Assembly (NCBI GenBank): GCA_002011745.1
Contig: MTOU01000035.1
Span: 1-64,000, forward strand
Source of the DNA: Nitrospirae bacterium JdFR-85
Lineage (GTDB): Bacteria > Nitrospirota > Thermodesulfovibrionia > Thermodesulfovibrionales > JdFR-85
Length of the DNA: 64,000 nucleotides
Reading direction: 5' to 3'
The notes under the pieces are model-generated. The model was not told where the DNA came from and searched no databases. It was given only the letters and a program-made list of their open reading frames with translations. A program made the translations under genes and the position numbers. Below are positions 1 to 64,000 of this stretch, in pieces. Position 1 is the first letter of the stretch. Each line of letters opens with the position of its first letter.

Positions 1-222
1 GAGGAATTGCTGAACTTTTATTATACACCGAGGCAGATGTGGGTAAAGTTAAGGACGACTAATGTAGTGGAGAGGGCATTCAGAGAGGTAAGAAGGAGGA
101 CGAGACCAATGAGCTGTTTTAACAACATTGAAAGTATAGAGAGGATAGTGTATGCAGTAATAAGCTATTTGAATGAGCATTGGAGTTTACACCCTCTTAA
201 AGAATTTACACAGAAAGATTGA
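1..222 (+). CDS. IS256-family (mutator-type) transposase, C-terminal end only
   Basis: The reading frame is open from base 1, so the gene begins outside the window and only its last 73 codons are seen. The stretch RTTNVVERAFREVRRRTRP followed by a NIESIERIVYAVISYLNEHW tail is the typical C-terminus of IS256/mutator DDE transposases, which cut and paste their own element. The third catalytic acidic residue of the family lies close to this region but cannot be assigned with confidence here. Whether the full transposase is intact cannot be judged. The stop codon lies inside the putative terminal inverted repeat, as is common in this family. Confidence 0.85.
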   Translation, partial: EELLNFYYTPRQMWVKLRTTNVVERAFREVRRRTRPMSCFNNIESIERIVYAVISYLNEHWSLHPLKEFTQKD

Positions 223-229
223 CATTACC
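1..229 (+). mobile_element. Right end of an IS256-family insertion sequence
   Basis: The element carries the transposase end. Around the stop codon, bases 204-229 read ATTTACACAGAAAGATTGAC then ATTACC. This resembles the outward end of many IS256-family terminal repeats, which carry a TTTACACA block and a GACA block ending in ACC. I place the element boundary near base 229 from this resemblance alone. The left end and the target-site duplication are outside the window, so the boundary is an inference. Confidence 0.55.
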
Positions 230-368
230 GCTGAATTGTTGAAAAATGAAAAATGACTTTGTGATATGATAAAATTATATTAAGGTGATAAGTTTACACA
301 AAAGTGGCTCTTTTATGATTTCCTGCCGTTGTAAAAGGGTCATAAAGGGGCTGAAGTAGGAGGCAAGT
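230..368 (+). other. Intergenic leader between IS end and ftsH
   Basis: This AT-rich stretch holds no ORF. It contains an inverted repeat TTTATGA (312-318) / TCATAAA (340-346) and an AGGAGG ribosome binding site at 358-363, six bases before the TTG start of ftsH. Several TATGAT/TTATAT-like hexamers occur at 265-280, but none pairs with a convincing -35 at normal spacing, so I do not assign a promoter. The hairpin could matter for ftsH expression, but that is speculation. Confidence 0.3.
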
Positions 369-2195
369 TTGAATAACATTTACAGGAGCCTTTTTGTATG
401 GCTCTTAATTGGAGCCTTGATGATTATCCTCTTTGACCTGTTAAATGCCCCCAGAAAACAGTATAAAGAGATAACTTTTTCTGAGTTTATTCAGAAATTG
501 GAGTCCTCCCAAGTGGTTGAGGTAACCATAAAGGAGAATGAAGTAACAGGTGTGCTTAAAGAAGGTACTACCTTTAAGACCTATGTGGAGAAGTACCCAG
601 AGTTTATCAAAGAACTGAGAGAAAAAGGTGTAAAAATAGTAGTTAAACCTCCTGCTCAGAGTCCATGGTATGTAAACTTCTTCTTCTCGTGGGGTCCTAT
701 AATCTTTTTTGCCCTTTTATGGATATTCTTTATGCGCCAGATGCAGGTTGGAGGAAACAGGGCACTGTCTTTTGGTAAGGCAAGGGTGAGACTGGTCTCG
801 GATAAGTCAAAAAAGGTGACTTTCAAGGATGTAGCTGGTATCGAGGAGGCGAAGACAGAAGTCCAAGAGATAATAGACTTTCTTAAGGACCCTGAGAAGG
901 TGACAAAACTGGGAGGTAAAATCCCCAAAGGAGTACTTCTTGTGGGGCCTCCAGGCACTGGAAAGACCCTTCTTGCAAAGGCAATAGCAGGTGAGGCTGA
1001 TGTTCCCTTTTTCTCCATTTCTGGTTCTGAGTTTGTGGAGATGTTTGTTGGGGTAGGGGCATCAAGGGTAAGAGACCTCTTTGAGCAGGCGAAAAAGCAC
1101 GCCCCCTGTATAATCTTTATAGATGAAATAGATGCTGTGGGTAGACACAGAGGGGCAGGCCTCGGAGGAGGACACGATGAAAGGGAGCAGACCCTTAATC
1201 AGTTGCTGGTAGAGATGGATGGATTTGAGGGTAAAGAAGGTATAATAGTAATTGCTGCCACTAACAGGCCTGATGTGCTTGATCCTGCGCTTTTGAGGCC
1301 AGGCAGGTTTGACCGTCAGATAGTGGTTCCATCACCTGATGTGAAAGGTAGGCTTGAGATCCTTAAGGTGCATACAAAGAACATCCCTATTGCTGATGAT
1401 GTAGACCTTGAGATTATCGCAAAGTCCACACCGGGATTCTCTGGTGCAGACCTTGCCAACCTCGTGAATGAGGCTGCACTGCTTGCAGCAAGAAAGGCGA
1501 AGAGCAAGGTAGAGATGGAGGATTTTGACGAGGCCAAGGACAAGGTCCTGATGGGTGTGGAGAGAAAGAGCATGATAATCAGTGAAGCAGAAAAGAGAAA
1601 TACTGCCTACCATGAGGCAGGACATACCCTTGTCGCAAAATTGATCCCAGGAACAGACCCTATTCATAAGGTAAGTATAATTCCGAGAGGGCGGGCCCTT
1701 GGCATGACACAGCAACTGCCAATGGATGACCGATACACATATTCAAAGGATTATCTGCTGAAGACACTACGAGTACTACTTGGAGGCAGGGCTGCAGAGG
1801 AAGTTGCACTGAATCATATGACCACAGGTGCTGGTAATGACCTTGAGAGGGCTACTGAACTTGCAAGGAAGATGGTCTGTGAGTGGGGTATGAGCGAAAA
1901 GTTAGGACCTCTCACTTATGGAAAGAGAGAGGAACATATCTTTCTTGGCAAAGAGATTGCCAGGCACAAGGATTTCAGTGAGAAGACTGCTGAGGAGATT
2001 GACAAAGAGGTAAGAAGGATCGTTACTGAGGCGTATGAGGATGCCAAGAAACTGCTAAAAGAAAACTTTGATATACTTGAGAATCTTGCCAAAAGATTGC
2101 TCGAGAAAGAGACACTCGATGCAACAGAGATTGACAGAATAATTGAGGAGACGAGACAGAAGAGAAACGAACCTGATGAAGCTGTCCTTTCGTGA
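369..2195 (+). CDS. ftsH: ATP-dependent zinc metalloprotease FtsH
   Basis: Membrane-anchored AAA+ protease that degrades misassembled membrane proteins and short-lived regulators. Two membrane segments are visible (about residues 9-23 and 103-122), enclosing a periplasmic domain. The AAA module has Walker A GPPGTGKT (193-200), Walker B IIFIDEID (248-255) and the second-region-of-homology [19 protein letters not shown]. The protease domain has the zinc motif HEAGH (415-419) and the downstream Asp in GAGNDLERA (D491). At 608 residues it is of normal length. The start is TTG, chosen because AGGAGG lies just upstream. It overlaps folP by about 20 bases, an arrangement seen in other bacteria. Confidence 0.97.
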
Positions 2196-3021
2196 GTACA
2201 CCTACGATCTTTCAGAAAAGACTCTCATAATGGGGATACTCAATGTAACCCCTGACTCATTCTCTGATGGTGGCCTCTATCTGGATACCCAGAAGGCTGT
2301 TGAGAGGGCTTTGAGAATGGAAGAAGAAGGTGCAGATATCTTAGATATCGGTGGTGAGTCCACACGACCTGGGTCAGAGCCTGTTCCGTTAGAGGAAGAA
2401 TTACGGAGAGTTATACCTGTAATTGAAGCCCTTTCAGGAAGGCTTTCTATCCCTATCTCTATTGATACCTACAAGGCAGAGGTAGCAAAGAGAGCGATTG
2501 AGGCAGGTGCCTCGGTAGTGAATGATATAAGCGGATTGAGATTTGACCCGAAGATGGCAGAGGTGGTGGCTGAGTATGATGTGGGGGTGGTGATAATGCA
2601 TATAAAAGGAACGCCAAAGGATATGCAGAGAGACCCTCACTATGATGACCTTTTTGGTGAAATTACAGAATATCTTAAAGAAAGTATCAAGCTCGCTAAG
2701 GAACAAGGTGTACAAGAGGAGAGAATAGTCGTTGATCCTGGTATAGGTTTTGGAAAAAGACCTGAACATAATCTACAGATTATAAAACATCTTGACAGAT
2801 TCACTACATTAGGGAGACCAGTGCTTGTAGGTCCCTCAAGAAAATCATTTATCGGCCTGATTCTTGGTGGAGTCCCACCTTCAGAGAGGCTTGAAGGCAC
2901 GGCATCAGCAGTTGCCATATCAGTGCTGAATGGAGCATCCATTGTGAGAGTCCATGATGTTAAGGCGATGGTTCCGGTTGTGAGGGTTGCAGAGGCTATA
3001 AAAAGAGAAACGATAAATTAA
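2176..3021 (+). CDS. folP: Dihydropteroate synthase
   Basis: Joins 6-hydroxymethyl-dihydropterin pyrophosphate to p-aminobenzoate in folate synthesis, in the cytoplasm. Family motifs in order are [41 protein letters not shown] and RVHD, covering pterin- and PABA-binding loops. The frame is open from a TTG at 2143, but I prefer ATG 2176, which gives 281 residues beginning MKLSFREY and fits the usual N-terminus. No strong ribosome binding site is visible, consistent with translational coupling to ftsH. The gene meets ychF tail to tail with a 4-base overlap. Confidence 0.95.
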
Positions 3022-4094
3022 ATGTTAAATCTGAATGTGATGATATCTCCATCCCTGACCTCATAGCTCTTCCCCTCAAGTCTCAAAAGGCCTCTTTTTC
3101 TGGCTTCTGCCATAGAGCCGACAGAGATAAAATCCTCATAGTTTATTACCTCTGCCTTTATAAAGCCCCTCTGCATATCTGTATGGATCTTTCCTGCTGC
3201 ATTCAGTGCAGAGGTTCCTCTCTTTATTGTCCATGCCCTCACTTCCTGCTGAACCACTGTAAAGAAGGATATGAGGCCGAGGTGTTCATAGCAGAGTCTT
3301 ATAACCCTGTACATTGCTGGTTCTTTGAGGCCGAGGTCTTCAAGGAATGCCTTTCTGTCCTGCTCAGACAACTGGGCTATCTCCATCTCTATCTTTCCTG
3401 AAAGACCGACCACAGGGCAATTGCCTTCTTTCCCCAAAGTCTCAATAAGATTTCTTTCTCTCTCCGTACCTATATCCTCTTCAGAGAGGTTTATTACCAG
3501 TACCTCAGGTTTTGTAGTAATAAACTGGAGATGTCTTATTGAAAGTGTCTCTTCTTCGGAGAACTCCACTTCTCTCAGAGGGATTTCTGACTCAAGCGCC
3601 TCTTTACATTTAATAAGTACATGTCTTTCTTTTTCATCAGGTTTTTTCCCCTTTTTAGCTGCCTCATCCATTCTTTGAAGCCTCTTATCCACAAGGTCTA
3701 AATCTGAAAGGAGAAGCTCCATCCTGACAGTCTCTACATCAGTATAGGGGTCTACCTTGCCAAAGGGATGAACCACTGATTCATCTTCAAAACACCTAAC
3801 TACATGTAGCACTGCATCCACATCCTTTACCACATCAAGGACCTTTCTGTTTTGTACAGAGTCTCCCTTTGTCAGACCAATATAGTCAACATAATGTACA
3901 GTAGCATATATGGTCTTTTTGGGATTAAATATCTGGGAGAGGGTATCCACCCTTTCATCAGGAACCTTTACAATCCCTTCATGGGGATGTCCGTCAGTGG
4001 TAGGATAGACAGGGGTAGGTACGTTCTGGCCTGTAAGGGCATTGAAGATGGTGGTTTTACCAGAGTTTGCAAGTCCTATAATTCCTATCTTCAT
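3018..4094 (-). CDS. ychF: Redox-regulated ATPase YchF (Obg-like)
   Basis: Universally conserved P-loop ATPase of the Obg family that binds ribosomes and acts in translation and stress responses. The P-loop is GLANSGKT near residue 7. The fourth nucleotide motif is NLSEED in place of NKxD, which is what makes YchF prefer ATP. A C-terminal TGS domain is recognisable (IHTDMQRGFIKAEVI). Its 358 residues match the family length. It lies 11 bases after the hydrogenase protease gene on the same strand and lacks a clear ribosome binding site, so it is probably co-transcribed at the tail of that operon, although its function is unrelated. Confidence 0.95.
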   Translation of the reverse strand: MKIGIIGLANSGKTTIFNALTGQNVPTPVYPTTDGHPHEGIVKVPDERVDTLSQIFNPKKTIYATVHYVDYIGLTKGDSVQNRKVLDVVKDVDAVLHVVRCFEDESVVHPFGKVDPYTDVETVRMELLLSDLDLVDKRLQRMDEAAKKGKKPDEKERHVLIKCKEALESEIPLREVEFSEEETLSIRHLQFITTKPEVLVINLSEEDIGTERERNLIETLGKEGNCPVVGLSGKIEMEIAQLSEQDRKAFLEDLGLKEPAMYRVIRLCYEHLGLISFFTVVQQEVRAWTIKRGTSALNAAGKIHTDMQRGFIKAEVINYEDFISVGSMAEARKRGLLRLEGKSYEVRDGDIITFRFNI

Positions 4095-4105
4095 AAAATA
4101 TTTTA

Positions 4106-4636
4106 CTATAAAATTCGGTTGTAGTTTTTATGTCTTGCTTTGACGGGAAGCTCTTTTAGTACCATCTTAACTATATCTGGCACCCTTGCTTTCAGTTCTG
4201 GAGTTAATTCCATTCCATAGGTGCTTATATCCTTCGGTGTTATACCAATAACAACAATTTCTGGTGTCTTCTCTAAAAATTCCACAAGAGTTAGTACTTC
4301 CCTAATTCCTATATTATGAAGCAGAGCAGATGCTGTATTGTTGGTCTTCAGTTGTTCTGGCGTGAATCTGTGAATAGTTCCTGCTGGATCAGAAGTAAGC
4401 ACTGCATCTATTATAATAACCTTTTCTCTGCCCTCTATATAGTATAAAAGTTCAAATCCTCCTGCTCCTATGCTAAGAAGTTCTATACTATCTGGAAGGT
4501 TTAGGTTCTCAAGTTCTTTTATTATATACTCTCCTATTCCATCATCTTTGAAGAGTATATTACCAATGCCTACTATCAGTATGGGTTTAATCTGAGACAA
4601 GTCTCTCCCAAACGGATAGTCTCGTTTTAACTCCAA
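4106..4636 (-). CDS. [NiFe] hydrogenase maturation protease (M52 family)
   Basis: Endopeptidase expected to clip the C-terminal tail of the hydrogenase large subunit after nickel insertion. The family signature VGIGNILFKDDGIG near the start contains the metal-binding acidic residue, and VIIIDAV carries the second conserved Asp. It lies downstream of the large subunit in the same operon, so that subunit (25 residues past the last ligand motif) is the likely substrate. The start is uncertain: TTG at 4636 has GGGGAG only three bases away. A second TTG about 36 bases inside also follows a GGGAGA. The first start overlaps the upstream 82-residue gene by about 50 bases. Confidence 0.88.
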   Translation of the reverse strand: MELKRDYPFGRDLSQIKPILIVGIGNILFKDDGIGEYIIKELENLNLPDSIELLSIGAGGFELLYYIEGREKVIIIDAVLTSDPAGTIHRFTPEQLKTNNTASALLHNIGIREVLTLVEFLEKTPEIVVIGITPKDISTYGMELTPELKARVPDIVKMVLKELPVKARHKNYNRIL

Positions 4637-4835
4637 ACTCTCCCCACATATTTTTTACTCTTTCATCATTGCATATTGCCCGTATAAGGGCGAGGTACTG
4701 CTCTTTTGTTAAGCCAATTATTGGTGCATTTGCTATCTCTCTCGCAGAAAAGAGTATTCTTGCTGTGAGTCCTGCCCCGAATGTCTCTTCAAGTTGTTTT
4801 TTTACCACCTGATTTAGTGCTTCAGAAGGCCTCAT
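4587..4835 (-). CDS. Small conserved-looking protein of the hydrogenase operon, function unknown
   Basis: An 82-residue soluble protein that I do not recognise. It starts MRPSEALNQVVKKQLEE and is charged and mostly helical by eye, with one cysteine and no membrane segment. It has a good ribosome binding site (GGAGGG, eight bases before ATG) that overlaps the stop region of the large-subunit gene. Its end overlaps the start of the maturation protease. The tight packing between large subunit and protease suggests a role in hydrogenase assembly or stability, but this rests on position only. It does not resemble HypA or HypC. Confidence 0.75.
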   Translation of the reverse strand: MRPSEALNQVVKKQLEETFGAGLTARILFSAREIANAPIIGLTKEQYLALIRAICNDERVKNMWGEFGVKTRLSVWERLVSD

Positions 4836-4838
4836 TGG

Positions 4839-6260
4839 TTAATCCCTCCATATCCTATCCAATAGTTCTCCATCCTTAGAATAAAGCAACACCTCAAGAG
4901 GCATCTCACCTATAGCATGGGTTGAACAGGAAAGGCAAGGATCATAACACCTTATAGCCATCTCTAACCTATTCATAATACCCTCTGAAAGTTGTCCGTT
5001 GCTGATATATTTTTTTGCCATCTCGCCAACAGAGATGTCAATTGCCTTGTTATTATGGGCTGTAGCTACAATTAGATTTACTTTGAGCACTCTGCCATCT
5101 GGGTCTGCCCAGTAATGATGAATAAGTGTACCTCTTGGAGCCTCTATAACTCCTACTCCTTCCCCTTCCTTCCTTTCTACCTTTATTCTATACTCTGGAC
5201 TAACTATCTCGTCATCTTCAAGTAACTCCTTTGCCCTTTCTACTGCATAAAGCATCTCAATAGTTCTTGCATAGTGATAGTAAAGGTTTTCACTGATTGG
5301 TTTGTCTTTCTTTAAGGCTTTAAATTCTTCCAGTTCTGCTGCCGCAAGAGGTGTGGATATCTTGTCTGCCACATTTAGTCTTGCCAGTGGACCAACTCTA
5401 TAGATACCCTGAGGCCAGCCTTCTTTCTTGTAGAATGGAAACTTCAGGTAAGAATTGTCTTCTACATGTTCTCCGATATACTCAAGATAATCAGAGGGTT
5501 CAAACTCATCCACATTCTGTCCATTAGCATCTCTTATCCTGAGGGTACCATCGTACAACTGTAAACTGCCATCATTGACCATCCCCATATACATTGTGGG
5601 GAAGTCTCCAAGAGAAGGGAGTTTTTCAGCATATGTTTGAAGGACCCTTTTAGCTGTTTGAACAGCCAGTGTTGCCAGTTCCACTGCAGTAGGTATCTCT
5701 TTGAGTAGATGATATCTATCCTCATGTGACAAGGGCCTGCTCATTCCTCCTGGTATTGCTGTGACAGGATGAATAGCACGCCCTCCAACCTTATCAACGA
5801 TAGTCTGTCCAATTCTTCTCAGATGTATCGCCTTTTTTGCCAGCTCAGGCTCTTTCTCTATTACACCCACAATACTCCTTTTTACAGGCTCTGCATCAGG
5901 GCCCACAATGAAATCAGGGGCAGCAAGAAAGAAAAAGTGTAAAGAATGAGAATGTATAAACTGACCCATGTGCATCAGTTCCCTCATTTTCTTTGCTGCA
6001 GCAGGAGGCTCCACACCGAGCACTCCTTCACAGGCCTTTACAGAGGCGAGGTGATGGCTTACAGGACATATTCCACAGATACGGGTTGTGATAACAGGCA
6101 TATCCCATAGCATCCTGCCTTCACAGAATTTCTCAAATCCCCTAAATTCAGTTACGTGAAAATGTGCAGAGGCTACATTTCCATGCTCATCCAGCTGTAT
6201 TGTGACCTTTCCATGTCCTTCAAGCTTTGTTAATGGTTCTATTACAATCCTTTTACTCAT
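4839..6260 (-). CDS. [NiFe] hydrogenase large (catalytic) subunit, group 3 type
   Basis: Carries the Ni-Fe(CN)2CO site that splits or forms H2 in the cytoplasm. Nickel ligands are visible as the L1 motif [11 protein letters not shown] (C62, C65) and the L2 motif DPCLSCSTH (C442, C445). A 25-residue tail follows the final histidine and should be removed by the adjacent protease. No twin-arginine signal exists on its partner, so the enzyme is cytoplasmic; with the MvhD-type domain nearby this points to group 3 (Mvh/3c-like). I chose ATG 6260 (perfect AGGAGGAG box, stop/start overlap ATGAGTAA with the small subunit) over a longer frame from 6287. Length is 473 residues. Confidence 0.93.
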
Positions 6261-7176
6261 TTTTCTCCTCCTGACGAGGGTGTTCATAAATCGGTTGCAG
6301 ACATGGATAGATAGACACAGGCAGTGAGTATCTATAACCTACTCCCACCACATCCTCCATAAACATCAATCCACCTGCTGGAAGGATTGTGGCGAGTGCA
6401 TTGATTATTTTTGCTCCTTGTTCCAGTGCATCAGGTGTTGGTCCCATACATCCTCTGCAGGGAGTATTGGCCTTCACACACCTTGAGCCACATCCCTCCC
6501 TTGTAGCAGGTCCCATACAGAGTATTCCCTGCTCAAGGAAGCAGAGCGATTCATCAATTCTATCAAGTTCTATTATAGAATGTACCGAATCAGTGACAAA
6601 TTCCCTTCTTGGAATAAAAAGCTCTTTATGGGTTCTAACACATTCATGGCAGAGATTCCTTTTCGGCAGTTCAGGCTCTCTACCTTCAACGAGAGCAATA
6701 ATTGTTTCCTTTATAGAAGATGGAAGAGGAGGACACCCAGACAACTCATAATCGACCTCTATTACTTGAGAAACTGCCTTTACATAAGGCAGCAACTTTG
6801 GAAGCTCAGAGGCCTGAGGTATAGACCCGTTGACTGTACTTTCTGATTCAAGGTATGCCCTTTTCAGCACCTCTTCTCTGCTGAAAAGATTCCTTAAGCC
6901 TGGTACTCCACCAAGACATGCACATGTCCCAAATGCGAGTATCTTTTTGGCCTTTTCTCTAAAGACTTTTGCAATTTTTTCATTTTCTTCATTATCAATA
7001 CAGCCATCCAGTATTCCGAGATCCACCTCTGGAATTTCTTTTACATCATTTATAGGGGACCTCAGTATTTCTATGAGATCCAGAACTTCTATTAGTTCTT
7101 CATGTAAATCCAGGAATGCTACATGGCAGCCAAAGCATCCCTGAAGATGGCCTGTAGCAACAGTTATCTTCTTCAT
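6253..7176 (-). CDS. [NiFe] hydrogenase small subunit, group 3 (MvhG-like)
   Basis: Electron-transfer subunit that carries Fe-S clusters between the Ni-Fe site and the HdrA-like/MvhD partner. Cluster cysteines are visible in GCFGCH (C14, C17), GTCACLGG, SGCPP, CHEC, CMGPATREGCGSRC and CRGCMGP. There is no twin-arginine leader, so it stays in the cytoplasm. At 307 residues it is of group-3 size. Its ATG shares one base with the stop of the upstream gene (TAATG), and its end overlaps the large subunit start, indicating strict co-translation of the hydrogenase. Confidence 0.93.
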   Translation of the reverse strand: MKKITVATGHLQGCFGCHVAFLDLHEELIEVLDLIEILRSPINDVKEIPEVDLGILDGCIDNEENEKIAKVFREKAKKILAFGTCACLGGVPGLRNLFSREEVLKRAYLESESTVNGSIPQASELPKLLPYVKAVSQVIEVDYELSGCPPLPSSIKETIIALVEGREPELPKRNLCHECVRTHKELFIPRREFVTDSVHSIIELDRIDESLCFLEQGILCMGPATREGCGSRCVKANTPCRGCMGPTPDALEQGAKIINALATILPAGGLMFMEDVVGVGYRYSLPVSIYPCLQPIYEHPRQEEKNE

Positions 7177-8750
7177 TATGGGTTTCCTCCTATCTTTTTG
7201 AGGTGATCTATAAACTCAACTGCATTCCCAACACAGGAGACCCCATCACACTTCGGCAGACTGAGGACCCTTAGTCGTTCTGGTTCAATTCCCCGACTTC
7301 TTAACACTGAACGAAAAAGATTAACTCTTCTATCGAGATCTAAATTGCCTATTATATTCATACAGTGGTCATCCATACACTTACATATCACAACCCCATC
7401 AAAACCTTCTCTGAATGCATCAAGGATAATCTGTGTATCTACCCTTCCTCCACATCTGACTCTCAGAGGTAGTACACTTGTGGGATATTCTATCCCTATC
7501 TTACCTGCTTCATCCAGTGATGGATAACCACAACCATCACATAAAATGTACAGAACCTTGATTCCTTCAGGAGGGTTGTATGAAGAGAGTATCCTTACAG
7601 CAGAAAGTAGAAATCCTGTTGGTGCTGCAATCTGGTCTCTTGCTCCTGTAGGACATGCTGCCACACAATTGCCACAGCCCACACATCTGTGGATATTGGT
7701 TGAAGAGAGTTTCTTTACAGGGTCAAGTTCAGCAGCATGGAATATGCAGGTCTTAATACAGGTTCCACAACCTCCACAGACATTTTCATCCACTTCTGAG
7801 ACAAAAAGCTCATGGTGTATCTCTTTCTGACTTAGAATAGAGTCAATATATACTGAGGCAGCATCAGCCATCATAATAATACTGGAAAGGGGTGGAGAAT
7901 TCAGCTTAGGAATTAGGGCTATACCTTCGATCACTGTTTCCACTGTTGAAGTATCAGAATCAATATGCTTAAAGTATCCACTGCTGTCTCGTTCAATTCT
8001 TAGAAATGGATAGAGTTTAGTTGTATATAAGATATCATCATCTACTGCAACAATTATACCTCCTGCCCTTATAGAATCCCCATTTTCGAGAGATATCCTG
8101 AAGTTGCCTGCATAGCCATAAAGGTCATTTACATCACTGAAATGGAAACTTACCATTTCATGACTCTTTATGTATCCCAATGTAGGCATTACCTTTGCTT
8201 TCATATCTCTGAGGTCTCTAATATCTTCAGTATGGTCAATAAAATGAATTCTATATCCTCGTCTAAGAAGTTCTGCAGCAGCAAATATTCCACCTACTGT
8301 GGTGCCGAATATAGCAACTGACTTTTTTGGTGTAACCTCTATCTCCTTGACTGCCTTGGAGAGTCTTACCTTTTCAACAGCCACATCAATAAGCACTTTT
8401 GCCTTTCTGGTCGCTTCCATAGGTGTGCTCCTGTGGGGCAGAGCAACCTGTTCCTTGATGTTTGCAAATCCTATATGATTGAAATTAACCCCGGCTTCTT
8501 TTATTGTTCTTATTATAAAATCGCCGTTCTTAATTCTGTTATAAAATAGGGGGGATTCTCCAGCAAGTACCACTCCCTGTAGGTCTTTTGAGATTATCTC
8601 TTCTTTGATTGCCTTTATACTGGAATCACTGAGAATGTTGGTGAAGATCTTGACAGAAGGAAGATGAGAATACTGATTAATTATCCACTGGAGGTCTATA
8701 CTTTTACTTATAACACCCTCTGCTTCTGATATAAAAAGTCCAATATTCAT
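7176..8750 (-). CDS. HdrA-like / ferredoxin / MvhD fusion protein of the hydrogenase
   Basis: A 524-residue electron-transfer protein. Residues about 1-145 follow the HdrA N-terminal domain (ANIKEQ and the EATRKAK block are recognisable). About 143-240 follow the HdrA flavin-binding fold, but the usual GGGxAG loop reads GTTVGG. Two [4Fe-4S] motifs follow (C325-C328-C331-C335 and C356-C359-C362-C366). Residues about 398-510 are an MvhD [2Fe-2S] domain (C404, C407, C433, C457, C463). The cysteines that HdrA normally has in its N-terminus and after the flavin loop are absent. First gene of the hydrogenase operon, with AAAGGAGG before its ATG. The domain order suggests it takes electrons from the hydrogenase; the acceptor is unknown because no hdrBC is present. 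Confidence 0.85.
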   Translation of the reverse strand: MNIGLFISEAEGVISKSIDLQWIINQYSHLPSVKIFTNILSDSSIKAIKEEIISKDLQGVVLAGESPLFYNRIKNGDFIIRTIKEAGVNFNHIGFANIKEQVALPHRSTPMEATRKAKVLIDVAVEKVRLSKAVKEIEVTPKKSVAIFGTTVGGIFAAAELLRRGYRIHFIDHTEDIRDLRDMKAKVMPTLGYIKSHEMVSFHFSDVNDLYGYAGNFRISLENGDSIRAGGIIVAVDDDILYTTKLYPFLRIERDSSGYFKHIDSDTSTVETVIEGIALIPKLNSPPLSSIIMMADAASVYIDSILSQKEIHHELFVSEVDENVCGGCGTCIKTCIFHAAELDPVKKLSSTNIHRCVGCGNCVAACPTGARDQIAAPTGFLLSAVRILSSYNPPEGIKVLYILCDGCGYPSLDEAGKIGIEYPTSVLPLRVRCGGRVDTQIILDAFREGFDGVVICKCMDDHCMNIIGNLDLDRRVNLFRSVLRSRGIEPERLRVLSLPKCDGVSCVGNAVEFIDHLKKIGGNP

Positions 8751-8788
8751 AACTGCCTCCTTTGAGGTCTTTTAAAAAACCCTTCTCA

Positions 8789-8818
8789 ATTATTAGGAAT
8801 AGAATGTCTCTTTGTCAA
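8789..8818 (-). promoter_or_regulatory. Candidate sigma-70 promoter of the hydrogenase operon
   Basis: Read on the minus strand, a perfect -35 TTGACA (8818-8813) is followed after 18 bases by AATAAT (8794-8789), five of six matches to the -10 consensus. Transcription would start about 30 bases before the ATG at 8750, leaving room for the ribosome binding site. Confidence 0.5.
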
Positions 8819-8854
8819 TGGGTTTAATTGCTCTGGATGAAAAAGACCGCTGAT

Positions 8855-8884
8855 TTGACAAAGAAGGATTTTATATAGTAAAAC
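8855..8884 (+). promoter_or_regulatory. Candidate promoter for the OsmC-like/radC pair
   Basis: A perfect TTGACA (8855-8860) is followed after 18 bases by TAAAAC (8879-8884). A better -10-like hexamer, TATAGT at 8874, is too close (13 bases). The site diverges from the hydrogenase promoter, so the two units may share this control region. Confidence 0.3.
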
Positions 8885-8967
8885 ATTTATTCTGATACCA
8901 TCGGGAGGGGAGGCAGAAGAGGTTTTTTCGGATATCCAGTGAATATTTTTGTGAAAGGAGGTAGTGT

Positions 8968-9441
8968 ATGGAAGAAGAAAGAGAGATTGAAAAACTTGAG
9001 GAGGAACTTAAGGACTACAAAAAGAAGATACCTATTATTACAAAGGGCTGGCTCGAGTGGGATAGAGACCTCATATTTGTTGGCAGAACCCAAAGGGGAT
9101 ATGAGATTGATTATGATGCAAAAATAGAATGGGGTTGTATCCCTACGGAGAGTCTGCTCCTCAGCCTTGCAGGCTGTGTTGGGATTGATATGGTCTCCTT
9201 TTTAACCAAGATGAGGTGTGAATTAACTGGGTTCAGAATAGAGATTGAGGGAGAGAGGAATCCTACACCTCCTCAGTACTACAAGGCAATAAAAATGGTA
9301 CTTCATATAAAGGGCTCTGGTATTACAGAAAAGAAGGTTCAGAGGGCGATATCCCTCTCCCAGGAGAAGTACTGTTCGGTCTATCATTCTCTTAGAAAAG
9401 ACCTGAAAGTCACTATCGAATATAGAATTAATGAGGACTAA
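8968..9441 (+). CDS. OsmC-like family protein
   Basis: OsmC/Ohr-fold protein; members reduce organic hydroperoxides or have unknown roles. Visible family features are the central LLLSLAGCVGIDMV helix with its cysteine and a second cysteine in EKYCSVYHSL. These match the two redox cysteines of the fold. The first 25 residues form a charged, probably helical extension (EEEREIEKLEEELKDYKKK). ATG 8968 is preceded by AAAGGAGGT at ideal distance. Its end overlaps radC by 11 bases. In an anaerobe a role in oxidant or thiol stress is plausible, but the substrate is unknown. Confidence 0.8.
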   Translation: MEEEREIEKLEEELKDYKKKIPIITKGWLEWDRDLIFVGRTQRGYEIDYDAKIEWGCIPTESLLLSLAGCVGIDMVSFLTKMRCELTGFRIEIEGERNPTPPQYYKAIKMVLHIKGSGITEKKVQRAISLSQEKYCSVYHSLRKDLKVTIEYRINED

Positions 9442-10120
9442 GGAATCCCCTCATTACATTGGTCATAGAAAGCGGCTCAGGAGACGGTTCCTGAAGACAG
9501 GTGGTGAGGGCTTTGAGGACTATGAAATCATGGAGTTATTGCTTAGTTTTTGTATCCCCCGTAAGGATACAAAACCCCTTGCCAAGAGAGTACTTTCACA
9601 GTTTGGTTCTCTGCCAGGAGTCTTGGATGCCCCTTTTGAGGATTTAAAACAGATTAAAGGTCTGGGAGAGGTTAGTGCGGTACTTATAAAGGTAACGAGG
9701 CGCCTTATTGAGCTCTATCTGAAAGAAGAGATTTTCAATAAAGAAAAAAGGCTCTCGTCTCCCAAAGAGGTTGTCAGATACTGCAGGGCTTCCATGGGAG
9801 GATTAAAGGATGAGCAATTCAGGGCAATATATCTGAATTCCCAGAATCAGGTTATTCAGGAGGTGATTATACAGGAAGGCACAGTTGACCAGGCAGTGGT
9901 ATACCCGAGAAAGATTCTTGAGCATGCCCTTAAACTCAAAGCTACTGGAGTGATAATTGTCCATAATCATCCTTCAGGGACTTTACAACCTTCCAGGAGT
10001 GACATTGAACTCACAAGGAGGTTAAAGAGCACTGCTGCCGAGCTGGGTATAAGAATACTGGACCATCTGATTGTAACAAGGGTTGGATACTTCAGCTTTG
10101 TTGAGAATGCCTTATTATAG
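9431..10120 (+). CDS. radC: RadC-family JAB/MPN domain protein
   Basis: Member of the RadC (UPF0758) family, named for DNA repair though that role is disputed. The N-terminal third has helix-hairpin-helix segments (IKGLGEVSAVLIK), which suggest DNA contact. The C-terminal half has the JAMM metalloprotease-like signature HNHPSG followed by a conserved Ser and Asp (SRSDIELT), expected to bind zinc. At 229 residues it is of normal length. It overlaps the OsmC-like gene and so is probably translated with it. It converges on the phosphorylase gene with an 11-base gap and no visible terminator. Confidence 0.93.
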   Translation: MRTKESPHYIGHRKRLRRRFLKTGGEGFEDYEIMELLLSFCIPRKDTKPLAKRVLSQFGSLPGVLDAPFEDLKQIKGLGEVSAVLIKVTRRLIELYLKEEIFNKEKRLSSPKEVVRYCRASMGGLKDEQFRAIYLNSQNQVIQEVIIQEGTVDQAVVYPRKILEHALKLKATGVIIVHNHPSGTLQPSRSDIELTRRLKSTAAELGIRILDHLIVTRVGYFSFVENALL

Positions 10121-10131
10121 GGTGTCCTTTC

Positions 10132-11493
10132 TTATAAGATCACTCTTTTGATCATTTTCCTCTTTTCAGGCGGTGTTTCTCCGATCTCAAATGCTTCAAG
10201 CACAAGCTCTTTCGCCTTCTCAATATATCTGTCATTATTGTAGTGAAGCACAGCAACAATATCTCCCTTCTTCACTTCACTACCAGACTTTCTGTTCAGA
10301 ATTATACCTGCAGCATGATCAATACTGTCCTGCATACTTTGCCTGCCTGCTCCCAAAAGCATGGATGCGGTTCCTATTTTTTCTGCATCTACTCTCTGAA
10401 TATAGCCATCACCTTTTGCCTCTATCGGGAGTATATTAGAGGCAACAGGAAGAAGACCAGGGTTTATAACAACCTCTTGTTGCCCTCCCTGAGCCTCTAT
10501 CATCTCAACAAACTTTTTAAATGCTTCACCTGAATCAATGAGCCCTCGTAGCTTTGCTATCTTCTGTTGTAGAATTCCTTCATCAATGCTTGCGGTTTTA
10601 AGAAGAAATGTGCCCATCTCTTCAGATTCCTCTAGCATTTCTTCTGCAATATAGAGCATCCATCCACCCAGATATAAAACCACCTCCTCTAAATCTGGTT
10701 CTGCCCTCCCTTTGAGCATGTTTATACATTCTCTTATCTCTAAGGAATTACCCACTGCCTTGCCAAGAGGTTCATCCATGTCAGTCAGTACAGCTATGGT
10801 TTTAACACCAAAGGCATTGCCTATCTTGACCATTGTTTCTGCCAGAGCCTCTGCCTCTGCAGCAGTCTTCAGGAATGCTCCTCCCCCGGTTTTTATATCA
10901 AGCACAAGACCATTCAGCCCTTCAGAGAGCTTTTTTGACATGATGCTGGAGACAATCAGTCCTGGACTTTCTACTGTGCTTGTAGCATCTCTAAGGGAGT
11001 AGAGTCTTTTATCAAGGGGAGCGATACTGTCGGTCTGGGCAGTAATGGCAACACCAACCTCCCATAGTATATTACGGAATTCGGTTATACTTAGACCTGT
11101 ATTGAATCCAGGAATTGACTCCAGTTTATCTATTGTTCCGCCTGTGTGTCCCAGACCTCTGCCTGCTATCATGGGTACTACTGGACCAGCAGCAGCAACC
11201 AGAGGACCAAGAACAATACTCACCTTGTCACCTACTCCACCTGTAGAGTGTTTGCCTATTTTGGGAAACTCCATTTCTGTCAGGTCAAGCCTCTGCCCAG
11301 ATGAAAGCATCACCTTTGTGAGTGCATAGGTCTCTTCCTCATTTAGTCCTTTCAGGAATGCTGCCATTAAAAAGGCTGCCATCTGATAGTCCTTCATATT
11401 GTCCTTCATGTATTGATCCATTAAAAAGGTTATCTCTTCTTCCTTTAAGACCTCTCCATCACGCTTTTTCCTTATAATATCCTTAATCTCCAT
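10132..11493 (-). CDS. Pyrimidine-nucleoside (thymidine) phosphorylase
   Basis: Cleaves uridine and thymidine with phosphate to base and (deoxy)ribose-1-phosphate, for nucleoside salvage. The phosphate/substrate signature KHSTGGVGDK and the family signature AGRGLGHTGGTIDKLE are intact, and the C-terminal barrel-sandwich domain is present. At 453 residues it is slightly longer than most (about 430-440). AAGGAG lies seven bases before ATG. A TATAAT box on the minus strand (11536-11531) sits about 40 bases before the start. DeoA and Pdp cannot be separated by eye. Confidence 0.93.
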   Translation of the reverse strand: MEIKDIIRKKRDGEVLKEEEITFLMDQYMKDNMKDYQMAAFLMAAFLKGLNEEETYALTKVMLSSGQRLDLTEMEFPKIGKHSTGGVGDKVSIVLGPLVAAAGPVVPMIAGRGLGHTGGTIDKLESIPGFNTGLSITEFRNILWEVGVAITAQTDSIAPLDKRLYSLRDATSTVESPGLIVSSIMSKKLSEGLNGLVLDIKTGGGAFLKTAAEAEALAETMVKIGNAFGVKTIAVLTDMDEPLGKAVGNSLEIRECINMLKGRAEPDLEEVVLYLGGWMLYIAEEMLEESEEMGTFLLKTASIDEGILQQKIAKLRGLIDSGEAFKKFVEMIEAQGGQQEVVINPGLLPVASNILPIEAKGDGYIQRVDAEKIGTASMLLGAGRQSMQDSIDHAAGIILNRKSGSEVKKGDIVAVLHYNNDRYIEKAKELVLEAFEIGETPPEKRKMIKRVIL

Positions 11494-11790
11494 AATTCAC
11501 TCCTTAGATTCACTTAAAACTGGGTAAAGAATTATAACAGTTCTGGGATATTATTGAGTAGAGGGTGGAATTTTTAATCGATTTAAGTTGATAGGCTTAA
11601 AGAGGGAAGAATGAAATTGAGTAATGCTACAGAAAAGTACTAATCCTAACACCCAGGTGGCACTATATGAGTGATGGGATAGAGAAGGTTATTTAAATCT
11701 TATAGCTGCAGAGTTTAAAAAGCCTCGGAAGGATTTAACCTAAGGGGCTAAGTGGTTGAGAGATCAGAGAGGAGTCTCTTTTTAAAGTTA
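11494..11790. other. 297-base intergenic region between nuclease and phosphorylase genes
   Basis: No ORF with coding character is seen. On the minus strand it holds a TATAAT (11536-11531) suited to the phosphorylase gene. Around 11720-11752 is an imperfect stem: AGCCTC pairs with GGGGCT and, inside it, AGG with CCT around ATTTAA. Near 11770 the sequence AGGAGTCTCTTTTT is U-rich after a weak repeat on the plus strand. A small RNA or a decayed gene is possible, but nothing matches a family I know. Confidence 0.3.
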
Positions 11791-14625
11791 TTAAGCAGGT
11801 GCTCTCACCCAGGAGGTTCCACAGATCTCTTTATACACACAGGTGGGACAGTTCTGTCTAAGTTCTTGTGTGGGATGGAATGCCTCTCTGGGGTCTGTAA
11901 TCTCCTGAAGTATCTTCTGAATCACCTCCTCTATCATAGGAAACTCTCTCTCAATCTCCTTAAAGATGTTATATTCTATCTTTCCATCCACCTTTGCCTT
12001 ACCCAGAAGTAGGTATATCCCTGAAAGATCTGTAGGATGGTGCTTCCTTGCAAGGCTGTAAAGAAGCATATAAAAGGGGATCTGGAGTGAGCTAATATGG
12101 TTCCAGCTCTGTCTGTCCTGAGGATCAAGTTTTTTGAAATTGATCTTAAAAGCGCTCTCCTGTGAGGCAGTCTTGTAATCAATTATGAATATCCTCCCAT
12201 CCCTCAACTCCACTCTGTCAATAACCCCAGAAAGGATAAAGGGGCCGTACCTTGCTGTCAGAGGTATCTCAACATGAAGGGTTTTTATATTTCTGGTTTT
12301 TGAAAGAGGGATATAGTACTCTCTTATCAGTTCCTCCATTCTTCTCTGTACCTGTCTTTTTATCAGATACTGTCTTCCTATCAATTCTGTTCCATACTCC
12401 TTTATAAAAAACCTCTCTACAAGATCCCTCATATCTTCTACTGAAAGTGTCTTCTCTTGCAGTTCCTTGCCCACGGTTTTTATAAAGTATTCTTTAAGGA
12501 TTCGATGAATTAGGCTGCCTACCTCTGTCTTGTCTGGCTCTGCAGAGGCTTTGGCAGTTTCTCTTAAGTTAAGAATGTATTTATAGTAAAACCTTATTGG
12601 ACATCTGAGATATTCATCAAGGGAGGTGGGAGTGAATTTAAATTCAGAAAGCATTAATATAGTCTCTAATGTTTTCTCTACTGGCAAGGGTTTAGGATTC
12701 TTGAGAAGCACCTGATACTGGACAGCCTTAATAATATCATCAGCATAAAGACTAAACTTATCCTTCTGTCTTTCCCAAAGGAGTGACTCTATGAAACGGC
12801 TTCTTTCTCTTTTTTCATCTGAAACATAAAAGAGGGTTGTCTCATCTGAACTCTTGAGAAGTAGGTCAAAGTAATAAGCACTCAGTCTTTCTCTATCATG
12901 ATGGGTAGAGAGTCCGAGAAGTTCTCTTGCCTTGTCAGGTATCAATGAATCATAACTTCTTGCCTCAGGCAGTATCCCCTCATTGCAATCAAGGATAAAA
13001 ACCTTTTTAAAGGATAGATTTCTTGTCTCAAGAAATCCAAGCACCTGAAGACCTCTTAAAGGGGTTCCTTCAAAGGGTACTGTCTGGAGGGATATGTATC
13101 TTCTGAAGAATCCTGCATATCCCTCTATATGTGAAAGGACGAGTTTGCTAAACCTTGATTCCCTTATCTCATCAAAAACTCTAAGGAATGCCTCGGCAAA
13201 TGGTTGAAAATAGGGATGATGTGAGGCGGTACTGTTTTCATAAATATATATGAGCACCTCTGAAAGGCCTTTGACAAAATCTCCTACATTGGTTATGGAA
13301 GCAAATCTGCCAATGGTATGGTTATGAATATCTCTAATATGTGTAGAGAATTCTGTAGCCCTGTTCTTGAGAGTCTCGATCTTGAAAGGTAGGGCCTCTA
13401 TCTCATCAAGTCCTGCAAATGTCTTTGTCCATCTGTTAACAAGGGTGTCCTCTATTGAATGGAATATTATTCTTGTAATTTCTGCAGTCCTTCCTGTCTT
13501 CTCAGGAAAGTATATATTCTTGGTGTAAGGATGAAGGACAAATCTCAGATACTCAGGTATATATACCATTCCCTGATGCATATAATTAAGTACATCAAGC
13601 AGACAATTAAAGAATCCAAAAAGAGGAGTTCTGCTCAGGGGATAGCCCATGGAGATGTTATACTCTCTTTCGTCCATCTCTCCAAGACAGTAATGGAGCA
13701 CTGGCATCAATGTCTCAGAAGTAGGTAACACCACAGCCACAGTCTCCTTAATCTCCTTCCTTACTTTTAACTCTTTTATTATCCTGTTCAGTGCAAATAC
13801 CTGTCCGTGTGTGTCAGGAGTGCTTATAATCTGAACATCAGATAGAGTTTTTCCAGTTCCTCTCTTTTCTTCATATTCAAGAGGGAGCCATTTGAGCATC
13901 TCTCTCATTCCCTTTGCATCCTGAAATATAAATATAGCCTGCTCTGTTTCTTTCAGTGCAATGAAGAGCTTCTTTTCTGCTTCTGTTAGGGCGAAAAAGC
14001 CTCCAAAGATGATCCGGTTTATATTGTTTCCACTGAATAGCCTATCCAGATAGCTACTTATGTTTTCAGCTACAGTGCTGTAGCGGACTGCTCTTGTTGA
14101 AAGTCCTAACTCCTTGAGTTTACTATAAAAGGTGTTATAGAGTTTTGATATTCCTGTTATTCTGTCTGTTGTCTTCCTTGAGATGTTATAGTCCACATAG
14201 AGATCCACCTCTCTTACCTTGGCTGGTGGAATCTGTTCAATATAGAGTTCTTCGAGGTCTCTGAAGAGTCTTATACCCAAGCCAATAAAGCTCTCTGGTG
14301 GTTCAGAGCCTTTAAAAGTAGTTATCTGAACAGAGTTGCTTAGTCTGTAAAGTACCTCCACTGCATCAAGCACTGCTGCCTTCTTGTAATTAAGGCCGAG
14401 AATCTCTTCATAGCACCAGTCTATGAAATCATCCATTGAGAATACTCTGGGAGGTATAAAGGATTTTTTTCTTTTCCTTGCGAGATACTTTCTGAGAAAA
14501 TGGGCGGGTCTTCTTCCAGGAAAGATGATTATATTTGATGAGTAATCTCCTGAGTTATCAATCAGATGGAGTGTTATCTCTTCAATAAGATCTATGTCTG
14601 GAGAGATAAGTATCGTCTTTGACAT
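11791..14625 (-). CDS. AddB/RecB-like PD-(D/E)XK nuclease, helicase part degenerate
   Basis: A 944-residue protein resembling the AddB subunit of AddAB recombination nucleases. The C-terminus has the nuclease core GVIDRVELRDGRIFIIDYKTA, with catalytic Asp and Lys. It also has the AddB iron-sulfur cysteine pattern: one in YLRCPIRFYYKY and three in CPTCVYKEIC at the end. The N-terminus shows no Walker A motif where AddB has one (it reads IFPGRRPAHFLRKY), so ATPase activity here is unlikely. No addA lies in the window. It begins four bases after the PetD-like gene on the same strand. Expected role is double-strand break processing with a partner encoded elsewhere. Confidence 0.82.
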   Translation of the reverse strand: MSKTILISPDIDLIEEITLHLIDNSGDYSSNIIIFPGRRPAHFLRKYLARKRKKSFIPPRVFSMDDFIDWCYEEILGLNYKKAAVLDAVEVLYRLSNSVQITTFKGSEPPESFIGLGIRLFRDLEELYIEQIPPAKVREVDLYVDYNISRKTTDRITGISKLYNTFYSKLKELGLSTRAVRYSTVAENISSYLDRLFSGNNINRIIFGGFFALTEAEKKLFIALKETEQAIFIFQDAKGMREMLKWLPLEYEEKRGTGKTLSDVQIISTPDTHGQVFALNRIIKELKVRKEIKETVAVVLPTSETLMPVLHYCLGEMDEREYNISMGYPLSRTPLFGFFNCLLDVLNYMHQGMVYIPEYLRFVLHPYTKNIYFPEKTGRTAEITRIIFHSIEDTLVNRWTKTFAGLDEIEALPFKIETLKNRATEFSTHIRDIHNHTIGRFASITNVGDFVKGLSEVLIYIYENSTASHHPYFQPFAEAFLRVFDEIRESRFSKLVLSHIEGYAGFFRRYISLQTVPFEGTPLRGLQVLGFLETRNLSFKKVFILDCNEGILPEARSYDSLIPDKARELLGLSTHHDRERLSAYYFDLLLKSSDETTLFYVSDEKRERSRFIESLLWERQKDKFSLYADDIIKAVQYQVLLKNPKPLPVEKTLETILMLSEFKFTPTSLDEYLRCPIRFYYKYILNLRETAKASAEPDKTEVGSLIHRILKEYFIKTVGKELQEKTLSVEDMRDLVERFFIKEYGTELIGRQYLIKRQVQRRMEELIREYYIPLSKTRNIKTLHVEIPLTARYGPFILSGVIDRVELRDGRIFIIDYKTASQESAFKINFKKLDPQDRQSWNHISSLQIPFYMLLYSLARKHHPTDLSGIYLLLGKAKVDGKIEYNIFKEIEREFPMIEEVIQKILQEITDPREAFHPTQELRQNCPTCVYKEICGTSWVRAPA

Positions 14626-14629
14626 AGTC

Positions 14630-15001
14630 TTAGCCTTTAAGCAATGGTATTAAGGTGAGTATTACAAAAGAGAGAAGAACAGTTCCTGCTACAAGCAGTG
14701 CCTTCAGCTTTCCCCTGTTACCTCTGTCTATCCATGGAAGTATTATAAGGAGAAGTACAGCAGCAGATGGAATTATTACGGTTCCCACGAAGATAAATGG
14801 TCCATGAAAATATCTCACAAGTTGATAAAGCCAGAGGAAATACCATTCAGGTTTTGGCTGATAGGCAGCAGTGAAATCTATCTTCCTGCCGATTTCTACT
14901 GGAAAAAGGAGTGCAAGACAGAGCAGTAACTCAATTGTCAGAAAAACAACAAGGATGATCTCAAAAAGGTAATCAGGATAAAACCTTTTCTCATTCTCCA
15001 T
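14630..15001 (-). CDS. Stand-alone cytochrome b C-terminal domain (PetD/subunit IV-like)
   Basis: A 123-residue membrane protein with three hydrophobic segments (about 11-35, 68-90, 97-120). The stretch FYPDYLFEII and above all PEWYFLWLYQLVRYF match the C-terminal domain of cytochrome b, with the PEWY motif of the quinol-oxidising (Qo) site. In b6f-type complexes this domain is a separate protein, PetD. No cytochrome b6, Rieske or cytochrome c gene is next to it, so its complex must be encoded elsewhere or it is used in an unusual way. No ribosome binding site is visible. It is followed after four bases by the AddB-like gene. Confidence 0.8.
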   Translation of the reverse strand: MENEKRFYPDYLFEIILVVFLTIELLLCLALLFPVEIGRKIDFTAAYQPKPEWYFLWLYQLVRYFHGPFIFVGTVIIPSAAVLLLIILPWIDRGNRGKLKALLVAGTVLLSFVILTLIPLLKG

Positions 15002-15005
15002 TTTT

Positions 15006-15023
15006 ACACTATATCATTAGTGT
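15006..15023 (-). promoter_or_regulatory. Short inverted repeat just upstream of the PetD-like start
   Basis: ACACTA (15006-15011) and TAGTGT (15018-15023) form a perfect six-base inverted repeat with a six-base loop, ending four bases before the start codon on the minus strand, where a ribosome binding site would normally lie. It could be an operator half-pair or an mRNA hairpin. Confidence 0.35.
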
Positions 15024-15069
15024 GATTTATAATACAAGACCGACATCAATCGCAGATTTGTTTGTTTGC

Positions 15070-15122
15070 TTGACAAATTTGGCGGATTAAACTTATTATA
15101 AATCTCCTTGAAAGATTTATAA
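15070..15122 (+). promoter_or_regulatory. Promoter of the ior-paaK-liv operon with an overlapping palindromic operator
   Basis: TTGACA (15070-15075) is followed after 18 bases by TATTAT (15094-15099). A perfect ten-base inverted repeat, TTATAAATCT (15096-15105) and AGATTTATAA (15113-15122) with a seven-base spacer, covers the -10 and the expected start point. A regulator bound there would block RNA polymerase. No regulator gene is adjacent. The repeat is seen directly; its operator function is inferred. Confidence 0.55.
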
Positions 15123-15129
15123 CAGTGAT

Positions 15130-15187
15130 GGAGAAATACTCCGTGATTTGGCATACCATAAAGTAAAGATTAATTGCCTGGTATACC
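15130..15187 (+). other. Structured leader before iorA
   Basis: Between promoter and iorA the leader can form a small hairpin GGAG (15130-15133) / CTCC (15139-15142). It can also form a longer stem GGCATACCA (15150-15158) / TGGTATACC (15179-15187), eight of nine pairs, with a 20-base loop. No known riboswitch pattern is recognised and there is no run of T after the stem. Confidence 0.35.
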
Positions 15188-15220
15188 TTTACAACTCCAG
15201 GTTGAATATTAAAGGACTTT

Positions 15221-17020
15221 ATGAAAAAGAGCTCAAAATATCTTTTACTCTCTGGCAATGAGGCTATAGCACTTGGAGCATTTGAGGCTTCTGTAAAGGT
15301 CGCTTCTGCATACCCAGGAACTCCTTCCACAGAGATTTTAGAGGCCCTTTCCCAATATGAAGGAGTCTATACCGAATGGGCACCTAATGAGAAAGTGGCT
15401 ATGGAGGTGGCATTAGGAGCATCTTTTGCTGGTGTCAGGGCTATGGTATCCATGAAACATGTGGGGCTTAATGTGGCCTCTGACCCTCTTTTTACTGCTG
15501 CATATACAGGTGTGAGAGGTGGGTTGGTTGTTGTTACTGCTGATGACCCTGAGATGCACAGCTCTCAGAATGCACAGGATAATCGCAATTATTCGATTGC
15601 ATCAAAAATACCTATGCTTGAGCCTTCAGACTCACATGAGGCAAAGGAATTTACAAAGATAGCCTTCCGATTGAGTGAGAGGTTTGATACACCAGTGCTT
15701 TTAAGGACCACCACAAGGGTCTCTCATGTGAGTGGAATAGTCAGAAAGGGCAAAATAGAAGAGAGTAGAGTTGAGCCAGGGATTGTAAAGATTCCGGAGA
15801 AGTTTGTGATGCTCCCTGTGAATGCGAGGAAAAGAAGGGTGGAGCTCCACAGAAGGTTGCAGAAACTGAGAAAATATGCTGAGAGATTTCCTGAAAATAG
15901 ACTCTTCTGGGCTAATCCTGAGATAGGCGTTATCACCTCAGGGGTCTCTTATCTGTATGTGAGGGAGGCTCTGCCAGAGGTATCAGTGCTCAAGCTCGGT
16001 ATGGTCTATCCGCTTCCGGAGAGACTTATAAAGGATTTTGCCTCTAAAGTAAAGAGGCTCTATGTGGTAGAGGAACTTGACCCATTCTTAGAGCTTCAGA
16101 TAAAGGCGATGGGAGTGGAGTGTATTGGTAAGGAGGTGATCCCTGAGTATGGGGAATTGAATCCTGAGTTGGTAAGAGCCGCAATCGTTGGAAAGAAAAA
16201 GAGGAGAGTTTTCTCCTCAGTGGATATACCCAGAAGACCACCTGTTATGTGTCCTGGCTGTCCCCACAGGGGTCTTTTTTATGTTCTGTCAAAACTGAAG
16301 GTCTTTGTCTCAGGTGATATAGGGTGTTATACCCTTGCAGCCTCAAGGCCCCTTAGTGCTATGGATACCTGCGTCTGTATGGGTGCAAGTGTGGGAGGAG
16401 CACATGGGATGGAGAAGGCCCTCGGTGAAGACTCTCTTGGAAAGATAGTGGCAGTTATTGGAGACTCTACATTTGTACATTCAGGAATCACAGGGCTTAT
16501 TGATATTGTCTACAACAAGGGCTTCTCCACAGTGATTATATTAGATAACAGGACTACTGCAATGACAGGACATCAACCGAATCCTGCCAGTGGTATTACA
16601 GTAAAGGGTGAGAAGACAGAAGAGATAGACTTAGAGGCGCTCTGCAAGGCTATCGGAGTTAAACATGTCTATACAGTTAATCCCCATGACATTAATACTA
16701 CCAAGAAGATTATTGAAAAAGAGTTAAAGCGGTCTGCTCCTTCCGTGATAATAACAAAATACCCATGTGTGTTATTACCAGAGGAGAGAAGGAAGAAAAA
16801 ACCTATATACATGGTGATATCTGAAAAGTGCAAGGGTTGTAGAATCTGTCTTAAGATAGGCTGTCCTGCTATACATTGGACCGCTGGGAAAGGAAAGAGG
16901 AAAGGTAAGGCAAGGATTGATGCAATTTTATGTAATGGTTGTGGTGAGTGTGAACTTCTGTGTAAGTTTAATGCAATTGTGATAGAAGAAAATGGTGGTG
17001 AAAAGAAGAAAAAGAACTGA
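15221..17020 (+). CDS. iorA: Indolepyruvate:ferredoxin oxidoreductase, alpha subunit
   Basis: Thiamine-diphosphate enzyme that interconverts aryl pyruvates (from Trp, Phe, Tyr) and aryl-acetyl-CoA with ferredoxin. The N-terminus has the pyruvate-oxidoreductase fold (GNEAIALGAFEA, SAYPGTPSTEI). The TPP-binding half has CPGCPHRG, GDIGCYTL and the GDSTFxHSG metal motif. A C-terminal ferredoxin domain (about 528-590) has CKGCRICLKIGCP and CNGCGECELLC. Its 599 residues match the family. AAAGGA precedes ATG. It is the first gene of the operon and overlaps iorB. The direction in vivo is uncertain: amino-acid oxidation, or reductive synthesis of aryl pyruvates. Confidence 0.95.
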   Translation: MKKSSKYLLLSGNEAIALGAFEASVKVASAYPGTPSTEILEALSQYEGVYTEWAPNEKVAMEVALGASFAGVRAMVSMKHVGLNVASDPLFTAAYTGVRGGLVVVTADDPEMHSSQNAQDNRNYSIASKIPMLEPSDSHEAKEFTKIAFRLSERFDTPVLLRTTTRVSHVSGIVRKGKIEESRVEPGIVKIPEKFVMLPVNARKRRVELHRRLQKLRKYAERFPENRLFWANPEIGVITSGVSYLYVREALPEVSVLKLGMVYPLPERLIKDFASKVKRLYVVEELDPFLELQIKAMGVECIGKEVIPEYGELNPELVRAAIVGKKKRRVFSSVDIPRRPPVMCPGCPHRGLFYVLSKLKVFVSGDIGCYTLAASRPLSAMDTCVCMGASVGGAHGMEKALGEDSLGKIVAVIGDSTFVHSGITGLIDIVYNKGFSTVIILDNRTTAMTGHQPNPASGITVKGEKTEEIDLEALCKAIGVKHVYTVNPHDINTTKKIIEKELKRSAPSVIITKYPCVLLPEERRKKKPIYMVISEKCKGCRICLKIGCPAIHWTAGKGKRKGKARIDAILCNGCGECELLCKFNAIVIEENGGEKKKKN

Positions 17021-17615
17021 TTCGTCTGATGAGAAAGGTAATATTCTCTTCTGTGGTGTAGGAGGACAGGGGATACTGCTGGCGAGTGAGGTCGTGGGAT
17101 ATGCCTTGATACAGAATGGCTTTGATGTGAAGAAGTCTGAGGTGCATGGTATGGCACAGCGGGGAGGCTCTGTGGAGGCATTTCTCAGATTCGGCAAAAA
17201 AGTGTACTCTCCCTTAATAGAACCAACCACAGTAGACATTCAAGTCTCTTTTGAACTCCTTGAATCACTTAGGTACCTTCCCATGCTGGGAAAACAGAGT
17301 AGAATTATAGTTAATACCCAGAAGATTCCTCCTTTGAGTGTGAGTACAGGAATTGAAACATATCCAGATGGTATAATTGAGAGGTTGAAAGGATTTGGGT
17401 TAGAGGTATACCCTATTGATGCCTTTCAGATAAGCAAGGAGATAGGAGAAGTTAGGACAGTTAATATGGTACTTGTAGGTGCACTGTCAAATTTTCTGCC
17501 AGTTGATGAAGATGCATTCTTAGATGTAATAAAATGGAGAGTGCCTGAGAGGTTCAGAGAGGTAAATCTGGAAGCCTTTAAAAGAGGTAGAGGTCTCATA
17601 GACAATATCAAATAA
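16992..17615 (+). CDS. iorB: Indolepyruvate:ferredoxin oxidoreductase, beta (gamma-domain) subunit
   Basis: Partner of IorA and member of the 2-oxoacid:ferredoxin oxidoreductase gamma family. Typical motifs are [13 protein letters not shown] near the start and [13 protein letters not shown], which contribute to CoA binding and the subunit interface. The first 17 residues are very basic (VVKRRKR). It overlaps the iorA end by 29 bases in another frame, so translation is probably coupled. At 207 residues it is of normal size. It is followed by paaK after 19 bases. Confidence 0.94.
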
Positions 17616-17634
17616 ATTAAGGAGGTTAAAAGCC

Positions 17635-18936
17635 ATGATCTGGGATGAAGAATTTGAGACCCTTCCGAGAGAGGCACTTGAGGCAATCCAGACAAAGAGA
17701 CTCCGTACACTTGTAGAGAGGGTCTATGCATTGGTACCACCATACAGGAAGAAGATGCAGGAGGCTGGAGTAAAACCTGATGATATAAAGTCACTGGATG
17801 ATCTGAAGAGACTTCCTTTTACTACAAAGGATGATCTAAGGGATAACTATCCTTTTGGTATGTTTACTGTACCGCTGGAGAGGATTGTGCGGATTCATGC
17901 CTCTTCAGGAACCACGGGTAAGCCTACTGTTGTGGGTTATACCAAAAGGGATATAGAGACATGGGCAGAGTTAATGGCACGGACACTGTCATGTGCAGGT
18001 GTCCACAGTGGTGACGTTGTCCATAATGCCTATGGTTATGGACTCTTTACAGGAGGTCTTGGTTTCCACTATGGAGCAGAGAGAATTGGTGCGACGGTTA
18101 TACCTATCTCAGGTGGTAATACAAAACGACAGATCATGGTGATGAAGGATTTTGGCTCTACAGTGCTTACCTGTACACCCTCCTATGCATTGAATATAGC
18201 CGAAGTGATGCAGGAGATGGGTATATCTCCTTCTGACCTGAAACTGAGAGTGGGAGTCTTTGGAGCAGAGCCTTGGAGTGAGAGGATGAGGGAGGAGATA
18301 GAAAAGAAGTTGAATATAGATGCTATTGATATTTATGGATTGAGTGAGATAATAGGTCCTGGTGTTTCTGTGGAGTGTATTGAGAATAAAAAGGGACTGC
18401 ATATCTTTGAAGATCACTTCATTGCAGAGATAATAGACCCTGATACAGGTGAGGTGTTACCCTATGGTGAAAAGGGTGAGCTTGTATTCACAACCCTCAC
18501 TAAGGAGGCATTTCCTTTGATAAGATACCGAACAAGAGATATAACAAGACTGATACCTGAACCATGTGTTTGTGGAAGGACCTTCGTGAGAATGGAGAAG
18601 ATAACAGGCAGGACAGATGATATGTTAATAATAAGGGGTGTCAATGTCTTTCCTTCCCAGATTGAGCATGTATTGATGAGTATAGAGGGGGTTGAGCCTC
18701 ACTACCAGATTATAGTTGATCGTGAAGGTGCTCTTGATGTGATGGAGGTGCAGGTTGAGGTCTCTGAAAGGTTATTCTCTGATGAGATAAAGGTACTTGA
18801 AAGTCTTGCAAAGAAGATTGAGAGAGAATTGAAGGAGGCACTTTCGGTATCCTGCAGGGTTAAGCTGGTGGAGCCTAAGACAATTCAGCGCTCAGAGGGG
18901 AAAGCAAAGAGGGTTATAGACAAAAGGAAGCTTTAA
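17635..18936 (+). CDS. paaK: Phenylacetate-CoA ligase (AMP-forming)
   Basis: Activates aryl acetates to aryl-acetyl-CoA with ATP. The ANL-family core [14 protein letters not shown] binds AMP, and [10 protein letters not shown] and RYRTRDI are further family motifs. The C-terminal domain typical of PaaK is present with a terminal Lys-rich tail. Its 433 residues match the short PaaK type. AAGGAGG precedes ATG. Its place right after iorAB couples aryl-acetyl-CoA made or used by IOR to free aryl acids, in line with the aryl-acid route known from anaerobes and methanogens. The substrate could also be indoleacetate. Confidence 0.94.
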
Positions 18937-18949
18937 TAGGAGGAAAGAG

Positions 18950-19381
18950 ATGAAGTTAGAGCAGATATCCATATTTCTTGAAAACAAGTCTGGCAGACTT
19001 GCAGAGGTCACCAGAGTGCTTGCTGATGCAGGGGTGAACATAAGGGCACTGTCTCTGGCAGACACTGCTGATTTTGGTATACTCAGGTTAATAGTAAATG
19101 ATACCGAAAAGGCAAAACAGGTTCTAAAGGAGAATGGTTTTACTGTGGGAAAGACAGAGGTTATAGGAATTGAGGTGCCTGATCGCCCAGGTGGTCTTGC
19201 AGGAATACTGGAGGTGCTTGGCAGAGAAGGGATAAATGTAGAATATATGTATGCTTTTGTGCAGAAGAGTGGAGACAGTGCAATTATTATATTCCGTTTT
19301 GATGAGCTGGATATGGCGATCAAGGCCCTAACAAAGGCAGGGGTAAGGATTCTGAAAGGAGAAGAGATATATGCCATGTAA
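18950..19381 (+). CDS. Tandem ACT-domain protein
   Basis: Small (143-residue) amino-acid-binding regulatory protein with two ACT domains. The first is at about 1-66 ([19 protein letters not shown]) and the second at about 69-140 ([17 protein letters not shown]). ACT domains bind amino acids and change the activity of partner enzymes. Stand-alone tandem ACT proteins are often found after paaK and IOR genes, so it may sense an aromatic or branched amino acid for this module. AGGAGG precedes ATG. It has no catalytic or DNA-binding domain. Confidence 0.88.
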
Positions 19382-19458
19382 AGCTCCTCTGTCAAAGGCC
19401 AGGCTTTCGGCAAGGTTGGCTATTTAAAGCCAAAAAACTCTATTAAAGGAGGTCAGTT

Positions 19459-20616
19459 ATGAGGAGAGGTAGTCTGTTTTTGTCCATTGTTCTTTCTCTG
19501 TTGATGGTTCTGGGGGTTTTTAACTGGAGTGCACAGGCATCAGAGGATGTTATCAAGATTGGTGCCATTCTCGCTGTAACAGGTCCTGCATCATTTCTTG
19601 GTGCACCCGAGGCTAATACTCTGAAGATGCTCACTGATGAGATCAACTCCCAGGGTGGGCTTCACGGGAAAAAGATCAAGCTTATAATCAAGGACTCCGG
19701 TGCCAATCCAGAGAAGGCTATATCATTTGCCAAGCAGCTTATAGAGGAGGAGAAGGTTTTTGCAATCATAGGACCCTCAACAAGTGGAGAGACACTGAAG
19801 ATAAAGAATATCTGCGAGAAAGGAAAAACTATATGTATCTCCTGTGCAGCTGCAGAGAAGATTGTTAATCCTGTGGCAAAGTATGTCTTTAAGACCCCGC
19901 AGAAGGACAGCTTTGCTGTGAGAAAAATATACATGCAGATGCAAAAGATGGGCATCAAGAAGATAGGTGTTGTGGTAGGAAATACTGGATTCGGCAAGGC
20001 AGGTAAGGCACAGCTTGAAAAGATTGCTCCTGAGTATGGGATAGAGATTGTAATAAGCGAGGTTTATGACAAAAAGGCTACAGACCTTACAGCCCTTGTT
20101 ACAAAGCTTAAGGCGAAGGGTGTAGAGGCAGTAGTTAACTGGTCAATAGTGCCTGCACAGTCAATTATTGCTAAGAACATGAGACAGATAGGATTAAATG
20201 TACCTCTGTTTCAGAGTCATGGTTTTGGAAATATCAAATATGTAAAGGCAGCAGGTGCTGCAGCTGAAGGTATAATATTCCCTGCTGGCAGACTCCTTGT
20301 GGCAGAGGAACTCCCTGATGACCATCCACAGAAAGCTGTACTGATGAAATACAAGAGAGACTATGAGTCCAGATTCAAAGAAGAGGCGAGCACCTTTGGT
20401 GGCCACGCCTATGATGCCTTCATGATACTTGTAGAGGCCATTAAAAAGGCAGGTCTTGACAAAGAGAAAGTACGTGACGCAATTGAGAATATGAAGGGAT
20501 TTGTTGGCACAGGTGGTATATTCAACTTCAGTCCAGAAGACCATAATGGACTTGATATCGATTCCTTTGAGATGCTTACAGTGAAAAATGGAAGATTTGT
20601 ATTATTAGAGCAGTAA
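19459..20616 (+). CDS. livK: Branched-chain amino-acid-type ABC transporter, substrate-binding protein
   Basis: Periplasmic solute receptor of the Liv/HAAT family. A Sec signal peptide is visible (basic MRRG, hydrophobic core 6-20, cleavage probably near SAQAS). The mature part begins IKIGAILAVTGPASFLGAP, the usual first strand and ligand loop. Its 385 residues are typical. AAAGGAGG precedes ATG. A short inverted repeat TTGGCT/AGCCAA (19416-19433) lies just upstream. In this operon the ligand may be an aromatic amino acid or aryl acid instead of leucine. Two hairpins directly after it probably raise its level over the permease genes. Confidence 0.93.
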   Translation: MRRGSLFLSIVLSLLMVLGVFNWSAQASEDVIKIGAILAVTGPASFLGAPEANTLKMLTDEINSQGGLHGKKIKLIIKDSGANPEKAISFAKQLIEEEKVFAIIGPSTSGETLKIKNICEKGKTICISCAAAEKIVNPVAKYVFKTPQKDSFAVRKIYMQMQKMGIKKIGVVVGNTGFGKAGKAQLEKIAPEYGIEIVISEVYDKKATDLTALVTKLKAKGVEAVVNWSIVPAQSIIAKNMRQIGLNVPLFQSHGFGNIKYVKAAGAAAEGIIFPAGRLLVAEELPDDHPQKAVLMKYKRDYESRFKEEASTFGGHAYDAFMILVEAIKKAGLDKEKVRDAIENMKGFVGTGGIFNFSPEDHNGLDIDSFEMLTVKNGRFVLLEQ

Positions 20617-20633
20617 TTATTCCTATGCATCTG

Positions 20634-20662
20634 GGCAGGGGAGATTTAATCTTTCCCCTGCC
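20634..20662 (+). terminator. Stem-loop directly after livK
   Basis: GGCAGGGGA (20634-20642) pairs perfectly with TCCCCTGCC (20654-20662) around an 11-base loop, and only TTT follows. It is probably an mRNA 3'-end stabiliser or weak terminator that protects the livK message. Confidence 0.6.
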
Positions 20663-20716
20663 TTTGATAAAACCTTTCGAGTCAGGCACCACCAAATTGA
20701 TAGTTTATTATTCTTT

Positions 20717-20750
20717 AACAAGGGGCAGAGATAAATGCCCCTTGTTTTTT
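20717..20750 (+). terminator. Rho-independent terminator/attenuator between livK and livH
   Basis: AACAAGGGGC (20717-20726) pairs with GCCCCTTGTT (20737-20746) over ten bases, and T's run to 20750. This is a textbook intrinsic terminator. Because livH follows on the same strand, partial read-through would give high binding protein and low membrane components, as often seen in such transporters. Confidence 0.85.
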
Positions 20751-20770
20751 GTATAATATTTGATTGCATT

Positions 20771-21661
20771 ATGAATATAGAGCTTTTCTTCCAATATGTT
20801 GCTGCAGGAGTGACCTATGGCTTTATCTATGCCATTGTAGCCATAGGCTTTAATATCATCTACAATACCACCGGTATTATAAACTTTGCCCAGGGCGAGT
20901 TTGTGATGCTTGGCAGTATGACAGCTATCACGTTGAATGCATTTATGCCCCTTTCCCTTGCTATAGTCCTTTCAGTATTGATAACAATGCTTGTTGGTGC
21001 TGTTATGGAGATACTTTTTTTTAGATGGCTTGAATCTCCAAGTGTTTTGAGGATGATAATCATAACAATCGGTCTTTCAATAATCATAAGAGAGATTGCA
21101 CTTGCAATCTGGGGAGAAAATGTTAGGGCGCTTCCCTATTTTACAGGTAATGAAGTATCCTCTGTATCCTTTGCTGGAGTGCATATTTCTCCTCAGGTTT
21201 TATGGGTTGTTGGAATATGTTCTGTCATGGTTGTGGGGTTACAGGTGTTTTTTAAGTACTTTAGATATGGGAGGCAGATGAGGGCATGTGCAGCCAACCG
21301 TGAGGTCGCCAGACTTTGTGGTATAAATACAAAGAATATGGTGACCCTGTCTTTTGTTCTGAGTGCTGGAATTGGTGCATTGGCAGGCTGTGTGGTTTCA
21401 CCTATTACATATAGTCAGTATAACATGGGGGTGCCTCTGGCTATAAAGGGATTTACAGTGGCAATCTTGGGAGGCCTCGGAAACAGTATGGCTGCAGTTG
21501 CTGGAGGACTGTTGCTTGGTATTCTGGAGTCTTTTAGTGTATGGGTGATGCCATCTGCATATAAAGATGCTATAGCCATATCTATAATGCTTTTAATCCT
21601 ATTCTTCAGGCCTGCAGGACTGTTTGGTAGAAAAGAAGAGTTTTCTTTGAAGGAGTTCTGA
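20771..21661 (+). CDS. livH: Branched-chain amino-acid-type ABC transporter permease LivH
   Basis: Inner-membrane permease with about eight hydrophobic segments. GFNIIYNTTGIINFAQGEF is the LivH signature near the start, and the coupling region CAANREVARLCGI faces the ATPases. The frame is open from 20735, but that ATG lies inside the terminator stem. ATG 20771 (MNIELFFQYVAAG) gives the usual 296-residue protein. No ribosome binding site is seen. A TATAAT at 20752-20757 lies 13 bases before this ATG without a clear -35. It overlaps livM by one base. Confidence 0.92.
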   Translation: MNIELFFQYVAAGVTYGFIYAIVAIGFNIIYNTTGIINFAQGEFVMLGSMTAITLNAFMPLSLAIVLSVLITMLVGAVMEILFFRWLESPSVLRMIIITIGLSIIIREIALAIWGENVRALPYFTGNEVSSVSFAGVHISPQVLWVVGICSVMVVGLQVFFKYFRYGRQMRACAANREVARLCGINTKNMVTLSFVLSAGIGALAGCVVSPITYSQYNMGVPLAIKGFTVAILGGLGNSMAAVAGGLLLGILESFSVWVMPSAYKDAIAISIMLLILFFRPAGLFGRKEEFSLKEF

Positions 21662-22716
21662 TGCGGAAAGGATATCTTCAGATAGGAATATTATGTTTAG
21701 TGCTTGTGTTGATTGATCTGGTGAGTGCATCTTTTGGGAAGACATACTATCTTACACAACTGACAATGTCCCTCTACTACAGTCTTGTTGTACTTGGTCT
21801 TGTTCTGCTTATGGGATATGCAGGGCAGATATCTCTTGGACACGCAGGTTTTTTTGCTATTGGAGGATACACTACAGCAGTGTTGTCTACATATAATCTC
21901 ATGAAATACAAAGATGCAGCTGTTGTTAAGATGTTCTCAAAGGCTGGGCTGCTTAATCTAAGAGAAGACCTCTATGGTGCTGAGATACTCAGTTTTCATC
22001 CATGGGTAGGGATAGTGCTATCTCTTGCTATTGCAGCAGCAGTGGCCTATATTATTGGAATACCTGTTCTTAAACTGAAAGGCCATTATCTTGCAATGGC
22101 AACTCTTGGTTTTGGGATTATCGTTTATAGAATCGTTCTTGGCACCCCCCTTTTTGGTGAAGCAGATGGAGTATCTGATGTGCCCCCTTTCAACATATTA
22201 CCTGGATTGAGTATCAGTGGAGAGATGGATGAGAGAAGAATCAATTATTATATAGCCTCGTTCTTTGTGGTAGTGATGGTCTATATTCTGATCAACCTTA
22301 TAAACTCACGGGTTGGAAGGGCATTGAAGGCTATACACGGTGCTGAGGATGCAGCAGAGTCAGCAGGTGTAGACACCGCAAACTATAAGCTGAAGGTCTT
22401 TATCCTGAGTGCCATAGTTGCAGCCCTGGCAGGTGCATTTCTTACTCATTTCAATGGTGGTATAGGACCTTCTGAGGCATCTGTTATGAAGTCAGTTAGA
22501 TACGTGGCAATAGTTGCTGCAGGAGGCATGGCAAGTGTATGGGGTGGACTCACAATGGCAATGTTGTTGAATTTTCTATCCTTGCGTGGGTATTTTGGTT
22601 CTTATGATGATGCGGTCTTTGGTGCTGTTCTGATTGTTATCATGCTCTTTGCTCCAGAAGGTATTTTGAGAATTAATCCCTTGAAGATATTGAGGATGAG
22701 CATTAAGAAGAGTTGA
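21661..22716 (+). CDS. livM: Branched-chain amino-acid-type ABC transporter permease LivM
   Basis: Second permease of the Liv complex, pairing with LivH in the inner membrane. MGYAGQISLGHAGFFAIGGY is the LivM signature, and the cytoplasmic coupling loop is GRALKAIHGAEDAAESAGV. About nine hydrophobic segments are visible in 351 residues. AAGGAG precedes ATG, which overlaps the livH stop. livG follows after seven bases. Confidence 0.94.
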   Translation: MRKGYLQIGILCLVLVLIDLVSASFGKTYYLTQLTMSLYYSLVVLGLVLLMGYAGQISLGHAGFFAIGGYTTAVLSTYNLMKYKDAAVVKMFSKAGLLNLREDLYGAEILSFHPWVGIVLSLAIAAAVAYIIGIPVLKLKGHYLAMATLGFGIIVYRIVLGTPLFGEADGVSDVPPFNILPGLSISGEMDERRINYYIASFFVVVMVYILINLINSRVGRALKAIHGAEDAAESAGVDTANYKLKVFILSAIVAALAGAFLTHFNGGIGPSEASVMKSVRYVAIVAAGGMASVWGGLTMAMLLNFLSLRGYFGSYDDAVFGAVLIVIMLFAPEGILRINPLKILRMSIKKS

Positions 22717-22723
22717 GAGGGTC

Positions 22724-23497
22724 ATGGCCCTGTTGACTGTAGAAGGTTTGAATATGTCTTTTGGTGGGCTTAGGGCAGTAAAGGATGTGAGCTTTACTGT
22801 TGCTGAAGGCTCTATTAAAGCCCTTATAGGGCCGAATGGTGCAGGTAAAACTACACTTTTCAACCTTATATCAGGTTATCTTAAACCCAAGTCTGGTGTA
22901 ATAGTGTTTGATGGCCGAGAGATTCAGGGAATGCCTCCACATCAGATAGCCTCTTTTGGAATAGCCAGAACATTTCAACATATAAGACTCTTTCCTGGCA
23001 TGACAGTTCTTGAGAATGTGATGGTGGGGCTACATACACATACACGTTCAGGCTTTATATCTGGTATGCTGAGGCTTCCTGCTTCTCGCAGAGAAGAGCG
23101 ATTTATAAGAGAGCAGGCGATGGAAGTGCTTGAGATGATAGGTATTGAAGAACTTGCTAACAAAGAGGCAACAAGCCTTGCATATGGACAACAGAGGATT
23201 GTCGAACTTGCAAGGGCCCTTGCCCAGAAGCCTAAGCTGCTTCTTTTAGATGAGCCAGCAGCGGGTCTGAATATAAGAGAGACAGCAGCTATAGGTAGAT
23301 TCATCGAGCAGATTAGAGACCAGGGGATAACAGTTTTTATAGTTGAGCATGATATGTCCCTTGTTATGGAGATTTCTGATGAGGTGATGGTCCTCAGTTA
23401 TGGGGAGAAGATCGCAGAAGACAAGCCCCTTGCAATACAGAAGAATGAAGAGGTAATAAAGGTATACCTTGGGGAAGAGGAAGATGTTGAAAATTAG
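22724..23497 (+). CDS. livG: Branched-chain amino-acid-type ABC transporter ATPase LivG
   Basis: ATP-hydrolysing subunit of the transporter at the inner face of the membrane. Walker A GPNGAGKT lies near residue 38 and Walker B is LLLLDEPAAGL. The signature region reads SLAYGQQRIVELARAL in place of the common LSGGQ, as usual in LivG, and the switch histidine is in VEHDM. At 257 residues it is normal. It overlaps livF by 14 bases. Confidence 0.95.
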   Translation: MALLTVEGLNMSFGGLRAVKDVSFTVAEGSIKALIGPNGAGKTTLFNLISGYLKPKSGVIVFDGREIQGMPPHQIASFGIARTFQHIRLFPGMTVLENVMVGLHTHTRSGFISGMLRLPASRREERFIREQAMEVLEMIGIEELANKEATSLAYGQQRIVELARALAQKPKLLLLDEPAAGLNIRETAAIGRFIEQIRDQGITVFIVEHDMSLVMEISDEVMVLSYGEKIAEDKPLAIQKNEEVIKVYLGEEEDVEN

Positions 23498-24221
23498 AAA
23501 CATAGAGGCTGGTTATGGAAGTATCAAGGTTTTAAGAAAGGTCTCTCTCCATGTAAACCCTGGAGAGATAGTTACGATTATAGGTGCAAATGGAGCTGGA
23601 AAGACCACACTACTGAGGACAATTTCAGGCCTTCTGAGACCCTGGTCTGGAGAAATAAAATTCAATGGAGAGGATATTACAAGGACACCTACTGAGAGGA
23701 TTGTAAGGCTTGGCTGTGCATTGGTTCCTGAAGGACGACAGGTCTTCTCCACCATGACAGTAAGGGAGAACCTGATGCTTGGTGCTACGGTCCGTTTTGG
23801 TAAAGACAGAAGGGAGGATATTGAGAGAGACATCGAATGGATATACGATCTCTTTCCACGGCTGGCAGAGCGAGAAACGCAGCTTGCTGGCACCCTTTCT
23901 GGAGGTGAACAACAGATGCTTGCCATAGGCAGGGCATTAATGGCAAAGCCTGAGCTGCTGCTTCTTGATGAGCCAAGTATGGGGCTTGCGCCTACAATAG
24001 TGAAGGAGATATTTAATTATATAGTCAGGTTAAGAGAGGAACTGGGACTTACAGTGCTTCTGGTAGAACAGAATGCAAGAAGCGCTCTTAAGGTATCTGA
24101 TAGGGCCTATGTGATCGAGACAGGAAGAATAATGCTTGAAGGCCGTTCAGAGGATTTGATGCAGAACAGGGATGTACAGAGGGCCTATCTTGGTAGAGAC
24201 CTTGATAGAGAGTTTGTATAG
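23484..24221 (+). CDS. livF: Branched-chain amino-acid-type ABC transporter ATPase LivF
   Basis: Second ATPase of the Liv complex. Walker A is GANGAGKT, the signature TLSGGEQQMLAIGRALM and Walker B LLLLDEPSMGL, followed by VEQNARSAL. I chose ATG 23484 (MLKIRNIEAGYG, GGAAGAGG upstream) over a TTG at 23469; this gives 245 residues. It ends the operon and overlaps the convergent larE gene tail to tail by 37 bases, so the two mRNAs are antisense at their ends. Confidence 0.94.
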   Translation: MLKIRNIEAGYGSIKVLRKVSLHVNPGEIVTIIGANGAGKTTLLRTISGLLRPWSGEIKFNGEDITRTPTERIVRLGCALVPEGRQVFSTMTVRENLMLGATVRFGKDRREDIERDIEWIYDLFPRLAERETQLAGTLSGGEQQMLAIGRALMAKPELLLLDEPSMGLAPTIVKEIFNYIVRLREELGLTVLLVEQNARSALKVSDRAYVIETGRIMLEGRSEDLMQNRDVQRAYLGRDLDREFV

Positions 24222-25024
24222 GTAGTTTGATCCTGCAACATTCTATTCATCTTGCCACTGGTAAAGCCCTCTAAATCAAGACAGACAAACTGGTAACCTA
24301 TCTGCAGAAGCCTATTTACTATCTTTGTGCGTAAATTTTCCTCCAGCAATTTTGATATCTCATTTTTGGACACCTCAATCCTTGCTACAGGCCCATGGTG
24401 CCGGACCCTACACTCATTAATCCCCAAGCTTCTAAGAAATACCTCAGCCTCTGAGACCATTCTGAGAGCCTCTTTAGTGATAGGTGTACCGTAGGGGATT
24501 CGGGATGACAGACAGGCAGAAGAAGGTTTGTTCCATGTAGGCAGTCCCAGTAGCTTCGAGAGTTCTCTAATATCCTCTTTACTCAGGCCTGCTTCTACAA
24601 GAGGGCTTCTTATTCCATGTGTCTTTGCTGCCTCTATTCCGGGTCTCCAGTCTTTCAGGTCATCTATGTTACTGCCTTCTATCACCCATCTGTATCCCTC
24701 ACTGATAGCTATCTCCTTCAGGATGCTGAAGAGGGTATCCTTACAGTGATAGCATCTCATAGGGGTGTTGGAGACAAACTCTTCCCTCTGCATCTCTGTG
24801 GTAGAGACAACTCGATGGGGTATACCAATCTCTGAGGCAATTCTTTTTGCATCCTCTAAATCCCATGGAGGTGTGGTATCAGACATACCCGTTACTGCCA
24901 TTGCCTTGATAGAGGCATCTTTTACAGCCTTCAGTAGCAGGGTGCTGTCAACACCTCCTGAGTATGCCACAATTGTGCTTTCAAGGGATTTAAGGAGTTC
25001 TAAGAGTCTTCTGTAACGAAGCAT
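24185..25024 (-). CDS. larE: LarE-family ATP-dependent sulfur transferase
   Basis: PP-loop enzyme of the family that inserts sulfur into the nickel-pincer nucleotide of lactate racemase-like enzymes. The PP-loop is YSGGVDSTLL near residue 20. Cysteines occur in MRCYHCK and PSSACLSSRIPYG. Three cysteines in these places fit the type that carries a [4Fe-4S] cluster and is catalytic, not the self-sacrificing type. At 279 residues it is normal. No larA, larB or larC is nearby. Its ATG shares a base with the RNase G stop (TAATG). Confidence 0.87.
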   Translation of the reverse strand: MLRYRRLLELLKSLESTIVAYSGGVDSTLLLKAVKDASIKAMAVTGMSDTTPPWDLEDAKRIASEIGIPHRVVSTTEMQREEFVSNTPMRCYHCKDTLFSILKEIAISEGYRWVIEGSNIDDLKDWRPGIEAAKTHGIRSPLVEAGLSKEDIRELSKLLGLPTWNKPSSACLSSRIPYGTPITKEALRMVSEAEVFLRSLGINECRVRHHGPVARIEVSKNEISKLLEENLRTKIVNRLLQIGYQFVCLDLEGFTSGKMNRMLQDQTTYTNSLSRSLPR

Positions 25025-26526
25025 TATCCGAGGACAGTTATATTATAGTGTTCTTGGTGTATATTCGGGTCTTCTTTGACTATAATCTCGAGATTCTTCC
25101 TTTTTTCTATCTCTTCAACAACCACCCTCTCCTCATCAGTAAGCAGGTCTGCTACTGAAGAATGTGCTGTTATGATCACCTTGGTGCCTTTTGGAGCACT
25201 GAGCCGTTCTATCTTCCTGAATATCTCGAAACATACTGTCCTTGGTGAAAGGACAAAGCCCTTACCTTCACAATAGGGGCAGGAATTACAGAGTGTGTGT
25301 CCTAAGCTTTCTCGTACCCTCTTTCTTGTCATCTGTATAAGGCCTAATTCAGAGATATTATAGATAGTGGTTTTTGCTTTGTCCTTTTTCATCGCTTCCT
25401 TCAAGGCATTAAAGACCCTCTCTCTGTCGTCTGCACTTTCCATATCAATAAAGTCTATTATTATAATTCCACCAAGATTTCTGAGTCTGATCTGATAGGC
25501 AATCTCTTTTACTGCCTCAAGGTTTGTTTTCAGAATTGTATCTTGAAGGTTCTCCTTCCCAACAAATTTGCCTGTATTTACATCAATCACTGTCATTGCC
25601 TCGGTCTGATCAATAACTATATAACCTCCAGATTTCAGCCAAACCTTTCTTCCAAGCGCCCTTGATATATCCAGTTCCACTCCATAAGAATCAAAAAGCC
25701 CTTCTTGTCCCTCGTAAAGTTCAATCTTGTCTGCAAGCTTGGGGAAATAAGAGTTGACAAACTCCTTGAGTCTTTCAAACTCCTCCTTAGAGTCAATTAT
25801 AACCCTGTCTACATCAGGGCTCATAAGGTCTCTTACACTTCTGATAACAAGATCAAGGTCACTGTAAAGGAGCGTTGGTGCAGAGACCTTCTCTTTTTTC
25901 TGTTGAATATTCTTCCAGAGGAGCATTAGGAACTCAAGATCATTCTTGAGTTCCTCCTCTACAGCTCCTTCTGAAGCAGTTCTCACAATAAGCCCGTATC
26001 CCTTTGGTTTCATCCCTTCCACCAGTGTCTTCAGTCTCTGTCTTTCACTCTCTTCAGTTATTCTCCTTGATATTCCTATATGTTCAAGTCCTGGCATTAG
26101 AACAAGATATCTTCCAGGTAGGGTTATATAGGATGTGACCCTTGCACCTTTCGAGCCGAGAGGGTCTTTTGAGACCTGAACCAGCACCTCTTGTCCTTCC
26201 TGTAGCAGATCCTCTATGGGCATATCTGGTTTTACCCTGCCCACCTGTAAGTTCATAGAATCCTCTTCCTCATCAAGAAAGGGCTCATAAGACTCTATGT
26301 CTGTCTTGATGTCGGCTACATAGAGGAAGGCAGCTCTTGAGAGGCCAATATCTACAAATGCAGACTGCATCCCTGGAAGAACCTTGACAACCCTTCCTTT
26401 GTATATGTTGCCTACCAGGGAGGCGTCTCTTTTCCTCTCGATATAGAGTTCTACAAGTTGTCCGCCTTCAAGAAGTCCTACTCTTACCTCATCAAAAGTG
26501 ACATTTATTAAAATTTCATTTGACAT
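25024..26526 (-). CDS. rng: Ribonuclease E/G family endoribonuclease
   Basis: Endoribonuclease that processes rRNA and starts mRNA decay. Visible are the S1 domain (YKGRVVKVLPGMQSAFVDIG), the catalytic DNase-I-like region with VIDVNTGKF and the metal-binding IIIDFIDM, and the zinc-link cysteines CPYCEG with C..C upstream. Its 500 residues fit RNase G, and it lacks the long scaffold tail of RNase E. It lies between the radical SAM gene and larE on one strand. The rng gene is found beside the fused radical SAM/DUF2344 gene in many bacteria, as here. Confidence 0.95.
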   Translation of the reverse strand: MSNEILINVTFDEVRVGLLEGGQLVELYIERKRDASLVGNIYKGRVVKVLPGMQSAFVDIGLSRAAFLYVADIKTDIESYEPFLDEEEDSMNLQVGRVKPDMPIEDLLQEGQEVLVQVSKDPLGSKGARVTSYITLPGRYLVLMPGLEHIGISRRITEESERQRLKTLVEGMKPKGYGLIVRTASEGAVEEELKNDLEFLMLLWKNIQQKKEKVSAPTLLYSDLDLVIRSVRDLMSPDVDRVIIDSKEEFERLKEFVNSYFPKLADKIELYEGQEGLFDSYGVELDISRALGRKVWLKSGGYIVIDQTEAMTVIDVNTGKFVGKENLQDTILKTNLEAVKEIAYQIRLRNLGGIIIIDFIDMESADDRERVFNALKEAMKKDKAKTTIYNISELGLIQMTRKRVRESLGHTLCNSCPYCEGKGFVLSPRTVCFEIFRKIERLSAPKGTKVIITAHSSVADLLTDEERVVVEEIEKRKNLEIIVKEDPNIHQEHYNITVLG

Positions 26527-26571
26527 CCAGGTTATTCATAGGCACCCCTGGATTCACTCCCATAGAACCTT

Positions 26572-29007
26572 TCAGGACATGAGCAGTAGCTCCATTGGGT
26601 CAACCCATCTTCCTTTGTGATACCCATATAATCCTACCCTTGTTATCTCAAGCTCTTCTGGAGGAAGACCAAAAAGAATCTCTACTATCTCTTTCAGCTT
26701 GGCCTTCTTCTCTTTCAGATCCCGGATCCTTAGAATAAATTTTCTTTTATCAATTATATCAAATTTTAAAATAAATTCACTATAAGTGCCACTTCTTGAT
26801 ATATTAAAAAGTTTTATTCCTTTTCCAGTACCTTCTGGAAGGGTGATCTCATATTCATATGTTGTGATAAAGCTTGTGATTGAAGGTACCTTTTTATGTA
26901 TAAAGGCCATCCTGTTGATTTTTAATCCTTCAGGCATGGTATTGTTTATAGTTTCCTTCATTTTTATAATGTCAAAAGGAGGATAGACCTCAATATCAAA
27001 GTACTCTTTCAGAGATTCTATACCTACATTCAGAGCTGGTCCCATTGATATCTTTGGTGAGGGGCTGTAACCTTCTGAGTATACAATCGAGACTCCTGCA
27101 CGCCTTAGTCCTCTGAGCAGGGTGTTCATAAGTTCAATAGTAGATATATACTTCATGATTCCTCTTTTCTGATGTTCTACCCTCACCTTTATAGGGTTGA
27201 ATCTGGCATGTTTCGTAATGTGCTCACATCCTATATCCATCGAGAAAACCCCTTTTCTGTCTGAGTACACCAGAGGCCCTTCTCTGTCTTTAATGAACTC
27301 ACGGCTTTTACAACCCAGACCACAGGCATGACACTTGTCTGTGTTACAGTCTGTGGTTATTTCTGCTGAGAGGGCCCTTTTGTATTCCTCCTTGAGATAT
27401 TCCTTTTTTATACCAAGATCTATTTTATCCCATGGGAGGTGCTCTTCAGGACTGTATCTCTTTGTTGCCAGTTCCTCGATGCTCATACCAGTCTTCTCCA
27501 TAGCTTCTATCCAGTGCTGGTAATTAAATTGTTCAGACCATCCATCAAGATAGGCACCCCTTTCAAAGGCTGTTTTTATTAATGTTCCTGCCTCCTCAGG
27601 TGCCCTGCTTAAAGCAGCCTCCAAAAGACTCATTCTGAGGTCGTGTATCTTTAAAGTGATTCCCCTCGGCACTTTCTTCTTGAGAATCTGAGTTTTCTCT
27701 TTCAGAACCTCGAGAGGCTCCTGTCCATACCACTGAAAGGGTGTGAATGGTTTCGGTACAAAGGGTGAGACACTTACAGTAATATTGACATATCTTTTTA
27801 TGAACCTCTTTGCAATGTGTAAGGCCTGACGAGCCATTTCTGCAATTGCCAAGAGGTCTTCCTCTGTCTCTGTAGGGAGTCCTATCATAAAGTAGAGTTT
27901 TAGATTTAGCCACCCTTCACTGAAGAGTGCCAAAAGTGCTCTTTCGTATTCCTCTGCAAGAAAGTCCTTATTAATTACAGAGCGGAGTCTTTCTGTGCCT
28001 GCCTCAGGTGCAATGGTGAAGCCTGATTTTTTCACACTCTTTATCTCCTGAAGAAGCTCCTTTGTGATAGCTCCAACCCTTAAAGAGGGCAGAGAAACCG
28101 AGACCTTTCTATCCCCATATCGTCTATTGAATGCCTTAAGAAGAGGCAGTAGTCTGCTGTAGTCTCCAGCATTCAGTGATGTAAAGGATACTTCATCATA
28201 GCCTGTGTTTGTAAGTGAAGCTTCAACAAGATTCAGTATCTTCTCAGGAGACCTCTCCCTTAAAGGTCTGTAGAATATACCTGCCTGACAGAATCTACAT
28301 CCCCGTGTACAACCCCTTGATATTTCTATATTTATTCTGTCGTGTACTATCTGGGCATAGGGAACAGGTGGCTCAGTGGGAAACATAGCCTGATTCAGGT
28401 CTCTTATATACCTTCTTTTTACAGTCCCTTCGGTATAGTCAGGCACATAGAACCCCTCTGCCTGAGAGACTGCCCTGAGGAAAGCATCCTTGTCTCTTCC
28501 GGACTCTCTGTAGATGTTTAGCAGTTCAATTACTGCCTCTTCGCCATCTCCTATCAGAAATACATCAATAAAATCTTTTAGAGGATAAGGGTTTACAGTA
28601 CATGGTCCACCTGCTATTATGATCGGGAAGTCTCTCTTCCCCCTTTCTACCTCAATGCCTCCGAGTTTTAGCATTCTGAGCAGGGTGGGATAGGAGAGTT
28701 CATACTGGAGTGAGAATCCCACAATATCGAATTCTTTCAATGGTCTTCCGCTCTCTAAGCTACAGAGATGCTCACCAGAGTTCTCGAGATATCCTGCCAT
28801 ATCTATCCATGGAGCAAAGACCCTTTCACAGAGGGCGAAGGGTGTGGAGTTTATGATTTTATAAAGGACCTTCAGCCCAAGATGGGACATACCAATCTCA
28901 TAGGTGTCAGGGAATGCGAGGGCCACCTTTATTTCTGCCTCTTTCTTTATGGTATTTATCTCATTGTTTATATATCGGGTTGGTTTCTTAAACTGGAGGA
29001 GATTCAT
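26572..29007 (-). CDS. B12-binding-type radical SAM protein fused to DUF2344 (TIGR03960 + TIGR03936 type)
   Basis: An 811-residue protein. An N-terminal cobalamin-binding-like Rossmann domain (about 20-190) precedes a radical SAM domain with the cluster motif SRGCTRGCRFCQAG (three Cys) near residue 240. A Cys-rich linker (CNTDKCHACGLGCK) follows. The last 210 residues are a DUF2344 'radical SAM-linked' domain (ISTIELMNTLLRGLRRAGV). Such fusions are widespread next to rng and ribosomal genes L21/L27, and an RNA or ribosome modification has been suggested. The reaction is unknown to me. GAGGAGG precedes ATG, and it overlaps mqnA by 20 bases. Confidence 0.9.
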   Translation of the reverse strand: MNLLQFKKPTRYINNEINTIKKEAEIKVALAFPDTYEIGMSHLGLKVLYKIINSTPFALCERVFAPWIDMAGYLENSGEHLCSLESGRPLKEFDIVGFSLQYELSYPTLLRMLKLGGIEVERGKRDFPIIIAGGPCTVNPYPLKDFIDVFLIGDGEEAVIELLNIYRESGRDKDAFLRAVSQAEGFYVPDYTEGTVKRRYIRDLNQAMFPTEPPVPYAQIVHDRINIEISRGCTRGCRFCQAGIFYRPLRERSPEKILNLVEASLTNTGYDEVSFTSLNAGDYSRLLPLLKAFNRRYGDRKVSVSLPSLRVGAITKELLQEIKSVKKSGFTIAPEAGTERLRSVINKDFLAEEYERALLALFSEGWLNLKLYFMIGLPTETEEDLLAIAEMARQALHIAKRFIKRYVNITVSVSPFVPKPFTPFQWYGQEPLEVLKEKTQILKKKVPRGITLKIHDLRMSLLEAALSRAPEEAGTLIKTAFERGAYLDGWSEQFNYQHWIEAMEKTGMSIEELATKRYSPEEHLPWDKIDLGIKKEYLKEEYKRALSAEITTDCNTDKCHACGLGCKSREFIKDREGPLVYSDRKGVFSMDIGCEHITKHARFNPIKVRVEHQKRGIMKYISTIELMNTLLRGLRRAGVSIVYSEGYSPSPKISMGPALNVGIESLKEYFDIEVYPPFDIIKMKETINNTMPEGLKINRMAFIHKKVPSITSFITTYEYEITLPEGTGKGIKLFNISRSGTYSEFILKFDIIDKRKFILRIRDLKEKKAKLKEIVEILFGLPPEELEITRVGLYGYHKGRWVDPMELLLMS

Positions 29008-29773
29008 CTATCCTCCTCAGATAATCTTCAAATAACTGAAGCCCTTTTATATGTTCTTCATCGAGTTCGTATGAGAGGCCCTTCCAGTACTGTATTAGCT
29101 CTTCCTTTGTCATTATACCCTGCAGTCTACACTCAGATGCCAGAAGTTCAAGATGAGACATGGCCCATTCTCTTGCGCTGTCCAGTTCATGTCTGAATTC
29201 TTCGATACTCTCCTTAACAGAGTGGTTTGCGATCCATAGGGCAAATACAAAAGGGACTCCTGTATTTTTATACCAGAGTTCACCAAGGTCATAGATGTAG
29301 AGAGACTCTCTACTGTATTTCTTTGCTGCCCTCAGTGCATCATCCCCTATGAGTAGATAGGCATTAGATGATGATAAGGCATCCTCTATCTTGTCCCTTG
29401 ATGGTTCCAGGAAGGTGTTAAGAGAGTAAAAGAAAGTTAGAATTATTTTCAAGAGTAACACTGAGCTTTCTGATTGATAGGTGACGAGTATTTTTTCTCT
29501 GTTCAGATTCTCTATCGGTTTTTTAGAGAAAAGAAGAATGCTTTTAACAGCGCCCCTTGAACTGATAGAATGTCCAGGTACTATAAGGTATCTGTCCTTT
29601 CCACGGATATACTCTATCGAAGAAGAGGGACTTATATCCAACATGCCTATTCTTAGAAGCCTGTTTACCTCTGAAGGTACTCCCTCGATAAATTGGTACC
29701 CTTTATTAGAGTAATGCTCAAACCAGTAATAAAAGGGGAATAGATTAAGATAAGGTATTCTTCCAATTCTCAA
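28988..29773 (-). CDS. mqnA: Chorismate dehydratase of the futalosine menaquinone pathway
   Basis: Converts chorismate to 3-enolpyruvyl-benzoate, the first step of the futalosine route to menaquinone, the quinone expected for anaerobic respiration with Dsr proteins. The N-terminal RIGRIPYLNLFPFYY and GVPSEVNRLL with SPSSSIEY are characteristic of MqnA. At 261 residues it is of family length. The start is TTG with GGAGGAG just upstream, overlapping the siroheme gene end by 29 bases. mqnB, mqnC and mqnD are not in the window. Confidence 0.9.
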   Translation of the reverse strand: MRIGRIPYLNLFPFYYWFEHYSNKGYQFIEGVPSEVNRLLRIGMLDISPSSSIEYIRGKDRYLIVPGHSISSRGAVKSILLFSKKPIENLNREKILVTYQSESSVLLLKIILTFFYSLNTFLEPSRDKIEDALSSSNAYLLIGDDALRAAKKYSRESLYIYDLGELWYKNTGVPFVFALWIANHSVKESIEEFRHELDSAREWAMSHLELLASECRLQGIMTKEELIQYWKGLSYELDEEHIKGLQLFEDYLRRIDESPPV

Positions 29774-30404
29774 TTCTCCTCCTCAGTATATCTTCAATAA
29801 ACCTTTTTGCCTCTTCAAGCCCTTTCTCTCTCAATATATTAATGCAATCTGGGCTGCCTATTAACTCAAGTGTCTCTCTTCTCTTCTGAGGGTCTTTTAT
29901 ATTCCTCATCACCTCTTTTCTTGTTTCTTCGATAAATAGAAGGAATTCTTCTATTGTCTCTGGTAAAAAGTTTTCGATTTCCTGTCTCAAGGTCCTTGCC
30001 ATTGCAGGACTGACTCCAGAGGTAGAGATTGCGATTGTAAGGGACCCCTTTCTGATTACAGAAGGCACAATGAATCTACACAGCCCTGGAGAGTCTACTA
30101 CATTCACAGGTATTCCCCTCTTTTCTGCCTCATTAAACACCCTGCTGTTTGCCTCCTCATCAGAGGTGGCGGCTATCACAAGAAAGGCTCCTTCAAGGTC
30201 ACCCTCTCTGTATTCGCGTGCTATATGGGTTATCCTGTTATGGAGCTTTAGAAATCCAAGACCCTCTGTTAGTGAGGGGCTTATAACAGTCACCTCTGCC
30301 TGGGCCTGTAGCAGTGAAAGCACCTTTCTTTCAGCCACCTCACCCCCGCCTATCACAATACACTTCTTTCCCTTTAGATTCAAAAATACAGGATAATACC
30401 TCAT
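29745..30404 (-). CDS. Precorrin-2 dehydrogenase / sirohydrochlorin ferrochelatase (CysG N-terminal type)
   Basis: Oxidises precorrin-2 with NAD+ and may insert iron to form siroheme, the prosthetic group of dissimilatory sulfite reductase. The NAD-binding motif is VIGGGEVAERKV near residue 17, and ISTSGVSPAMARTLR is the second family signature. It is the short Met8/SirC form (219 residues) without the methyltransferase half of CysG. Its place among menaquinone and envelope genes suits the needs of a sulfite reducer. The start lacks a strong ribosome binding site. Confidence 0.9.
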   Translation of the reverse strand: MRYYPVFLNLKGKKCIVIGGGEVAERKVLSLLQAQAEVTVISPSLTEGLGFLKLHNRITHIAREYREGDLEGAFLVIAATSDEEANSRVFNEAEKRGIPVNVVDSPGLCRFIVPSVIRKGSLTIAISTSGVSPAMARTLRQEIENFLPETIEEFLLFIEETRKEVMRNIKDPQKRRETLELIGSPDCINILREKGLEEAKRFIEDILRRRIENWKNTLS

Positions 30405-30426
30405 TCTCTAAATCCAGAAAAGGTTA

Positions 30427-31176
30427 TCAGCGTTTCTCTTCCCCAAACTTTAAATTCTTTGCTTGATGGGCAGGCTTTGAGTCAGGGAATTTACTGACAA
30501 GCTCTTCTATGTATTTCTTTGCCAGCTCAGTATTGCCAATGTTTTTGTAGGCCATAGCCATAAAATACATCACCTCTGGTAGCTTTCTGTAATCAGGGAA
30601 GTTTGTAATGATCTCATTGAATCTCCCCACCGCAGCATTGTAGGCCCCCTTTTTATAATAAAATCTACCTACCAAAAATTCGTACTCTGCTATCAGATTC
30701 CTGCACTGTCTGATTCTTAGTTTTGCAATCTCCCTGTATGGATTCCTTGGATAATCCCTAAGAAGCCTCTGGAACTCCTTTAGTGCCTTTCTTGCTCCTG
30801 CAGCCCCTTTGTCAGGACCTTCGATCTGCTGGAAGTAGATCATAGCGATCTGATACTGGGCAAAGGGGGCCTGTGGGTGGTCGGGATATATCCTTAAAAA
30901 GCGTCTATACTCATGGATAGCGCTATCAAGGTCTTCTTCCTTCATATATGACTCTGCAATTTTGAGTTGTGCAATGGGTGAGTATTTCTGTGTGGTGTCT
31001 CTATGCTTTATCTCCAGCAGCAGTTGTCTTGCCTTGTCAAACTCTTCATCCTCTATCAGCTTTGAGGCCTTTTTTAGACCTTCCTCTGGATCAAATACCT
31101 CTTTTTTGACCTCTTTCTTCCCGCTGCATGATACAAGCAGCAGGAGTACTCCCAGGACTGCTATAATACTCTTCAT
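30427..31176 (-). CDS. bamD: BamD-like outer-membrane assembly lipoprotein
   Basis: Lipoprotein of the BAM complex that inserts beta-barrel proteins into the outer membrane. A signal peptide ends in the lipobox LLVSC (Cys at about 17). Several TPR-like repeats follow (for example AQLKIAESYMKEEDLDSAIHEY in part, and later AFAQYQIAMIYF-type helices). Length is 249 residues. No ribosome binding site is seen. A TATAAT (31190-31185) lies eight bases before ATG, so the mRNA may have almost no leader. Its presence supports a two-membrane cell envelope. Confidence 0.87.
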   Translation of the reverse strand: MKSIIAVLGVLLLLVSCSGKKEVKKEVFDPEEGLKKASKLIEDEEFDKARQLLLEIKHRDTTQKYSPIAQLKIAESYMKEEDLDSAIHEYRRFLRIYPDHPQAPFAQYQIAMIYFQQIEGPDKGAAGARKALKEFQRLLRDYPRNPYREIAKLRIRQCRNLIAEYEFLVGRFYYKKGAYNAAVGRFNEIITNFPDYRKLPEVMYFMAMAYKNIGNTELAKKYIEELVSKFPDSKPAHQAKNLKFGEEKR

Positions 31177-31232
31177 AATCTGATATTATACATGATGGGG
31201 TATGGGAATTTAAAAGTTGCTTTCAGAAGGAG

Positions 31233-32390
31233 ATGAGGTTAGACTTCTTAAAAGACAGGATAGATGCCCTCAAGAGAGAGCGGCTCCTTAGGGTTGTCAG
31301 AGACAGGGAGTCTCCACAGGGTAGAACTATCAAGATTGCAGGTAGAGAACTGATAAACTTTTCCTCTAATGACTATCTTGGTCTGGCCAATCACCCTTCA
31401 GTTGTGGCTGCAGCAAAGGATGCCCTTGAAAGATATGGTGCAGGCTCTGGGGCATCAAGGCTTCTTTCAGGAGGGACAGAACTTCATAGAGAGCTTGAAG
31501 AGACCCTTGCAGCCTTCAAATCTACAGAGGCTGCTCTGGTATTCAACTCAGGCTATGCAGCCAATACAGGTATGCTTTCAGCTATTGCTGATTCAGATAC
31601 AACCATTTTCAGTGATGAACTGAACCATGCAAGTATAATTGATGGTTGCCGCCTGAGCAGGGCAGAGACAGTGGTGTATCCCCATAGGGATATGGATACC
31701 CTCCATAGGCTTATTAAAAAAAGAAGAAAAAGAGTGCTTATTGTTACTGATACAGTATTCAGCATGGATGGAGATATTGCTCCATTGAAAGATATCTTAG
31801 AGATTGCAGAGGAGTATGATGCCCTTGTCTATATAGATGATGCCCATGGCACAGGGGTTCTTGGAGGAGGCAGAGGTGCTCTTCATCACTTTGGGCTGTC
31901 TCCAGAACCTTTTCTGCTGCAGATGGGCACACTCTCAAAGGCCCTTGGTAGCATGGGTGCCTTTGTGGCTGGTGAAAGGATTGTGGTGGAATGGGCAATC
32001 AATACTGTAAGGTCCTTGATATTCTCAACAGCCCTTCCAGCTCATGTATTAGCAGCCTCTAAGGAGGCGGTGAGGATTGTAATGAATGACACTACACTGG
32101 TTAAGAGACTTTGGAACAATAGAGATATCCTTTATACTGAATTAAAACAACTGGGTCTCGATACAGGAATGTCTCAGACCCCCATAATTCCCATTCTGAT
32201 GAATAGCAATGAAGAGGTCTTGAGACTCTCAGCCTTTCTTTTTGAAAGAGGCATATATGTACCAGCAGTAAGAAGACCTGCGGTGAAACAGCCGAGACTG
32301 AGGATAAGTGTCAGTGCTGTGCATACCAGAGAAGACCTTCTTAGACTGGTTGATGTCCTCAAGGAGGCAAAACAGTGCGGACTGTGTTAA
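31233..32390 (+). CDS. bioF: 8-amino-7-oxononanoate synthase
   Basis: PLP enzyme that joins pimeloyl-thioester and L-alanine in biotin synthesis. FSSNDYLGLANHP and GSGASRLLSGG near the start, the DDAHGTGVLG loop and the PLP lysine in TLSKALGSMGAF are all intact. Its 385 residues are normal. The ribosome binding site AAGGAG abuts the ATG directly, which is unusually close, so initiation may be weak or the start may differ. It overlaps the next gene by 16 bases. Confidence 0.94.
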   Translation: MRLDFLKDRIDALKRERLLRVVRDRESPQGRTIKIAGRELINFSSNDYLGLANHPSVVAAAKDALERYGAGSGASRLLSGGTELHRELEETLAAFKSTEAALVFNSGYAANTGMLSAIADSDTTIFSDELNHASIIDGCRLSRAETVVYPHRDMDTLHRLIKKRRKRVLIVTDTVFSMDGDIAPLKDILEIAEEYDALVYIDDAHGTGVLGGGRGALHHFGLSPEPFLLQMGTLSKALGSMGAFVAGERIVVEWAINTVRSLIFSTALPAHVLAASKEAVRIVMNDTTLVKRLWNNRDILYTELKQLGLDTGMSQTPIIPILMNSNEEVLRLSAFLFERGIYVPAVRRPAVKQPRLRISVSAVHTREDLLRLVDVLKEAKQCGLC

Positions 32391-33076
32391 TAACAGGTGC
32401 CACAGGTGGACTGGGAGAGGTGCTTGTGAGAGTATTTGACAGTGCAGGATACAGCACAGTTGTCCATTATCTGAAGAACAGACAGAAGGCAGAGCAACTT
32501 ACCAAGACACTTAAAAACCCATCCCTCTGTATCAGTGCAGACCTTAAGGATATTAACTCTGTCGAGAAAATGGTGGATGCTATAGGCTCTGAAATGGGAG
32601 GGCTTGATGTTCTTGTAAATAATGCCTCTGTGACCATAGATAAATTACTTCTCAGGTATTCAGAGGCAGAATGGGATGAGGTGATAAATACAAATCTTAA
32701 GGGGACATTTATCATGACAAAGGCAGCACTTCCTATAATAAGGGATGGAGGACATATTGTTAATATATCCTCCTATTCAGGGCTGAAGGGTAGACAGGGA
32801 CAGGCAGCCTATAGTGCATCAAAGGCAGGGATTGTGGGATTGAGCAAATCCCTTGCAAGAGAACTCTCACCAAGAAAAATAAAGGTGAATGTGGTAGTTC
32901 CAGGGTATCTACCCGTGGGTATGGGACAGATGGCCCCTGAGGCAATGAAGAGAGCTATGAAGGAGAGTACCCTTCAGATGCTCGGTAGTGCTGAGGATAC
33001 AGCCAGGTTTGTTCTCTTTCTGGTTAACACAGAAACCATTACAGGACAGGTTTTTGCTATTGACAGCAGATTCTGA
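32375..33076 (+). CDS. Short-chain dehydrogenase/reductase (FabG-like) inside the biotin group
   Basis: A 233-residue NAD(P)-dependent oxidoreductase. The nucleotide motif is TGATGGLGE, followed by NNASVT, the catalytic Ser in NISSYSG and the YxxxK pair in YSASKAG. It most resembles 3-oxoacyl-ACP reductases. The start is GTG with AGGAGG seven bases upstream, inside bioF. Placement between bioF and bioD, with overlap, suggests a part in making the pimeloyl precursor, or a fatty-acid reductase carried along. No bioC or bioH is present here. The function is inferred. Confidence 0.85.
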   Translation: MRTVLITGATGGLGEVLVRVFDSAGYSTVVHYLKNRQKAEQLTKTLKNPSLCISADLKDINSVEKMVDAIGSEMGGLDVLVNNASVTIDKLLLRYSEAEWDEVINTNLKGTFIMTKAALPIIRDGGHIVNISSYSGLKGRQGQAAYSASKAGIVGLSKSLARELSPRKIKVNVVVPGYLPVGMGQMAPEAMKRAMKESTLQMLGSAEDTARFVLFLVNTETITGQVFAIDSRF

Positions 33077-33130
33077 TAACCCCTATTTGCCGGATTGGGT
33101 TATAATGTATATATTTGGAAGGATTCTCTG

Positions 33131-33832
33131 ATGAAGGGTATATTCATAACAGGGACTGACACAGGTGTGGGAAAGACAATCATTGCCTCAGCTATTGTAA
33201 GGGTTCTGAAGGCAAGAGGGATTTCAGTGGCAGTGATGAAGCCTATAGAGAGTGGATGCAGGAGAGAGGGTGATGTTTTGATTCCTTTAGATGGTGTGAT
33301 GCTTAAAGAAATGGCAGAGAATGATATTACTCTCGAGGAGGTTACTCCTTTCAGGTTTGAAAATCCCCTTGCTCCGATGGTTGCATCAGAGATAGAAGGC
33401 ACAGAGGTGGATGAGAGGGTTATATATGATACAATTAAGGAGTTGCAAGAGAAGTATGATTATATAGTTGTAGAAGGAGTGGGAGGCCTTATGGTGCCTG
33501 TGAAGCAGAGGTTAATGATTGTTGATATAGTGAGAGACACAGGGTTGCCACTTCTAATAGTTGCAAGCAATCGCCTCGGGGTTATAAATCATACAGTTCT
33601 TACAGTGGAGGCAGCAAAAAGACGAGGGATAGATATTATAGGGGTTGTACTCAATACCCCTAATCCTTCAAGGGATGATATTTCTTTGGAGACTAATCCT
33701 CTTGTGCTGAGAAGGGTGCTTGAAGTTCCTCTGGTAGGTGTGTTCCCTTTTATAAATAGTATTTCAAAGGAGAATCTTTTAAAAGAGGCGGTTAAGAATC
33801 TCGAGGTTGACAGAATTATACAACTTCAATGA
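33131..33832 (+). CDS. bioD: Dethiobiotin synthetase
   Basis: Closes the ureido ring of dethiobiotin with CO2 and ATP. The P-loop GTDTGVGKT at the start, KPIESGC and the VEGVGGLMVP motif identify BioD. I prefer ATG 33131 (MKGIFITGTD, with GGAAGGA upstream) over the longer frame from 33095; this gives 233 residues. bioA and bioB, needed for the steps around it, are not in the window. Confidence 0.94.
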   Translation: MKGIFITGTDTGVGKTIIASAIVRVLKARGISVAVMKPIESGCRREGDVLIPLDGVMLKEMAENDITLEEVTPFRFENPLAPMVASEIEGTEVDERVIYDTIKELQEKYDYIVVEGVGGLMVPVKQRLMIVDIVRDTGLPLLIVASNRLGVINHTVLTVEAAKRRGIDIIGVVLNTPNPSRDDISLETNPLVLRRVLEVPLVGVFPFINSISKENLLKEAVKNLEVDRIIQLQ

Positions 33833-33848
33833 GTGAGGAGCATAAAGG

Positions 33849-35111
33849 ATGCCCATTTTTGGTGAGATATTCATAAGTGAGATACTAAAGAGGCCCGTGC
33901 TTGATATAAGAGGAGAGGAGCTTGGTACCCTTAAAGACATGATTGTGATAAGGGGGGAGCCTCTTCCAGTGGTGGATTCTCTGATTGTTACAAAGAAGAG
34001 GAAGGATTATAGAATCCCTTGGCAGAGCATAAGTATTTTTAACAGGAGGATAATCGCTTCTACCCTTTCGAGTGAGTCTTTGAAGGAGTATACAGAGACG
34101 GATGAGGACCTCCTTGTTGTAAGAGACATTCTTGATAAACAGATAGTTGATGCTACTGGTGTGAAGGTAGTCAGGGTTAATGATATAAAGCTGGAGGGAT
34201 ATGAAGGATTGGCTGTCCTGGTTGCTATTGATGCAGGTATGAGGGGGATACTTCGCAGACTTGGCATAGAAAAGAGAGGGGTAGAGATATTAAAGATGTT
34301 TAAGGTAGACCTTCCCTATAATCTTATAAGCTGGAATTATATTCAGCCTCTTGAACCAAAACTTAAGAAGATCGCCTTAACAGTGCCGAGACAGATGGTG
34401 GCGAAGCTACATCCTGCTGATATCGCAGACCTCATAAGTTCTGTCTCAAGAATTGAGGGGACAAGCCTTTTTACTGACCTTGATGAAGATACAGCAGCAG
34501 AGACACTCTCAGAATTGAATCCCCATGTGCAGGCGAGTATCATTGAAGAAATGGATACTCCCAAGGCATCACGTATTATATCCAAAATGCCTCCTGATGA
34601 GGCAGCAGACCTGTTGAGTGAGATATCACCTGAGAAGATGAAAGAGATTCTGGAGAGCATTAATAAAGAAGATGCTCAGGATATCCAGGAACTCCTTGAA
34701 CACGAAGAGGATACAGCAGGTGGATTGATGACAAATGAATATATAGCCTATACAGGAGATACTACTGTGAAAGAGGCGATGGAGGCATTCCGGAAAGATG
34801 CCGCGGAGATTGAGACTATATATTATATATATGTAACTGATGAGTGTGAAAAACTAGTGGGAGTTCTTTCTCTTAGAGAGTTATTACTTGCAGACCCGGA
34901 CAAGAGGTTGTCTGAGATAATGGTTACAAATCTGAAGACTGTTGGGCCTGATGATGATGAGTCTGTGGTTGCAGCAGCAATATCAAAATACAATCTTGTG
35001 GCTATTCCAGTGGTTGACAAGGATGGCATTCTACTTGGTATTGTAACTGTTGATGATATTATTGATAGGATTCTCCCTCCAAAAGCGAAACGAAAGCAGA
35101 AAAAGGTTTAA
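33849..35111 (+). CDS. Soluble PRC-barrel / MgtE-N / CBS-pair protein
   Basis: A 420-residue protein without membrane segments. The N-terminal 160 residues look like PRC-barrel domains (LDIRGEELGTLKD, DATGVKVVRVNDI). About 185-285 follow the cytosolic MgtE N-domain (LHPADIADLI, MPPDEAADLL, LLEHEEDTAGGLM). About 285-410 are two CBS domains ending in VDDIIDRILPP. In MgtE channels the N and CBS domains sense cytosolic Mg2+ and gate the pore; here the pore domain is missing. The next gene, a transporter, is on the same strand 33 bases on. The protein probably regulates it. Confidence 0.88.
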   Translation: MPIFGEIFISEILKRPVLDIRGEELGTLKDMIVIRGEPLPVVDSLIVTKKRKDYRIPWQSISIFNRRIIASTLSSESLKEYTETDEDLLVVRDILDKQIVDATGVKVVRVNDIKLEGYEGLAVLVAIDAGMRGILRRLGIEKRGVEILKMFKVDLPYNLISWNYIQPLEPKLKKIALTVPRQMVAKLHPADIADLISSVSRIEGTSLFTDLDEDTAAETLSELNPHVQASIIEEMDTPKASRIISKMPPDEAADLLSEISPEKMKEILESINKEDAQDIQELLEHEEDTAGGLMTNEYIAYTGDTTVKEAMEAFRKDAAEIETIYYIYVTDECEKLVGVLSLRELLLADPDKRLSEIMVTNLKTVGPDDDESVVAAAISKYNLVAIPVVDKDGILLGIVTVDDIIDRILPPKAKRKQKKV

Positions 35112-35144
35112 CTGAGACATACGCTCTAATATCCCTAACCCAAG

Positions 35145-36374
35145 ATGAGAAGGATTTTTGTGAAGATAGGTCTTTTTATGTCAGTCATTGGTCCTGGCAT
35201 CATTACTGCCAATATAGACAACGATGCCAGCGGGATTACTACATACTCTGTAGCAGGAGCGAGGTTTGGGCTGTCTCTGCTGTGGACTTTAATTCCTACT
35301 ACAGTGTCATTGATTGTTGTGCAGGAGATGATAGCCAGGATGGGGGTTGTTACAGGCAAGGGACTCTCAGATCTGATAAGGGAGAACTACGGAGTCAAGG
35401 CAACCTTCTTTATGATGCTCGGTCTGTTTATAGCCAATCTGGGTACCACAGTGGCGAATCTATCTGGCTGGGCAGCCAGTATGGAGATACTCGGTCTGAG
35501 CAAATATGCTATGGTGCCAGCAGGAGCAGTTGCAATATGGCTGCTTGTTACCAAAGGTACATATAGATTTGTGGAGAGGGTATTGCTTATAGCATGTGTG
35601 CTTTACTTCGGGTATGTTCTGGCAGGGATTATGGCAAAACCTGCTTGGTCAGATGTCTTTAAGGCTCTTGTTATACCTGAGTTAAAGAAAGACCCCCAGT
35701 TTATTATGCTTACCATCGCAATCATAGGAACAACAATAACTCCATGGATGCAGTTTTATCTACAGTCATCCATAGCTGAGAAGGGGATCAGGAAGGAAGA
35801 CTACTATCTTACAAAACTCGATGTGATAGTAGGCTGTAGCATTACGGATATCGTTTCATTTTTTATAATTGTCACCTGTGCCACGGTCCTTTTCCCTATG
35901 GGTATAAAAATTACAGACGCCTCAGAGGCAGCAGTAGCACTGAGACCCTTTGCAGGTGAGTTTTCATATCTGTTGTTTGCTGTGAGCCTTGCAAATGCAT
36001 CAATCCTTGGTGCAATTATAGTTCCTCTTGCTACAGCATACTACACCTGTGAGGCAATGGGATGGGAGGCGGGTGTAAACAAGACCTTCAAAGAAGCTCC
36101 TCAGTTCATGTGGATATATACCTCTCTGATAGTTATATCCTCACTGCTTGTATTGATCCCTGGCGCTCCTCTTATCACGCTTATGGTGCTCTCGTCTGTA
36201 CTTAATGGCCTAATTCTTCCTTTTGTGCTCGTTTATGCACTTAGACTCTCAAATAACCCCAAGATAATGGGCAAGTATACAAACAGCAGATTCTTTAATA
36301 TAGTTGCATGGGCAACAGTGGTAACCATAGTGGTACTAACTGTGGCGATGATCCTATTTATCTTTTTGATATGA
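35145..36374 (+). CDS. NRAMP-related divalent metal transporter (possible Mg2+ type)
   Basis: Membrane protein with about eleven hydrophobic segments in 409 residues. The family's TM1 metal motif (usually DPGN) reads NIDNDASG (23-30). In TM6 the usual MPHN reads TPWM (199-202), so the methionine that favours Mn/Fe is replaced by Thr. Such changes are described for NRAMP-related Mg2+ transporters. The upstream MgtE-N/CBS protein strengthens a Mg2+ reading. No ribosome binding site is seen before ATG 35145, and a later in-frame GTG or ATG (35160, 35178) could be the true start. The ion specificity is inferred, not shown. Confidence 0.87.
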   Translation: MRRIFVKIGLFMSVIGPGIITANIDNDASGITTYSVAGARFGLSLLWTLIPTTVSLIVVQEMIARMGVVTGKGLSDLIRENYGVKATFFMMLGLFIANLGTTVANLSGWAASMEILGLSKYAMVPAGAVAIWLLVTKGTYRFVERVLLIACVLYFGYVLAGIMAKPAWSDVFKALVIPELKKDPQFIMLTIAIIGTTITPWMQFYLQSSIAEKGIRKEDYYLTKLDVIVGCSITDIVSFFIIVTCATVLFPMGIKITDASEAAVALRPFAGEFSYLLFAVSLANASILGAIIVPLATAYYTCEAMGWEAGVNKTFKEAPQFMWIYTSLIVISSLLVLIPGAPLITLMVLSSVLNGLILPFVLVYALRLSNNPKIMGKYTNSRFFNIVAWATVVTIVVLTVAMILFIFLI

Positions 36375-36385
36375 TATAATTTTCT

Positions 36386-36559
36386 ATGCTGGAAGATGCT
36401 ATTTTAAGATTTTCAGAGACAAAGGGTTTTGGAGAGAGTTACTTCATTGTATGTCCTGTCTGTTGTAACTCTTCCATAAGAATGACCCGATGGGAAGATG
36501 GGACTGAAGACATCAAAGAATGTCTTGTATGTTTAAGATTGGAAAGAGAGATGCTATAA
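36386..36559 (+). CDS. Small zinc-ribbon protein, probably leaderless
   Basis: A 57-residue ORF starting MLEDAILRFSETKGFGES, with cysteine knuckles CPVCC and CLVC 20 residues apart. This is a compact four-Cys zinc-ribbon pattern. There is no ribosome binding site. A perfect TATAAT (36375-36380) ends five bases before ATG, so transcription would begin at or beside the start codon; no good -35 is seen. The ORF fills the otherwise empty gap before the next gene and keeps a coding-like composition. The function is unknown; nucleic-acid or protein binding is possible. Confidence 0.6.
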   Translation: MLEDAILRFSETKGFGESYFIVCPVCCNSSIRMTRWEDGTEDIKECLVCLRLEREML

Positions 36560-36569
36560 AGGAGAGATA

Positions 36570-37031
36570 ATGATACCAATTGTAGAGGCGATACATGTAG
36601 TTTCTGTAGTAATATGGATAGGTGGGGTTGCCTTTGTTACAATGGTGGTCTTTCCGATGATACTGAGGATGGAGAATTCCTTAGAAAAGGTTCTCTTCTT
36701 CCAAGGGGTGGAACACCGCTTCGCAAAGATTGCAAAGGCAATGGTGGCAGTTGCAGGGATAACAGGATTTTGGCTTCTGTATTTGACAGATGAGTGGAGA
36801 ATCCTTTTTACCCTAAGGGGTATAGGTCCTACCTTAATGTTGATTGTCTGGGCTGTATATCTTCTGATTCTACTTTTTGAGGCAAAACTGTTTAAGATAA
36901 TATTTAAAGGAGAGGCACAGCAGGATACCAGTAAAATCTTTTATCGTCTTACCGTATTTCACTGGTTTGTCCTTGGGCTAAGTCTTCTGGCTGTTCTGGT
37001 GGGAGTATGGGCAGGACATGGGGGAATCTAA
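36570..37031 (+). CDS. CopD-like four-helix membrane protein
   Basis: A 153-residue inner-membrane protein with four hydrophobic segments. It has conserved-looking histidines in AIHVVSVVIWIGG, VEHRF, FHWFVLG and AGHGG. The pattern is that of CopD/DUF2269-like proteins, which may handle copper, heme or electrons; histidines in such bundles often bind heme. GGAG precedes ATG at good distance. It overlaps the next gene by 14 bases. No copper genes are nearby, so the name reflects fold resemblance only. Confidence 0.65.
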   Translation: MIPIVEAIHVVSVVIWIGGVAFVTMVVFPMILRMENSLEKVLFFQGVEHRFAKIAKAMVAVAGITGFWLLYLTDEWRILFTLRGIGPTLMLIVWAVYLLILLFEAKLFKIIFKGEAQQDTSKIFYRLTVFHWFVLGLSLLAVLVGVWAGHGGI

Positions 37032-37752
37032 CAGAAATACCAAATACTTTCTTTTTTTTCTCTGTCTCTTTTTTGTCTGTATAGTTTCTTCTACAGAGGC
37101 TGCAATTATTGTCTTTGATGAAGTAGCAGTTTTGGGGAAATCGGTATTCTTTACTGCACAGACAAGAGGTCTGCTTTTTCCAGAAGGCGGAAGAGTGGTT
37201 GAATTTTATGTGAGTGGTAAGAGAATAGGTACTACCCTTAGTGGTGGGGATGGTTTTGCCTTCTTTGAATACAGGCCCATTAAGAAGGGCATTTTTTCGA
37301 TTGAGGCTAAAAGCGGTGATGAGAGCAGCAAAGGAGTGCTTGTCGTTGTAGACAAAAGAAGGAGATTGCTCTTTCTGGAGATTGATGCAATAATTAGAGA
37401 AGTTTTGATTAACAGTGAGAAGGTGAAAGCTGCTGCTGAGAGTCTTAAAGGACTGAGAGGGCATTATACAATACTGTATGTTTCAAGGTTTCCTGCAACA
37501 GGATATGTAAGAGAATGGCTTCAAAAAAAGGGGTTTCCTGTTTCTGCAGTATTAGGATGGAATGGTATTGAGACAGTTGAAGAGTGGAAAGAAAAGGGGC
37601 TCAGGTTATATGCAATTGTAGCATCTGCCAGAGTATGCGAAGAAGTGGCAGAAAGCTTTGAGAAGGCTTTCAGTTTTATGGATACAGACAGATGTGAGAG
37701 ACTTACTGAATGGAGAGAGTTGGAGGATAGACTTGGAGCCATTAAAAAATGA
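37018..37752 (+). CDS. Secreted protein with a possible HAD-like C-terminal half, function unknown
   Basis: A 244-residue protein with a signal peptide (hydrophobic core about 10-24, cleavage near STEAA). Residues about 28-110 look like a beta-sandwich of the kind seen in surface adhesion or polyphosphatase-associated domains. The second half contains ILYVSRFPATGYVREWLQKK, which recalls the motif of lipin/LNS2-type HAD phosphatases, where a threonine-rich loop precedes a WL helix. The catalytic DxDxT of that family is not clearly present. Its start overlaps the CopD-like gene. I do not recognise the family with confidence. Confidence 0.55.
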   Translation: MGESNRNTKYFLFFLCLFFVCIVSSTEAAIIVFDEVAVLGKSVFFTAQTRGLLFPEGGRVVEFYVSGKRIGTTLSGGDGFAFFEYRPIKKGIFSIEAKSGDESSKGVLVVVDKRRRLLFLEIDAIIREVLINSEKVKAAAESLKGLRGHYTILYVSRFPATGYVREWLQKKGFPVSAVLGWNGIETVEEWKEKGLRLYAIVASARVCEEVAESFEKAFSFMDTDRCERLTEWRELEDRLGAIKK

Positions 37753-37807
37753 GACTTTTATATAAGTAAAGGTTATTGTTTGGGTAAAATTTAAAGGGAG
37801 GTGTGTT

Positions 37808-38287
37808 ATGCAGGTGCTGATTCTTTATTATTCAAAGGGAGGAAATACCAAGAAGCTTGCAGAAGAGATTGCAAAGGGGGTTGAGTCCACTGGAGTAAAA
37901 GCGGTTCTTAAGAGTACTTCTGAAGTAACAAAGGATGATTTTCTCAACTCCGCAGGTATAATAGCAGGCTCTCCCGTGTATTTTGGTGTGATGGCTGCAG
38001 ATCTGAAAAGGGTATTTGATGAGTTTGTGGGAATAAGGAGAAAGATGGAGGGCAAAGTTGGAGCAGCCTTTGCCACTGCAGGACATCATACAGGAGGGAA
38101 GGAGACAACAATATTCTCTATACTTCAGTGTCTCCTCATATATGGTATGGTAGTGGTAGGAGACCCTATGAGTGCCAGTGGCCATTATGGTGTTGCCTGT
38201 GTAGGTGCCCCTGATGAGAAGACCTCAGAGGACGCCTTTAAACTTGGTGTAAGGGTTGCAGAGTTGTGTAAAAAACTCTTTTCATAG
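37808..38287 (+). CDS. Flavodoxin-fold protein (WrbA-like FMN reductase family)
   Basis: A 159-residue FMN-binding protein. The phosphate loop [12 protein letters not shown] is at residue 7, [19 protein letters not shown] matches the WrbA/flavodoxin family, and [13 protein letters not shown] is the second flavin loop. WrbA-type proteins reduce quinones, others shuttle electrons. It is shorter than classical WrbA (about 200). AGGGAGGTG precedes ATG. It forms a close pair with the yjbQ gene (11-base gap). Confidence 0.85.
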
Positions 38288-38298
38288 GTGGTGGGAAT

Positions 38299-38715
38299 AT
38301 GAAGAGCTATAGAAAAGAACTATGGTTTAATATACCCACCCGTCGTGCCTTCGTTAACATAACTCACGAAGTAGACAGATGTGTCAAGGAGAGCGGGATT
38401 AAAGAGGGTCTTGTACTTGTGAATGCCATGCATATAACAGCCTCTGTCTTTATAAATGATGATGAACCAGGACTTCATAGAGATTTTGATGAATGGCTTG
38501 AGAAGCTTGCTCCTCATGAGCCAGTATCTCAGTATCGTCATAATGTAGGTGAAGACAATGCAGATGCTCATCTAAAGAGACAGATAATGGGTAGAGAAGT
38601 CGTTGTGGCAATAACAGGTGGAAACCTTGATCTGGGACCATGGGAGCAGATCTTTTATGGAGAGTTTGACGGAAGAAGGCCCAAACGCGTACTGGTAAAG
38701 ATCATCGGAGAATAA
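38299..38715 (+). CDS. YjbQ / UPF0047 family protein
   Basis: A 138-residue member of the widespread UPF0047 family, annotated elsewhere as a 'secondary thiamine-phosphate synthase'. Motifs are [22 protein letters not shown] and [17 protein letters not shown], with His and Asp residues that bind metal, and [11 protein letters not shown] close to the end. The true physiological role is unsettled. It follows the flavodoxin-like gene closely. Downstream, CCCAAAA and TTTTGGG (38717-38755) can form a weak hairpin without a T-run. Confidence 0.9.
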
Positions 38716-38779
38716 CCCAAAACCTACACCTACGAAGTGCAAATTTTGGGGCAAGGGCATTTCTTAATGATAGGTAAGC

Positions 38780-38835
38780 TTGACTATAACAGTTCTTTTA
38801 GGTTAAAATGATAATGATATTGATAATAATTTTCA
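38780..38835 (+). promoter_or_regulatory. feoB promoter with Fur box
   Basis: TTGACT (38780-38785) is followed after 18 bases by TAAAAT (38804-38809). Directly downstream, at 38810-38834, are GATAAT, GATATT, GATAAT and AATTTTC, a close match to the repeated-hexamer Fur box (GATAAT GATAAT x ATTATC). Iron-bound Fur here would cover the start point and shut off feoB when iron is plentiful. Confidence 0.75.
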
Positions 38836-38880
38836 ATAAATAAAACTGTTCTATAATTAAAGGCTAAGAAAGGGCCCTCC

Positions 38881-40851
38881 TTGCATTGTCACAGAGAAGA
38901 AAGGGTTGAGTCTGGAATAAGACGAATTGTGCTTGTTGGAAACCCGAATGTGGGAAAGAGTGTTATATTCGGGCTTCTGACAGGCCGTTATGTGGCTGTA
39001 TCCAATTATCCAGGCACTACAGTAGAGATCTCCCAAGGCAATATCGTTCTCAATAACGAGAAGTTTGTTGTTATTGATACTCCAGGGGTTAATAGTCTTG
39101 TGCCTATGAGTGAAGATGAGCGGGTGACAAGAGACATACTCCTTGTAGAAAGGCCCTATGCAGTGATTCAGGTGGCTGACTCCAAGAATCTTAAAAGGAC
39201 TCTGATGATACTCCTCCAGTTGGCTGAGATGGATATACCCATGGTTTTAGATCTAAATATGGAGGACGAGGCAAGGGAAAGAGGTATAGAGATTGACAAG
39301 ACCACTCTTTCAGAACTCACTGGTATAGAGGTTATAGGTACTGTGGCTCCGAGAAGAAAGGGAATAAAGAGATTGAAAGAGGCCCTTTTGAGGCCAAGGG
39401 TTCCCTCAATTAAGGTGAGATACGATGAGAAGATAGAAGAGGCTATAGAGAAGATTGATAGGCTTCTGCCTGAGTCTGGAATTTCTAAAAGGGCGCTGGC
39501 TGTAATGATTCTATCAGGAGATGAGAGTCTAAGGGGATGGCTTAACAAGAACCTACCAGTGGAACGAATTGAAGAGATTGAACGGATAGCTGAAGAATGT
39601 CAGACCCATTTTAGTATATCCATATCTCAGATTATAAATTCTAGACGGCTTGAGATAGTTGATGAAATTGTGAAAAAGGTACAGATCAAAAAGGAGATTT
39701 TAAAAGGAAGAATAAGAGAGGCTCTCGATACAGTAACCTTGCATCCTGTTTTGGGATTGCCAGTGTTGGTATTTGTGCTATTTCTCTTGTATGAGTTTGT
39801 AGGAGTTTTTGGGGCAGGTACACTTGTTGACCTTTTTGAGGGGGTGATATTTGAGAGATATATAAATCCAATGGCTACAAGGGTGATAGAACTCTTTCTG
39901 CCTTCAGGATTCTTTCACGATATGATGATAGGGGAGTATGGAATCATAACAATGGCCCTTACATACTCTATTGCCATAATACTGCCTATAACTGCGACAT
40001 TCTTTATAGCCTTCTCTATTCTTGAAGACAGTGGCTATCTGCCAAGACTTGCAATCTTAAGTAACAGGTTCTTTAATATTATGGGTCTGAATGGCAAGGC
40101 TGTACTGCCGATGGTGTTGGGACTTGGTTGCGGCACGATGGCTGTCATGACCACAAGGATACTGGAGACCAGGCGAGACCGGATAATTGCTACTTTTCTG
40201 CTCGCCCTTGCTATACCCTGTTCAGCACAGCTCGGTGTTATTCTTGGTATGGTTGGCTCGCTTTCTACAAGAGCCACAGTTATTTGGATTGTTACTGTGA
40301 TATTTGTACTTATTGTCTCAGGATTTCTTGCCTCAAAGGTGGTTCCTGGTAAAAAGACCGAATTCTTTCTTGAGATTCCTCCTCTTAGATTACCGAGACT
40401 TAGCAATGTGATACTAAAGACCCTTGGAAGGATTGAATGGTATCTGAAGGAGGCTGTTCCCCTTTTTATCCTTGGTACCCTCATCCTGTTTTTACTTGAT
40501 AGGTTGAGACTGCTTCATCTAATTGAAAAGGCAATGTATCCGTTGGTACACCAGCTCTTGGGGCTTCCTTCCAAGACAGCAGGTTTTTTCCTTATGGGTT
40601 TCTTAAGAAGAGACTATGGAGCAGCAGGGCTATTTAGTATGGCTACACGTGGTGAGCTTACATCTCATCAGATGTTGATCAGTATTATCACGTTGACACT
40701 CTTCGTCCCATGCCTTGCCAGTTTCTTTATGATAATAAAAGAACGAGGATTGAAGGTGGCAATTGTGGTTACATTAGTGGTCTTTTTCCTTGCATTTTTT
40801 GTAGGAGGTATGATGAACTTTATATTAAGAACAATCAATTTAGGGGTTTAA
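38881..40851 (+). CDS. feoB: Ferrous iron transport protein B
   Basis: GTP-dependent Fe2+ importer. The N-terminal G domain has GNPNVGKS (20-27), a switch region with NYPGTTVE, DTPGVNSL (66-73) and NMED in the place of NKxD. The membrane part has the Gate-like GLGCGTMAVM and a later RRDYGAAGLF/VPCLASF segment, with about nine hydrophobic segments. Its 656 residues are of normal size. The start is TTG and the protein begins MHCHRE, a small His/Cys cluster. No feoA is adjacent. The Fur box upstream fits iron repression. Confidence 0.94.
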   Translation: MHCHREERVESGIRRIVLVGNPNVGKSVIFGLLTGRYVAVSNYPGTTVEISQGNIVLNNEKFVVIDTPGVNSLVPMSEDERVTRDILLVERPYAVIQVADSKNLKRTLMILLQLAEMDIPMVLDLNMEDEARERGIEIDKTTLSELTGIEVIGTVAPRRKGIKRLKEALLRPRVPSIKVRYDEKIEEAIEKIDRLLPESGISKRALAVMILSGDESLRGWLNKNLPVERIEEIERIAEECQTHFSISISQIINSRRLEIVDEIVKKVQIKKEILKGRIREALDTVTLHPVLGLPVLVFVLFLLYEFVGVFGAGTLVDLFEGVIFERYINPMATRVIELFLPSGFFHDMMIGEYGIITMALTYSIAIILPITATFFIAFSILEDSGYLPRLAILSNRFFNIMGLNGKAVLPMVLGLGCGTMAVMTTRILETRRDRIIATFLLALAIPCSAQLGVILGMVGSLSTRATVIWIVTVIFVLIVSGFLASKVVPGKKTEFFLEIPPLRLPRLSNVILKTLGRIEWYLKEAVPLFILGTLILFLLDRLRLLHLIEKAMYPLVHQLLGLPSKTAGFFLMGFLRRDYGAAGLFSMATRGELTSHQMLISIITLTLFVPCLASFFMIIKERGLKVAIVVTLVVFFLAFFVGGMMNFILRTINLGV

Positions 40852-40852
40852 A

Positions 40853-41749
40853 ATGCAGGAATTAAAAGTGCAGCCTGAATGTATACCTTGTTTTTTTCGA
40901 CAAGTTGTGATTGCCCTCAAGGACAGTCCTTTAGAGAATAAAAATAAACTTAAGATAATGCAGGAATGTCTACAGGAGGTCTCTTATCAACAACTTGAAC
41001 GGACTCCTGCACATGCCACCACCTTTGTCCATAGAAGGGTAAGGGAGCTATTGGGGTATGATCCCTTCTTAGAAAAAAAGAAGAAGTTTAATCAGATAGC
41101 CTTGGGACTGTATCCAGAGCTTAAGAAGATCATTGCCTCCTCAAATGAACCTCTGAGAACGGCGGTGAGGCTTGCCATTGCAGGCAATGTTATTGACTTT
41201 GGAATATTTGCCGAGATAGATATTGAGGGAGAGCTTCAGAAGGCATTAAGTGTGGATATGCCCTTTGAAGAATATGAGGCCCTTGAGGAGGCAATAATCC
41301 GAAACAATGAGATCCTCTATCTATTAGACAATGCAGGGGAGATAGTTTTTGATCGATTATTAATAGAGTTTTTGCAAGAACAGAATAGGAAGGTAATAGC
41401 TGTAGTGAAGGGTGCTCCAGTCATAAATGACGCCACAATGGAAGATGCTATTGAGGTTGGATTAACAGAGGTTTGTAAGGTGGTTGACAACGGCTCTGAC
41501 GGAATTGGCACCATCTTAGAGTGGTGCTCAGAGAGTTTCAGAGAGACCTTCTCAGAGGCCTCTCTGATCATAAGTAAGGGTCAAGGAAATTTTGAAACCC
41601 TATCAACAGCAGAGAAAAATATTTTTTTCCTCTTTCAGGTAAAGTGTGAAGTTGTAGCAGCATTTATAGGAGTCCGTAAGGGGGAGAGGTTGCTTATAGG
41701 TACAAACACTTTAAGGGAACACCTCTATGGAGTACCTCAAGTTAAGTAA
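40853..41749 (+). CDS. DUF89 (ARMT1-like) damage-control phosphatase family protein
   Basis: A 298-residue metal-dependent phosphatase-fold protein of the DUF89 family, which hydrolyses harmful sugar phosphates. The N-terminus has CIPCFFRQ, the Cys pair of the prokaryotic subgroup. Metal ligands are expected in LLDNAGEIVFDRLLI and VKGAPVINDATMEDA, and SKGQGNFETLS is the last signature. It starts one base after the feoB stop with AGGGG upstream and overlaps tsaC. It may be carried on the iron-regulated transcript. Confidence 0.88.
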   Translation: MQELKVQPECIPCFFRQVVIALKDSPLENKNKLKIMQECLQEVSYQQLERTPAHATTFVHRRVRELLGYDPFLEKKKKFNQIALGLYPELKKIIASSNEPLRTAVRLAIAGNVIDFGIFAEIDIEGELQKALSVDMPFEEYEALEEAIIRNNEILYLLDNAGEIVFDRLLIEFLQEQNRKVIAVVKGAPVINDATMEDAIEVGLTEVCKVVDNGSDGIGTILEWCSESFRETFSEASLIISKGQGNFETLSTAEKNIFFLFQVKCEVVAAFIGVRKGERLLIGTNTLREHLYGVPQVK

Positions 41750-42353
41750 AAACAGCAGGGATGAGGTTCTTCAGAAGGTGATAGATGTATTAGAAATCGG
41801 GGGGGTTGTGGCATTCCCTACAGAGACATTTTATGGTCTTGGAGTGAAATATGATAATGAGGATGCATTGAAGAGGTTATATGAGATAAAAAAGAGACCT
41901 CATGATAAGGCAATTCCATTGATTATAGGAAGTATCCATGAAGTTTATATGGTGGCTGCAGAGGTTCCAGAGCTTGCTCTCAAGCTAATGAGGAAATACT
42001 GGCCAGGACCTTTGAGCATAGTACTGAAGGCAAAGGATGGATTGAGTGAGTATATCACAGCCGGAACGGGAAAGGTGGCTGTCAGGGTTCCTGGTGAGTC
42101 TTTTGCCCTGGATATGGTGAGAAGGGCAGGTTTTCCTATAACAGCAACCAGTGCCAATCCTTCTGGCAGTCCACCAGCAGATACCCCACAAGAGGTGATG
42201 AAGTATTTTACAGAGGAGCTTGATCTCATTATAGATGGTGGAAGGACTTTTGGGCATGAACCTTCAACAATTGTGGAGGTAGTGGATAATAATATTAAAC
42301 TCCTGAGAAGGGGTATATTAAAAAAGATCAGTCTTGAAGAAGAGGTGGAATGA
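41727..42353 (+). CDS. tsaC: L-threonylcarbamoyladenylate synthase (TsaC/Sua5 family)
   Basis: Makes threonylcarbamoyl-AMP for the t6A modification of ANN-decoding tRNAs. The YrdC fold is clear from GGVVAFPTETFYGLG, KKRPHDKAIPLI, the WPGPLS block and ITATSANPSGSPP. The 208-residue length corresponds to the short TsaC form without the Sua5 domain. AAGGGA precedes ATG, which lies inside the DUF89 gene end. It overlaps the PilZ gene by four bases. Confidence 0.94.
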   Translation: MEYLKLSKNSRDEVLQKVIDVLEIGGVVAFPTETFYGLGVKYDNEDALKRLYEIKKRPHDKAIPLIIGSIHEVYMVAAEVPELALKLMRKYWPGPLSIVLKAKDGLSEYITAGTGKVAVRVPGESFALDMVRRAGFPITATSANPSGSPPADTPQEVMKYFTEELDLIIDGGRTFGHEPSTIVEVVDNNIKLLRRGILKKISLEEEVE

Positions 42354-42697
42354 TGTTGGAGAAATCTAAGCGCAAACATAAGAGATTTCCCCTGTTTGCA
42401 ATTGCAGAACTAAGATGCGGAGATAAGTCTATAACTACAATGGTTGATAATATCTCACTGCAGGGTATAGGGCTTTATTCCCTAAAACCTCTTGAGTTGG
42501 GTGCTCGTGTGGAGATTCAGATAAAGTTTATATCAACTGAAGGAGATGAAAAGTCTGATACACTGACAGGTACTGTAGTATGGAGTCTCCGAAGGGATGA
42601 TATCTATATGATGGGAATCGTCTTTGATAGTGAACTCACCTCTGAGGAACATCCGAACCTCTATAACCACTGGTTGTATCTTAAAAAATGGGAGTAG
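42350..42697 (+). CDS. PilZ-domain protein (c-di-GMP receptor type)
   Basis: A 115-residue single PilZ domain. The c-di-GMP-binding motifs are present as RKHKRFPLF (RxxxR at about 8-12) and DNISLQGIG (the D/NxSxxG motif). It therefore probably binds c-di-GMP and relays it to an unknown partner. It starts at ATG 42350 (or the next ATG) and overlaps tsaC. The HD-GYP regulator at 53483-54523 is a candidate c-di-GMP hydrolase in the same cell. Confidence 0.88.
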   Translation: MMLEKSKRKHKRFPLFAIAELRCGDKSITTMVDNISLQGIGLYSLKPLELGARVEIQIKFISTEGDEKSDTLTGTVVWSLRRDDIYMMGIVFDSELTSEEHPNLYNHWLYLKKWE

Positions 42698-42763
42698 CCA
42701 ATCCAGTAGAAAGTCTGGTAAAATTTAAATAAGAATACCTTATTACAGGGGGATGTGAGAGCT

Positions 42764-43084
42764 ATGCCACTTAGATGGCATGAATATGAGCCGGATAGTT
42801 CGGTAAGGACAAAACCCAAGAAGAAGACAAAAAAGCCTCCTCTGTATAAGGTTATACTGCTTAATGATGATTACACAACTATGGACTTTGTTGTGTTTAT
42901 ACTTGAGACGGTATTTCATAAGCCACATGAAGAGGCTGTACATATTATGCTTCATGTGCATCGTAAAGGGATGGGCGTATGTGGGGTTTACACCCGTGAG
43001 ATTGCAGAGACCAAAGTGAAGATGGTGCATGAACTTGCAAGAAAGAACAATTTTCCACTCAGGTGTGTGATGGAGAGAGAGTAG
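42764..43084 (+). CDS. clpS: ATP-dependent Clp protease adaptor ClpS
   Basis: Adaptor that delivers N-degron proteins (bulky hydrophobic N-termini) to ClpAP. The motifs LLNDDYTTMDFVVFIL and AVHIMLHVHRKGMGVCGVY form the substrate pocket and ClpA-binding face. I chose ATG 42764, giving 106 residues, because AGGGGG lies 11 bases upstream; GTG 42755 is too close to it. clpA follows after one base, the standard arrangement. Confidence 0.95.
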   Translation: MPLRWHEYEPDSSVRTKPKKKTKKPPLYKVILLNDDYTTMDFVVFILETVFHKPHEEAVHIMLHVHRKGMGVCGVYTREIAETKVKMVHELARKNNFPLRCVMERE

Positions 43085-43085
43085 T

Positions 43086-45314
43086 ATGCTTAGCAGAGAG
43101 ATAGAGAGGACTCTTGACAGGACATTCCAGAAGGCCAAGGCCAAAGGACACGAGTATCTCACAGTAGAACATATCCTTTATGCCATTTTGCTTGATGACT
43201 GGGGTAGGGATATAATCCTGAACTGTGGTGGTGACATAAAGCGACTACAGAGTTCCTTGGAGAAGTTCTTTGCAGAGTATATTCCCAAGCTGCCCAAGGG
43301 GATGGAGATCTATCCACAGCCGACAGTTGCCTTCCAGAGGGTTATAGACAGGGCTGTAGAGCATGTAAAAGCAGCAGAGAAACCCTATGCTGATGCAGGA
43401 GACCTTCTTGCTTCACTTTTTATGGAGGAAGACTCCTATGCAGTCTATTTTCTACAGCAGGAAGGTATCACAAGGCTCGATGTCCTGAATTATATATCCC
43501 ATGGCATAACCAAATATGATGAAGAAGAGCTAGAGGAAGACTATCAAGAGGAAGAAGCCCGACGACGCAGAAGAGACCCTCTGAGAAGATACACAGTAAA
43601 TCTTGTTGAGAAGGCCCGCAGGGGGGAGATAGATCCTCTTGTGGGCAGACAGGAAGAACTCAAAAGAACCATACAGGTCCTTGCCAGAAGGAGAAAGAAT
43701 AATGTGGTCTTTGTAGGAGACCCTGGAGTGGGTAAGACGGCAATTGTAGAGGGATTAGCCCTCAAGATAGCAAGGGCAGAGGTGCCTGAACAACTGAAGA
43801 AGGCACAGATATTTGCACTTGATATGGGAGCTCTTCTTGCAGGCACGCGCTACAGAGGAGATTTTGAGGAGAGACTGAAGGCAACCATAAAGGCCTTAGA
43901 AAAGATAGAGGAGGCTATACTTTTTATTGACGAGATTCATACAGTAGTGGGAGCTGGAGCAGCAAGTGGAGGTTCCCTTGATGCTTCAAATATACTGAAG
44001 CCTGTGCTCACCTCTGGCAGACTCCGTTGCATAGGAGCTACCACATACGAGGATTACAAGAACTACTTTGAGAAAGACAGGGCTCTTTCAAGGAGATTTC
44101 AGAAGATAGAGATAAAAGAGCCTTCTGTAGAGGAGACTGTAAAGATACTCAAGGGCCTGAGGGCATATTACGAGGACTATCATGGAGTAAGATACACTGA
44201 CAAGGCCCTCAGAGCAGCTGCGGAACTGTCAGCAAAATATATAAATGATAGATACCTGCCTGACAAGGCGATTGATGTAATTGATGAAGTGGGAGCCTTG
44301 GTCAAACTCAACTCAAAAAAGAGTACTGTTACTGTGAAGGATATTGAGGAGGTGGTGGCACGTATCGCAAGAATACCCTCCAGAAACATCACCTCTTCTG
44401 ATGTGGAGAAGTTGAAGGATCTTGAGAAGGAATTGAAATCGGTGGTCTTTGGCCAAGACGAAGCTATTGAAAGGCTGGTTTCAGCCATAAAGAGGGCAAA
44501 GGCAGGACTTGGCTCACCACAGAGACCAATAGGCTGTTTTCTGTTTACAGGGCCCACAGGGGTTGGAAAGACCGAGGTCTCAAGACAGCTTGCCAATGTG
44601 CTTGGTGTAAAATTTATAAGGTTTGATATGAGTGAATATATGGAGAAGCACTCTGTGGCAAGGCTAATAGGTGCTCCGCCTGGATATGTAGGATTCGATC
44701 AGGGAGGTCTTCTCACAGACGAGATAAGAAAAAATCCCTATGCTGTGTTGCTTCTGGATGAGATTGAGAAAGCACATCCTGATGTCTTTAATATTCTTCT
44801 TCAGATAATGGACTATGCCACACTCACAGATAACAATGGCAGGAAGGCGGATTTCAGGAATGTGATCCTTATTATGACCTCTAATGTAGGAGCAAGAGAT
44901 ATGGACAGGGGTGTTATAGGTTTTGGTGACAGAACAGGAGATGCCCATGCCAAAAGTCGTGATGCTGTAAACAAACTCTTCAGTCCCGAATTCCGTAATC
45001 GCCTTGATGCGATTATTACCTTTAATCCTCTCAGCAAAGAAATCATGCTTATGGTGGTTGATAAGTTTATTCGTGAGATGCAGGAGCAGTTGGCTGAAAA
45101 GCAGGTCCATGTTACTCTCAGCCCTAAGGCAAAAGAGTACCTTGCTGAAAAAGGTTTTGATCCAAAGTTCGGTGCAAGACCTTTGGCAAGGGTTATACAG
45201 ACTGCGTTGAAAGACCCCCTCTCTAATGAGATACTCTTTGGGAAGCTACGCAAAGGTGGGGAGGTCTTTGTAGATATAAAGGGAGATAAGTTGGTATTTG
45301 ACTTCAGCCTTTAG
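43086..45314 (+). CDS. clpA: ATP-dependent Clp protease ATP-binding subunit ClpA
   Basis: Double-AAA+ unfoldase that feeds proteins to ClpP. An N-terminal Clp repeat domain (about 1-140) binds ClpS. The first AAA has Walker A GDPGVGKT (211-218) and Walker B ILFIDEI, and the second has GPTGVGKT (489-496) and VLLLDEI. The loop VIGFGDR carries the IGF tripeptide that docks on ClpP, so it is a proteolytic partner and not a ClpB-type disaggregase. Length is 742 residues. clpP is not in the window. Its end overlaps the convergent GGQ gene by 11 bases. Confidence 0.96.
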   Translation: MLSREIERTLDRTFQKAKAKGHEYLTVEHILYAILLDDWGRDIILNCGGDIKRLQSSLEKFFAEYIPKLPKGMEIYPQPTVAFQRVIDRAVEHVKAAEKPYADAGDLLASLFMEEDSYAVYFLQQEGITRLDVLNYISHGITKYDEEELEEDYQEEEARRRRRDPLRRYTVNLVEKARRGEIDPLVGRQEELKRTIQVLARRRKNNVVFVGDPGVGKTAIVEGLALKIARAEVPEQLKKAQIFALDMGALLAGTRYRGDFEERLKATIKALEKIEEAILFIDEIHTVVGAGAASGGSLDASNILKPVLTSGRLRCIGATTYEDYKNYFEKDRALSRRFQKIEIKEPSVEETVKILKGLRAYYEDYHGVRYTDKALRAAAELSAKYINDRYLPDKAIDVIDEVGALVKLNSKKSTVTVKDIEEVVARIARIPSRNITSSDVEKLKDLEKELKSVVFGQDEAIERLVSAIKRAKAGLGSPQRPIGCFLFTGPTGVGKTEVSRQLANVLGVKFIRFDMSEYMEKHSVARLIGAPPGYVGFDQGGLLTDEIRKNPYAVLLLDEIEKAHPDVFNILLQIMDYATLTDNNGRKADFRNVILIMTSNVGARDMDRGVIGFGDRTGDAHAKSRDAVNKLFSPEFRNRLDAIITFNPLSKEIMLMVVDKFIREMQEQLAEKQVHVTLSPKAKEYLAEKGFDPKFGARPLARVIQTALKDPLSNEILFGKLRKGGEVFVDIKGDKLVFDFSL

Positions 45315-45675
45315 AGCCGTATTTCATTTTTGCCCTCTTTCTCCTCTTCTGTTTCTGCTTTCTCAGCTTTTGTCTCAGTTTTTCTCTTTCACTGTCCAAT
45401 CCAAGTCGCATTGCCTCGATTTTTTCAACCAGGTATCTCCTTGCAAGAAATCTATTGAGTGCCTGTGAACGGCTCTCCTGGCATTTTACTTCAACCCCTG
45501 TGGGAATGTGTTTTATATATACACATGTGGATGTCTTATTCACCTTCTGTCCTCCAGGGCCTGATGAGCGGATAAACCTCTCTACCAGGTCCTCTTCTCT
45601 TATACCAAGAGAGAGCATCCTGTCCACAAGTTTCTTCACTTTCTCAGGTCTCACAGGTGCACTGAACGGAAGCAC
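45304..45675 (-). CDS. Peptide chain release factor-like protein with GGQ motif
   Basis: A 123-residue protein with only the catalytic release-factor domain. SSGPGGQKVNKTST carries the GGQ that hydrolyses peptidyl-tRNA, and the last 30 residues are a basic tail (KLRQKLRKQKQKRRKRAK). Codon-recognition domains are absent. The layout resembles ribosome-rescue factors ArfB/ICT1 and the C12orf65-type proteins, whose basic tail enters the mRNA channel or binds stalled subunits. The start is GTG. A rescue role is likely but not proven. Confidence 0.85.
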   Translation of the reverse strand: MLPFSAPVRPEKVKKLVDRMLSLGIREEDLVERFIRSSGPGGQKVNKTSTCVYIKHIPTGVEVKCQESRSQALNRFLARRYLVEKIEAMRLGLDSEREKLRQKLRKQKQKRRKRAKMKYGSKG

Positions 45676-45716
45676 CTTTATATTTTAAATAAGTCCATAT
45701 TTAAAAATCCCGAAGT

Positions 45717-45746
45717 TTGAAAATTCAAAGTGTTTAATGATATGAT
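45717..45746 (+). promoter_or_regulatory. Candidate promoter for DUF1015-gap-pgk
   Basis: TTGAAA (45717-45722) is followed after 18 bases by TATGAT (45741-45746). The -35 lies in an inverted repeat TTTGAA-AA-TTCAAA (45716-45729). The leader to the ATG at 45784 is about 30 bases and has no ribosome binding site. Confidence 0.45.
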
Positions 45747-45783
45747 ATCCAGAGTTCAAATTAAGTATTTTCAAGTATAAAGT

Positions 45784-47061
45784 ATGCCTGAAGTATTACC
45801 ATTTAAGGGAATAATATACAGTTCAGAGAAGGTGAAAGGGGAAGAGGTGGTTTCTCCTCCCTATGATATAATCACGCCTGATATGAAGGAGGAGTTGTAC
45901 CAGAGGAGTCCCTATAATGTGGTCAGGATAGATTTTGGAAAAGACTATGAGGGCGACAATGAGACTAACAATCGATATACAAGGGCAGCAGAGTATCTTA
46001 AGAAGTGGCTTAAAGAGGGGGTCTTGCTTTATACAGATGAAGAGGCATACTATCTGTATGAAGTGGAGTATGCTGTAAGAGGAGAGCGGAGACTGATGAG
46101 AGGAATATTCGGCAGGGTAAGAATTACAGAGTTATGTGAAGGGGTATATCCACATGAGGCGACTCATTCGAAACCAAAGACAGACCGGCTGAATATTTTA
46201 AGATACTGTAAGGCAAATCTCAGTCCCATATTCTCTATATATAACAGACCCAACACAGAGATGAGAGATATATTTAATAAGTATGTAGCTCTTTCTCCCT
46301 ATATGGAAGCATTTGATTCTGATGGATTTAAACACAGGATGTGGATTATTCAGGATAGGAGTAATGTACAAAGGATAAGAGAGGCCTTGAGAGATATTAC
46401 TATATATATTGCAGATGGACACCATCGGTATGAGACAGCACTCCAGTATATGAAAGAAAGACTCAGCACCAATCCTTCCCATTCAGGTCAGGAACCTTAC
46501 AATTATGTACTAATGTATTTGGTTAATATTGCAGATGGAGGGATTACCATTCTTCCCACACATAGGCTTGTAAAGGGGTTGGTAGGCTTGGAGACCGGAA
46601 AACTTCTACATCCCCTCAAGAAGTTTTTTGATATTGTCACTGTGGATACAAAAGATGCTGTTGTGGAGATAATGAAACACCATAAAGGTGCTATAGGGCT
46701 TGCTCTAAGGGAAGAAAGAAAGGGGTTTCTTCTTACATACAAAGGAGGAGATCTGTCAGAGATCAAAGAACCCTTGAGAGGTCTGGAAGTGACTATTCTT
46801 CATGAACTTATTTTTAAAAAGGTTTATAATATAAAAGAGATAGATTTTGAGATGGATCCTGTTGTTGCTATCAGAAGGATGGAAAAAGAGGGGTATGATG
46901 GTGTTTTCTTCTTAAATCCTACAAGAATTAAAGATGTGGAAGAGGTGGCTCTTAATTGTTTGAGAATGCCTCCCAAGTCTACATATTTTTATCCAAAGAT
47001 ACTTACGGGATTTGTTATAAATCCTTTAGAGGGAGACCTTGTCTCCTCTGAGGGCAAGTAG
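45784..47061 (+). CDS. DUF1015 family protein
   Basis: A 425-residue protein of the DUF1015 family. Recognised from the start LPFKGIIYSSEKV followed by SPPYDII, and the central IADGHHRYETALQY, YPHEATHSKPKTDR and LPTHRL blocks. The reaction is not established to my knowledge; the conserved His and Asp residues suggest an enzyme. It is probably the first gene of a transcript with gap and pgk (36-base gap to the gap start), so a link to central carbon or serine/phosphoglycerate metabolism is conceivable but not shown. Confidence 0.88.
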   Translation: MPEVLPFKGIIYSSEKVKGEEVVSPPYDIITPDMKEELYQRSPYNVVRIDFGKDYEGDNETNNRYTRAAEYLKKWLKEGVLLYTDEEAYYLYEVEYAVRGERRLMRGIFGRVRITELCEGVYPHEATHSKPKTDRLNILRYCKANLSPIFSIYNRPNTEMRDIFNKYVALSPYMEAFDSDGFKHRMWIIQDRSNVQRIREALRDITIYIADGHHRYETALQYMKERLSTNPSHSGQEPYNYVLMYLVNIADGGITILPTHRLVKGLVGLETGKLLHPLKKFFDIVTVDTKDAVVEIMKHHKGAIGLALREERKGFLLTYKGGDLSEIKEPLRGLEVTILHELIFKKVYNIKEIDFEMDPVVAIRRMEKEGYDGVFFLNPTRIKDVEEVALNCLRMPPKSTYFYPKILTGFVINPLEGDLVSSEGK

Positions 47062-48102
<1,041 letters not shown>

Positions 48103-48132
48103 TATTAACCAGATCCAGAGAGGAGGTAGAAG

Positions 48133-49353
48133 GTGAATCCAGCACCAATAAAAGATGTGCTCAATAAACTTACTATAGAAGACCTTGATTTGAAAGACAA
48201 AAGGGTATTTATAAGGGTAGACTTTAATGTCCCACTGGACGAAAACCTCAATATAACTGATGACAGAAGAATTCGGGCCACACTTCCTACCATTAACTAT
48301 GCGATTGATGAAGGTGCCAAGGTCATTCTTGCCTCTCATCTTGGTAGACCAAAAGGCAAACCTGATCCAAGATTTTCTCTTGCACCTGTGGCTAAAAGAC
48401 TAAAGCGACTCTTAAATAAAGATGTCATTTTTGTTTCTGATTGTGTGGGACCTCAGGTAAAAAATATTGTTGAGAAGATGAAAAGTGGTGATGTGGTCTT
48501 GCTGGAGAATTTGAGGTTTCATGAGGGAGAGACTAAGAATGATGAAGAGTTCGCAAAACAACTCGCCTCTCTTGCAGATTATTATGTGAATGATGCCTTT
48601 GGTACTGCCCATAGATCACATGCCTCAATTGTAGGCATACCAAAATTCCTGCCCGCAGCAGCAGGATTCCTCTTGAAGAAGGAGATAGAGTATCTGAAAG
48701 GGGTGGTTAATAATCCGATCAGACCCTTTGTTGCAATACTTGGGGGAGCCAAGGTATCAGGCAAGATAGGGGTGCTTGAGAACCTTGAATCCAATGTTGA
48801 TAAGGTTCTTATCGGTGGAGGCATGGCCTTTACATTTATAAAGGCGATGGGGTATGAGGTGGGCAACTCCCTTGTGGAGCCTGATATGCTTGATACAGCA
48901 GAGAGAATAAGAAAGAAACTGAAGGAAAAGGGAGTAAAATTCTATCTACCAGTAGATTGTGTTATTGCACAGTCACTTGAGCCAGGTGCAGTGGTAAAAA
49001 TAGTGCCCACTCTGGAGATACCTCCAGGATGGCAGGGCGTTGATATAGGGCCTGCTACAGCAAGACTCTTTGCAGAGGCGCTTCAGGATGCAAAGACCAT
49101 ACTATGGAATGGGCCCATGGGGGTGTTTGAGATAGACGCCTTCTCAAGGGGTACTTTTGCCGTGGCAAGGGCTGTTGCTGATGCATATGCGCTGACTATT
49201 GTTGGAGGGGGAGACACGGATCTCGCTGTACATAGGGCAGGAGTTTCAGACAGTATCTCTTTTATCTCCACAGGTGGAGGAGCTACATTACAGCTTTTGG
49301 AAGGGAAAGAGCTTCCTGGTATTGCAGCCCTTACAGATAAAAAGCCAGATTAA
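48133..49353 (+). CDS. pgk: Phosphoglycerate kinase
   Basis: Transfers phosphate between 1,3-bisphosphoglycerate and ADP. Motifs are RVDFNVP near residue 32, SHLGRPKG, the hinge [14 protein letters not shown], and GGGDTDLAV near the end. Its 406 residues include a 14-residue N-terminal lead before the usual start. The start is GTG preceded by AGGAGGTAG. Together with gap it forms the lower glycolysis/gluconeogenesis unit. Confidence 0.96.
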
Positions 49354-49364
49354 GGGGGGATGTA

Positions 49365-49685
49365 TTGTACAATTTTCAACTTAGGAAGCAGATATATTTA
49401 GAGAGGAAGAGAAACAGGATGGTGATTTTTACCTTTCTTTTGCTTCTGGTTGTCTATTTAGGTATAACTCTGGTATTTGAAGAGAATGGGCTTCTCAAGT
49501 ATTTTGAATTAAAAGAGAAAAAGATGGAACTTCTTTCAGAAATAAAGGTCCTTCAAGATGAGAATCTTAAACTGAAAGAAGAGATAGAGTTAATAAAAAA
49601 GGACCCTTTCTATATTGAGAAAAGGGCACGAGAAGAACTCAACCTCTCCAGACCTGATGAATATATATTCCTTTTTGAGGAGTGA
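49365..49685 (+). CDS. FtsB/DivIC-family septum formation initiator
   Basis: Small bitopic division protein that joins FtsL and FtsQ at the septum. It has a short basic cytoplasmic start, one membrane segment (about 20-39) and a coiled coil (about 46-82, leucine/glutamate rich). It then has the conserved KKDPFYIEKRAREELNLSRP block. Length is 106 residues. The start is TTG with AAGGGGGGA just upstream. It ends directly against the convergent ogt gene. Confidence 0.87.
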   Translation: MYNFQLRKQIYLERKRNRMVIFTFLLLLVVYLGITLVFEENGLLKYFELKEKKMELLSEIKVLQDENLKLKEEIELIKKDPFYIEKRAREELNLSRPDEYIFLFEE

Positions 49686-50201
49686 TTAAATTGAGTTATA
49701 GAATTCTATCTCTAAGAGTCTCTTTTTGAGTTGTGTTCCTGAGGAATATCCACCAAGGGAGCCATTAGAGCATACTATCCTATGACAGGGTATTATAATA
49801 GGGAGTGGGTTCCTGCTAAGAGCACCTCCCACAGCTCTTGCTCCCTGGGGTAAGCCTATCTCTTCTGCTAACCACTGGTATGTCCTTGTCTGACCATAGG
49901 GTACCTTTGTCAGGGTTTGCCAGACCTTTTTGTCAAATCTGGTCCCTGAAAGGGTATATTCTATCTCAAATTCCCTCCTTCTGCCCTCCAGATACTCAAA
50001 GAATTGAGATTTTACTCTTTTAGGTAGAGAATGTCTTCTTATGTTTTCATACTCCAGAACGTCACCAATCTTTATTCTTGTTAGAACTGCAGAACCATCT
50101 GGATTAAGGATATAAAATACGGAAAGATAACCTATAGGGGTGTTAAAGATATCCAACAAAAGACTACTTCTTTTCTGTAACCATTCCTTTCGAGTAGACA
50201 T
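49686..50201 (-). CDS. ogt: Methylated-DNA-[protein]-cysteine S-methyltransferase
   Basis: Suicide repair protein that takes alkyl groups from O6-methylguanine onto its own Cys. The active site IIIPCHRIVCSNGSLGGY and the DNA-binding helix VWQTLTKVPYGQTRTY are intact. I prefer ATG 50201 (171 residues, GGAG nine bases upstream) over GTG 50216. The start overlaps the end of the hybrid kinase by 38 bases, so it is probably translated from the same message as the signalling genes. Confidence 0.93.
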   Translation of the reverse strand: MSTRKEWLQKRSSLLLDIFNTPIGYLSVFYILNPDGSAVLTRIKIGDVLEYENIRRHSLPKRVKSQFFEYLEGRRREFEIEYTLSGTRFDKKVWQTLTKVPYGQTRTYQWLAEEIGLPQGARAVGGALSRNPLPIIIPCHRIVCSNGSLGGYSSGTQLKKRLLEIEFYNSI

Positions 50202-53200
50202 CAACCCTGTCTCCACCCTTTTTTATGGCGTTCTGTAATGCTTTTTCTGCATGTAGAATCAGTTCTTCAGGAGATTGCCCCTCGTAGAATGCTACGCCTG
50301 CACTTGCCGTGATCGTCTTTTTGGGCTGGCCTTCTTCTTCAGGGAATGGATAATTTTTAATTATAGCTATAAATCTATTACTCAGGGATAGCCCTGCAGA
50401 AAGCACAGTGTTGGGTAATAAAAGCGCAAAAGAGTCTGCACCATACCTCACCACCACATCAGAACCTCTTATGTTCTTTCTCAACAGTTCTGCCACTTTT
50501 TTAAGGACATGATTGCCCTTGCTCTGCCCACACCTCTGTACATATTCACCAAAGTGGTCTATATCAATAAGAATAAGGATCAAGGGGAGTTTATATCTTT
50601 CAGCACGGTCTATCTCCTGAGCCACTCTTATATGAAAGTATCTATGACTGAACAGTCCTGTTACCTCATCAATAAGACCTGCCCTTTTTGGATAGACAGT
50701 CTCAAGTTCCCTTATATGTTCAATTAGCTCTTCTGTACTAAAAGCGTGCTTTTTTATGACCCTTTCTATTTTCCCAAGCATCTGTAGTCTCTCATTTACT
50801 GAGATCTCCTTTTCTGACATCACAAACACAGGTATGTCCTTTGTAGCAGCAGTATCCTTTAATTCCTTAATTACCTCAAAGCCATCACCCTCCTCTTGTT
50901 CCAGCCCCACTATGATAAGATTGGGCCTTAGAGCAATAGCAAGTTCAAGTCCTCTCTTGAGTGTTGAAGCAGTATATGCTATTACACCTGCGTTCTGAAG
51001 CGAGTCTTTCAAAACTTCAGCTTCTTTTTCATCTCTGTCAATTATAAGCACAGTGAAAGGAATGTTTCCTTTGCTGAAATGTGCCGAAAGAGTCTTCAAT
51101 TTCTGAAGAAGTGTCTCTCCATCGAGTGGTTTCAGTATATAGTCAGTAGCTCCCAATGCAAAGGCAAGCTCTCTGTTGTTTACTATAGAGTGGATTATTA
51201 CAGGAATTTCAGAAGTGACAGGGTCTGTTTTCAACTCTTGAAGTACTTCCCAGCCATCCTTCTTTGGGAGCATGATATCAAGTATTATTGCAAAGGGTTT
51301 CATAGATACAGCTTTCTCAATAGCCTCTTCTCCATTGTATGCGTGAGCTACTCTATAACCTTCTCTGGACAGATGTACTGTAAGAAGCTCTGATGCTGAG
51401 GGGTCATCCTCTACTACCAGTATGAGAGGAGCATCCTTCTTTGTCCATGTGGGTTCAAGTTCTATAGGCTCTATCTTTTCTGTCTCTCTTTCTTCTTTTA
51501 TGGTGCCTTGGGTTATGGTGAATCTAAAAGTGCTCCCTTTACCAAGGGTGCTTTCTACAGAAATTTTACCACCGTGTATCTCAACAAGCTTTTTGGTTAA
51601 AGCAAGTCCTAAACCAGTACCTCCAGCTCTTCTTGAGAGAGAGGAGTCAATCTGTTCAAATTCCTCAAAGATCCTGTCTATTTCATCAGGTGGGATGCCT
51701 ACGCCAGTGTCTTTCACTGAGAATACTACCTCCTGAGAATCAGGGTCTCCAGGCTCTACAGTGATCGATATTTTTCCCCTTTCACCTGTAAACTTGATGG
51801 CGTTTGACAGAAGATTGTAAAGAATCTGTTTTAACTTAAGACGATCAGCCACCAACCCCTGAATATCTGGATGGATTGATACGAGTATATCTATGGATTT
51901 TTTATCAGCAAGAGGTTTTATTGTGGAGACTATCTCCTGTAGAAGTTCTTCTAAGTAAAATTCCTCATACTGTAAATCGTATTTTCCTGCCTCTAATTTT
52001 GCAAAATCGAGAATATTGTTTACTATCTCAAGCAAATGTTTTCCAGAGGTTTTTATATTGTATATATATCGTTTCTGTTGCTCTGTTAGAGGACCAAAGG
52101 TTTCTTCTAAAAGTATGTCTGAGAATCCGATTATTGAATTCAGGGGGGTTCTCAATTCATGGCTCATGTTGGCTATAAATCTATTTTTGACCTCCTTAGT
52201 CCTCCTTAATTCCTTTGTAAGATGGTCTATTACACTTGTCCTTTCAATCACCTTTGCAGAAAGCTCATCTTTTAGGGTTTTGAGTTCCGATTCTTTTTCT
52301 AAGAGTTCTTCTCTAAGTTTCTCTATCTCAGTAATATCTTTTAATAAGAATATGCTTATTTGTTGGGATGTTTCATCCTTTAAGGTTATTGTTTCTGCAT
52401 TCAATAAAAATCTGCGTTTTTCTCTTCCACAACTCAATTCAATTTTTAGAGCCTTTATTAACTTGTCTCTATCCAGGCATGTCTGGATGAGTTGCCTGTC
52501 TTTTTTACTGAAAATCTGCCCTATCTTCTTACCAATCAAGTCCTCTTTCTTTTTGCCCAAAATACTTACAGAATCAGAACATTCAATAACAATCCCTTGA
52601 GGATCGGTGAAAAAGACCAAATCTTTTGTATTAGAAAGGAGTATCTTAGCCTTCTGCCGTAGTTCAGAAGTCTCTCTCTTCAGAGAGTATAATTTAAGTG
52701 CCAGTCCTGCAATAAAGGCAAGTATTTTTAGTGAAACCTTTTGACGTAGAGAGAATTTCTTTGGTTTATGATCATCAATAAACAGGATACCCATAGGTTC
52801 ACTGCCTGAAAGCAGAGGTATGGCAAGAACTGAACGGATATTCTCTATCATTAAGGCAGGATGGTTGAACTCGCTTTTTAATGTATCAGGGATTTCTATA
52901 ATTTCCTTCTCCAAAAGGACCTTGTCAGTGAGACCTCCTGGAATAATATTCCATTGAATACTTTCAATAAAGCTCTGGCTCAGGCCTTTGTGTACCTTCA
53001 ATTCAAGTTTGTCATTATAACGGACAACTATGCTTCCTGCAGGAGAATCCGCAATCTCCAAAGCACAGTTTAGCACTTTATAGAGAAAACTTTTCTCATT
53101 TTCTCCAGCACTTAATGCTACTGTTGAGATAGTGTTTTGATTCTGGATATTTTTAATATTCTCTGCCTTTGTCTTTTTCCTGGATTCTATTAGTTCCCAT

Positions 53201-53490
53201 AGAATTCTGGCCACAGGTGGAGTTATTATTTCACACTTATCAGAACAACGCTTAAGATGTTCTTTTACTTGAGGGTTTTCCATCAGATTTACCACAAATT
53301 GTGGCTTGAACTGCCATATCATTTCAATATCACTGACAACAGGGATGTTCCACTTCTTGGCAAGGATATATCCAGGAGAATCTGGATTATCATCATAAAG
53401 GACAACAATCCGGAAGTTTGGTTCAGTTCTAAGCAGTGACAGCAGGGCACTGCCTGCGATATTACCACCTGCAATAGCAATTCTATACAT
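50164..53490 (-). CDS. Large hybrid histidine kinase: Rossmann-GAF-PAS-HisKA-HATPase-REC-REC-GGDEF(degenerate)
   Basis: An 1108-residue cytosolic sensor with no membrane segment. An NAD(P)-binding-like Rossmann domain lies at about 1-95 (IAIAGGNIAGSAL). A GAF domain (about 135-265), a PAS domain (about 285-390) and a coiled coil follow. HisKA has H444 in SHELRTPLNS, and the HATPase has DTGVGIP and GGTGLGL. REC1 has its phospho-Asp at 738 (IILDIMLP). REC2 has Gly at the aligned place (862), and the last domain reads YGADSF (1016-1021) in place of the active-site GGDEF. REC2 and GGDEF are thus probably non-catalytic. It follows the HD-GYP regulator gene with an 8-base overlap. Confidence 0.9.
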   Translation of the reverse strand: MYRIAIAGGNIAGSALLSLLRTEPNFRIVVLYDDNPDSPGYILAKKWNIPVVSDIEMIWQFKPQFVVNLMENPQVKEHLKRCSDKCEIITPPVARILWELIESRKKTKAENIKNIQNQNTISTVALSAGENEKSFLYKVLNCALEIADSPAGSIVVRYNDKLELKVHKGLSQSFIESIQWNIIPGGLTDKVLLEKEIIEIPDTLKSEFNHPALMIENIRSVLAIPLLSGSEPMGILFIDDHKPKKFSLRQKVSLKILAFIAGLALKLYSLKRETSELRQKAKILLSNTKDLVFFTDPQGIVIECSDSVSILGKKKEDLIGKKIGQIFSKKDRQLIQTCLDRDKLIKALKIELSCGREKRRFLLNAETITLKDETSQQISIFLLKDITEIEKLREELLEKESELKTLKDELSAKVIERTSVIDHLTKELRRTKEVKNRFIANMSHELRTPLNSIIGFSDILLEETFGPLTEQQKRYIYNIKTSGKHLLEIVNNILDFAKLEAGKYDLQYEEFYLEELLQEIVSTIKPLADKKSIDILVSIHPDIQGLVADRLKLKQILYNLLSNAIKFTGERGKISITVEPGDPDSQEVVFSVKDTGVGIPPDEIDRIFEEFEQIDSSLSRRAGGTGLGLALTKKLVEIHGGKISVESTLGKGSTFRFTITQGTIKEERETEKIEPIELEPTWTKKDAPLILVVEDDPSASELLTVHLSREGYRVAHAYNGEEAIEKAVSMKPFAIILDIMLPKKDGWEVLQELKTDPVTSEIPVIIHSIVNNRELAFALGATDYILKPLDGETLLQKLKTLSAHFSKGNIPFTVLIIDRDEKEAEVLKDSLQNAGVIAYTASTLKRGLELAIALRPNLIIVGLEQEEGDGFEVIKELKDTAATKDIPVFVMSEKEISVNERLQMLGKIERVIKKHAFSTEELIEHIRELETVYPKRAGLIDEVTGLFSHRYFHIRVAQEIDRAERYKLPLILILIDIDHFGEYVQRCGQSKGNHVLKKVAELLRKNIRGSDVVVRYGADSFALLLPNTVLSAGLSLSNRFIAIIKNYPFPEEEGQPKKTITASAGVAFYEGQSPEELILHAEKALQNAIKKGGDRVDVYSKGMVTEKK

Positions 53491-54523
53491 TATTGTCCTG
53501 TCCTTTTAATAAGTGAAAATTTTTGCTAAGAGCATAGTATCTATTTAAGATCTTCTCTCCAGTTTTATATATCAACTCGATAAATACAGTCAAGAGTTCG
53601 GGATCCCATTGTCCTTGATCCATCTCCCTTTCCATTCTTTTAATGGCTTCATAAAAGTCTATTGCTCCTCTGTATGGTCTTACAGAAAGCATTGCATCAA
53701 AGGAATCGATTATTGACAGTATCCTTGCAAACAGGGGTATCTTTGAACCTTTAAGACCATCTGGGAATCCTTTGCCATCCCATCTTTCATGATGATGCCT
53801 TATTGCTGGCAGTATAGATTGTAGAGAATTAAGGGGTTTGCAAATCTCTTCTCCTATTACAGGATGCTTTCTTATTAGTGCTATCTCATCCTCTGTGAGT
53901 TTGCCTGGTTTCTGTAGTATGGACTCGCTGATGGCTATTTTACCGATATCATGAAGCATTCCTGCCTTTCTGAGAAGCTCCAGTTCTCGGCTTGACAGCT
54001 CCATAAATAGACCGAATTCATAGGCAAGGTCTCCTACCCTTGTAGAGTGTCCCTTTGTGTAAGGATCTCTTGCCTCAAGTGCTACTGCGAGAGTTAGAAT
54101 TATATTCTCAGAGTGTTCAAGTTCATCATAAAGAGACTTTATCCTTACAAGGGATCGGACCTTTGCAATTAGTTCTCTTGCATCAAAGGGCTTTGAGATA
54201 AAATCATCCGCTCCGCATTCGAGTCCCCTTATCTTGCTTTCACTGTCGGTTAAGGCTGTGAGCAGTATAACAGGAAAGAAACTTCTGCCAGCCATATCTT
54301 TTAGTATCTGGCATAATTGATATCCATCTATTTCTGGCATCATGATATCTACAATTGCTATATCTGGATGCTCTGCCTCAAAGACTTCAATAGCCTCTTT
54401 CCCATTTACAGCTGTGAATACCTTAAAACCCACTCCTTCCATCACTGTCTTCAGGAGTTCAATATTAGACTCAATATCGTCCACTACAAGCACCTTTATG
54501 GCCCTCTTTCCCTGGGGCGCCAT
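53483..54523 (-). CDS. Response regulator with HD-GYP domain (RpfG-like)
   Basis: A 346-residue two-domain regulator. The receiver (about 8-125) has the acidic pair VVDD, phospho-Asp D59 in IVDIMMP and the switch Lys in FISKPFD. The HD-GYP domain (about 145-320) has HDIGKIA, the HHERWDGKGFP pair (the GYP motif appears as GFP) and further metal-ligand histidines. It is expected to hydrolyse c-di-GMP when phosphorylated, probably by the co-transcribed kinase. ATG lies six bases after the predicted -10, so the message may be leaderless. Confidence 0.93.
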   Translation of the reverse strand: MAPQGKRAIKVLVVDDIESNIELLKTVMEGVGFKVFTAVNGKEAIEVFEAEHPDIAIVDIMMPEIDGYQLCQILKDMAGRSFFPVILLTALTDSESKIRGLECGADDFISKPFDARELIAKVRSLVRIKSLYDELEHSENIILTLAVALEARDPYTKGHSTRVGDLAYEFGLFMELSSRELELLRKAGMLHDIGKIAISESILQKPGKLTEDEIALIRKHPVIGEEICKPLNSLQSILPAIRHHHERWDGKGFPDGLKGSKIPLFARILSIIDSFDAMLSVRPYRGAIDFYEAIKRMEREMDQGQWDPELLTVFIELIYKTGEKILNRYYALSKNFHLLKGQDNNV

Positions 54524-54529
54524 GGTAAT

Positions 54530-54558
54530 ATTAAAACAATTTTTATAAAAATTGTCAA
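54530..54558 (-). promoter_or_regulatory. Promoter of the HD-GYP/kinase operon with a 20-base palindrome in its spacer
   Basis: On the minus strand, TTGACA (54558-54553) and TTTAAT (54535-54530) are 17 bases apart. The perfect palindrome ACAATTTTTATAAAAATTGT (54536-54555) fills the spacer and overlaps the -35. The start codon is six bases past the -10, so transcription would start at or next to the ATG. The palindrome is seen directly; operator function is inferred. Confidence 0.6.
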
Positions 54559-54654
54559 GAAAATTTTTATAAAATAAAAGATTATTGAATAAACTTCACA
54601 AGTTACTTTAAAATTCTTGGTAGATTTATCAATTGCAGTTCAAATAAGATAATA

Positions 54655-55194
54655 ATGGAAATGGCCAAAAAAAGGGCTGATAGGTGTGCAAAGGGTGTGA
54701 AGATGCTCCTTCTTGATGTTGACGGTGTAATGACCAACGGTGGTATTATCATTGATGATAAGGGGCAGGAGCTGAAAGTCTTTCATGTAAGAGATGGGCA
54801 TGGAATAAAGCTCCTGTTGATGAATGAGATCAAAGTAGGGATTATTACAGGGAGAGAATCAGAGGTTGTTAAGAAAAGAGCAGAGGAATTGGGTATTGAG
54901 GCTGTATATCAGGGATGTCGTGATAAGACAGAGGCATATGAAAAAATAAAGAAGGCATATAAATTAAAGGATGAAGAGATAGGATTTGTTGGGGATGACA
55001 TAGTGGATATACCTATTCTTAAAAGGGTGGGATTTCCAGTGGCTGTTGCAGATGCTACAGAAGAAGTTAAGACAGTGGCAGTTTACGTGACAGAGACCCG
55101 AGGGGGGCGAGGAGCTGTTAGAGAAGTAGCCGAGTTTATATTAAAAGCAAAAGGATTATGGAAAAGGATTATTGATGAATACATGGAGGCTTAA
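54655..55194 (+). CDS. kdsC: KDO-8-phosphate phosphatase (KdsC family)
   Basis: HAD-family phosphatase that releases KDO for lipopolysaccharide synthesis. The nucleophile motif is LLLDVDGVMTNGG, followed by FHVRDGHGIK, IITGRES and GDDIVDIPIL. There is no cap domain and the length of 179 residues suits KdsC tetramers. ATG 54655 lacks a ribosome binding site, and ATG 54661 is an alternative. The gene supports an LPS-bearing outer membrane. It overlaps pgsA. Confidence 0.9.
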   Translation: MEMAKKRADRCAKGVKMLLLDVDGVMTNGGIIIDDKGQELKVFHVRDGHGIKLLLMNEIKVGIITGRESEVVKKRAEELGIEAVYQGCRDKTEAYEKIKKAYKLKDEEIGFVGDDIVDIPILKRVGFPVAVADATEEVKTVAVYVTETRGGRGAVREVAEFILKAKGLWKRIIDEYMEA

Positions 55195-55708
55195 TCTTCC
55201 TACAATTTTGACATTCAGTAGAATTTTTTCTATTCCCCTGTTTCTATTAATAACACCATCGCACCCTGTGGTAGGCACTATTATATTTGCCCTTGCTTCT
55301 GTTACAGACTTTCTTGATGGGTATATAGCGAGAAGGACAGGCCAGATTACAAAATTTGGGATGATACTTGATCCTATTGCAGACAAGTTTCTTATTATCT
55401 CAGCTCTTATATTATTAGTAGATATGGCATTGGTATCGGTTTTCGTAGCAGTAGTGATAATCATCAGGGAATTTCTTATTACTGCTTTAAGGGTGGTTGC
55501 TTTAACGAGGAAATTGGTTATCCCTGCAGCCAAGGAGGGCAAGGTGAAGACATTTGCTCAGATATGTGCTATAATTTTTCTTATACTTAGAGACTCCATA
55601 TTAGGAATAGATCTTTACTTTGCAGGTACTGTGTTAATCTGGATAGCCATGTTTCTGGCAGTTTATTCTGGAATAAAATATACAATTCTGTTCTGGAAAA
55701 AGATATGA
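55175..55708 (+). CDS. pgsA: CDP-diacylglycerol-glycerol-3-phosphate 3-phosphatidyltransferase
   Basis: Inner-membrane enzyme for phosphatidylglycerol synthesis. It begins NLPTILTFSRIFSIPL and has the CDP-alcohol motif DFLDGYIARR followed by GMILDPIADK, with the metal-binding Asp residues. About five hydrophobic segments are visible in 177 residues. I take ATG 55175 rather than TTG 55172. The start overlaps kdsC and the end overlaps plsY by four bases. Confidence 0.93.
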   Translation: MNTWRLNLPTILTFSRIFSIPLFLLITPSHPVVGTIIFALASVTDFLDGYIARRTGQITKFGMILDPIADKFLIISALILLVDMALVSVFVAVVIIIREFLITALRVVALTRKLVIPAAKEGKVKTFAQICAIIFLILRDSILGIDLYFAGTVLIWIAMFLAVYSGIKYTILFWKKI

Positions 55709-56292
55709 AATCAGCAGTTATTATATTGATTGCCTATATAATTGGTTCAATTCCCTTTGGCATCATAATATCAAGGGCAAGGGGGGTTGATCTAAGAAAA
55801 GTAGGCAGTGGCAATATTGGAGCAACCAATGTGCTGCGCGCTGTAGGCAAAAAAGAAGCGATTCTGACCCTTCTGGGAGATATTCTGAAGGGTACAGTCG
55901 GGGTTTTACTCGCAAAGGCTCTGAGCCAGAGTGAGACGGTTGTGGTCCTTTCTGCGATTGCTGCGGTGCTGGGACATGACTTCTCCATCTTTCTCCGCTT
56001 TAAGGGTGGCAAGGGTGTAGCAACCTCAATAGGTGTATTAATAGGGTATGCTCCTGTAGTTGCCCTTGTGACTGTAAATGTATGGATATTGGTAGTTTTC
56101 TTTTACAGGTACTCCTCCCTCGGTGCACTTGTCTCTTTCACTTTTGTTCCAGTTTTTATGTTATTGGCGAGAAAGGGATATGAGGGTATGCTCTTATCAG
56201 TAGTTTTAACGGCTCTAATATACTTCAAACACCGACAGAATATTAAAAGGCTTTTAGAAGGAAGGGAGCCAAAGATTGGGCAGAGCATCTAA
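55705..56292 (+). CDS. plsY: Acyl-phosphate:glycerol-3-phosphate acyltransferase
   Basis: Adds the first acyl chain to glycerol-3-phosphate using acyl-phosphate. The membrane protein has five hydrophobic segments. Motifs are GSIPFGIIISRARGVDLRKVGSGNIGATNVLR, given here only in name because of its length, then GHDFSIFLRFKGGKGVATS and a C-terminal YFKHRQNIKRLLEG; these are the three PlsY signatures. Length 195 is normal. With pgsA it supplies membrane phospholipid. The end overlaps the next gene by 17 bases. Confidence 0.94.
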   Translation: MKSAVIILIAYIIGSIPFGIIISRARGVDLRKVGSGNIGATNVLRAVGKKEAILTLLGDILKGTVGVLLAKALSQSETVVVLSAIAAVLGHDFSIFLRFKGGKGVATSIGVLIGYAPVVALVTVNVWILVVFFYRYSSLGALVSFTFVPVFMLLARKGYEGMLLSVVLTALIYFKHRQNIKRLLEGREPKIGQSI

Positions 56293-57916
56293 GGTTGTAA
56301 TAATCTCTCTGGGGATTATCATTCTTTTTTTATCATTTAAAAATGGATGGGCCTTATTCAAACAGGAACCTCCTTCAGAGGTCTATGTATATACTCTTAT
56401 GGAAAAGGCTCAAAGGAGTGATACAGACACTGCAGTAGCCTTTGCCAAGGAGGCTATTAAGATAGCCCCAGAAATGCCAGGTCCATACTTTTTTTTAGCC
56501 AGAAAGGTCTTCTCCCTTAATCCAGAGTCGATATCAGAGTCTGCCAAATATCTATTTGAAGGTTTACGTAATTACACAAACAGTTTCTGGCAGACTTATA
56601 ATTTTATTGGAACAGTACTGTCCGGGGTGTGGCTCTCTCTGGTTATTACAATTGTTGCAGTATCACTGGTAAACCTCATATTTAATCTTCCACTTTTTGT
56701 GCACACTGTTTTAGAGAACAAAAGAAAGGGGATTATTGCAGCAGTGGCTATTTTATCTTTATTGGGAATTGCTCCTCTGTTGGGGGTTATTACATTTTTT
56801 GGATTCTGGGGAGCTAAGGGAAGGTCAAGGAGGTTATTTCTGTTTTTAATGATATCTATCTTAATAGTGCTAACCTTAGGGGCTTTCTTATCTCAATATC
56901 TTCTTACAGGACTGTCTCCATCCATAAAGGCTGAGGTAGGAGTAAACAGTGGGAGAGGGTCCAGCTATCCAGAGTGGGTCTTCAGGAACAGGGGCTTTAA
57001 CTCTCTGTTTTCTAAGGCCCTATCTATGCAGAACCGCGGGCTACTGGATAACTCTATTAGTATCTACAAAACTATTTTAAATTATAAGGAGGATGCAAGG
57101 GTCTATGTAAATCTTGGCAACTGCTATGCACTTAAAGGAGACCTACAAGAGGCGGTTGAGTTTTATAACAAGGCTGTTCTCAAAAAACCTCTTGCCTCAG
57201 CATATTATAATCTTAGTGTGATTACAAGAGAGTTTCTTGAATTTGTCAGAGCTGACAAATACTTTATGAAGGCCGTCTCCATTGATATGGACAAGATAGA
57301 ATCCATAAGAGAACTACAAAAGAAAGAGAGTTCACAGCTTCTAATGAATGAAACCCTGAGTGCAAGGGAGATCTTTCAGGCTGTGGTGAGCAAGAGTCTC
57401 TCAGAATTTGTAACCTCAGGATATTTTATAAAAGCAGGTGTAATTGTCTTTCTGATCATGCTATTTTATTATCTGAGCAGAGATAGAGCAATTGCACAGA
57501 GGTGCCGAAAATGTGGAAAGATTTATTGTATCAAGTGTGAAAGTAGAATACACTGGTCAGCATTATGTTCAGATTGTTTTAAAACAATGGTCTCTTTTGA
57601 GATTCCTGCTACTGAAAGAATTGAGCATATTATGAAGGCATATAGTTTTCAGAAAAAGAGAAGAACTTTGCTCTATCTACTTTCTTGGTTTTTGCCCGGT
57701 GTGTCTCTGACTCCAAGAATGCCTTTTAGAGGAGTAATTATATCTTTTCTGTTCTTTTTATTTTTAAGTTTAATCCTGTTATCAGGTATTTTCGATTTTA
57801 ATCTCTGGTTGTTTGAACAGAACCTATTCAGAATTCTCTATTTATCTGCTGCTGTTGTAATATATCTTTATGGAGTATCCTATACAAGAAGAAAATTCAG
57901 GAGAGGGTTAATATAA
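56276..57916 (+). CDS. Multi-pass membrane protein with TPR repeats and a zinc ribbon, function unknown
   Basis: A 546-residue protein with a first membrane anchor (about 6-24). A cluster of segments follows at about 115-215. A soluble part has TPR-like repeats (RVYVNLGNCYALKGDLQEAVEF), with another membrane segment near 393-410. A zinc ribbon, CRKCGKIYCIKC ... CSDC, is followed by two final membrane helices. The start is TTG with GGAAGGGAG upstream. I do not recognise a family. It is adjacent to the DUF4388-GspG protein with no gap, so the two probably work together at the membrane. Confidence 0.7.
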   Translation: MGRASKVVIISLGIIILFLSFKNGWALFKQEPPSEVYVYTLMEKAQRSDTDTAVAFAKEAIKIAPEMPGPYFFLARKVFSLNPESISESAKYLFEGLRNYTNSFWQTYNFIGTVLSGVWLSLVITIVAVSLVNLIFNLPLFVHTVLENKRKGIIAAVAILSLLGIAPLLGVITFFGFWGAKGRSRRLFLFLMISILIVLTLGAFLSQYLLTGLSPSIKAEVGVNSGRGSSYPEWVFRNRGFNSLFSKALSMQNRGLLDNSISIYKTILNYKEDARVYVNLGNCYALKGDLQEAVEFYNKAVLKKPLASAYYNLSVITREFLEFVRADKYFMKAVSIDMDKIESIRELQKKESSQLLMNETLSAREIFQAVVSKSLSEFVTSGYFIKAGVIVFLIMLFYYLSRDRAIAQRCRKCGKIYCIKCESRIHWSALCSDCFKTMVSFEIPATERIEHIMKAYSFQKKRRTLLYLLSWFLPGVSLTPRMPFRGVIISFLFFLFLSLILLSGIFDFNLWLFEQNLFRILYLSAAVVIYLYGVSYTRRKFRRGLI

Positions 57917-58957
57917 TTGGCTGCACTGGAAGGCTCTATAAGTGAGTTTGGTATCACAGATATCTTCCAACTGATTTACTATCAGAGGAAGACAGGTCTG
58001 CTGTCAATTAGTGGCAAGTATGATAGAGTTAAGATACTCTTTTTTGAAGGGAATATTGTCTCTGCCACATCATCTCGTAGGCCTGAAGAGAAAAAGATTG
58101 GTAATCTTTTGATCAAAAAAGGAATTATAACAGAAGAAGATTTAAGAAAGGTGCTTGAAGAGCAAAAAAGGACAGGAAAACAGCTTGGGACACTGTTGCT
58201 TTCCCATGGTCTGGTTGATAAAGAGACCCTTACAGAGGTGATAACACAACAGATAATTGATCAAGTAGTCCAGATCTTTTCCTGGAATGAAGGTACATAT
58301 GTGTTTAGACCTGTCAAGGTAGAGATAGAAACAGAGATTGTGGTGGATACACAACATGTGTTGATGGAGGGTCTTAGGATAGTTGATGAATGGTCTGTGA
58401 TTGAAGGACTGATCACGCCTGATACCATTTTCAGAAAAAAGACCGATGAATCAGATGAGCTGCTGAGCGACATTGAAGAAAGGGTTTTTCAGTTAATAGA
58501 TGGCGAGAGTGATGTGAGTACATTGTTGGATCTATCAGAGGAGAGTGAGCTTGAGTTCTTAAAGGCCCTTGTCTCACTTATGGAGAAGGGACTGATTGAG
58601 CCTATTGAAGAGGCTGTAAAGATTCAGACAACTAAGGAAGTGGAAAGCAGAAGGGTTAGGATAATAGGGGCTATGATTGGAGTGGTGTTTGCAATAGTGT
58701 TTAGTATTCTTGTCCTCAATGCTTTCCGAGGATTTTCAGAGATTTATAAATTCTACAGGGCTTCCACCACCCTGGAGCATTTTAGAATGAAGATAGAGAG
58801 CTATAGATTAATGTATGATAGATTCCCAGAAAATGTCGATATCCAGCTCAAGGACCCGTGGGGATATCGGTATATCTACAGAGTCACTCCCACAGGATAT
58901 GAATTATTCAGTGTAGGACCAGATGGCAAGGAGATGACAGAAGATGATGTTATCTGA
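57917..58957 (+). CDS. DUF4388 (PATAN) protein fused to a GspE-N-like segment and a GspG-like tail
   Basis: A 346-residue protein. Residues 1 to about 145 are a DUF4388/PATAN domain ([37 protein letters not shown]), which contains a GspE-N-like repeat ([16 protein letters not shown] and [11 protein letters not shown]). A helical region follows (about 185-235), then a membrane segment (about 249-267). The final 62 residues match the C-terminal domain of the pseudopilin GspG ([28 protein letters not shown]). PATAN proteins occur in signalling and motility. The start TTG touches the previous stop. The combination of a signalling domain and a pseudopilin-like periplasmic end is unusual. Confidence 0.82.
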
Positions 58958-59666
58958 GGTCTCAAAGGCTGTGGTGCTTCTAAGTGGAGGAGTGGATTCA
59001 TCCACAACACTCGCAATTGCCCGTGAAATGGGCTATGAATGTTATGCCCTTACTTTTGACTATCACCAGAGGCATCACCTGGAGATAGAGGCTGCAAAGA
59101 GGGTGGCTGAGGCACTGTCTGTGAAAAAACATCTGATTATTGGTTTTGACCTCAGGGAGATAGGTGGTTCTGCCTTGACCAACAAGGAGATAGAGGTTCC
59201 AAAAGAGGGAGTGTCCAGGGAAGAGATTCCCCTTACATATGTGCCTGCCAGAAACACCATCTTTCTTTCCTTTGCACTTGGGTGGGCAGAGGTGCTTGGT
59301 GCTGAGAGGATATTCATTGGTGCCAATGCTGTAGATTATAGTGGATATCCTGATTGTAGGCCTGAATATTTGAAGGCCTTTGAGGATATGGCGAACCTTG
59401 CCACAAAGGCATCTGTTGAAGGGCGTTTGAGATTCCGTATCGAGGCTCCCCTTCTGTATCTTACCAAAGGGGAGATTATTAAAAAAGGTACTGAACTGGG
59501 TTTTGACTATTCTCTAACGTGGAGTTGTTATGACCCCACACCTGAGGGAAAGCCCTGCCTCAAGTGTGATAGCTGTCTTTTCAGGCAAAAGGGTTTTGAA
59601 GAAGCAGCAATAGAAGACCCCTTGCTGAAGGTCTGTTTCGGCTCTGGAGACAGCAGATATGGATAA
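58944..59666 (+). CDS. queC: 7-cyano-7-deazaguanine synthase
   Basis: Makes preQ0, the precursor of queuosine in tRNA, from carboxy-deazaguanine. The PP-loop is [15 protein letters not shown], followed by [20 protein letters not shown] and [17 protein letters not shown]. The zinc site [14 protein letters not shown] lies at the end. Its 240 residues are normal. It starts inside the DUF4388 gene end and overlaps selA by eight bases. Other que genes are not in the window. Confidence 0.95.
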
Positions 59667-61056
59667 GAAGACCTTGTTAAGGAAGATACCTTCAGTTAAT
59701 GAAATTCTCAACATGACAGAGGTTCAACAGTGGTTTTCTCTGCTGCCAAGACCACTTGCGGTCAAGGCTATAAGAGAGGTCTTGGAAGAGCTCAGGACAG
59801 GAATCCGTTCTGGTAAGTATAGGGATGTGAGATTGGAGGATATACTGAGTAATGTGGAGAAGAATATAAGGTTCCTTTCAGAAGGGAGTTTTAGGCCTGT
59901 TATTAATGCTACTGGAGTTGTTATTCATACCAACCTTGGAAGGGCTCCCCTTCCTGTATCTGTGGTTCAGAGGATAGTGGAGATAGCCAGGGGATACTCA
60001 AATCTTGAATATAGCTTAGCAGAAGGGAAAAGGGGAGAGCGATATGATCATATAAGAGGATTACTCAAAGACCTTACTGGAGCTGAAGATGCAATTGCTG
60101 TAAACAACAATGCAGCAGCAGTGCTTCTCTGTCTGTCTGCCCTTGCTCGAGGACGTGAAGTGGTTGTATCGAGGGGTGAGCTTGTTGAGATAGGAGGTGC
60201 CTTTAGGATTCCTGATGTTATGAAACAGAGTGGTGCTGTTCTGAAAGAGGTAGGTACAACCAATAAAACTCATTTAAGGGATTATGAAGAGGCGATAAAT
60301 GAAGAGACAGCCCTTCTTCTCAAAGTACATCAATCAAACTATAGGATTATAGGATTTACTGAAGAGGTCCCGATAGAAGAACTTGTAGCACTGGGAAGGA
60401 GAAAGAATATACCAGTTATGTTTGATCTCGGCAGTGGTTGCTTTGTAGACCTGAGTGAATACGGGCTTCAGGGAGAACCTGTTGTCAGAGATATTATAAA
60501 GAAAGGTGTGGATATTGTAACCTTCAGTGGAGACAAACTGCTTGGAGGTCCTCAGGCAGGAATTATCCTTGGCAGAAGAGAGCTTATAAGAGAGGTTGCA
60601 CGCCATCCCCTTACAAGGGCAGTAAGGATAGATAAACTTACCCTTTCGGCTCTTCAAGCGGTATTGTATCTTTACATGGATACAGAAAAGGTAAAAGAGG
60701 AGATTCCGGTTATAAGAATGCTTCTGCAGGACAAAGAGATAATTAAAAAGAGGGCTCAGAAGATAATAAGAGCACTTAAGGATAATAATAAAAGAGTTTT
60801 TCTAAAACTCCAACAGGACTACTCTCAAGCAGGAGGTGGCTCTCTTCCGGGCATCTCAATGCCTACATATGTAGTTGCCTTTAGGATTGAAGGCATTCCA
60901 GTAGTAGAAATAGAGAAATTATTGAGAATGGGTAGTCCTGCTGTTGTGGCCAGGATAAAAGAAGAGGCCTTGATAATAGACCCGAGGACTGTGGATGATT
61001 CTGAAGTGGCTCTTCTTGTTAAGGCCCTAAAGGAGGTTATAAATAGATTTGTATGA
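59659..61056 (+). CDS. selA: L-seryl-tRNA(Sec) selenium transferase
   Basis: PLP enzyme that converts Ser-tRNA(Sec) to Sec-tRNA(Sec) with selenophosphate. The N-terminal domain begins [12 protein letters not shown]. The core has [40 protein letters not shown] and the PLP lysine in [13 protein letters not shown]. At 465 residues it is full length and looks intact, so the organism should make selenoproteins. No selB, selC, selD or TGA-containing selenoprotein is visible here; the hydrogenase uses Cys at its nickel site. Confidence 0.95.
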
Positions 61057-61086
61057 TATTGAATGTTTTTGTTAAAATATCTGCAC

Positions 61087-61488
61087 ATGGATTCTCTATA
61101 TACATATAGATATATAAGAGAAGGTAGAAGTATTCTGAGAGAACCTTTATGTCCTTTTTGTGGTTGTTTTTTTGAAAGGCCTCAAGAGATAGAGATTGAT
61201 ATAGAATTTGTTCTTGGTGGTAGATGTGAGTGTGGAGCTATATACGTTTGTGATCCCTCAGGGAGGAACCTTGGTGAGGTATATATGAATGCACTGCTTA
61301 TGCTTTCTGGAGGGGATTGGGACAAGGCATCTTCTCTGGATGCAGATGTGGATTTTGAGGAGAGGACCCTCAATTATGATCCAAAGGCCCACAGACTTGT
61401 AAGAAGCTCTACAGGTCTTCTTCAGAGAATGTACAATGGAAAGATAATTTTTCTGAGAATGAGAAGCAGAATTCATAAAAGTGATTAA
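61087..61488 (+). CDS. Small cysteine-rich protein, function unknown
   Basis: A 133-residue protein beginning MDSLYTYRYIREGR, with two Cys knuckles CPFCGC and CECG (about 23 and 45 residues in), probably a zinc ribbon. A conserved-looking GDWDKASSLD block and a basic C-terminus follow. ATG 61063 in frame would add eight residues. I prefer 61087, though neither has a ribosome binding site. It lies between selA and dsrC on the same strand, and a link to either is only positional. Confidence 0.6.
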   Translation: MDSLYTYRYIREGRSILREPLCPFCGCFFERPQEIEIDIEFVLGGRCECGAIYVCDPSGRNLGEVYMNALLMLSGGDWDKASSLDADVDFEERTLNYDPKAHRLVRSSTGLLQRMYNGKIIFLRMRSRIHKSD

Positions 61489-61510
61489 TATATAAATAAA
61501 AATTTTTAAT

Positions 61511-61539
61511 TTGACCTTAAAACAGTGCCTGTGTATTAT
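61511..61539 (+). promoter_or_regulatory. Promoter of dsrC
   Basis: TTGACC (61511-61516) and TATTAT (61534-61539) lie 17 bases apart, each with five of six consensus matches, in an AT-rich background. Transcription would start near 61546, leaving a leader of about 90 bases that ends with AAGGAGG before the dsrC ATG. Such a strong site suits the very high DsrC levels usual in sulfur metabolism. Confidence 0.6.
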
Positions 61540-61636
61540 TTCTATATTTAACTGGAATTATGAAAAGAATTTATAACTGAAATTTTTAAAGAGGGCTATA
61601 TTAAGGCCCCAAAAACTAAACATAAGGAGGTATATC

Positions 61637-61972
61637 ATGCCAACATTAGAGTTCCAAGGAAAACAGTTAGAGGTCGATGAGGAGGGCTATCTTCAGAACC
61701 TTGATGATTGGTCCCCTGAGCTGGCCGAGTTTATGGCCAAGCAGGATGGTCTTGAATTAACAAATGAACATTGGGAGATTATCAATTTCTTGAGGGATTA
61801 CTATCAGAAATACCAGATCGCCCCGATGATCAAGATACTGGTTAAAGAGATTAAGAAGACCATGGGACCTGAAAAGGGCAATACAAAATATCTCTATCAG
61901 CTATTTCCTGATGGTCCAGCTAAACAGGCCTGTAGATATGCAGGGCTACCAAAACCAACAGGTTGCGTATAA
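61637..61972 (+). CDS. dsrC: Sulfur carrier protein DsrC
   Basis: Co-substrate of dissimilatory sulfite reductase: it carries sulfite-derived sulfur as a trisulfide between its two C-terminal cysteines, later reduced by DsrMKJOP. Those cysteines are present at C99 (KQACRYAG) and C110 (the penultimate residue, TGCV), ten residues apart. This distinguishes true DsrC from TusE-like forms. Length 111 is normal. AAGGAGG precedes ATG. A hairpin follows the gene and probably limits read-through to the membrane genes. Confidence 0.96.
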   Translation: MPTLEFQGKQLEVDEEGYLQNLDDWSPELAEFMAKQDGLELTNEHWEIINFLRDYYQKYQIAPMIKILVKEIKKTMGPEKGNTKYLYQLFPDGPAKQACRYAGLPKPTGCV

Positions 61973-61977
61973 TTTTT

Positions 61978-62000
61978 AAGGGTGCTCTTGTGGCACCCTT
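61978..62000 (+). terminator. Stem-loop after dsrC
   Basis: AAGGGTGC (61978-61985) pairs with GCACCCTT (61993-62000) around the loop TCTTGTG. An AT-rich but not purely T tract follows. It probably acts as a terminator/attenuator that uncouples abundant dsrC mRNA from the genes downstream. Confidence 0.7.
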
Positions 62001-62023
62001 ATTAATTTAAAATTTTTAAAAAG

Positions 62024-62548
62024 ATGATGAGACTATGGGAGGTTCTAAAAGAGAGGAAGGGGCGCATTGCTGCAAAGTGGTTTGAGCAGGTGGTGGCTAC
62101 TTATCCGGAAGAGACAGCAAAATTTCTGAAATCAAAAAGAGATCCATTCTCAAATCCTGTTGGTAATACAATAAAAGAAGGAATAGAGGGTATTATAAAC
62201 AGTCTATTAGATAAAGGGGAGGAGGTTAATACCTTCCTTGATAGGATTATAAGAATCAGGGCAGTGCAGGATTTTACACCTTCAGAAGCAGTTTCTTTTG
62301 TCTTTCAGCTTAAAGACGTGGTGCGGGAAGAGTTGGCTGATATGTCTGACGAAAGTTGGTTGACAGAGGAGATTTCCCTTTTTGACAGAAGAGTAGATGA
62401 GCTTGCTTTGAAGGCCTTTGATATATTTATGGGTTGTAGGGAAAGATTGTATGAGATAAAAGTGGATGAGATGCGTAACTGGACATTTAGACTTCTTGAA
62501 AGGGCGAACCTTTTGGAGGAGTTCGAAAGGAAGAAAAAGAACTTATAG
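62024..62548 (+). CDS. RsbRD N-terminal domain protein of the dsr locus
   Basis: A 174-residue soluble, helical protein. It starts LWEVLKERKGRIAAKWFEQVVATYPEETAKFL in kind, and has the FTPSEAVSFVFQLKDVVREEL segment typical of the RsbRD-N (globin-like sensor) family. Proteins of this type sit directly before dsrMK in several sulfate reducers. A regulatory or assembly role has been proposed from position, none that I know is proven. ATG 62024 or 62027 lacks a clear ribosome binding site. Confidence 0.82.
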   Translation: MMRLWEVLKERKGRIAAKWFEQVVATYPEETAKFLKSKRDPFSNPVGNTIKEGIEGIINSLLDKGEEVNTFLDRIIRIRAVQDFTPSEAVSFVFQLKDVVREELADMSDESWLTEEISLFDRRVDELALKAFDIFMGCRERLYEIKVDEMRNWTFRLLERANLLEEFERKKKNL

Positions 62549-62593
62549 GCTTCTCCTTCTTTTGAAAATTTATTTGAGCGAAGGAGGTCATAA

Positions 62594-63634
62594 ATGGGTG
62601 TGTGGTTTTCATTAATTGTGGTGATTGGGTTGATTGTATTTCCATTGATTGGAGTGGGCTTGTTGGGTCTGAATGCCCTGTTTGGTATAGTAGTGCCTTA
62701 TGTGGCGCTTGTGGTCTTCCTCGTCGGCCTTATATATAGGGTAATAACCTGGGGGAAGACCCCAGTACCCTTTCATATTCCCACAACCTGTGGACAGCAA
62801 AAGAGCTTCCCATGGATTAAGTATTCTAAGTTAGAAAGTCCTGCCACAGGGTGGGAAGTCTTTATGAGAATGTTTCTCGAGGTGGTTACATTCAGGTCCC
62901 TGTTCCGTAATCTCAGGACAGAAATGGGGCCAGGTTATAGGCCTGTGTATGGTTCTACAAAATGGTTGTGGCTTGCAGGTATAGTGTTTCATTATTCCTT
63001 CCTAATAGTGCTACTCAGACATCTCAGATTCTTTAGACAACCCGTGCCTGAGTTTGTTTCCCTAATTGACAGTTTTGATGGTTTCCTGCAGATAGGACAT
63101 CCTCATTTACAGATTACAGGGGTAACTCTTCTTCTGGCAGTCTTTTATCTATTCCTCAGAAGGATATTTATTCCACAGGTCAAATATATTTCATTGCCCG
63201 CTGATTATTTCCCCCTGTTGCTTATAATGGGTATTGCAGGCAGTGGTATCCTGATGAGATATTTCCTTAAAACGGATATAATAAAAGTGAAGGAACTCAC
63301 CATGGGTCTTGCTACTCTTCGTCCCAAGGTGCCTGATGGAATTGGTGTTATTTTCTATATTCACCTCTTTCTTGTATCTGCTCTCTTTGCATATTTCCCC
63401 TTCAGCAAGCTTGTTCATCTTGGTGGCATATTTCTGTCACCAACAAGAAATCTGGCCAACAACAGTCGTATGAAGCGGCATGTTAATCCTTGGGATTATC
63501 CTGTGAAGGTTCACACATATGAGGAATATGAGGAAGAGTTCAGAGAGAAGATGAAGATGGTTGGTATACCTGTTGAAAAAGATGTAGAAGAAGAAAAACC
63601 AGAAGAATCAGAAGAATCTGAACAAAAGGAGTGA
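62594..63634 (+). CDS. dsrM: DsrM, membrane cytochrome b subunit of the DsrMKJOP complex
   Basis: Menaquinol-linked diheme cytochrome b (NarI-like) that passes electrons to DsrK for reduction of DsrC trisulfide. About six hydrophobic segments are visible. Histidines that may bind heme occur in FHYSFLIVLLRHLRF and in the IHLFLVSALFAYF and LVHLGG helices. The C-terminal tail is acidic and disordered (EEEKPEESEESEQKE). Its 346 residues fit the family. GAAGGAGGT precedes ATG. dsrK follows after four bases. Confidence 0.94.
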   Translation: MGVWFSLIVVIGLIVFPLIGVGLLGLNALFGIVVPYVALVVFLVGLIYRVITWGKTPVPFHIPTTCGQQKSFPWIKYSKLESPATGWEVFMRMFLEVVTFRSLFRNLRTEMGPGYRPVYGSTKWLWLAGIVFHYSFLIVLLRHLRFFRQPVPEFVSLIDSFDGFLQIGHPHLQITGVTLLLAVFYLFLRRIFIPQVKYISLPADYFPLLLIMGIAGSGILMRYFLKTDIIKVKELTMGLATLRPKVPDGIGVIFYIHLFLVSALFAYFPFSKLVHLGGIFLSPTRNLANNSRMKRHVNPWDYPVKVHTYEEYEEEFREKMKMVGIPVEKDVEEEKPEESEESEQKE

Positions 63635-63638
63635 GACC

Positions 63639-64000
63639 ATGGCAAAAGCAGCTAAACCACCTAAACCAGAAGAAATTACAAAGTCCTTAGACTACAAAAA
63701 GACACCTGAGACCCACTGGATGGATACTCCAGTAGAGTTCCGTCCAGGCATGTACTGTTATGGTACAAGACCTAAGTACCTTGAAGAAGTGGGTATGCCA
63801 AACCCAAGAGAGTGGTCTTCTGCTGACGAAGATTGGAAGTTACCAGAGAACTGGAAGGAGATTGTTCTTGAGGGTATTGCAGACAGACTCAACAAGCATA
63901 GATCCTTCCGACTCTTTATGGATATCTGTGTGCGCTGTGGTGCCTGTGCAGACAAATGTCACTTTTATATAGGCACAGGAGATCCCAAAAATATGCCTGT
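63639..64000 (+). CDS. dsrK: DsrK, HdrD-like catalytic subunit, N-terminal part (runs off the window)
   Basis: Iron-sulfur subunit, related to heterodisulfide reductase HdrD, that reduces DsrC trisulfide at the cytoplasmic side. Only 120 codons are seen. The first [4Fe-4S] motif starts as CVRCGACADKC, followed by TGDPKNMP, which is characteristic of DsrK. AAAGGAG lies at a good distance before ATG. The CCG-domain cysteines and the rest of the complex (dsrJOP) are beyond the window edge. Confidence 0.93.
   Translation, partial: MAKAAKPPKPEEITKSLDYKKTPETHWMDTPVEFRPGMYCYGTRPKYLEEVGMPNPREWSSADEDWKLPENWKEIVLEGIADRLNKHRSFRLFMDICVRCGACADKCHFYIGTGDPKNMP

Follow-up and report, generated by a model that had tools for sequence, protein, structure and literature searches.

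In this work we analysed two adjacent genes in the window, a stretch of 64,000 nucleotides from Nitrospirae bacterium JdFR-85 (contig MTOU01000035.1, positions 1–64,000). Gene A (33849..35111) encodes a soluble protein of 420 amino acids, the proposed Mg2+-sensing partner, and gene B (35145..36374) a protein of 409 amino acids assigned to the NRMT branch of SLC11/NRAMP-fold transporters. Both frames lie on the forward strand, to which all positions below refer, exactly where the original prediction had drawn them, 33 nt apart (gap at 35112..35144).

Gene A is a soluble PRC/MgtE_N/CBS protein without the MgtE pore. It opens with the PRC-barrel noticed in the original prediction (residues 5–72, 33861..34064; Pfam PF05239, E 1e-9), which is followed by a second, PRC-like module at about residues 88–145 (34110..34283), recognized by its pattern and by the secondary structure of an AF2 model and without a Pfam match; in the model this module begins with a short helix and, in our reading, has a strand order similar to that of the first. 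MgtE_N spans residues 187–288 (34407..34712; Pfam E 3e-27). Two CBS stretches form a pair at about residues 290–408 (34716..35072, the start being placed by eye), the better one at 355–408 (E 9e-20). The Pfam search found no PF01769 MgtE pore in gene A, in agreement with the claim that this protein has the cytosolic Mg2+-sensing domains of MgtE and no membrane part. It matches the MgtE cytosolic domain with an E of 3e-40, scores 197 bits with TIGR00400, below the cut-off of 232.75, and its modelled fold is near that of the MgtE cytosolic domain (2yvy, rmsd 1.7), a match that cannot separate the Mg2+-bound from the free form since the structure library keeps identical sequences once. Gene A thus shares with Thermus thermophilus MgtE (TtMgtE; 2yvx/2zy9) the MgtE_N domain, the CBS pair and the Mg4, Mg6 and Mg7 residues, but it has no PF01769 pore, stops soon after CBS2 and carries two PRC-type modules in front.

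The sensor residues compared are mostly conserved in gene A: E59, D91 and D95 of TtMgtE correspond to E218, D250 and D254 in MgtE_N, and D247 and D250 to D403 and D406 in the CBS pair, so that all five are kept. When D226 is included, gene A is acidic at five of the six Mg2+-site positions; the exception, the Mg5 residue D226, is N382, and asparagine is also found there in 9 of 12 Nitrospirota MgtEs. At the MgtE ATP site Y170 and R187 are kept, D188 is replaced by E, and N203 and F227 are lost, the ATP-stacking F227 being L383 in gene A. All five Mg2+-site residues are present in 61 of 94 standalone A rows (E/D allowed at two positions). In TtMgtE numbering, the linked acidobacterial A rows lack D250, and two of them also lack both D91 and D247; Geobacteraceae rows that lie behind an M-box lack D250 as well, so the loss of site residues is no clean divider. 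These counts and the tree retain four duplicate rows (109 different of 113); residue counts omit the distant A' rows, and one row (G151), which spans two contigs, is short of some ten residues where these meet.

Gene B has the NRAMP fold, as originally predicted: it matches Pfam Nramp (PF01566) with an E of 1e-94 (317.7 bits, cut-off 29.8) and passes the general NCBIfam model Nramp_1 (59.8 bits, cut-off 50), but it does not reach the cut-off of the MntH model (129 bits vs 430). TM1 reads N-I-D-N-D-A-S-G and TM6 reads T-T-I-T-P-W-M, and therefore the position of the canonical Met is occupied by Thr, as had been noticed. It shares PF01566 and the LeuT-type fold with canonical NRAMP/MntH proteins (DraNramp, EcoDMT), but their ion-site motifs, DxxN in TM1 and A/CxxM in TM6, are absent from gene B, which has DASG (D27 to G30, 35223..35234) and TTIT (T196 to T199, 35730..35741) instead. 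These correspond to the NRMT signature, DxxG in TM1 and TxxA/T in TM6 (PMC8806188). The closest solved relative is EleNRMT (7qia, E 8e-109), with 46% identity and a model superposition of Z 51.3 and rmsd 2.3 over 392 residues, compared with an E of only 2e-24 for DraNramp (5kte); the TM6 motif of gene B ends in Thr, that of EleNRMT in Ala. Sequence comparison thus supports the placement of gene B in the NRMT branch, as expected from the original proposal of an Mg2+-type NRAMP relative. Members of this branch are characterized as Mg2+ (and Mn2+) transporters, and EleNRMT carries both ions (PMC8806188). A further trait of the family is that its Mg2+ transport is not coupled to H+.

The A–NRMT pairing and the idea of feedback were already published by Shin et al. 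(2014; PMC4072509), who found that most nrmT genes have an MgtE-N-like neighbour. In fold, DxxG-TxxA/T signature and MgtE-N-like neighbour gene B resembles the NrmT/NRMT proteins (Ca_c0685, Ca_c3329, Acp2977, EleNRMT), and gene A resembles the MgtE-like fragment of that study (e.g. Acp2976), both being soluble, homologous to the cytosolic domain of MgtE and encoded next to an NrmT; PRC modules are not mentioned for this fragment in the portions of that paper on which we rely (PMC4072509). The Clostridium acetobutylicum NrmTs do not need the fragment to import Mg2+, and the Acidobacterium capsulatum transporter fully rescued Mn2+ uptake and rescued Mg2+ uptake only in low millimolar Mg2+, with no further rescue when the fragment was co-expressed (PMC4072509). 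In comparison with the linked acidobacterial relatives whose sequences were read, gene A of the window keeps Mg2+-site residues that are partly lost there. What is new here is the usual co-inheritance of A and NRMT even when they are far apart, the joining of the sensor to a different pore in a few relatives, and the recognition of module 2 as the most conserved part of A.

The adjacency of the two genes recurs in other genomes. In 148 sampled Nitrospirota genomes, A is directly upstream of 47 of the 48 close NRMTs (at least 330 bits, the next class being at 239) and of none of the 14 matches below 160 bits. The 14 include a fragment, in G003, of what is probably a close NRMT. The class at 160–330 bits (n = 10) consists of six matches at 211–239 bits with A' downstream and four at 171–184 bits without A. 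The Nitrospirota reading covered these genomes plus the remainder of one family; in family f3, A is present beside NRMT in 21/21 NRMT genomes. Among 149 Acidobacteriota genomes, where close NRMTs score at least 489 bits (next class 340), A is present in all 31 with a close NRMT, within 10 kb in 3 of them and unlinked in 8, unlinked meaning on another contig (7) or far away on the same one (1), with contig ends unchecked. Conversely, all 41 acidobacterial genomes with A have an NRMT or NRMT-like gene, the distant class B' (314–340 bits) grading continuously into further NRAMP-like proteins (307 bits or less); two genomes with such proteins just under the cut-off, G197 (302 bits) and G283 (292 bits), have no full-length A. 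Counted over the named NRMT loci, after omission of genomes under two locus numbers and of contig-end fragments, 63 of 80 have A, and 14 of the 17 without a local A carry a close-type A at another place in the genome, a count that excludes G170, which has an NRMT and as sole match a distant A'. A was not found in the genomes of the named loci L077 and L090. The pairing of A with NRMT is not due to chance.

Several readings of the exceptional loci were discarded. An unlinked A does not mark an additional local NRMT, since a B-like gene adjoins just 1 of 15 (the A' of L152). Apparent gene fusions were not confirmed in the long-frame rows that were read: in L023/L038 (890 aa B frame) the excess of L038 is a different frame over gene A, and in the acidobacterial L166 the excess length of A is upstream sequence. 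In gene B no residue tracks linkage, as no column conserved at 90% or more with adjacent A (89 rows) drops to 50% or below in its absence (15 rows).

We consider it probable that gene B is an NRMT-type Mg2+ importer and gene A its dedicated cytosolic regulatory subunit providing Mg2+ feedback. Gene B would import Mg2+, and probably Mn2+ too; at high cytosolic concentrations Mg2+ would bind between MgtE_N and CBS of A and compact it as in MgtE, and A, attached to the NRMT by its second PRC-like module, would then slow or shut the transporter, until a drop in Mg2+ loosens A and lets uptake restart. Beyond what was computed (the family of B, the domains and Mg2+-site residues of A, the co-inheritance, and the M-boxes and MgtE-pore fusions described below), we infer the physical binding of A to NRMT, the docking site, the negative sign of the regulation and Mg2+ as the main substrate of this member; feedback gating of NRMT by A is predicted as likely.

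The identity of the ion was approached through gene regulation and the other importers. Of the 51 named loci scanned, 10 have an M-box riboswitch in front of A or B, among them L122 from the Acidobacteriota. Rfam detected no M-box in the window, and none was detected with stricter filters in the 148 Nitrospirota genomes; M-box control of the window pair is therefore rejected, and the pair differs in this respect from the M-box-controlled NRMT subset. In the genome of the window neither the PF01769 pore nor CorA is matched, and for MgtA as an alternative importer the top P-type ATPase scores 432 bits, under the cut-off of 610.75. The absence of other importers proves little, because 37 of the 148 Nitrospirota genomes lack close NRMT, the distant paralogue B', MgtE and CorA altogether, and CorA is uninformative on replacement, because its frequency is independent of NRMT (21/48 with, 45/100 without). 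The same partnership might serve Mn2+ or a mixture of divalent metals, with B importing mainly Mn2+ and A reporting it, as the rescue pattern of the A. capsulatum NrmT, which is also beside a partial MgtE gene (PMC4072509), and the dual specificity of EleNRMT (PMC8806188) would allow. We nevertheless regard this as unlikely in view of the M-boxes at ten related loci, L122 included, of the unmatched MgtE and CorA in the window genome, and of the five Mg2+-site residues kept in gene A but partly lost in the linked acidobacterial rows.

Relatives in which the sensor has changed pore bear on the action of A. In four genomes of family f3, A is fused to a PF01769 MgtE pore; no Nramp match was found in those genomes, and the fusion sits where a congener has A–NRMT. 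The fusion suggests gating as in MgtE. It argues in this way against A being a positive partner, one that helps in assembly, activation or the handing over of metal, and not a feedback brake. Such a role would fit the persistence of co-occurrence when A and NRMT are unlinked, and that of a metal chaperone was also named by Shin et al. (PMC4072509), but the C. acetobutylicum NrmT is active without the fragment and co-expression of the A. capsulatum pair did not increase rescue (PMC4072509); we give it a slightly smaller chance than Mn2+ tuning.

PRC-like module 2 may be the site at which A docks on the NRMT, because no other part of the A family is as strongly conserved and two of its near-invariant residues are lost in 4/4 fused proteins vs 1/88 partner-bearing A (Fisher value 0.0012, which ignores relatedness). 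AF2 gave a weak docking signal, with a pTM of 0.67 vs 0.58 for a single control pair, a small difference for which the PAE was not seen, and in a second PDB comparison of the model the matches listed all fell to the NRAMP half and gave no solved fold for module 2. This small difference, and the lack of B residues that track A linkage, would suit a protein that never touches NRMT and acts elsewhere in Mg2+ homeostasis, the genes merely sharing regulation. That reading is improbable, given that genomes retain both sensor and pore even if these are unlinked, that the absence of NRMT accompanies fusion of A to another pore at the same place, and that the two module 2 residues are lost in all four fused proteins but in just one of the partner-bearing A. 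A split MgtE, with A as one half and the other half nearby, is rejected, as the genome of the window has no PF01769 match. The original proposal of sensor and pore as separate proteins is partly supported, by the joint occurrence of A and NRMT across phyla and by the fusions of A to MgtE pores, but a divided MgtE is not.

With regulation of NRMT by A as the preferred reading, A might more broadly be a transferable Mg2+-sensing gate for two unrelated pores: it would dock the NRAMP-fold transporter via module 2, and one Nitrospirota lineage would have lost this partner and joined A, at the same position in the chromosome, to an MgtE pore, after which the docking residues decayed. We give this scenario an even chance; if it is true, Mg2+ feedback on MgtE and NRMT would share one sensor, fused or in trans. 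In 2014 Shin et al. did not settle what the MgtE-like fragment next to NRMT does, and the pair that they co-expressed came from the Acidobacteriota (PMC4072509). In the linked acidobacterial relatives read here some of the sensor residues are gone; a pair with more intact sites, such as that of the window, would be the one to test, with D96, R109, N111 and their neighbours in module 2 as residues to mutate. The A–MgtE fusions are a natural pore swap, usable as an internal control; they run on past CBS2 into the plug helix and pore, where gene A ends.

The two neighbouring genes in the window encode an ordinary NRMT-family transporter and its known MgtE-like partner, and both the family of the transporter and its partnership with the soluble protein are well supported. 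Gene A (33849–35111, + strand) is a complete ORF of 420 aa, separated by a gap of 33 nt from gene B (35145–36374, + strand), a complete ORF of 409 aa that encodes the NRAMP-fold transporter. PF01566 spans B at full length (Pfam). Its top solved relative is EleNRMT (7qia, E 8e-109), against E 2e-24 for the canonical D. radiodurans NRAMP, and the AF2 model of B aligns with 7qia over 392 residues (Z 51.3, rmsd 2.3). By the signatures of Ramanadane et al. (2022; PMC8806188), NRMTs carry DxxG and TxxA/T and NRAMPs carry DxxN and A/CxxM; at its ion site B has D27-A-S-G30 (TM1) and T196-T-I-T199 (TM6). The original prediction read NIDNDASG in TM1 and a Thr in place of the TM6 Met; these motifs and the fold match to 7qia show that this reading was right and that B belongs to a named family. 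bioD (dethiobiotin synthase) ends 16 bp before the start of A, so that in JdFR-85 a series of biotin genes (31233–33832; bioD by NCBIfam, bioF-like and fabG-like genes by eye) precedes the pair; in many relatives mtnA instead stands after the A–NRMT pair. For the two proteins encoded 3' of B (36570–37752; 153 and 244 aa), searches of Pfam and NCBIfam (E 0.001) and of PADLOC (E 0.01) found no matching family. A FeoB ferrous iron transporter with a TTG start codon lies at 38881–40851.

The pairing of NRMT with this fragment and the idea of a sensor are already known, and are not novel here given the report of Shin et al. (2014; PMC4072509), which describes an MgtE-N-like gene next to most nrmT genes and proposes either cytoplasmic feedback or a chaperone role for the MgtE-like fragment. 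The study reports that C. acetobutylicum NrmTs rescue a Mg2+-uptake mutant without the fragment, that the A. capsulatum transporter does so only at low millimolar Mg2+, with no added rescue when its fragment is co-expressed, and that this transporter fully rescues a Mn2+-uptake mutant. The later literature at hand, mostly outside subscription papers, yielded nothing more about this fragment, about PRC modules in it or about a fusion.

In 148 Nitrospirota genomes, 47 of the 48 close NRMT genes (at least 330 bits) are preceded by a same-strand A at a distance of no more than 529 nt, the exception being a fragmented genome (G007) with partial matches of A and NRMT on different contigs. Ten Nitrospirota matches score 160–330 bits, six of them with a distant relative of A (A') downstream and four with none, and A is beside 0/14 matches below 160 bits in this phylum. 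The 80 best of 571 named NRMT loci come from many phyla, and A is present at 63 of them, downstream or on the opposite strand in four; of the 17 lacking an adjacent A, 14 have a single standalone close-type A at another place in the genome, G170 has a distant A' only, and L077 and L090, on contigs ending near the gene, belong to genomes in which no A was found. Full-length A is present in 41 of 149 Acidobacteriota genomes, all 41 of which have an NRMT or NRMT-like gene, and conversely all 31 genomes with a close NRMT (at least 489 bits in this set) have A, adjacent in 20, within 10 kb in three and unlinked in eight. Because A and NRMT co-occur even when unlinked, linkage alone does not explain their pairing. 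A second, distant pair has the reversed order, an NRAMP-like gene B' and then A' (L031–L035; L171 1151–3754), found in 6/6 Nitrospirota matches at 211–239 bits and 10/10 Acidobacteriota matches at 314–340 bits; PRC module 2 of A' differs from that of A.

Mg2+ sensing by A is likely. Pfam identifies a PRC barrel (residues 5–72), MgtE_N (187–288) and two CBS stretches to residue 408, and finds no MgtE pore in A. The MgtE cytosolic domain 2yvy matches residues 179–408 (E 3e-40), and by Foldseek the modelled part of A shares the MgtE cytosolic fold (rmsd 1.7, 231 columns). According to PMC5882242, T. thermophilus MgtE (TtMgtE) binds Mg2+ at Mg4 (D91 and D247), Mg5 (D226 and D250), Mg6 (D95) and Mg7 (E59), and mutating any cytosolic Mg2+ site prevents closure. 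At the positions of D91, D247, D226, D250, D95 and E59 the A protein of the window has D250, D403, N382, D406, D254 and E218, respectively. Among 94 standalone A rows, D95 is present in 94, D91 and D247 in 84 each, E59 in 75 (with Asp in 9 more) and D250 in 60 (with Glu in 13 more), and 61 rows retain all five residues if E/D is accepted at 59 and 250. D91 and D247 are both lost in 8/8 rows of the Syntrophaceae clade, and D250 is lost in linked acidobacterial rows and also in Geobacteraceae rows; since the Geobacteraceae proteins lacking D250 sit behind an M-box, loss of this residue alone is no marker of a lost Mg2+ role. The ATP residues of MgtE include F227 and N203 (PMC5529423), and the corresponding residues of A in the window are L383 and V359.

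An M-box was present at 10 of the 51 loci scanned among the 80 named ones, mostly from other phyla, shortly upstream of A in L078, L083, L087, L089, L096, L116 and L122 and shortly upstream of B in L085, L093 and L109. No M-box was found in the 148 Nitrospirota genomes, and no riboswitch in the 64-kb window. Neither an MgtE pore nor a CorA match was found in the JdFR-85 genome (2.33 Mb, 100% complete by tool estimate). Across the 148 genomes, an MgtE pore is found in 2/48 with NRMT versus 53/100 without (Fisher 6e-10, relatedness ignored); as 37 of the 148 genomes have none of NRMT, MgtE pore, CorA and B', absence of an importer is weak evidence.

In genome G142 the A ortholog is extended by an entire MgtE pore (positions 1–125 of the 125 in PF01769), and NRMT has no match in that genome. 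In its family (31 genomes), NRMT is present in 21, with A beside it in 21/21, and no A was found in six. A is joined to an MgtE pore in G142, G151, G152 and G160 (97, 92, 80 and 89% complete), the G151 fusion being read from two pieces on two contigs, and these four genomes have no NRAMP match at E 1e-5. The fused gene is directly before mtnA in 4/4 genomes, and at that place G159, of the same genus as G142, has the order A, NRMT, mtnA. The four fused proteins form one clade (99/98) within the A family, and in a tree of the MgtE_N–CBS region the G142 protein falls within A, apart from MgtE, of which 13 true rows form one group (98/96). The shared mtnA locus, the single clade within A and the pairwise identity of the four pores (62–82%) indicate that a single event put an MgtE pore in place of NRMT and kept the same sensor.

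Mechanistically, the most likely reading is that A feeds Mg2+ status back to NRMT and docks on the transporter via its second PRC-like module; we infer both the binding of A to NRMT and the direction of control. This module (residues 88–145), the most conserved stretch of A, has a PRC-like pattern and holds 10 of the 22 columns with conservation of 97% or more across 88 partner-bearing A proteins. Each of the four fused proteins is changed at 2/10 of these columns (D96N and N111K; R109K and G133W, common to two; Q98R and R109T) and unchanged at those of the remaining 12 that it covers. The 88 partner-bearing proteins differ at none of the ten columns in 80 cases, at one in 7 and at two in 1; among 14 unlinked close-type A proteins the figures are none in 10 and one in 4, and distant A', whose partner is a different NRAMP-like protein, differs at 5/10. 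The changes in the fused proteins, which represent one fusion event on long branches, fit the loss of a partner-binding surface. Modelled as one chain (AF2), A and B gave a pTM of 0.67 (pLDDT 84.9), compared with 0.58 (pLDDT 86.7) for NRMT and its other neighbour mtnA (L005). With a single control of other length and alignment, 18/101 paired rows and no PAE, this difference weakly suggests some placed A–B contact.

In G132 (L037 4406–5688), the A gene at the mtnA locus is disrupted and reads as two frames, and no NRMT or pore adjoins it; in G130 (L021) NRMT is broken by one in-frame TAG, either an artefact of assembly or a genuine lesion. One unlinked acidobacterial A (L157 241–1509) stands behind a membrane protein that is MgtC/DUF4010-like by eye. 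Finally, A of G107 (L046 3246–4509) is split into overlapping PRC-only and MgtE_N–CBS frames, which resembles the split reported for C. acetobutylicum.
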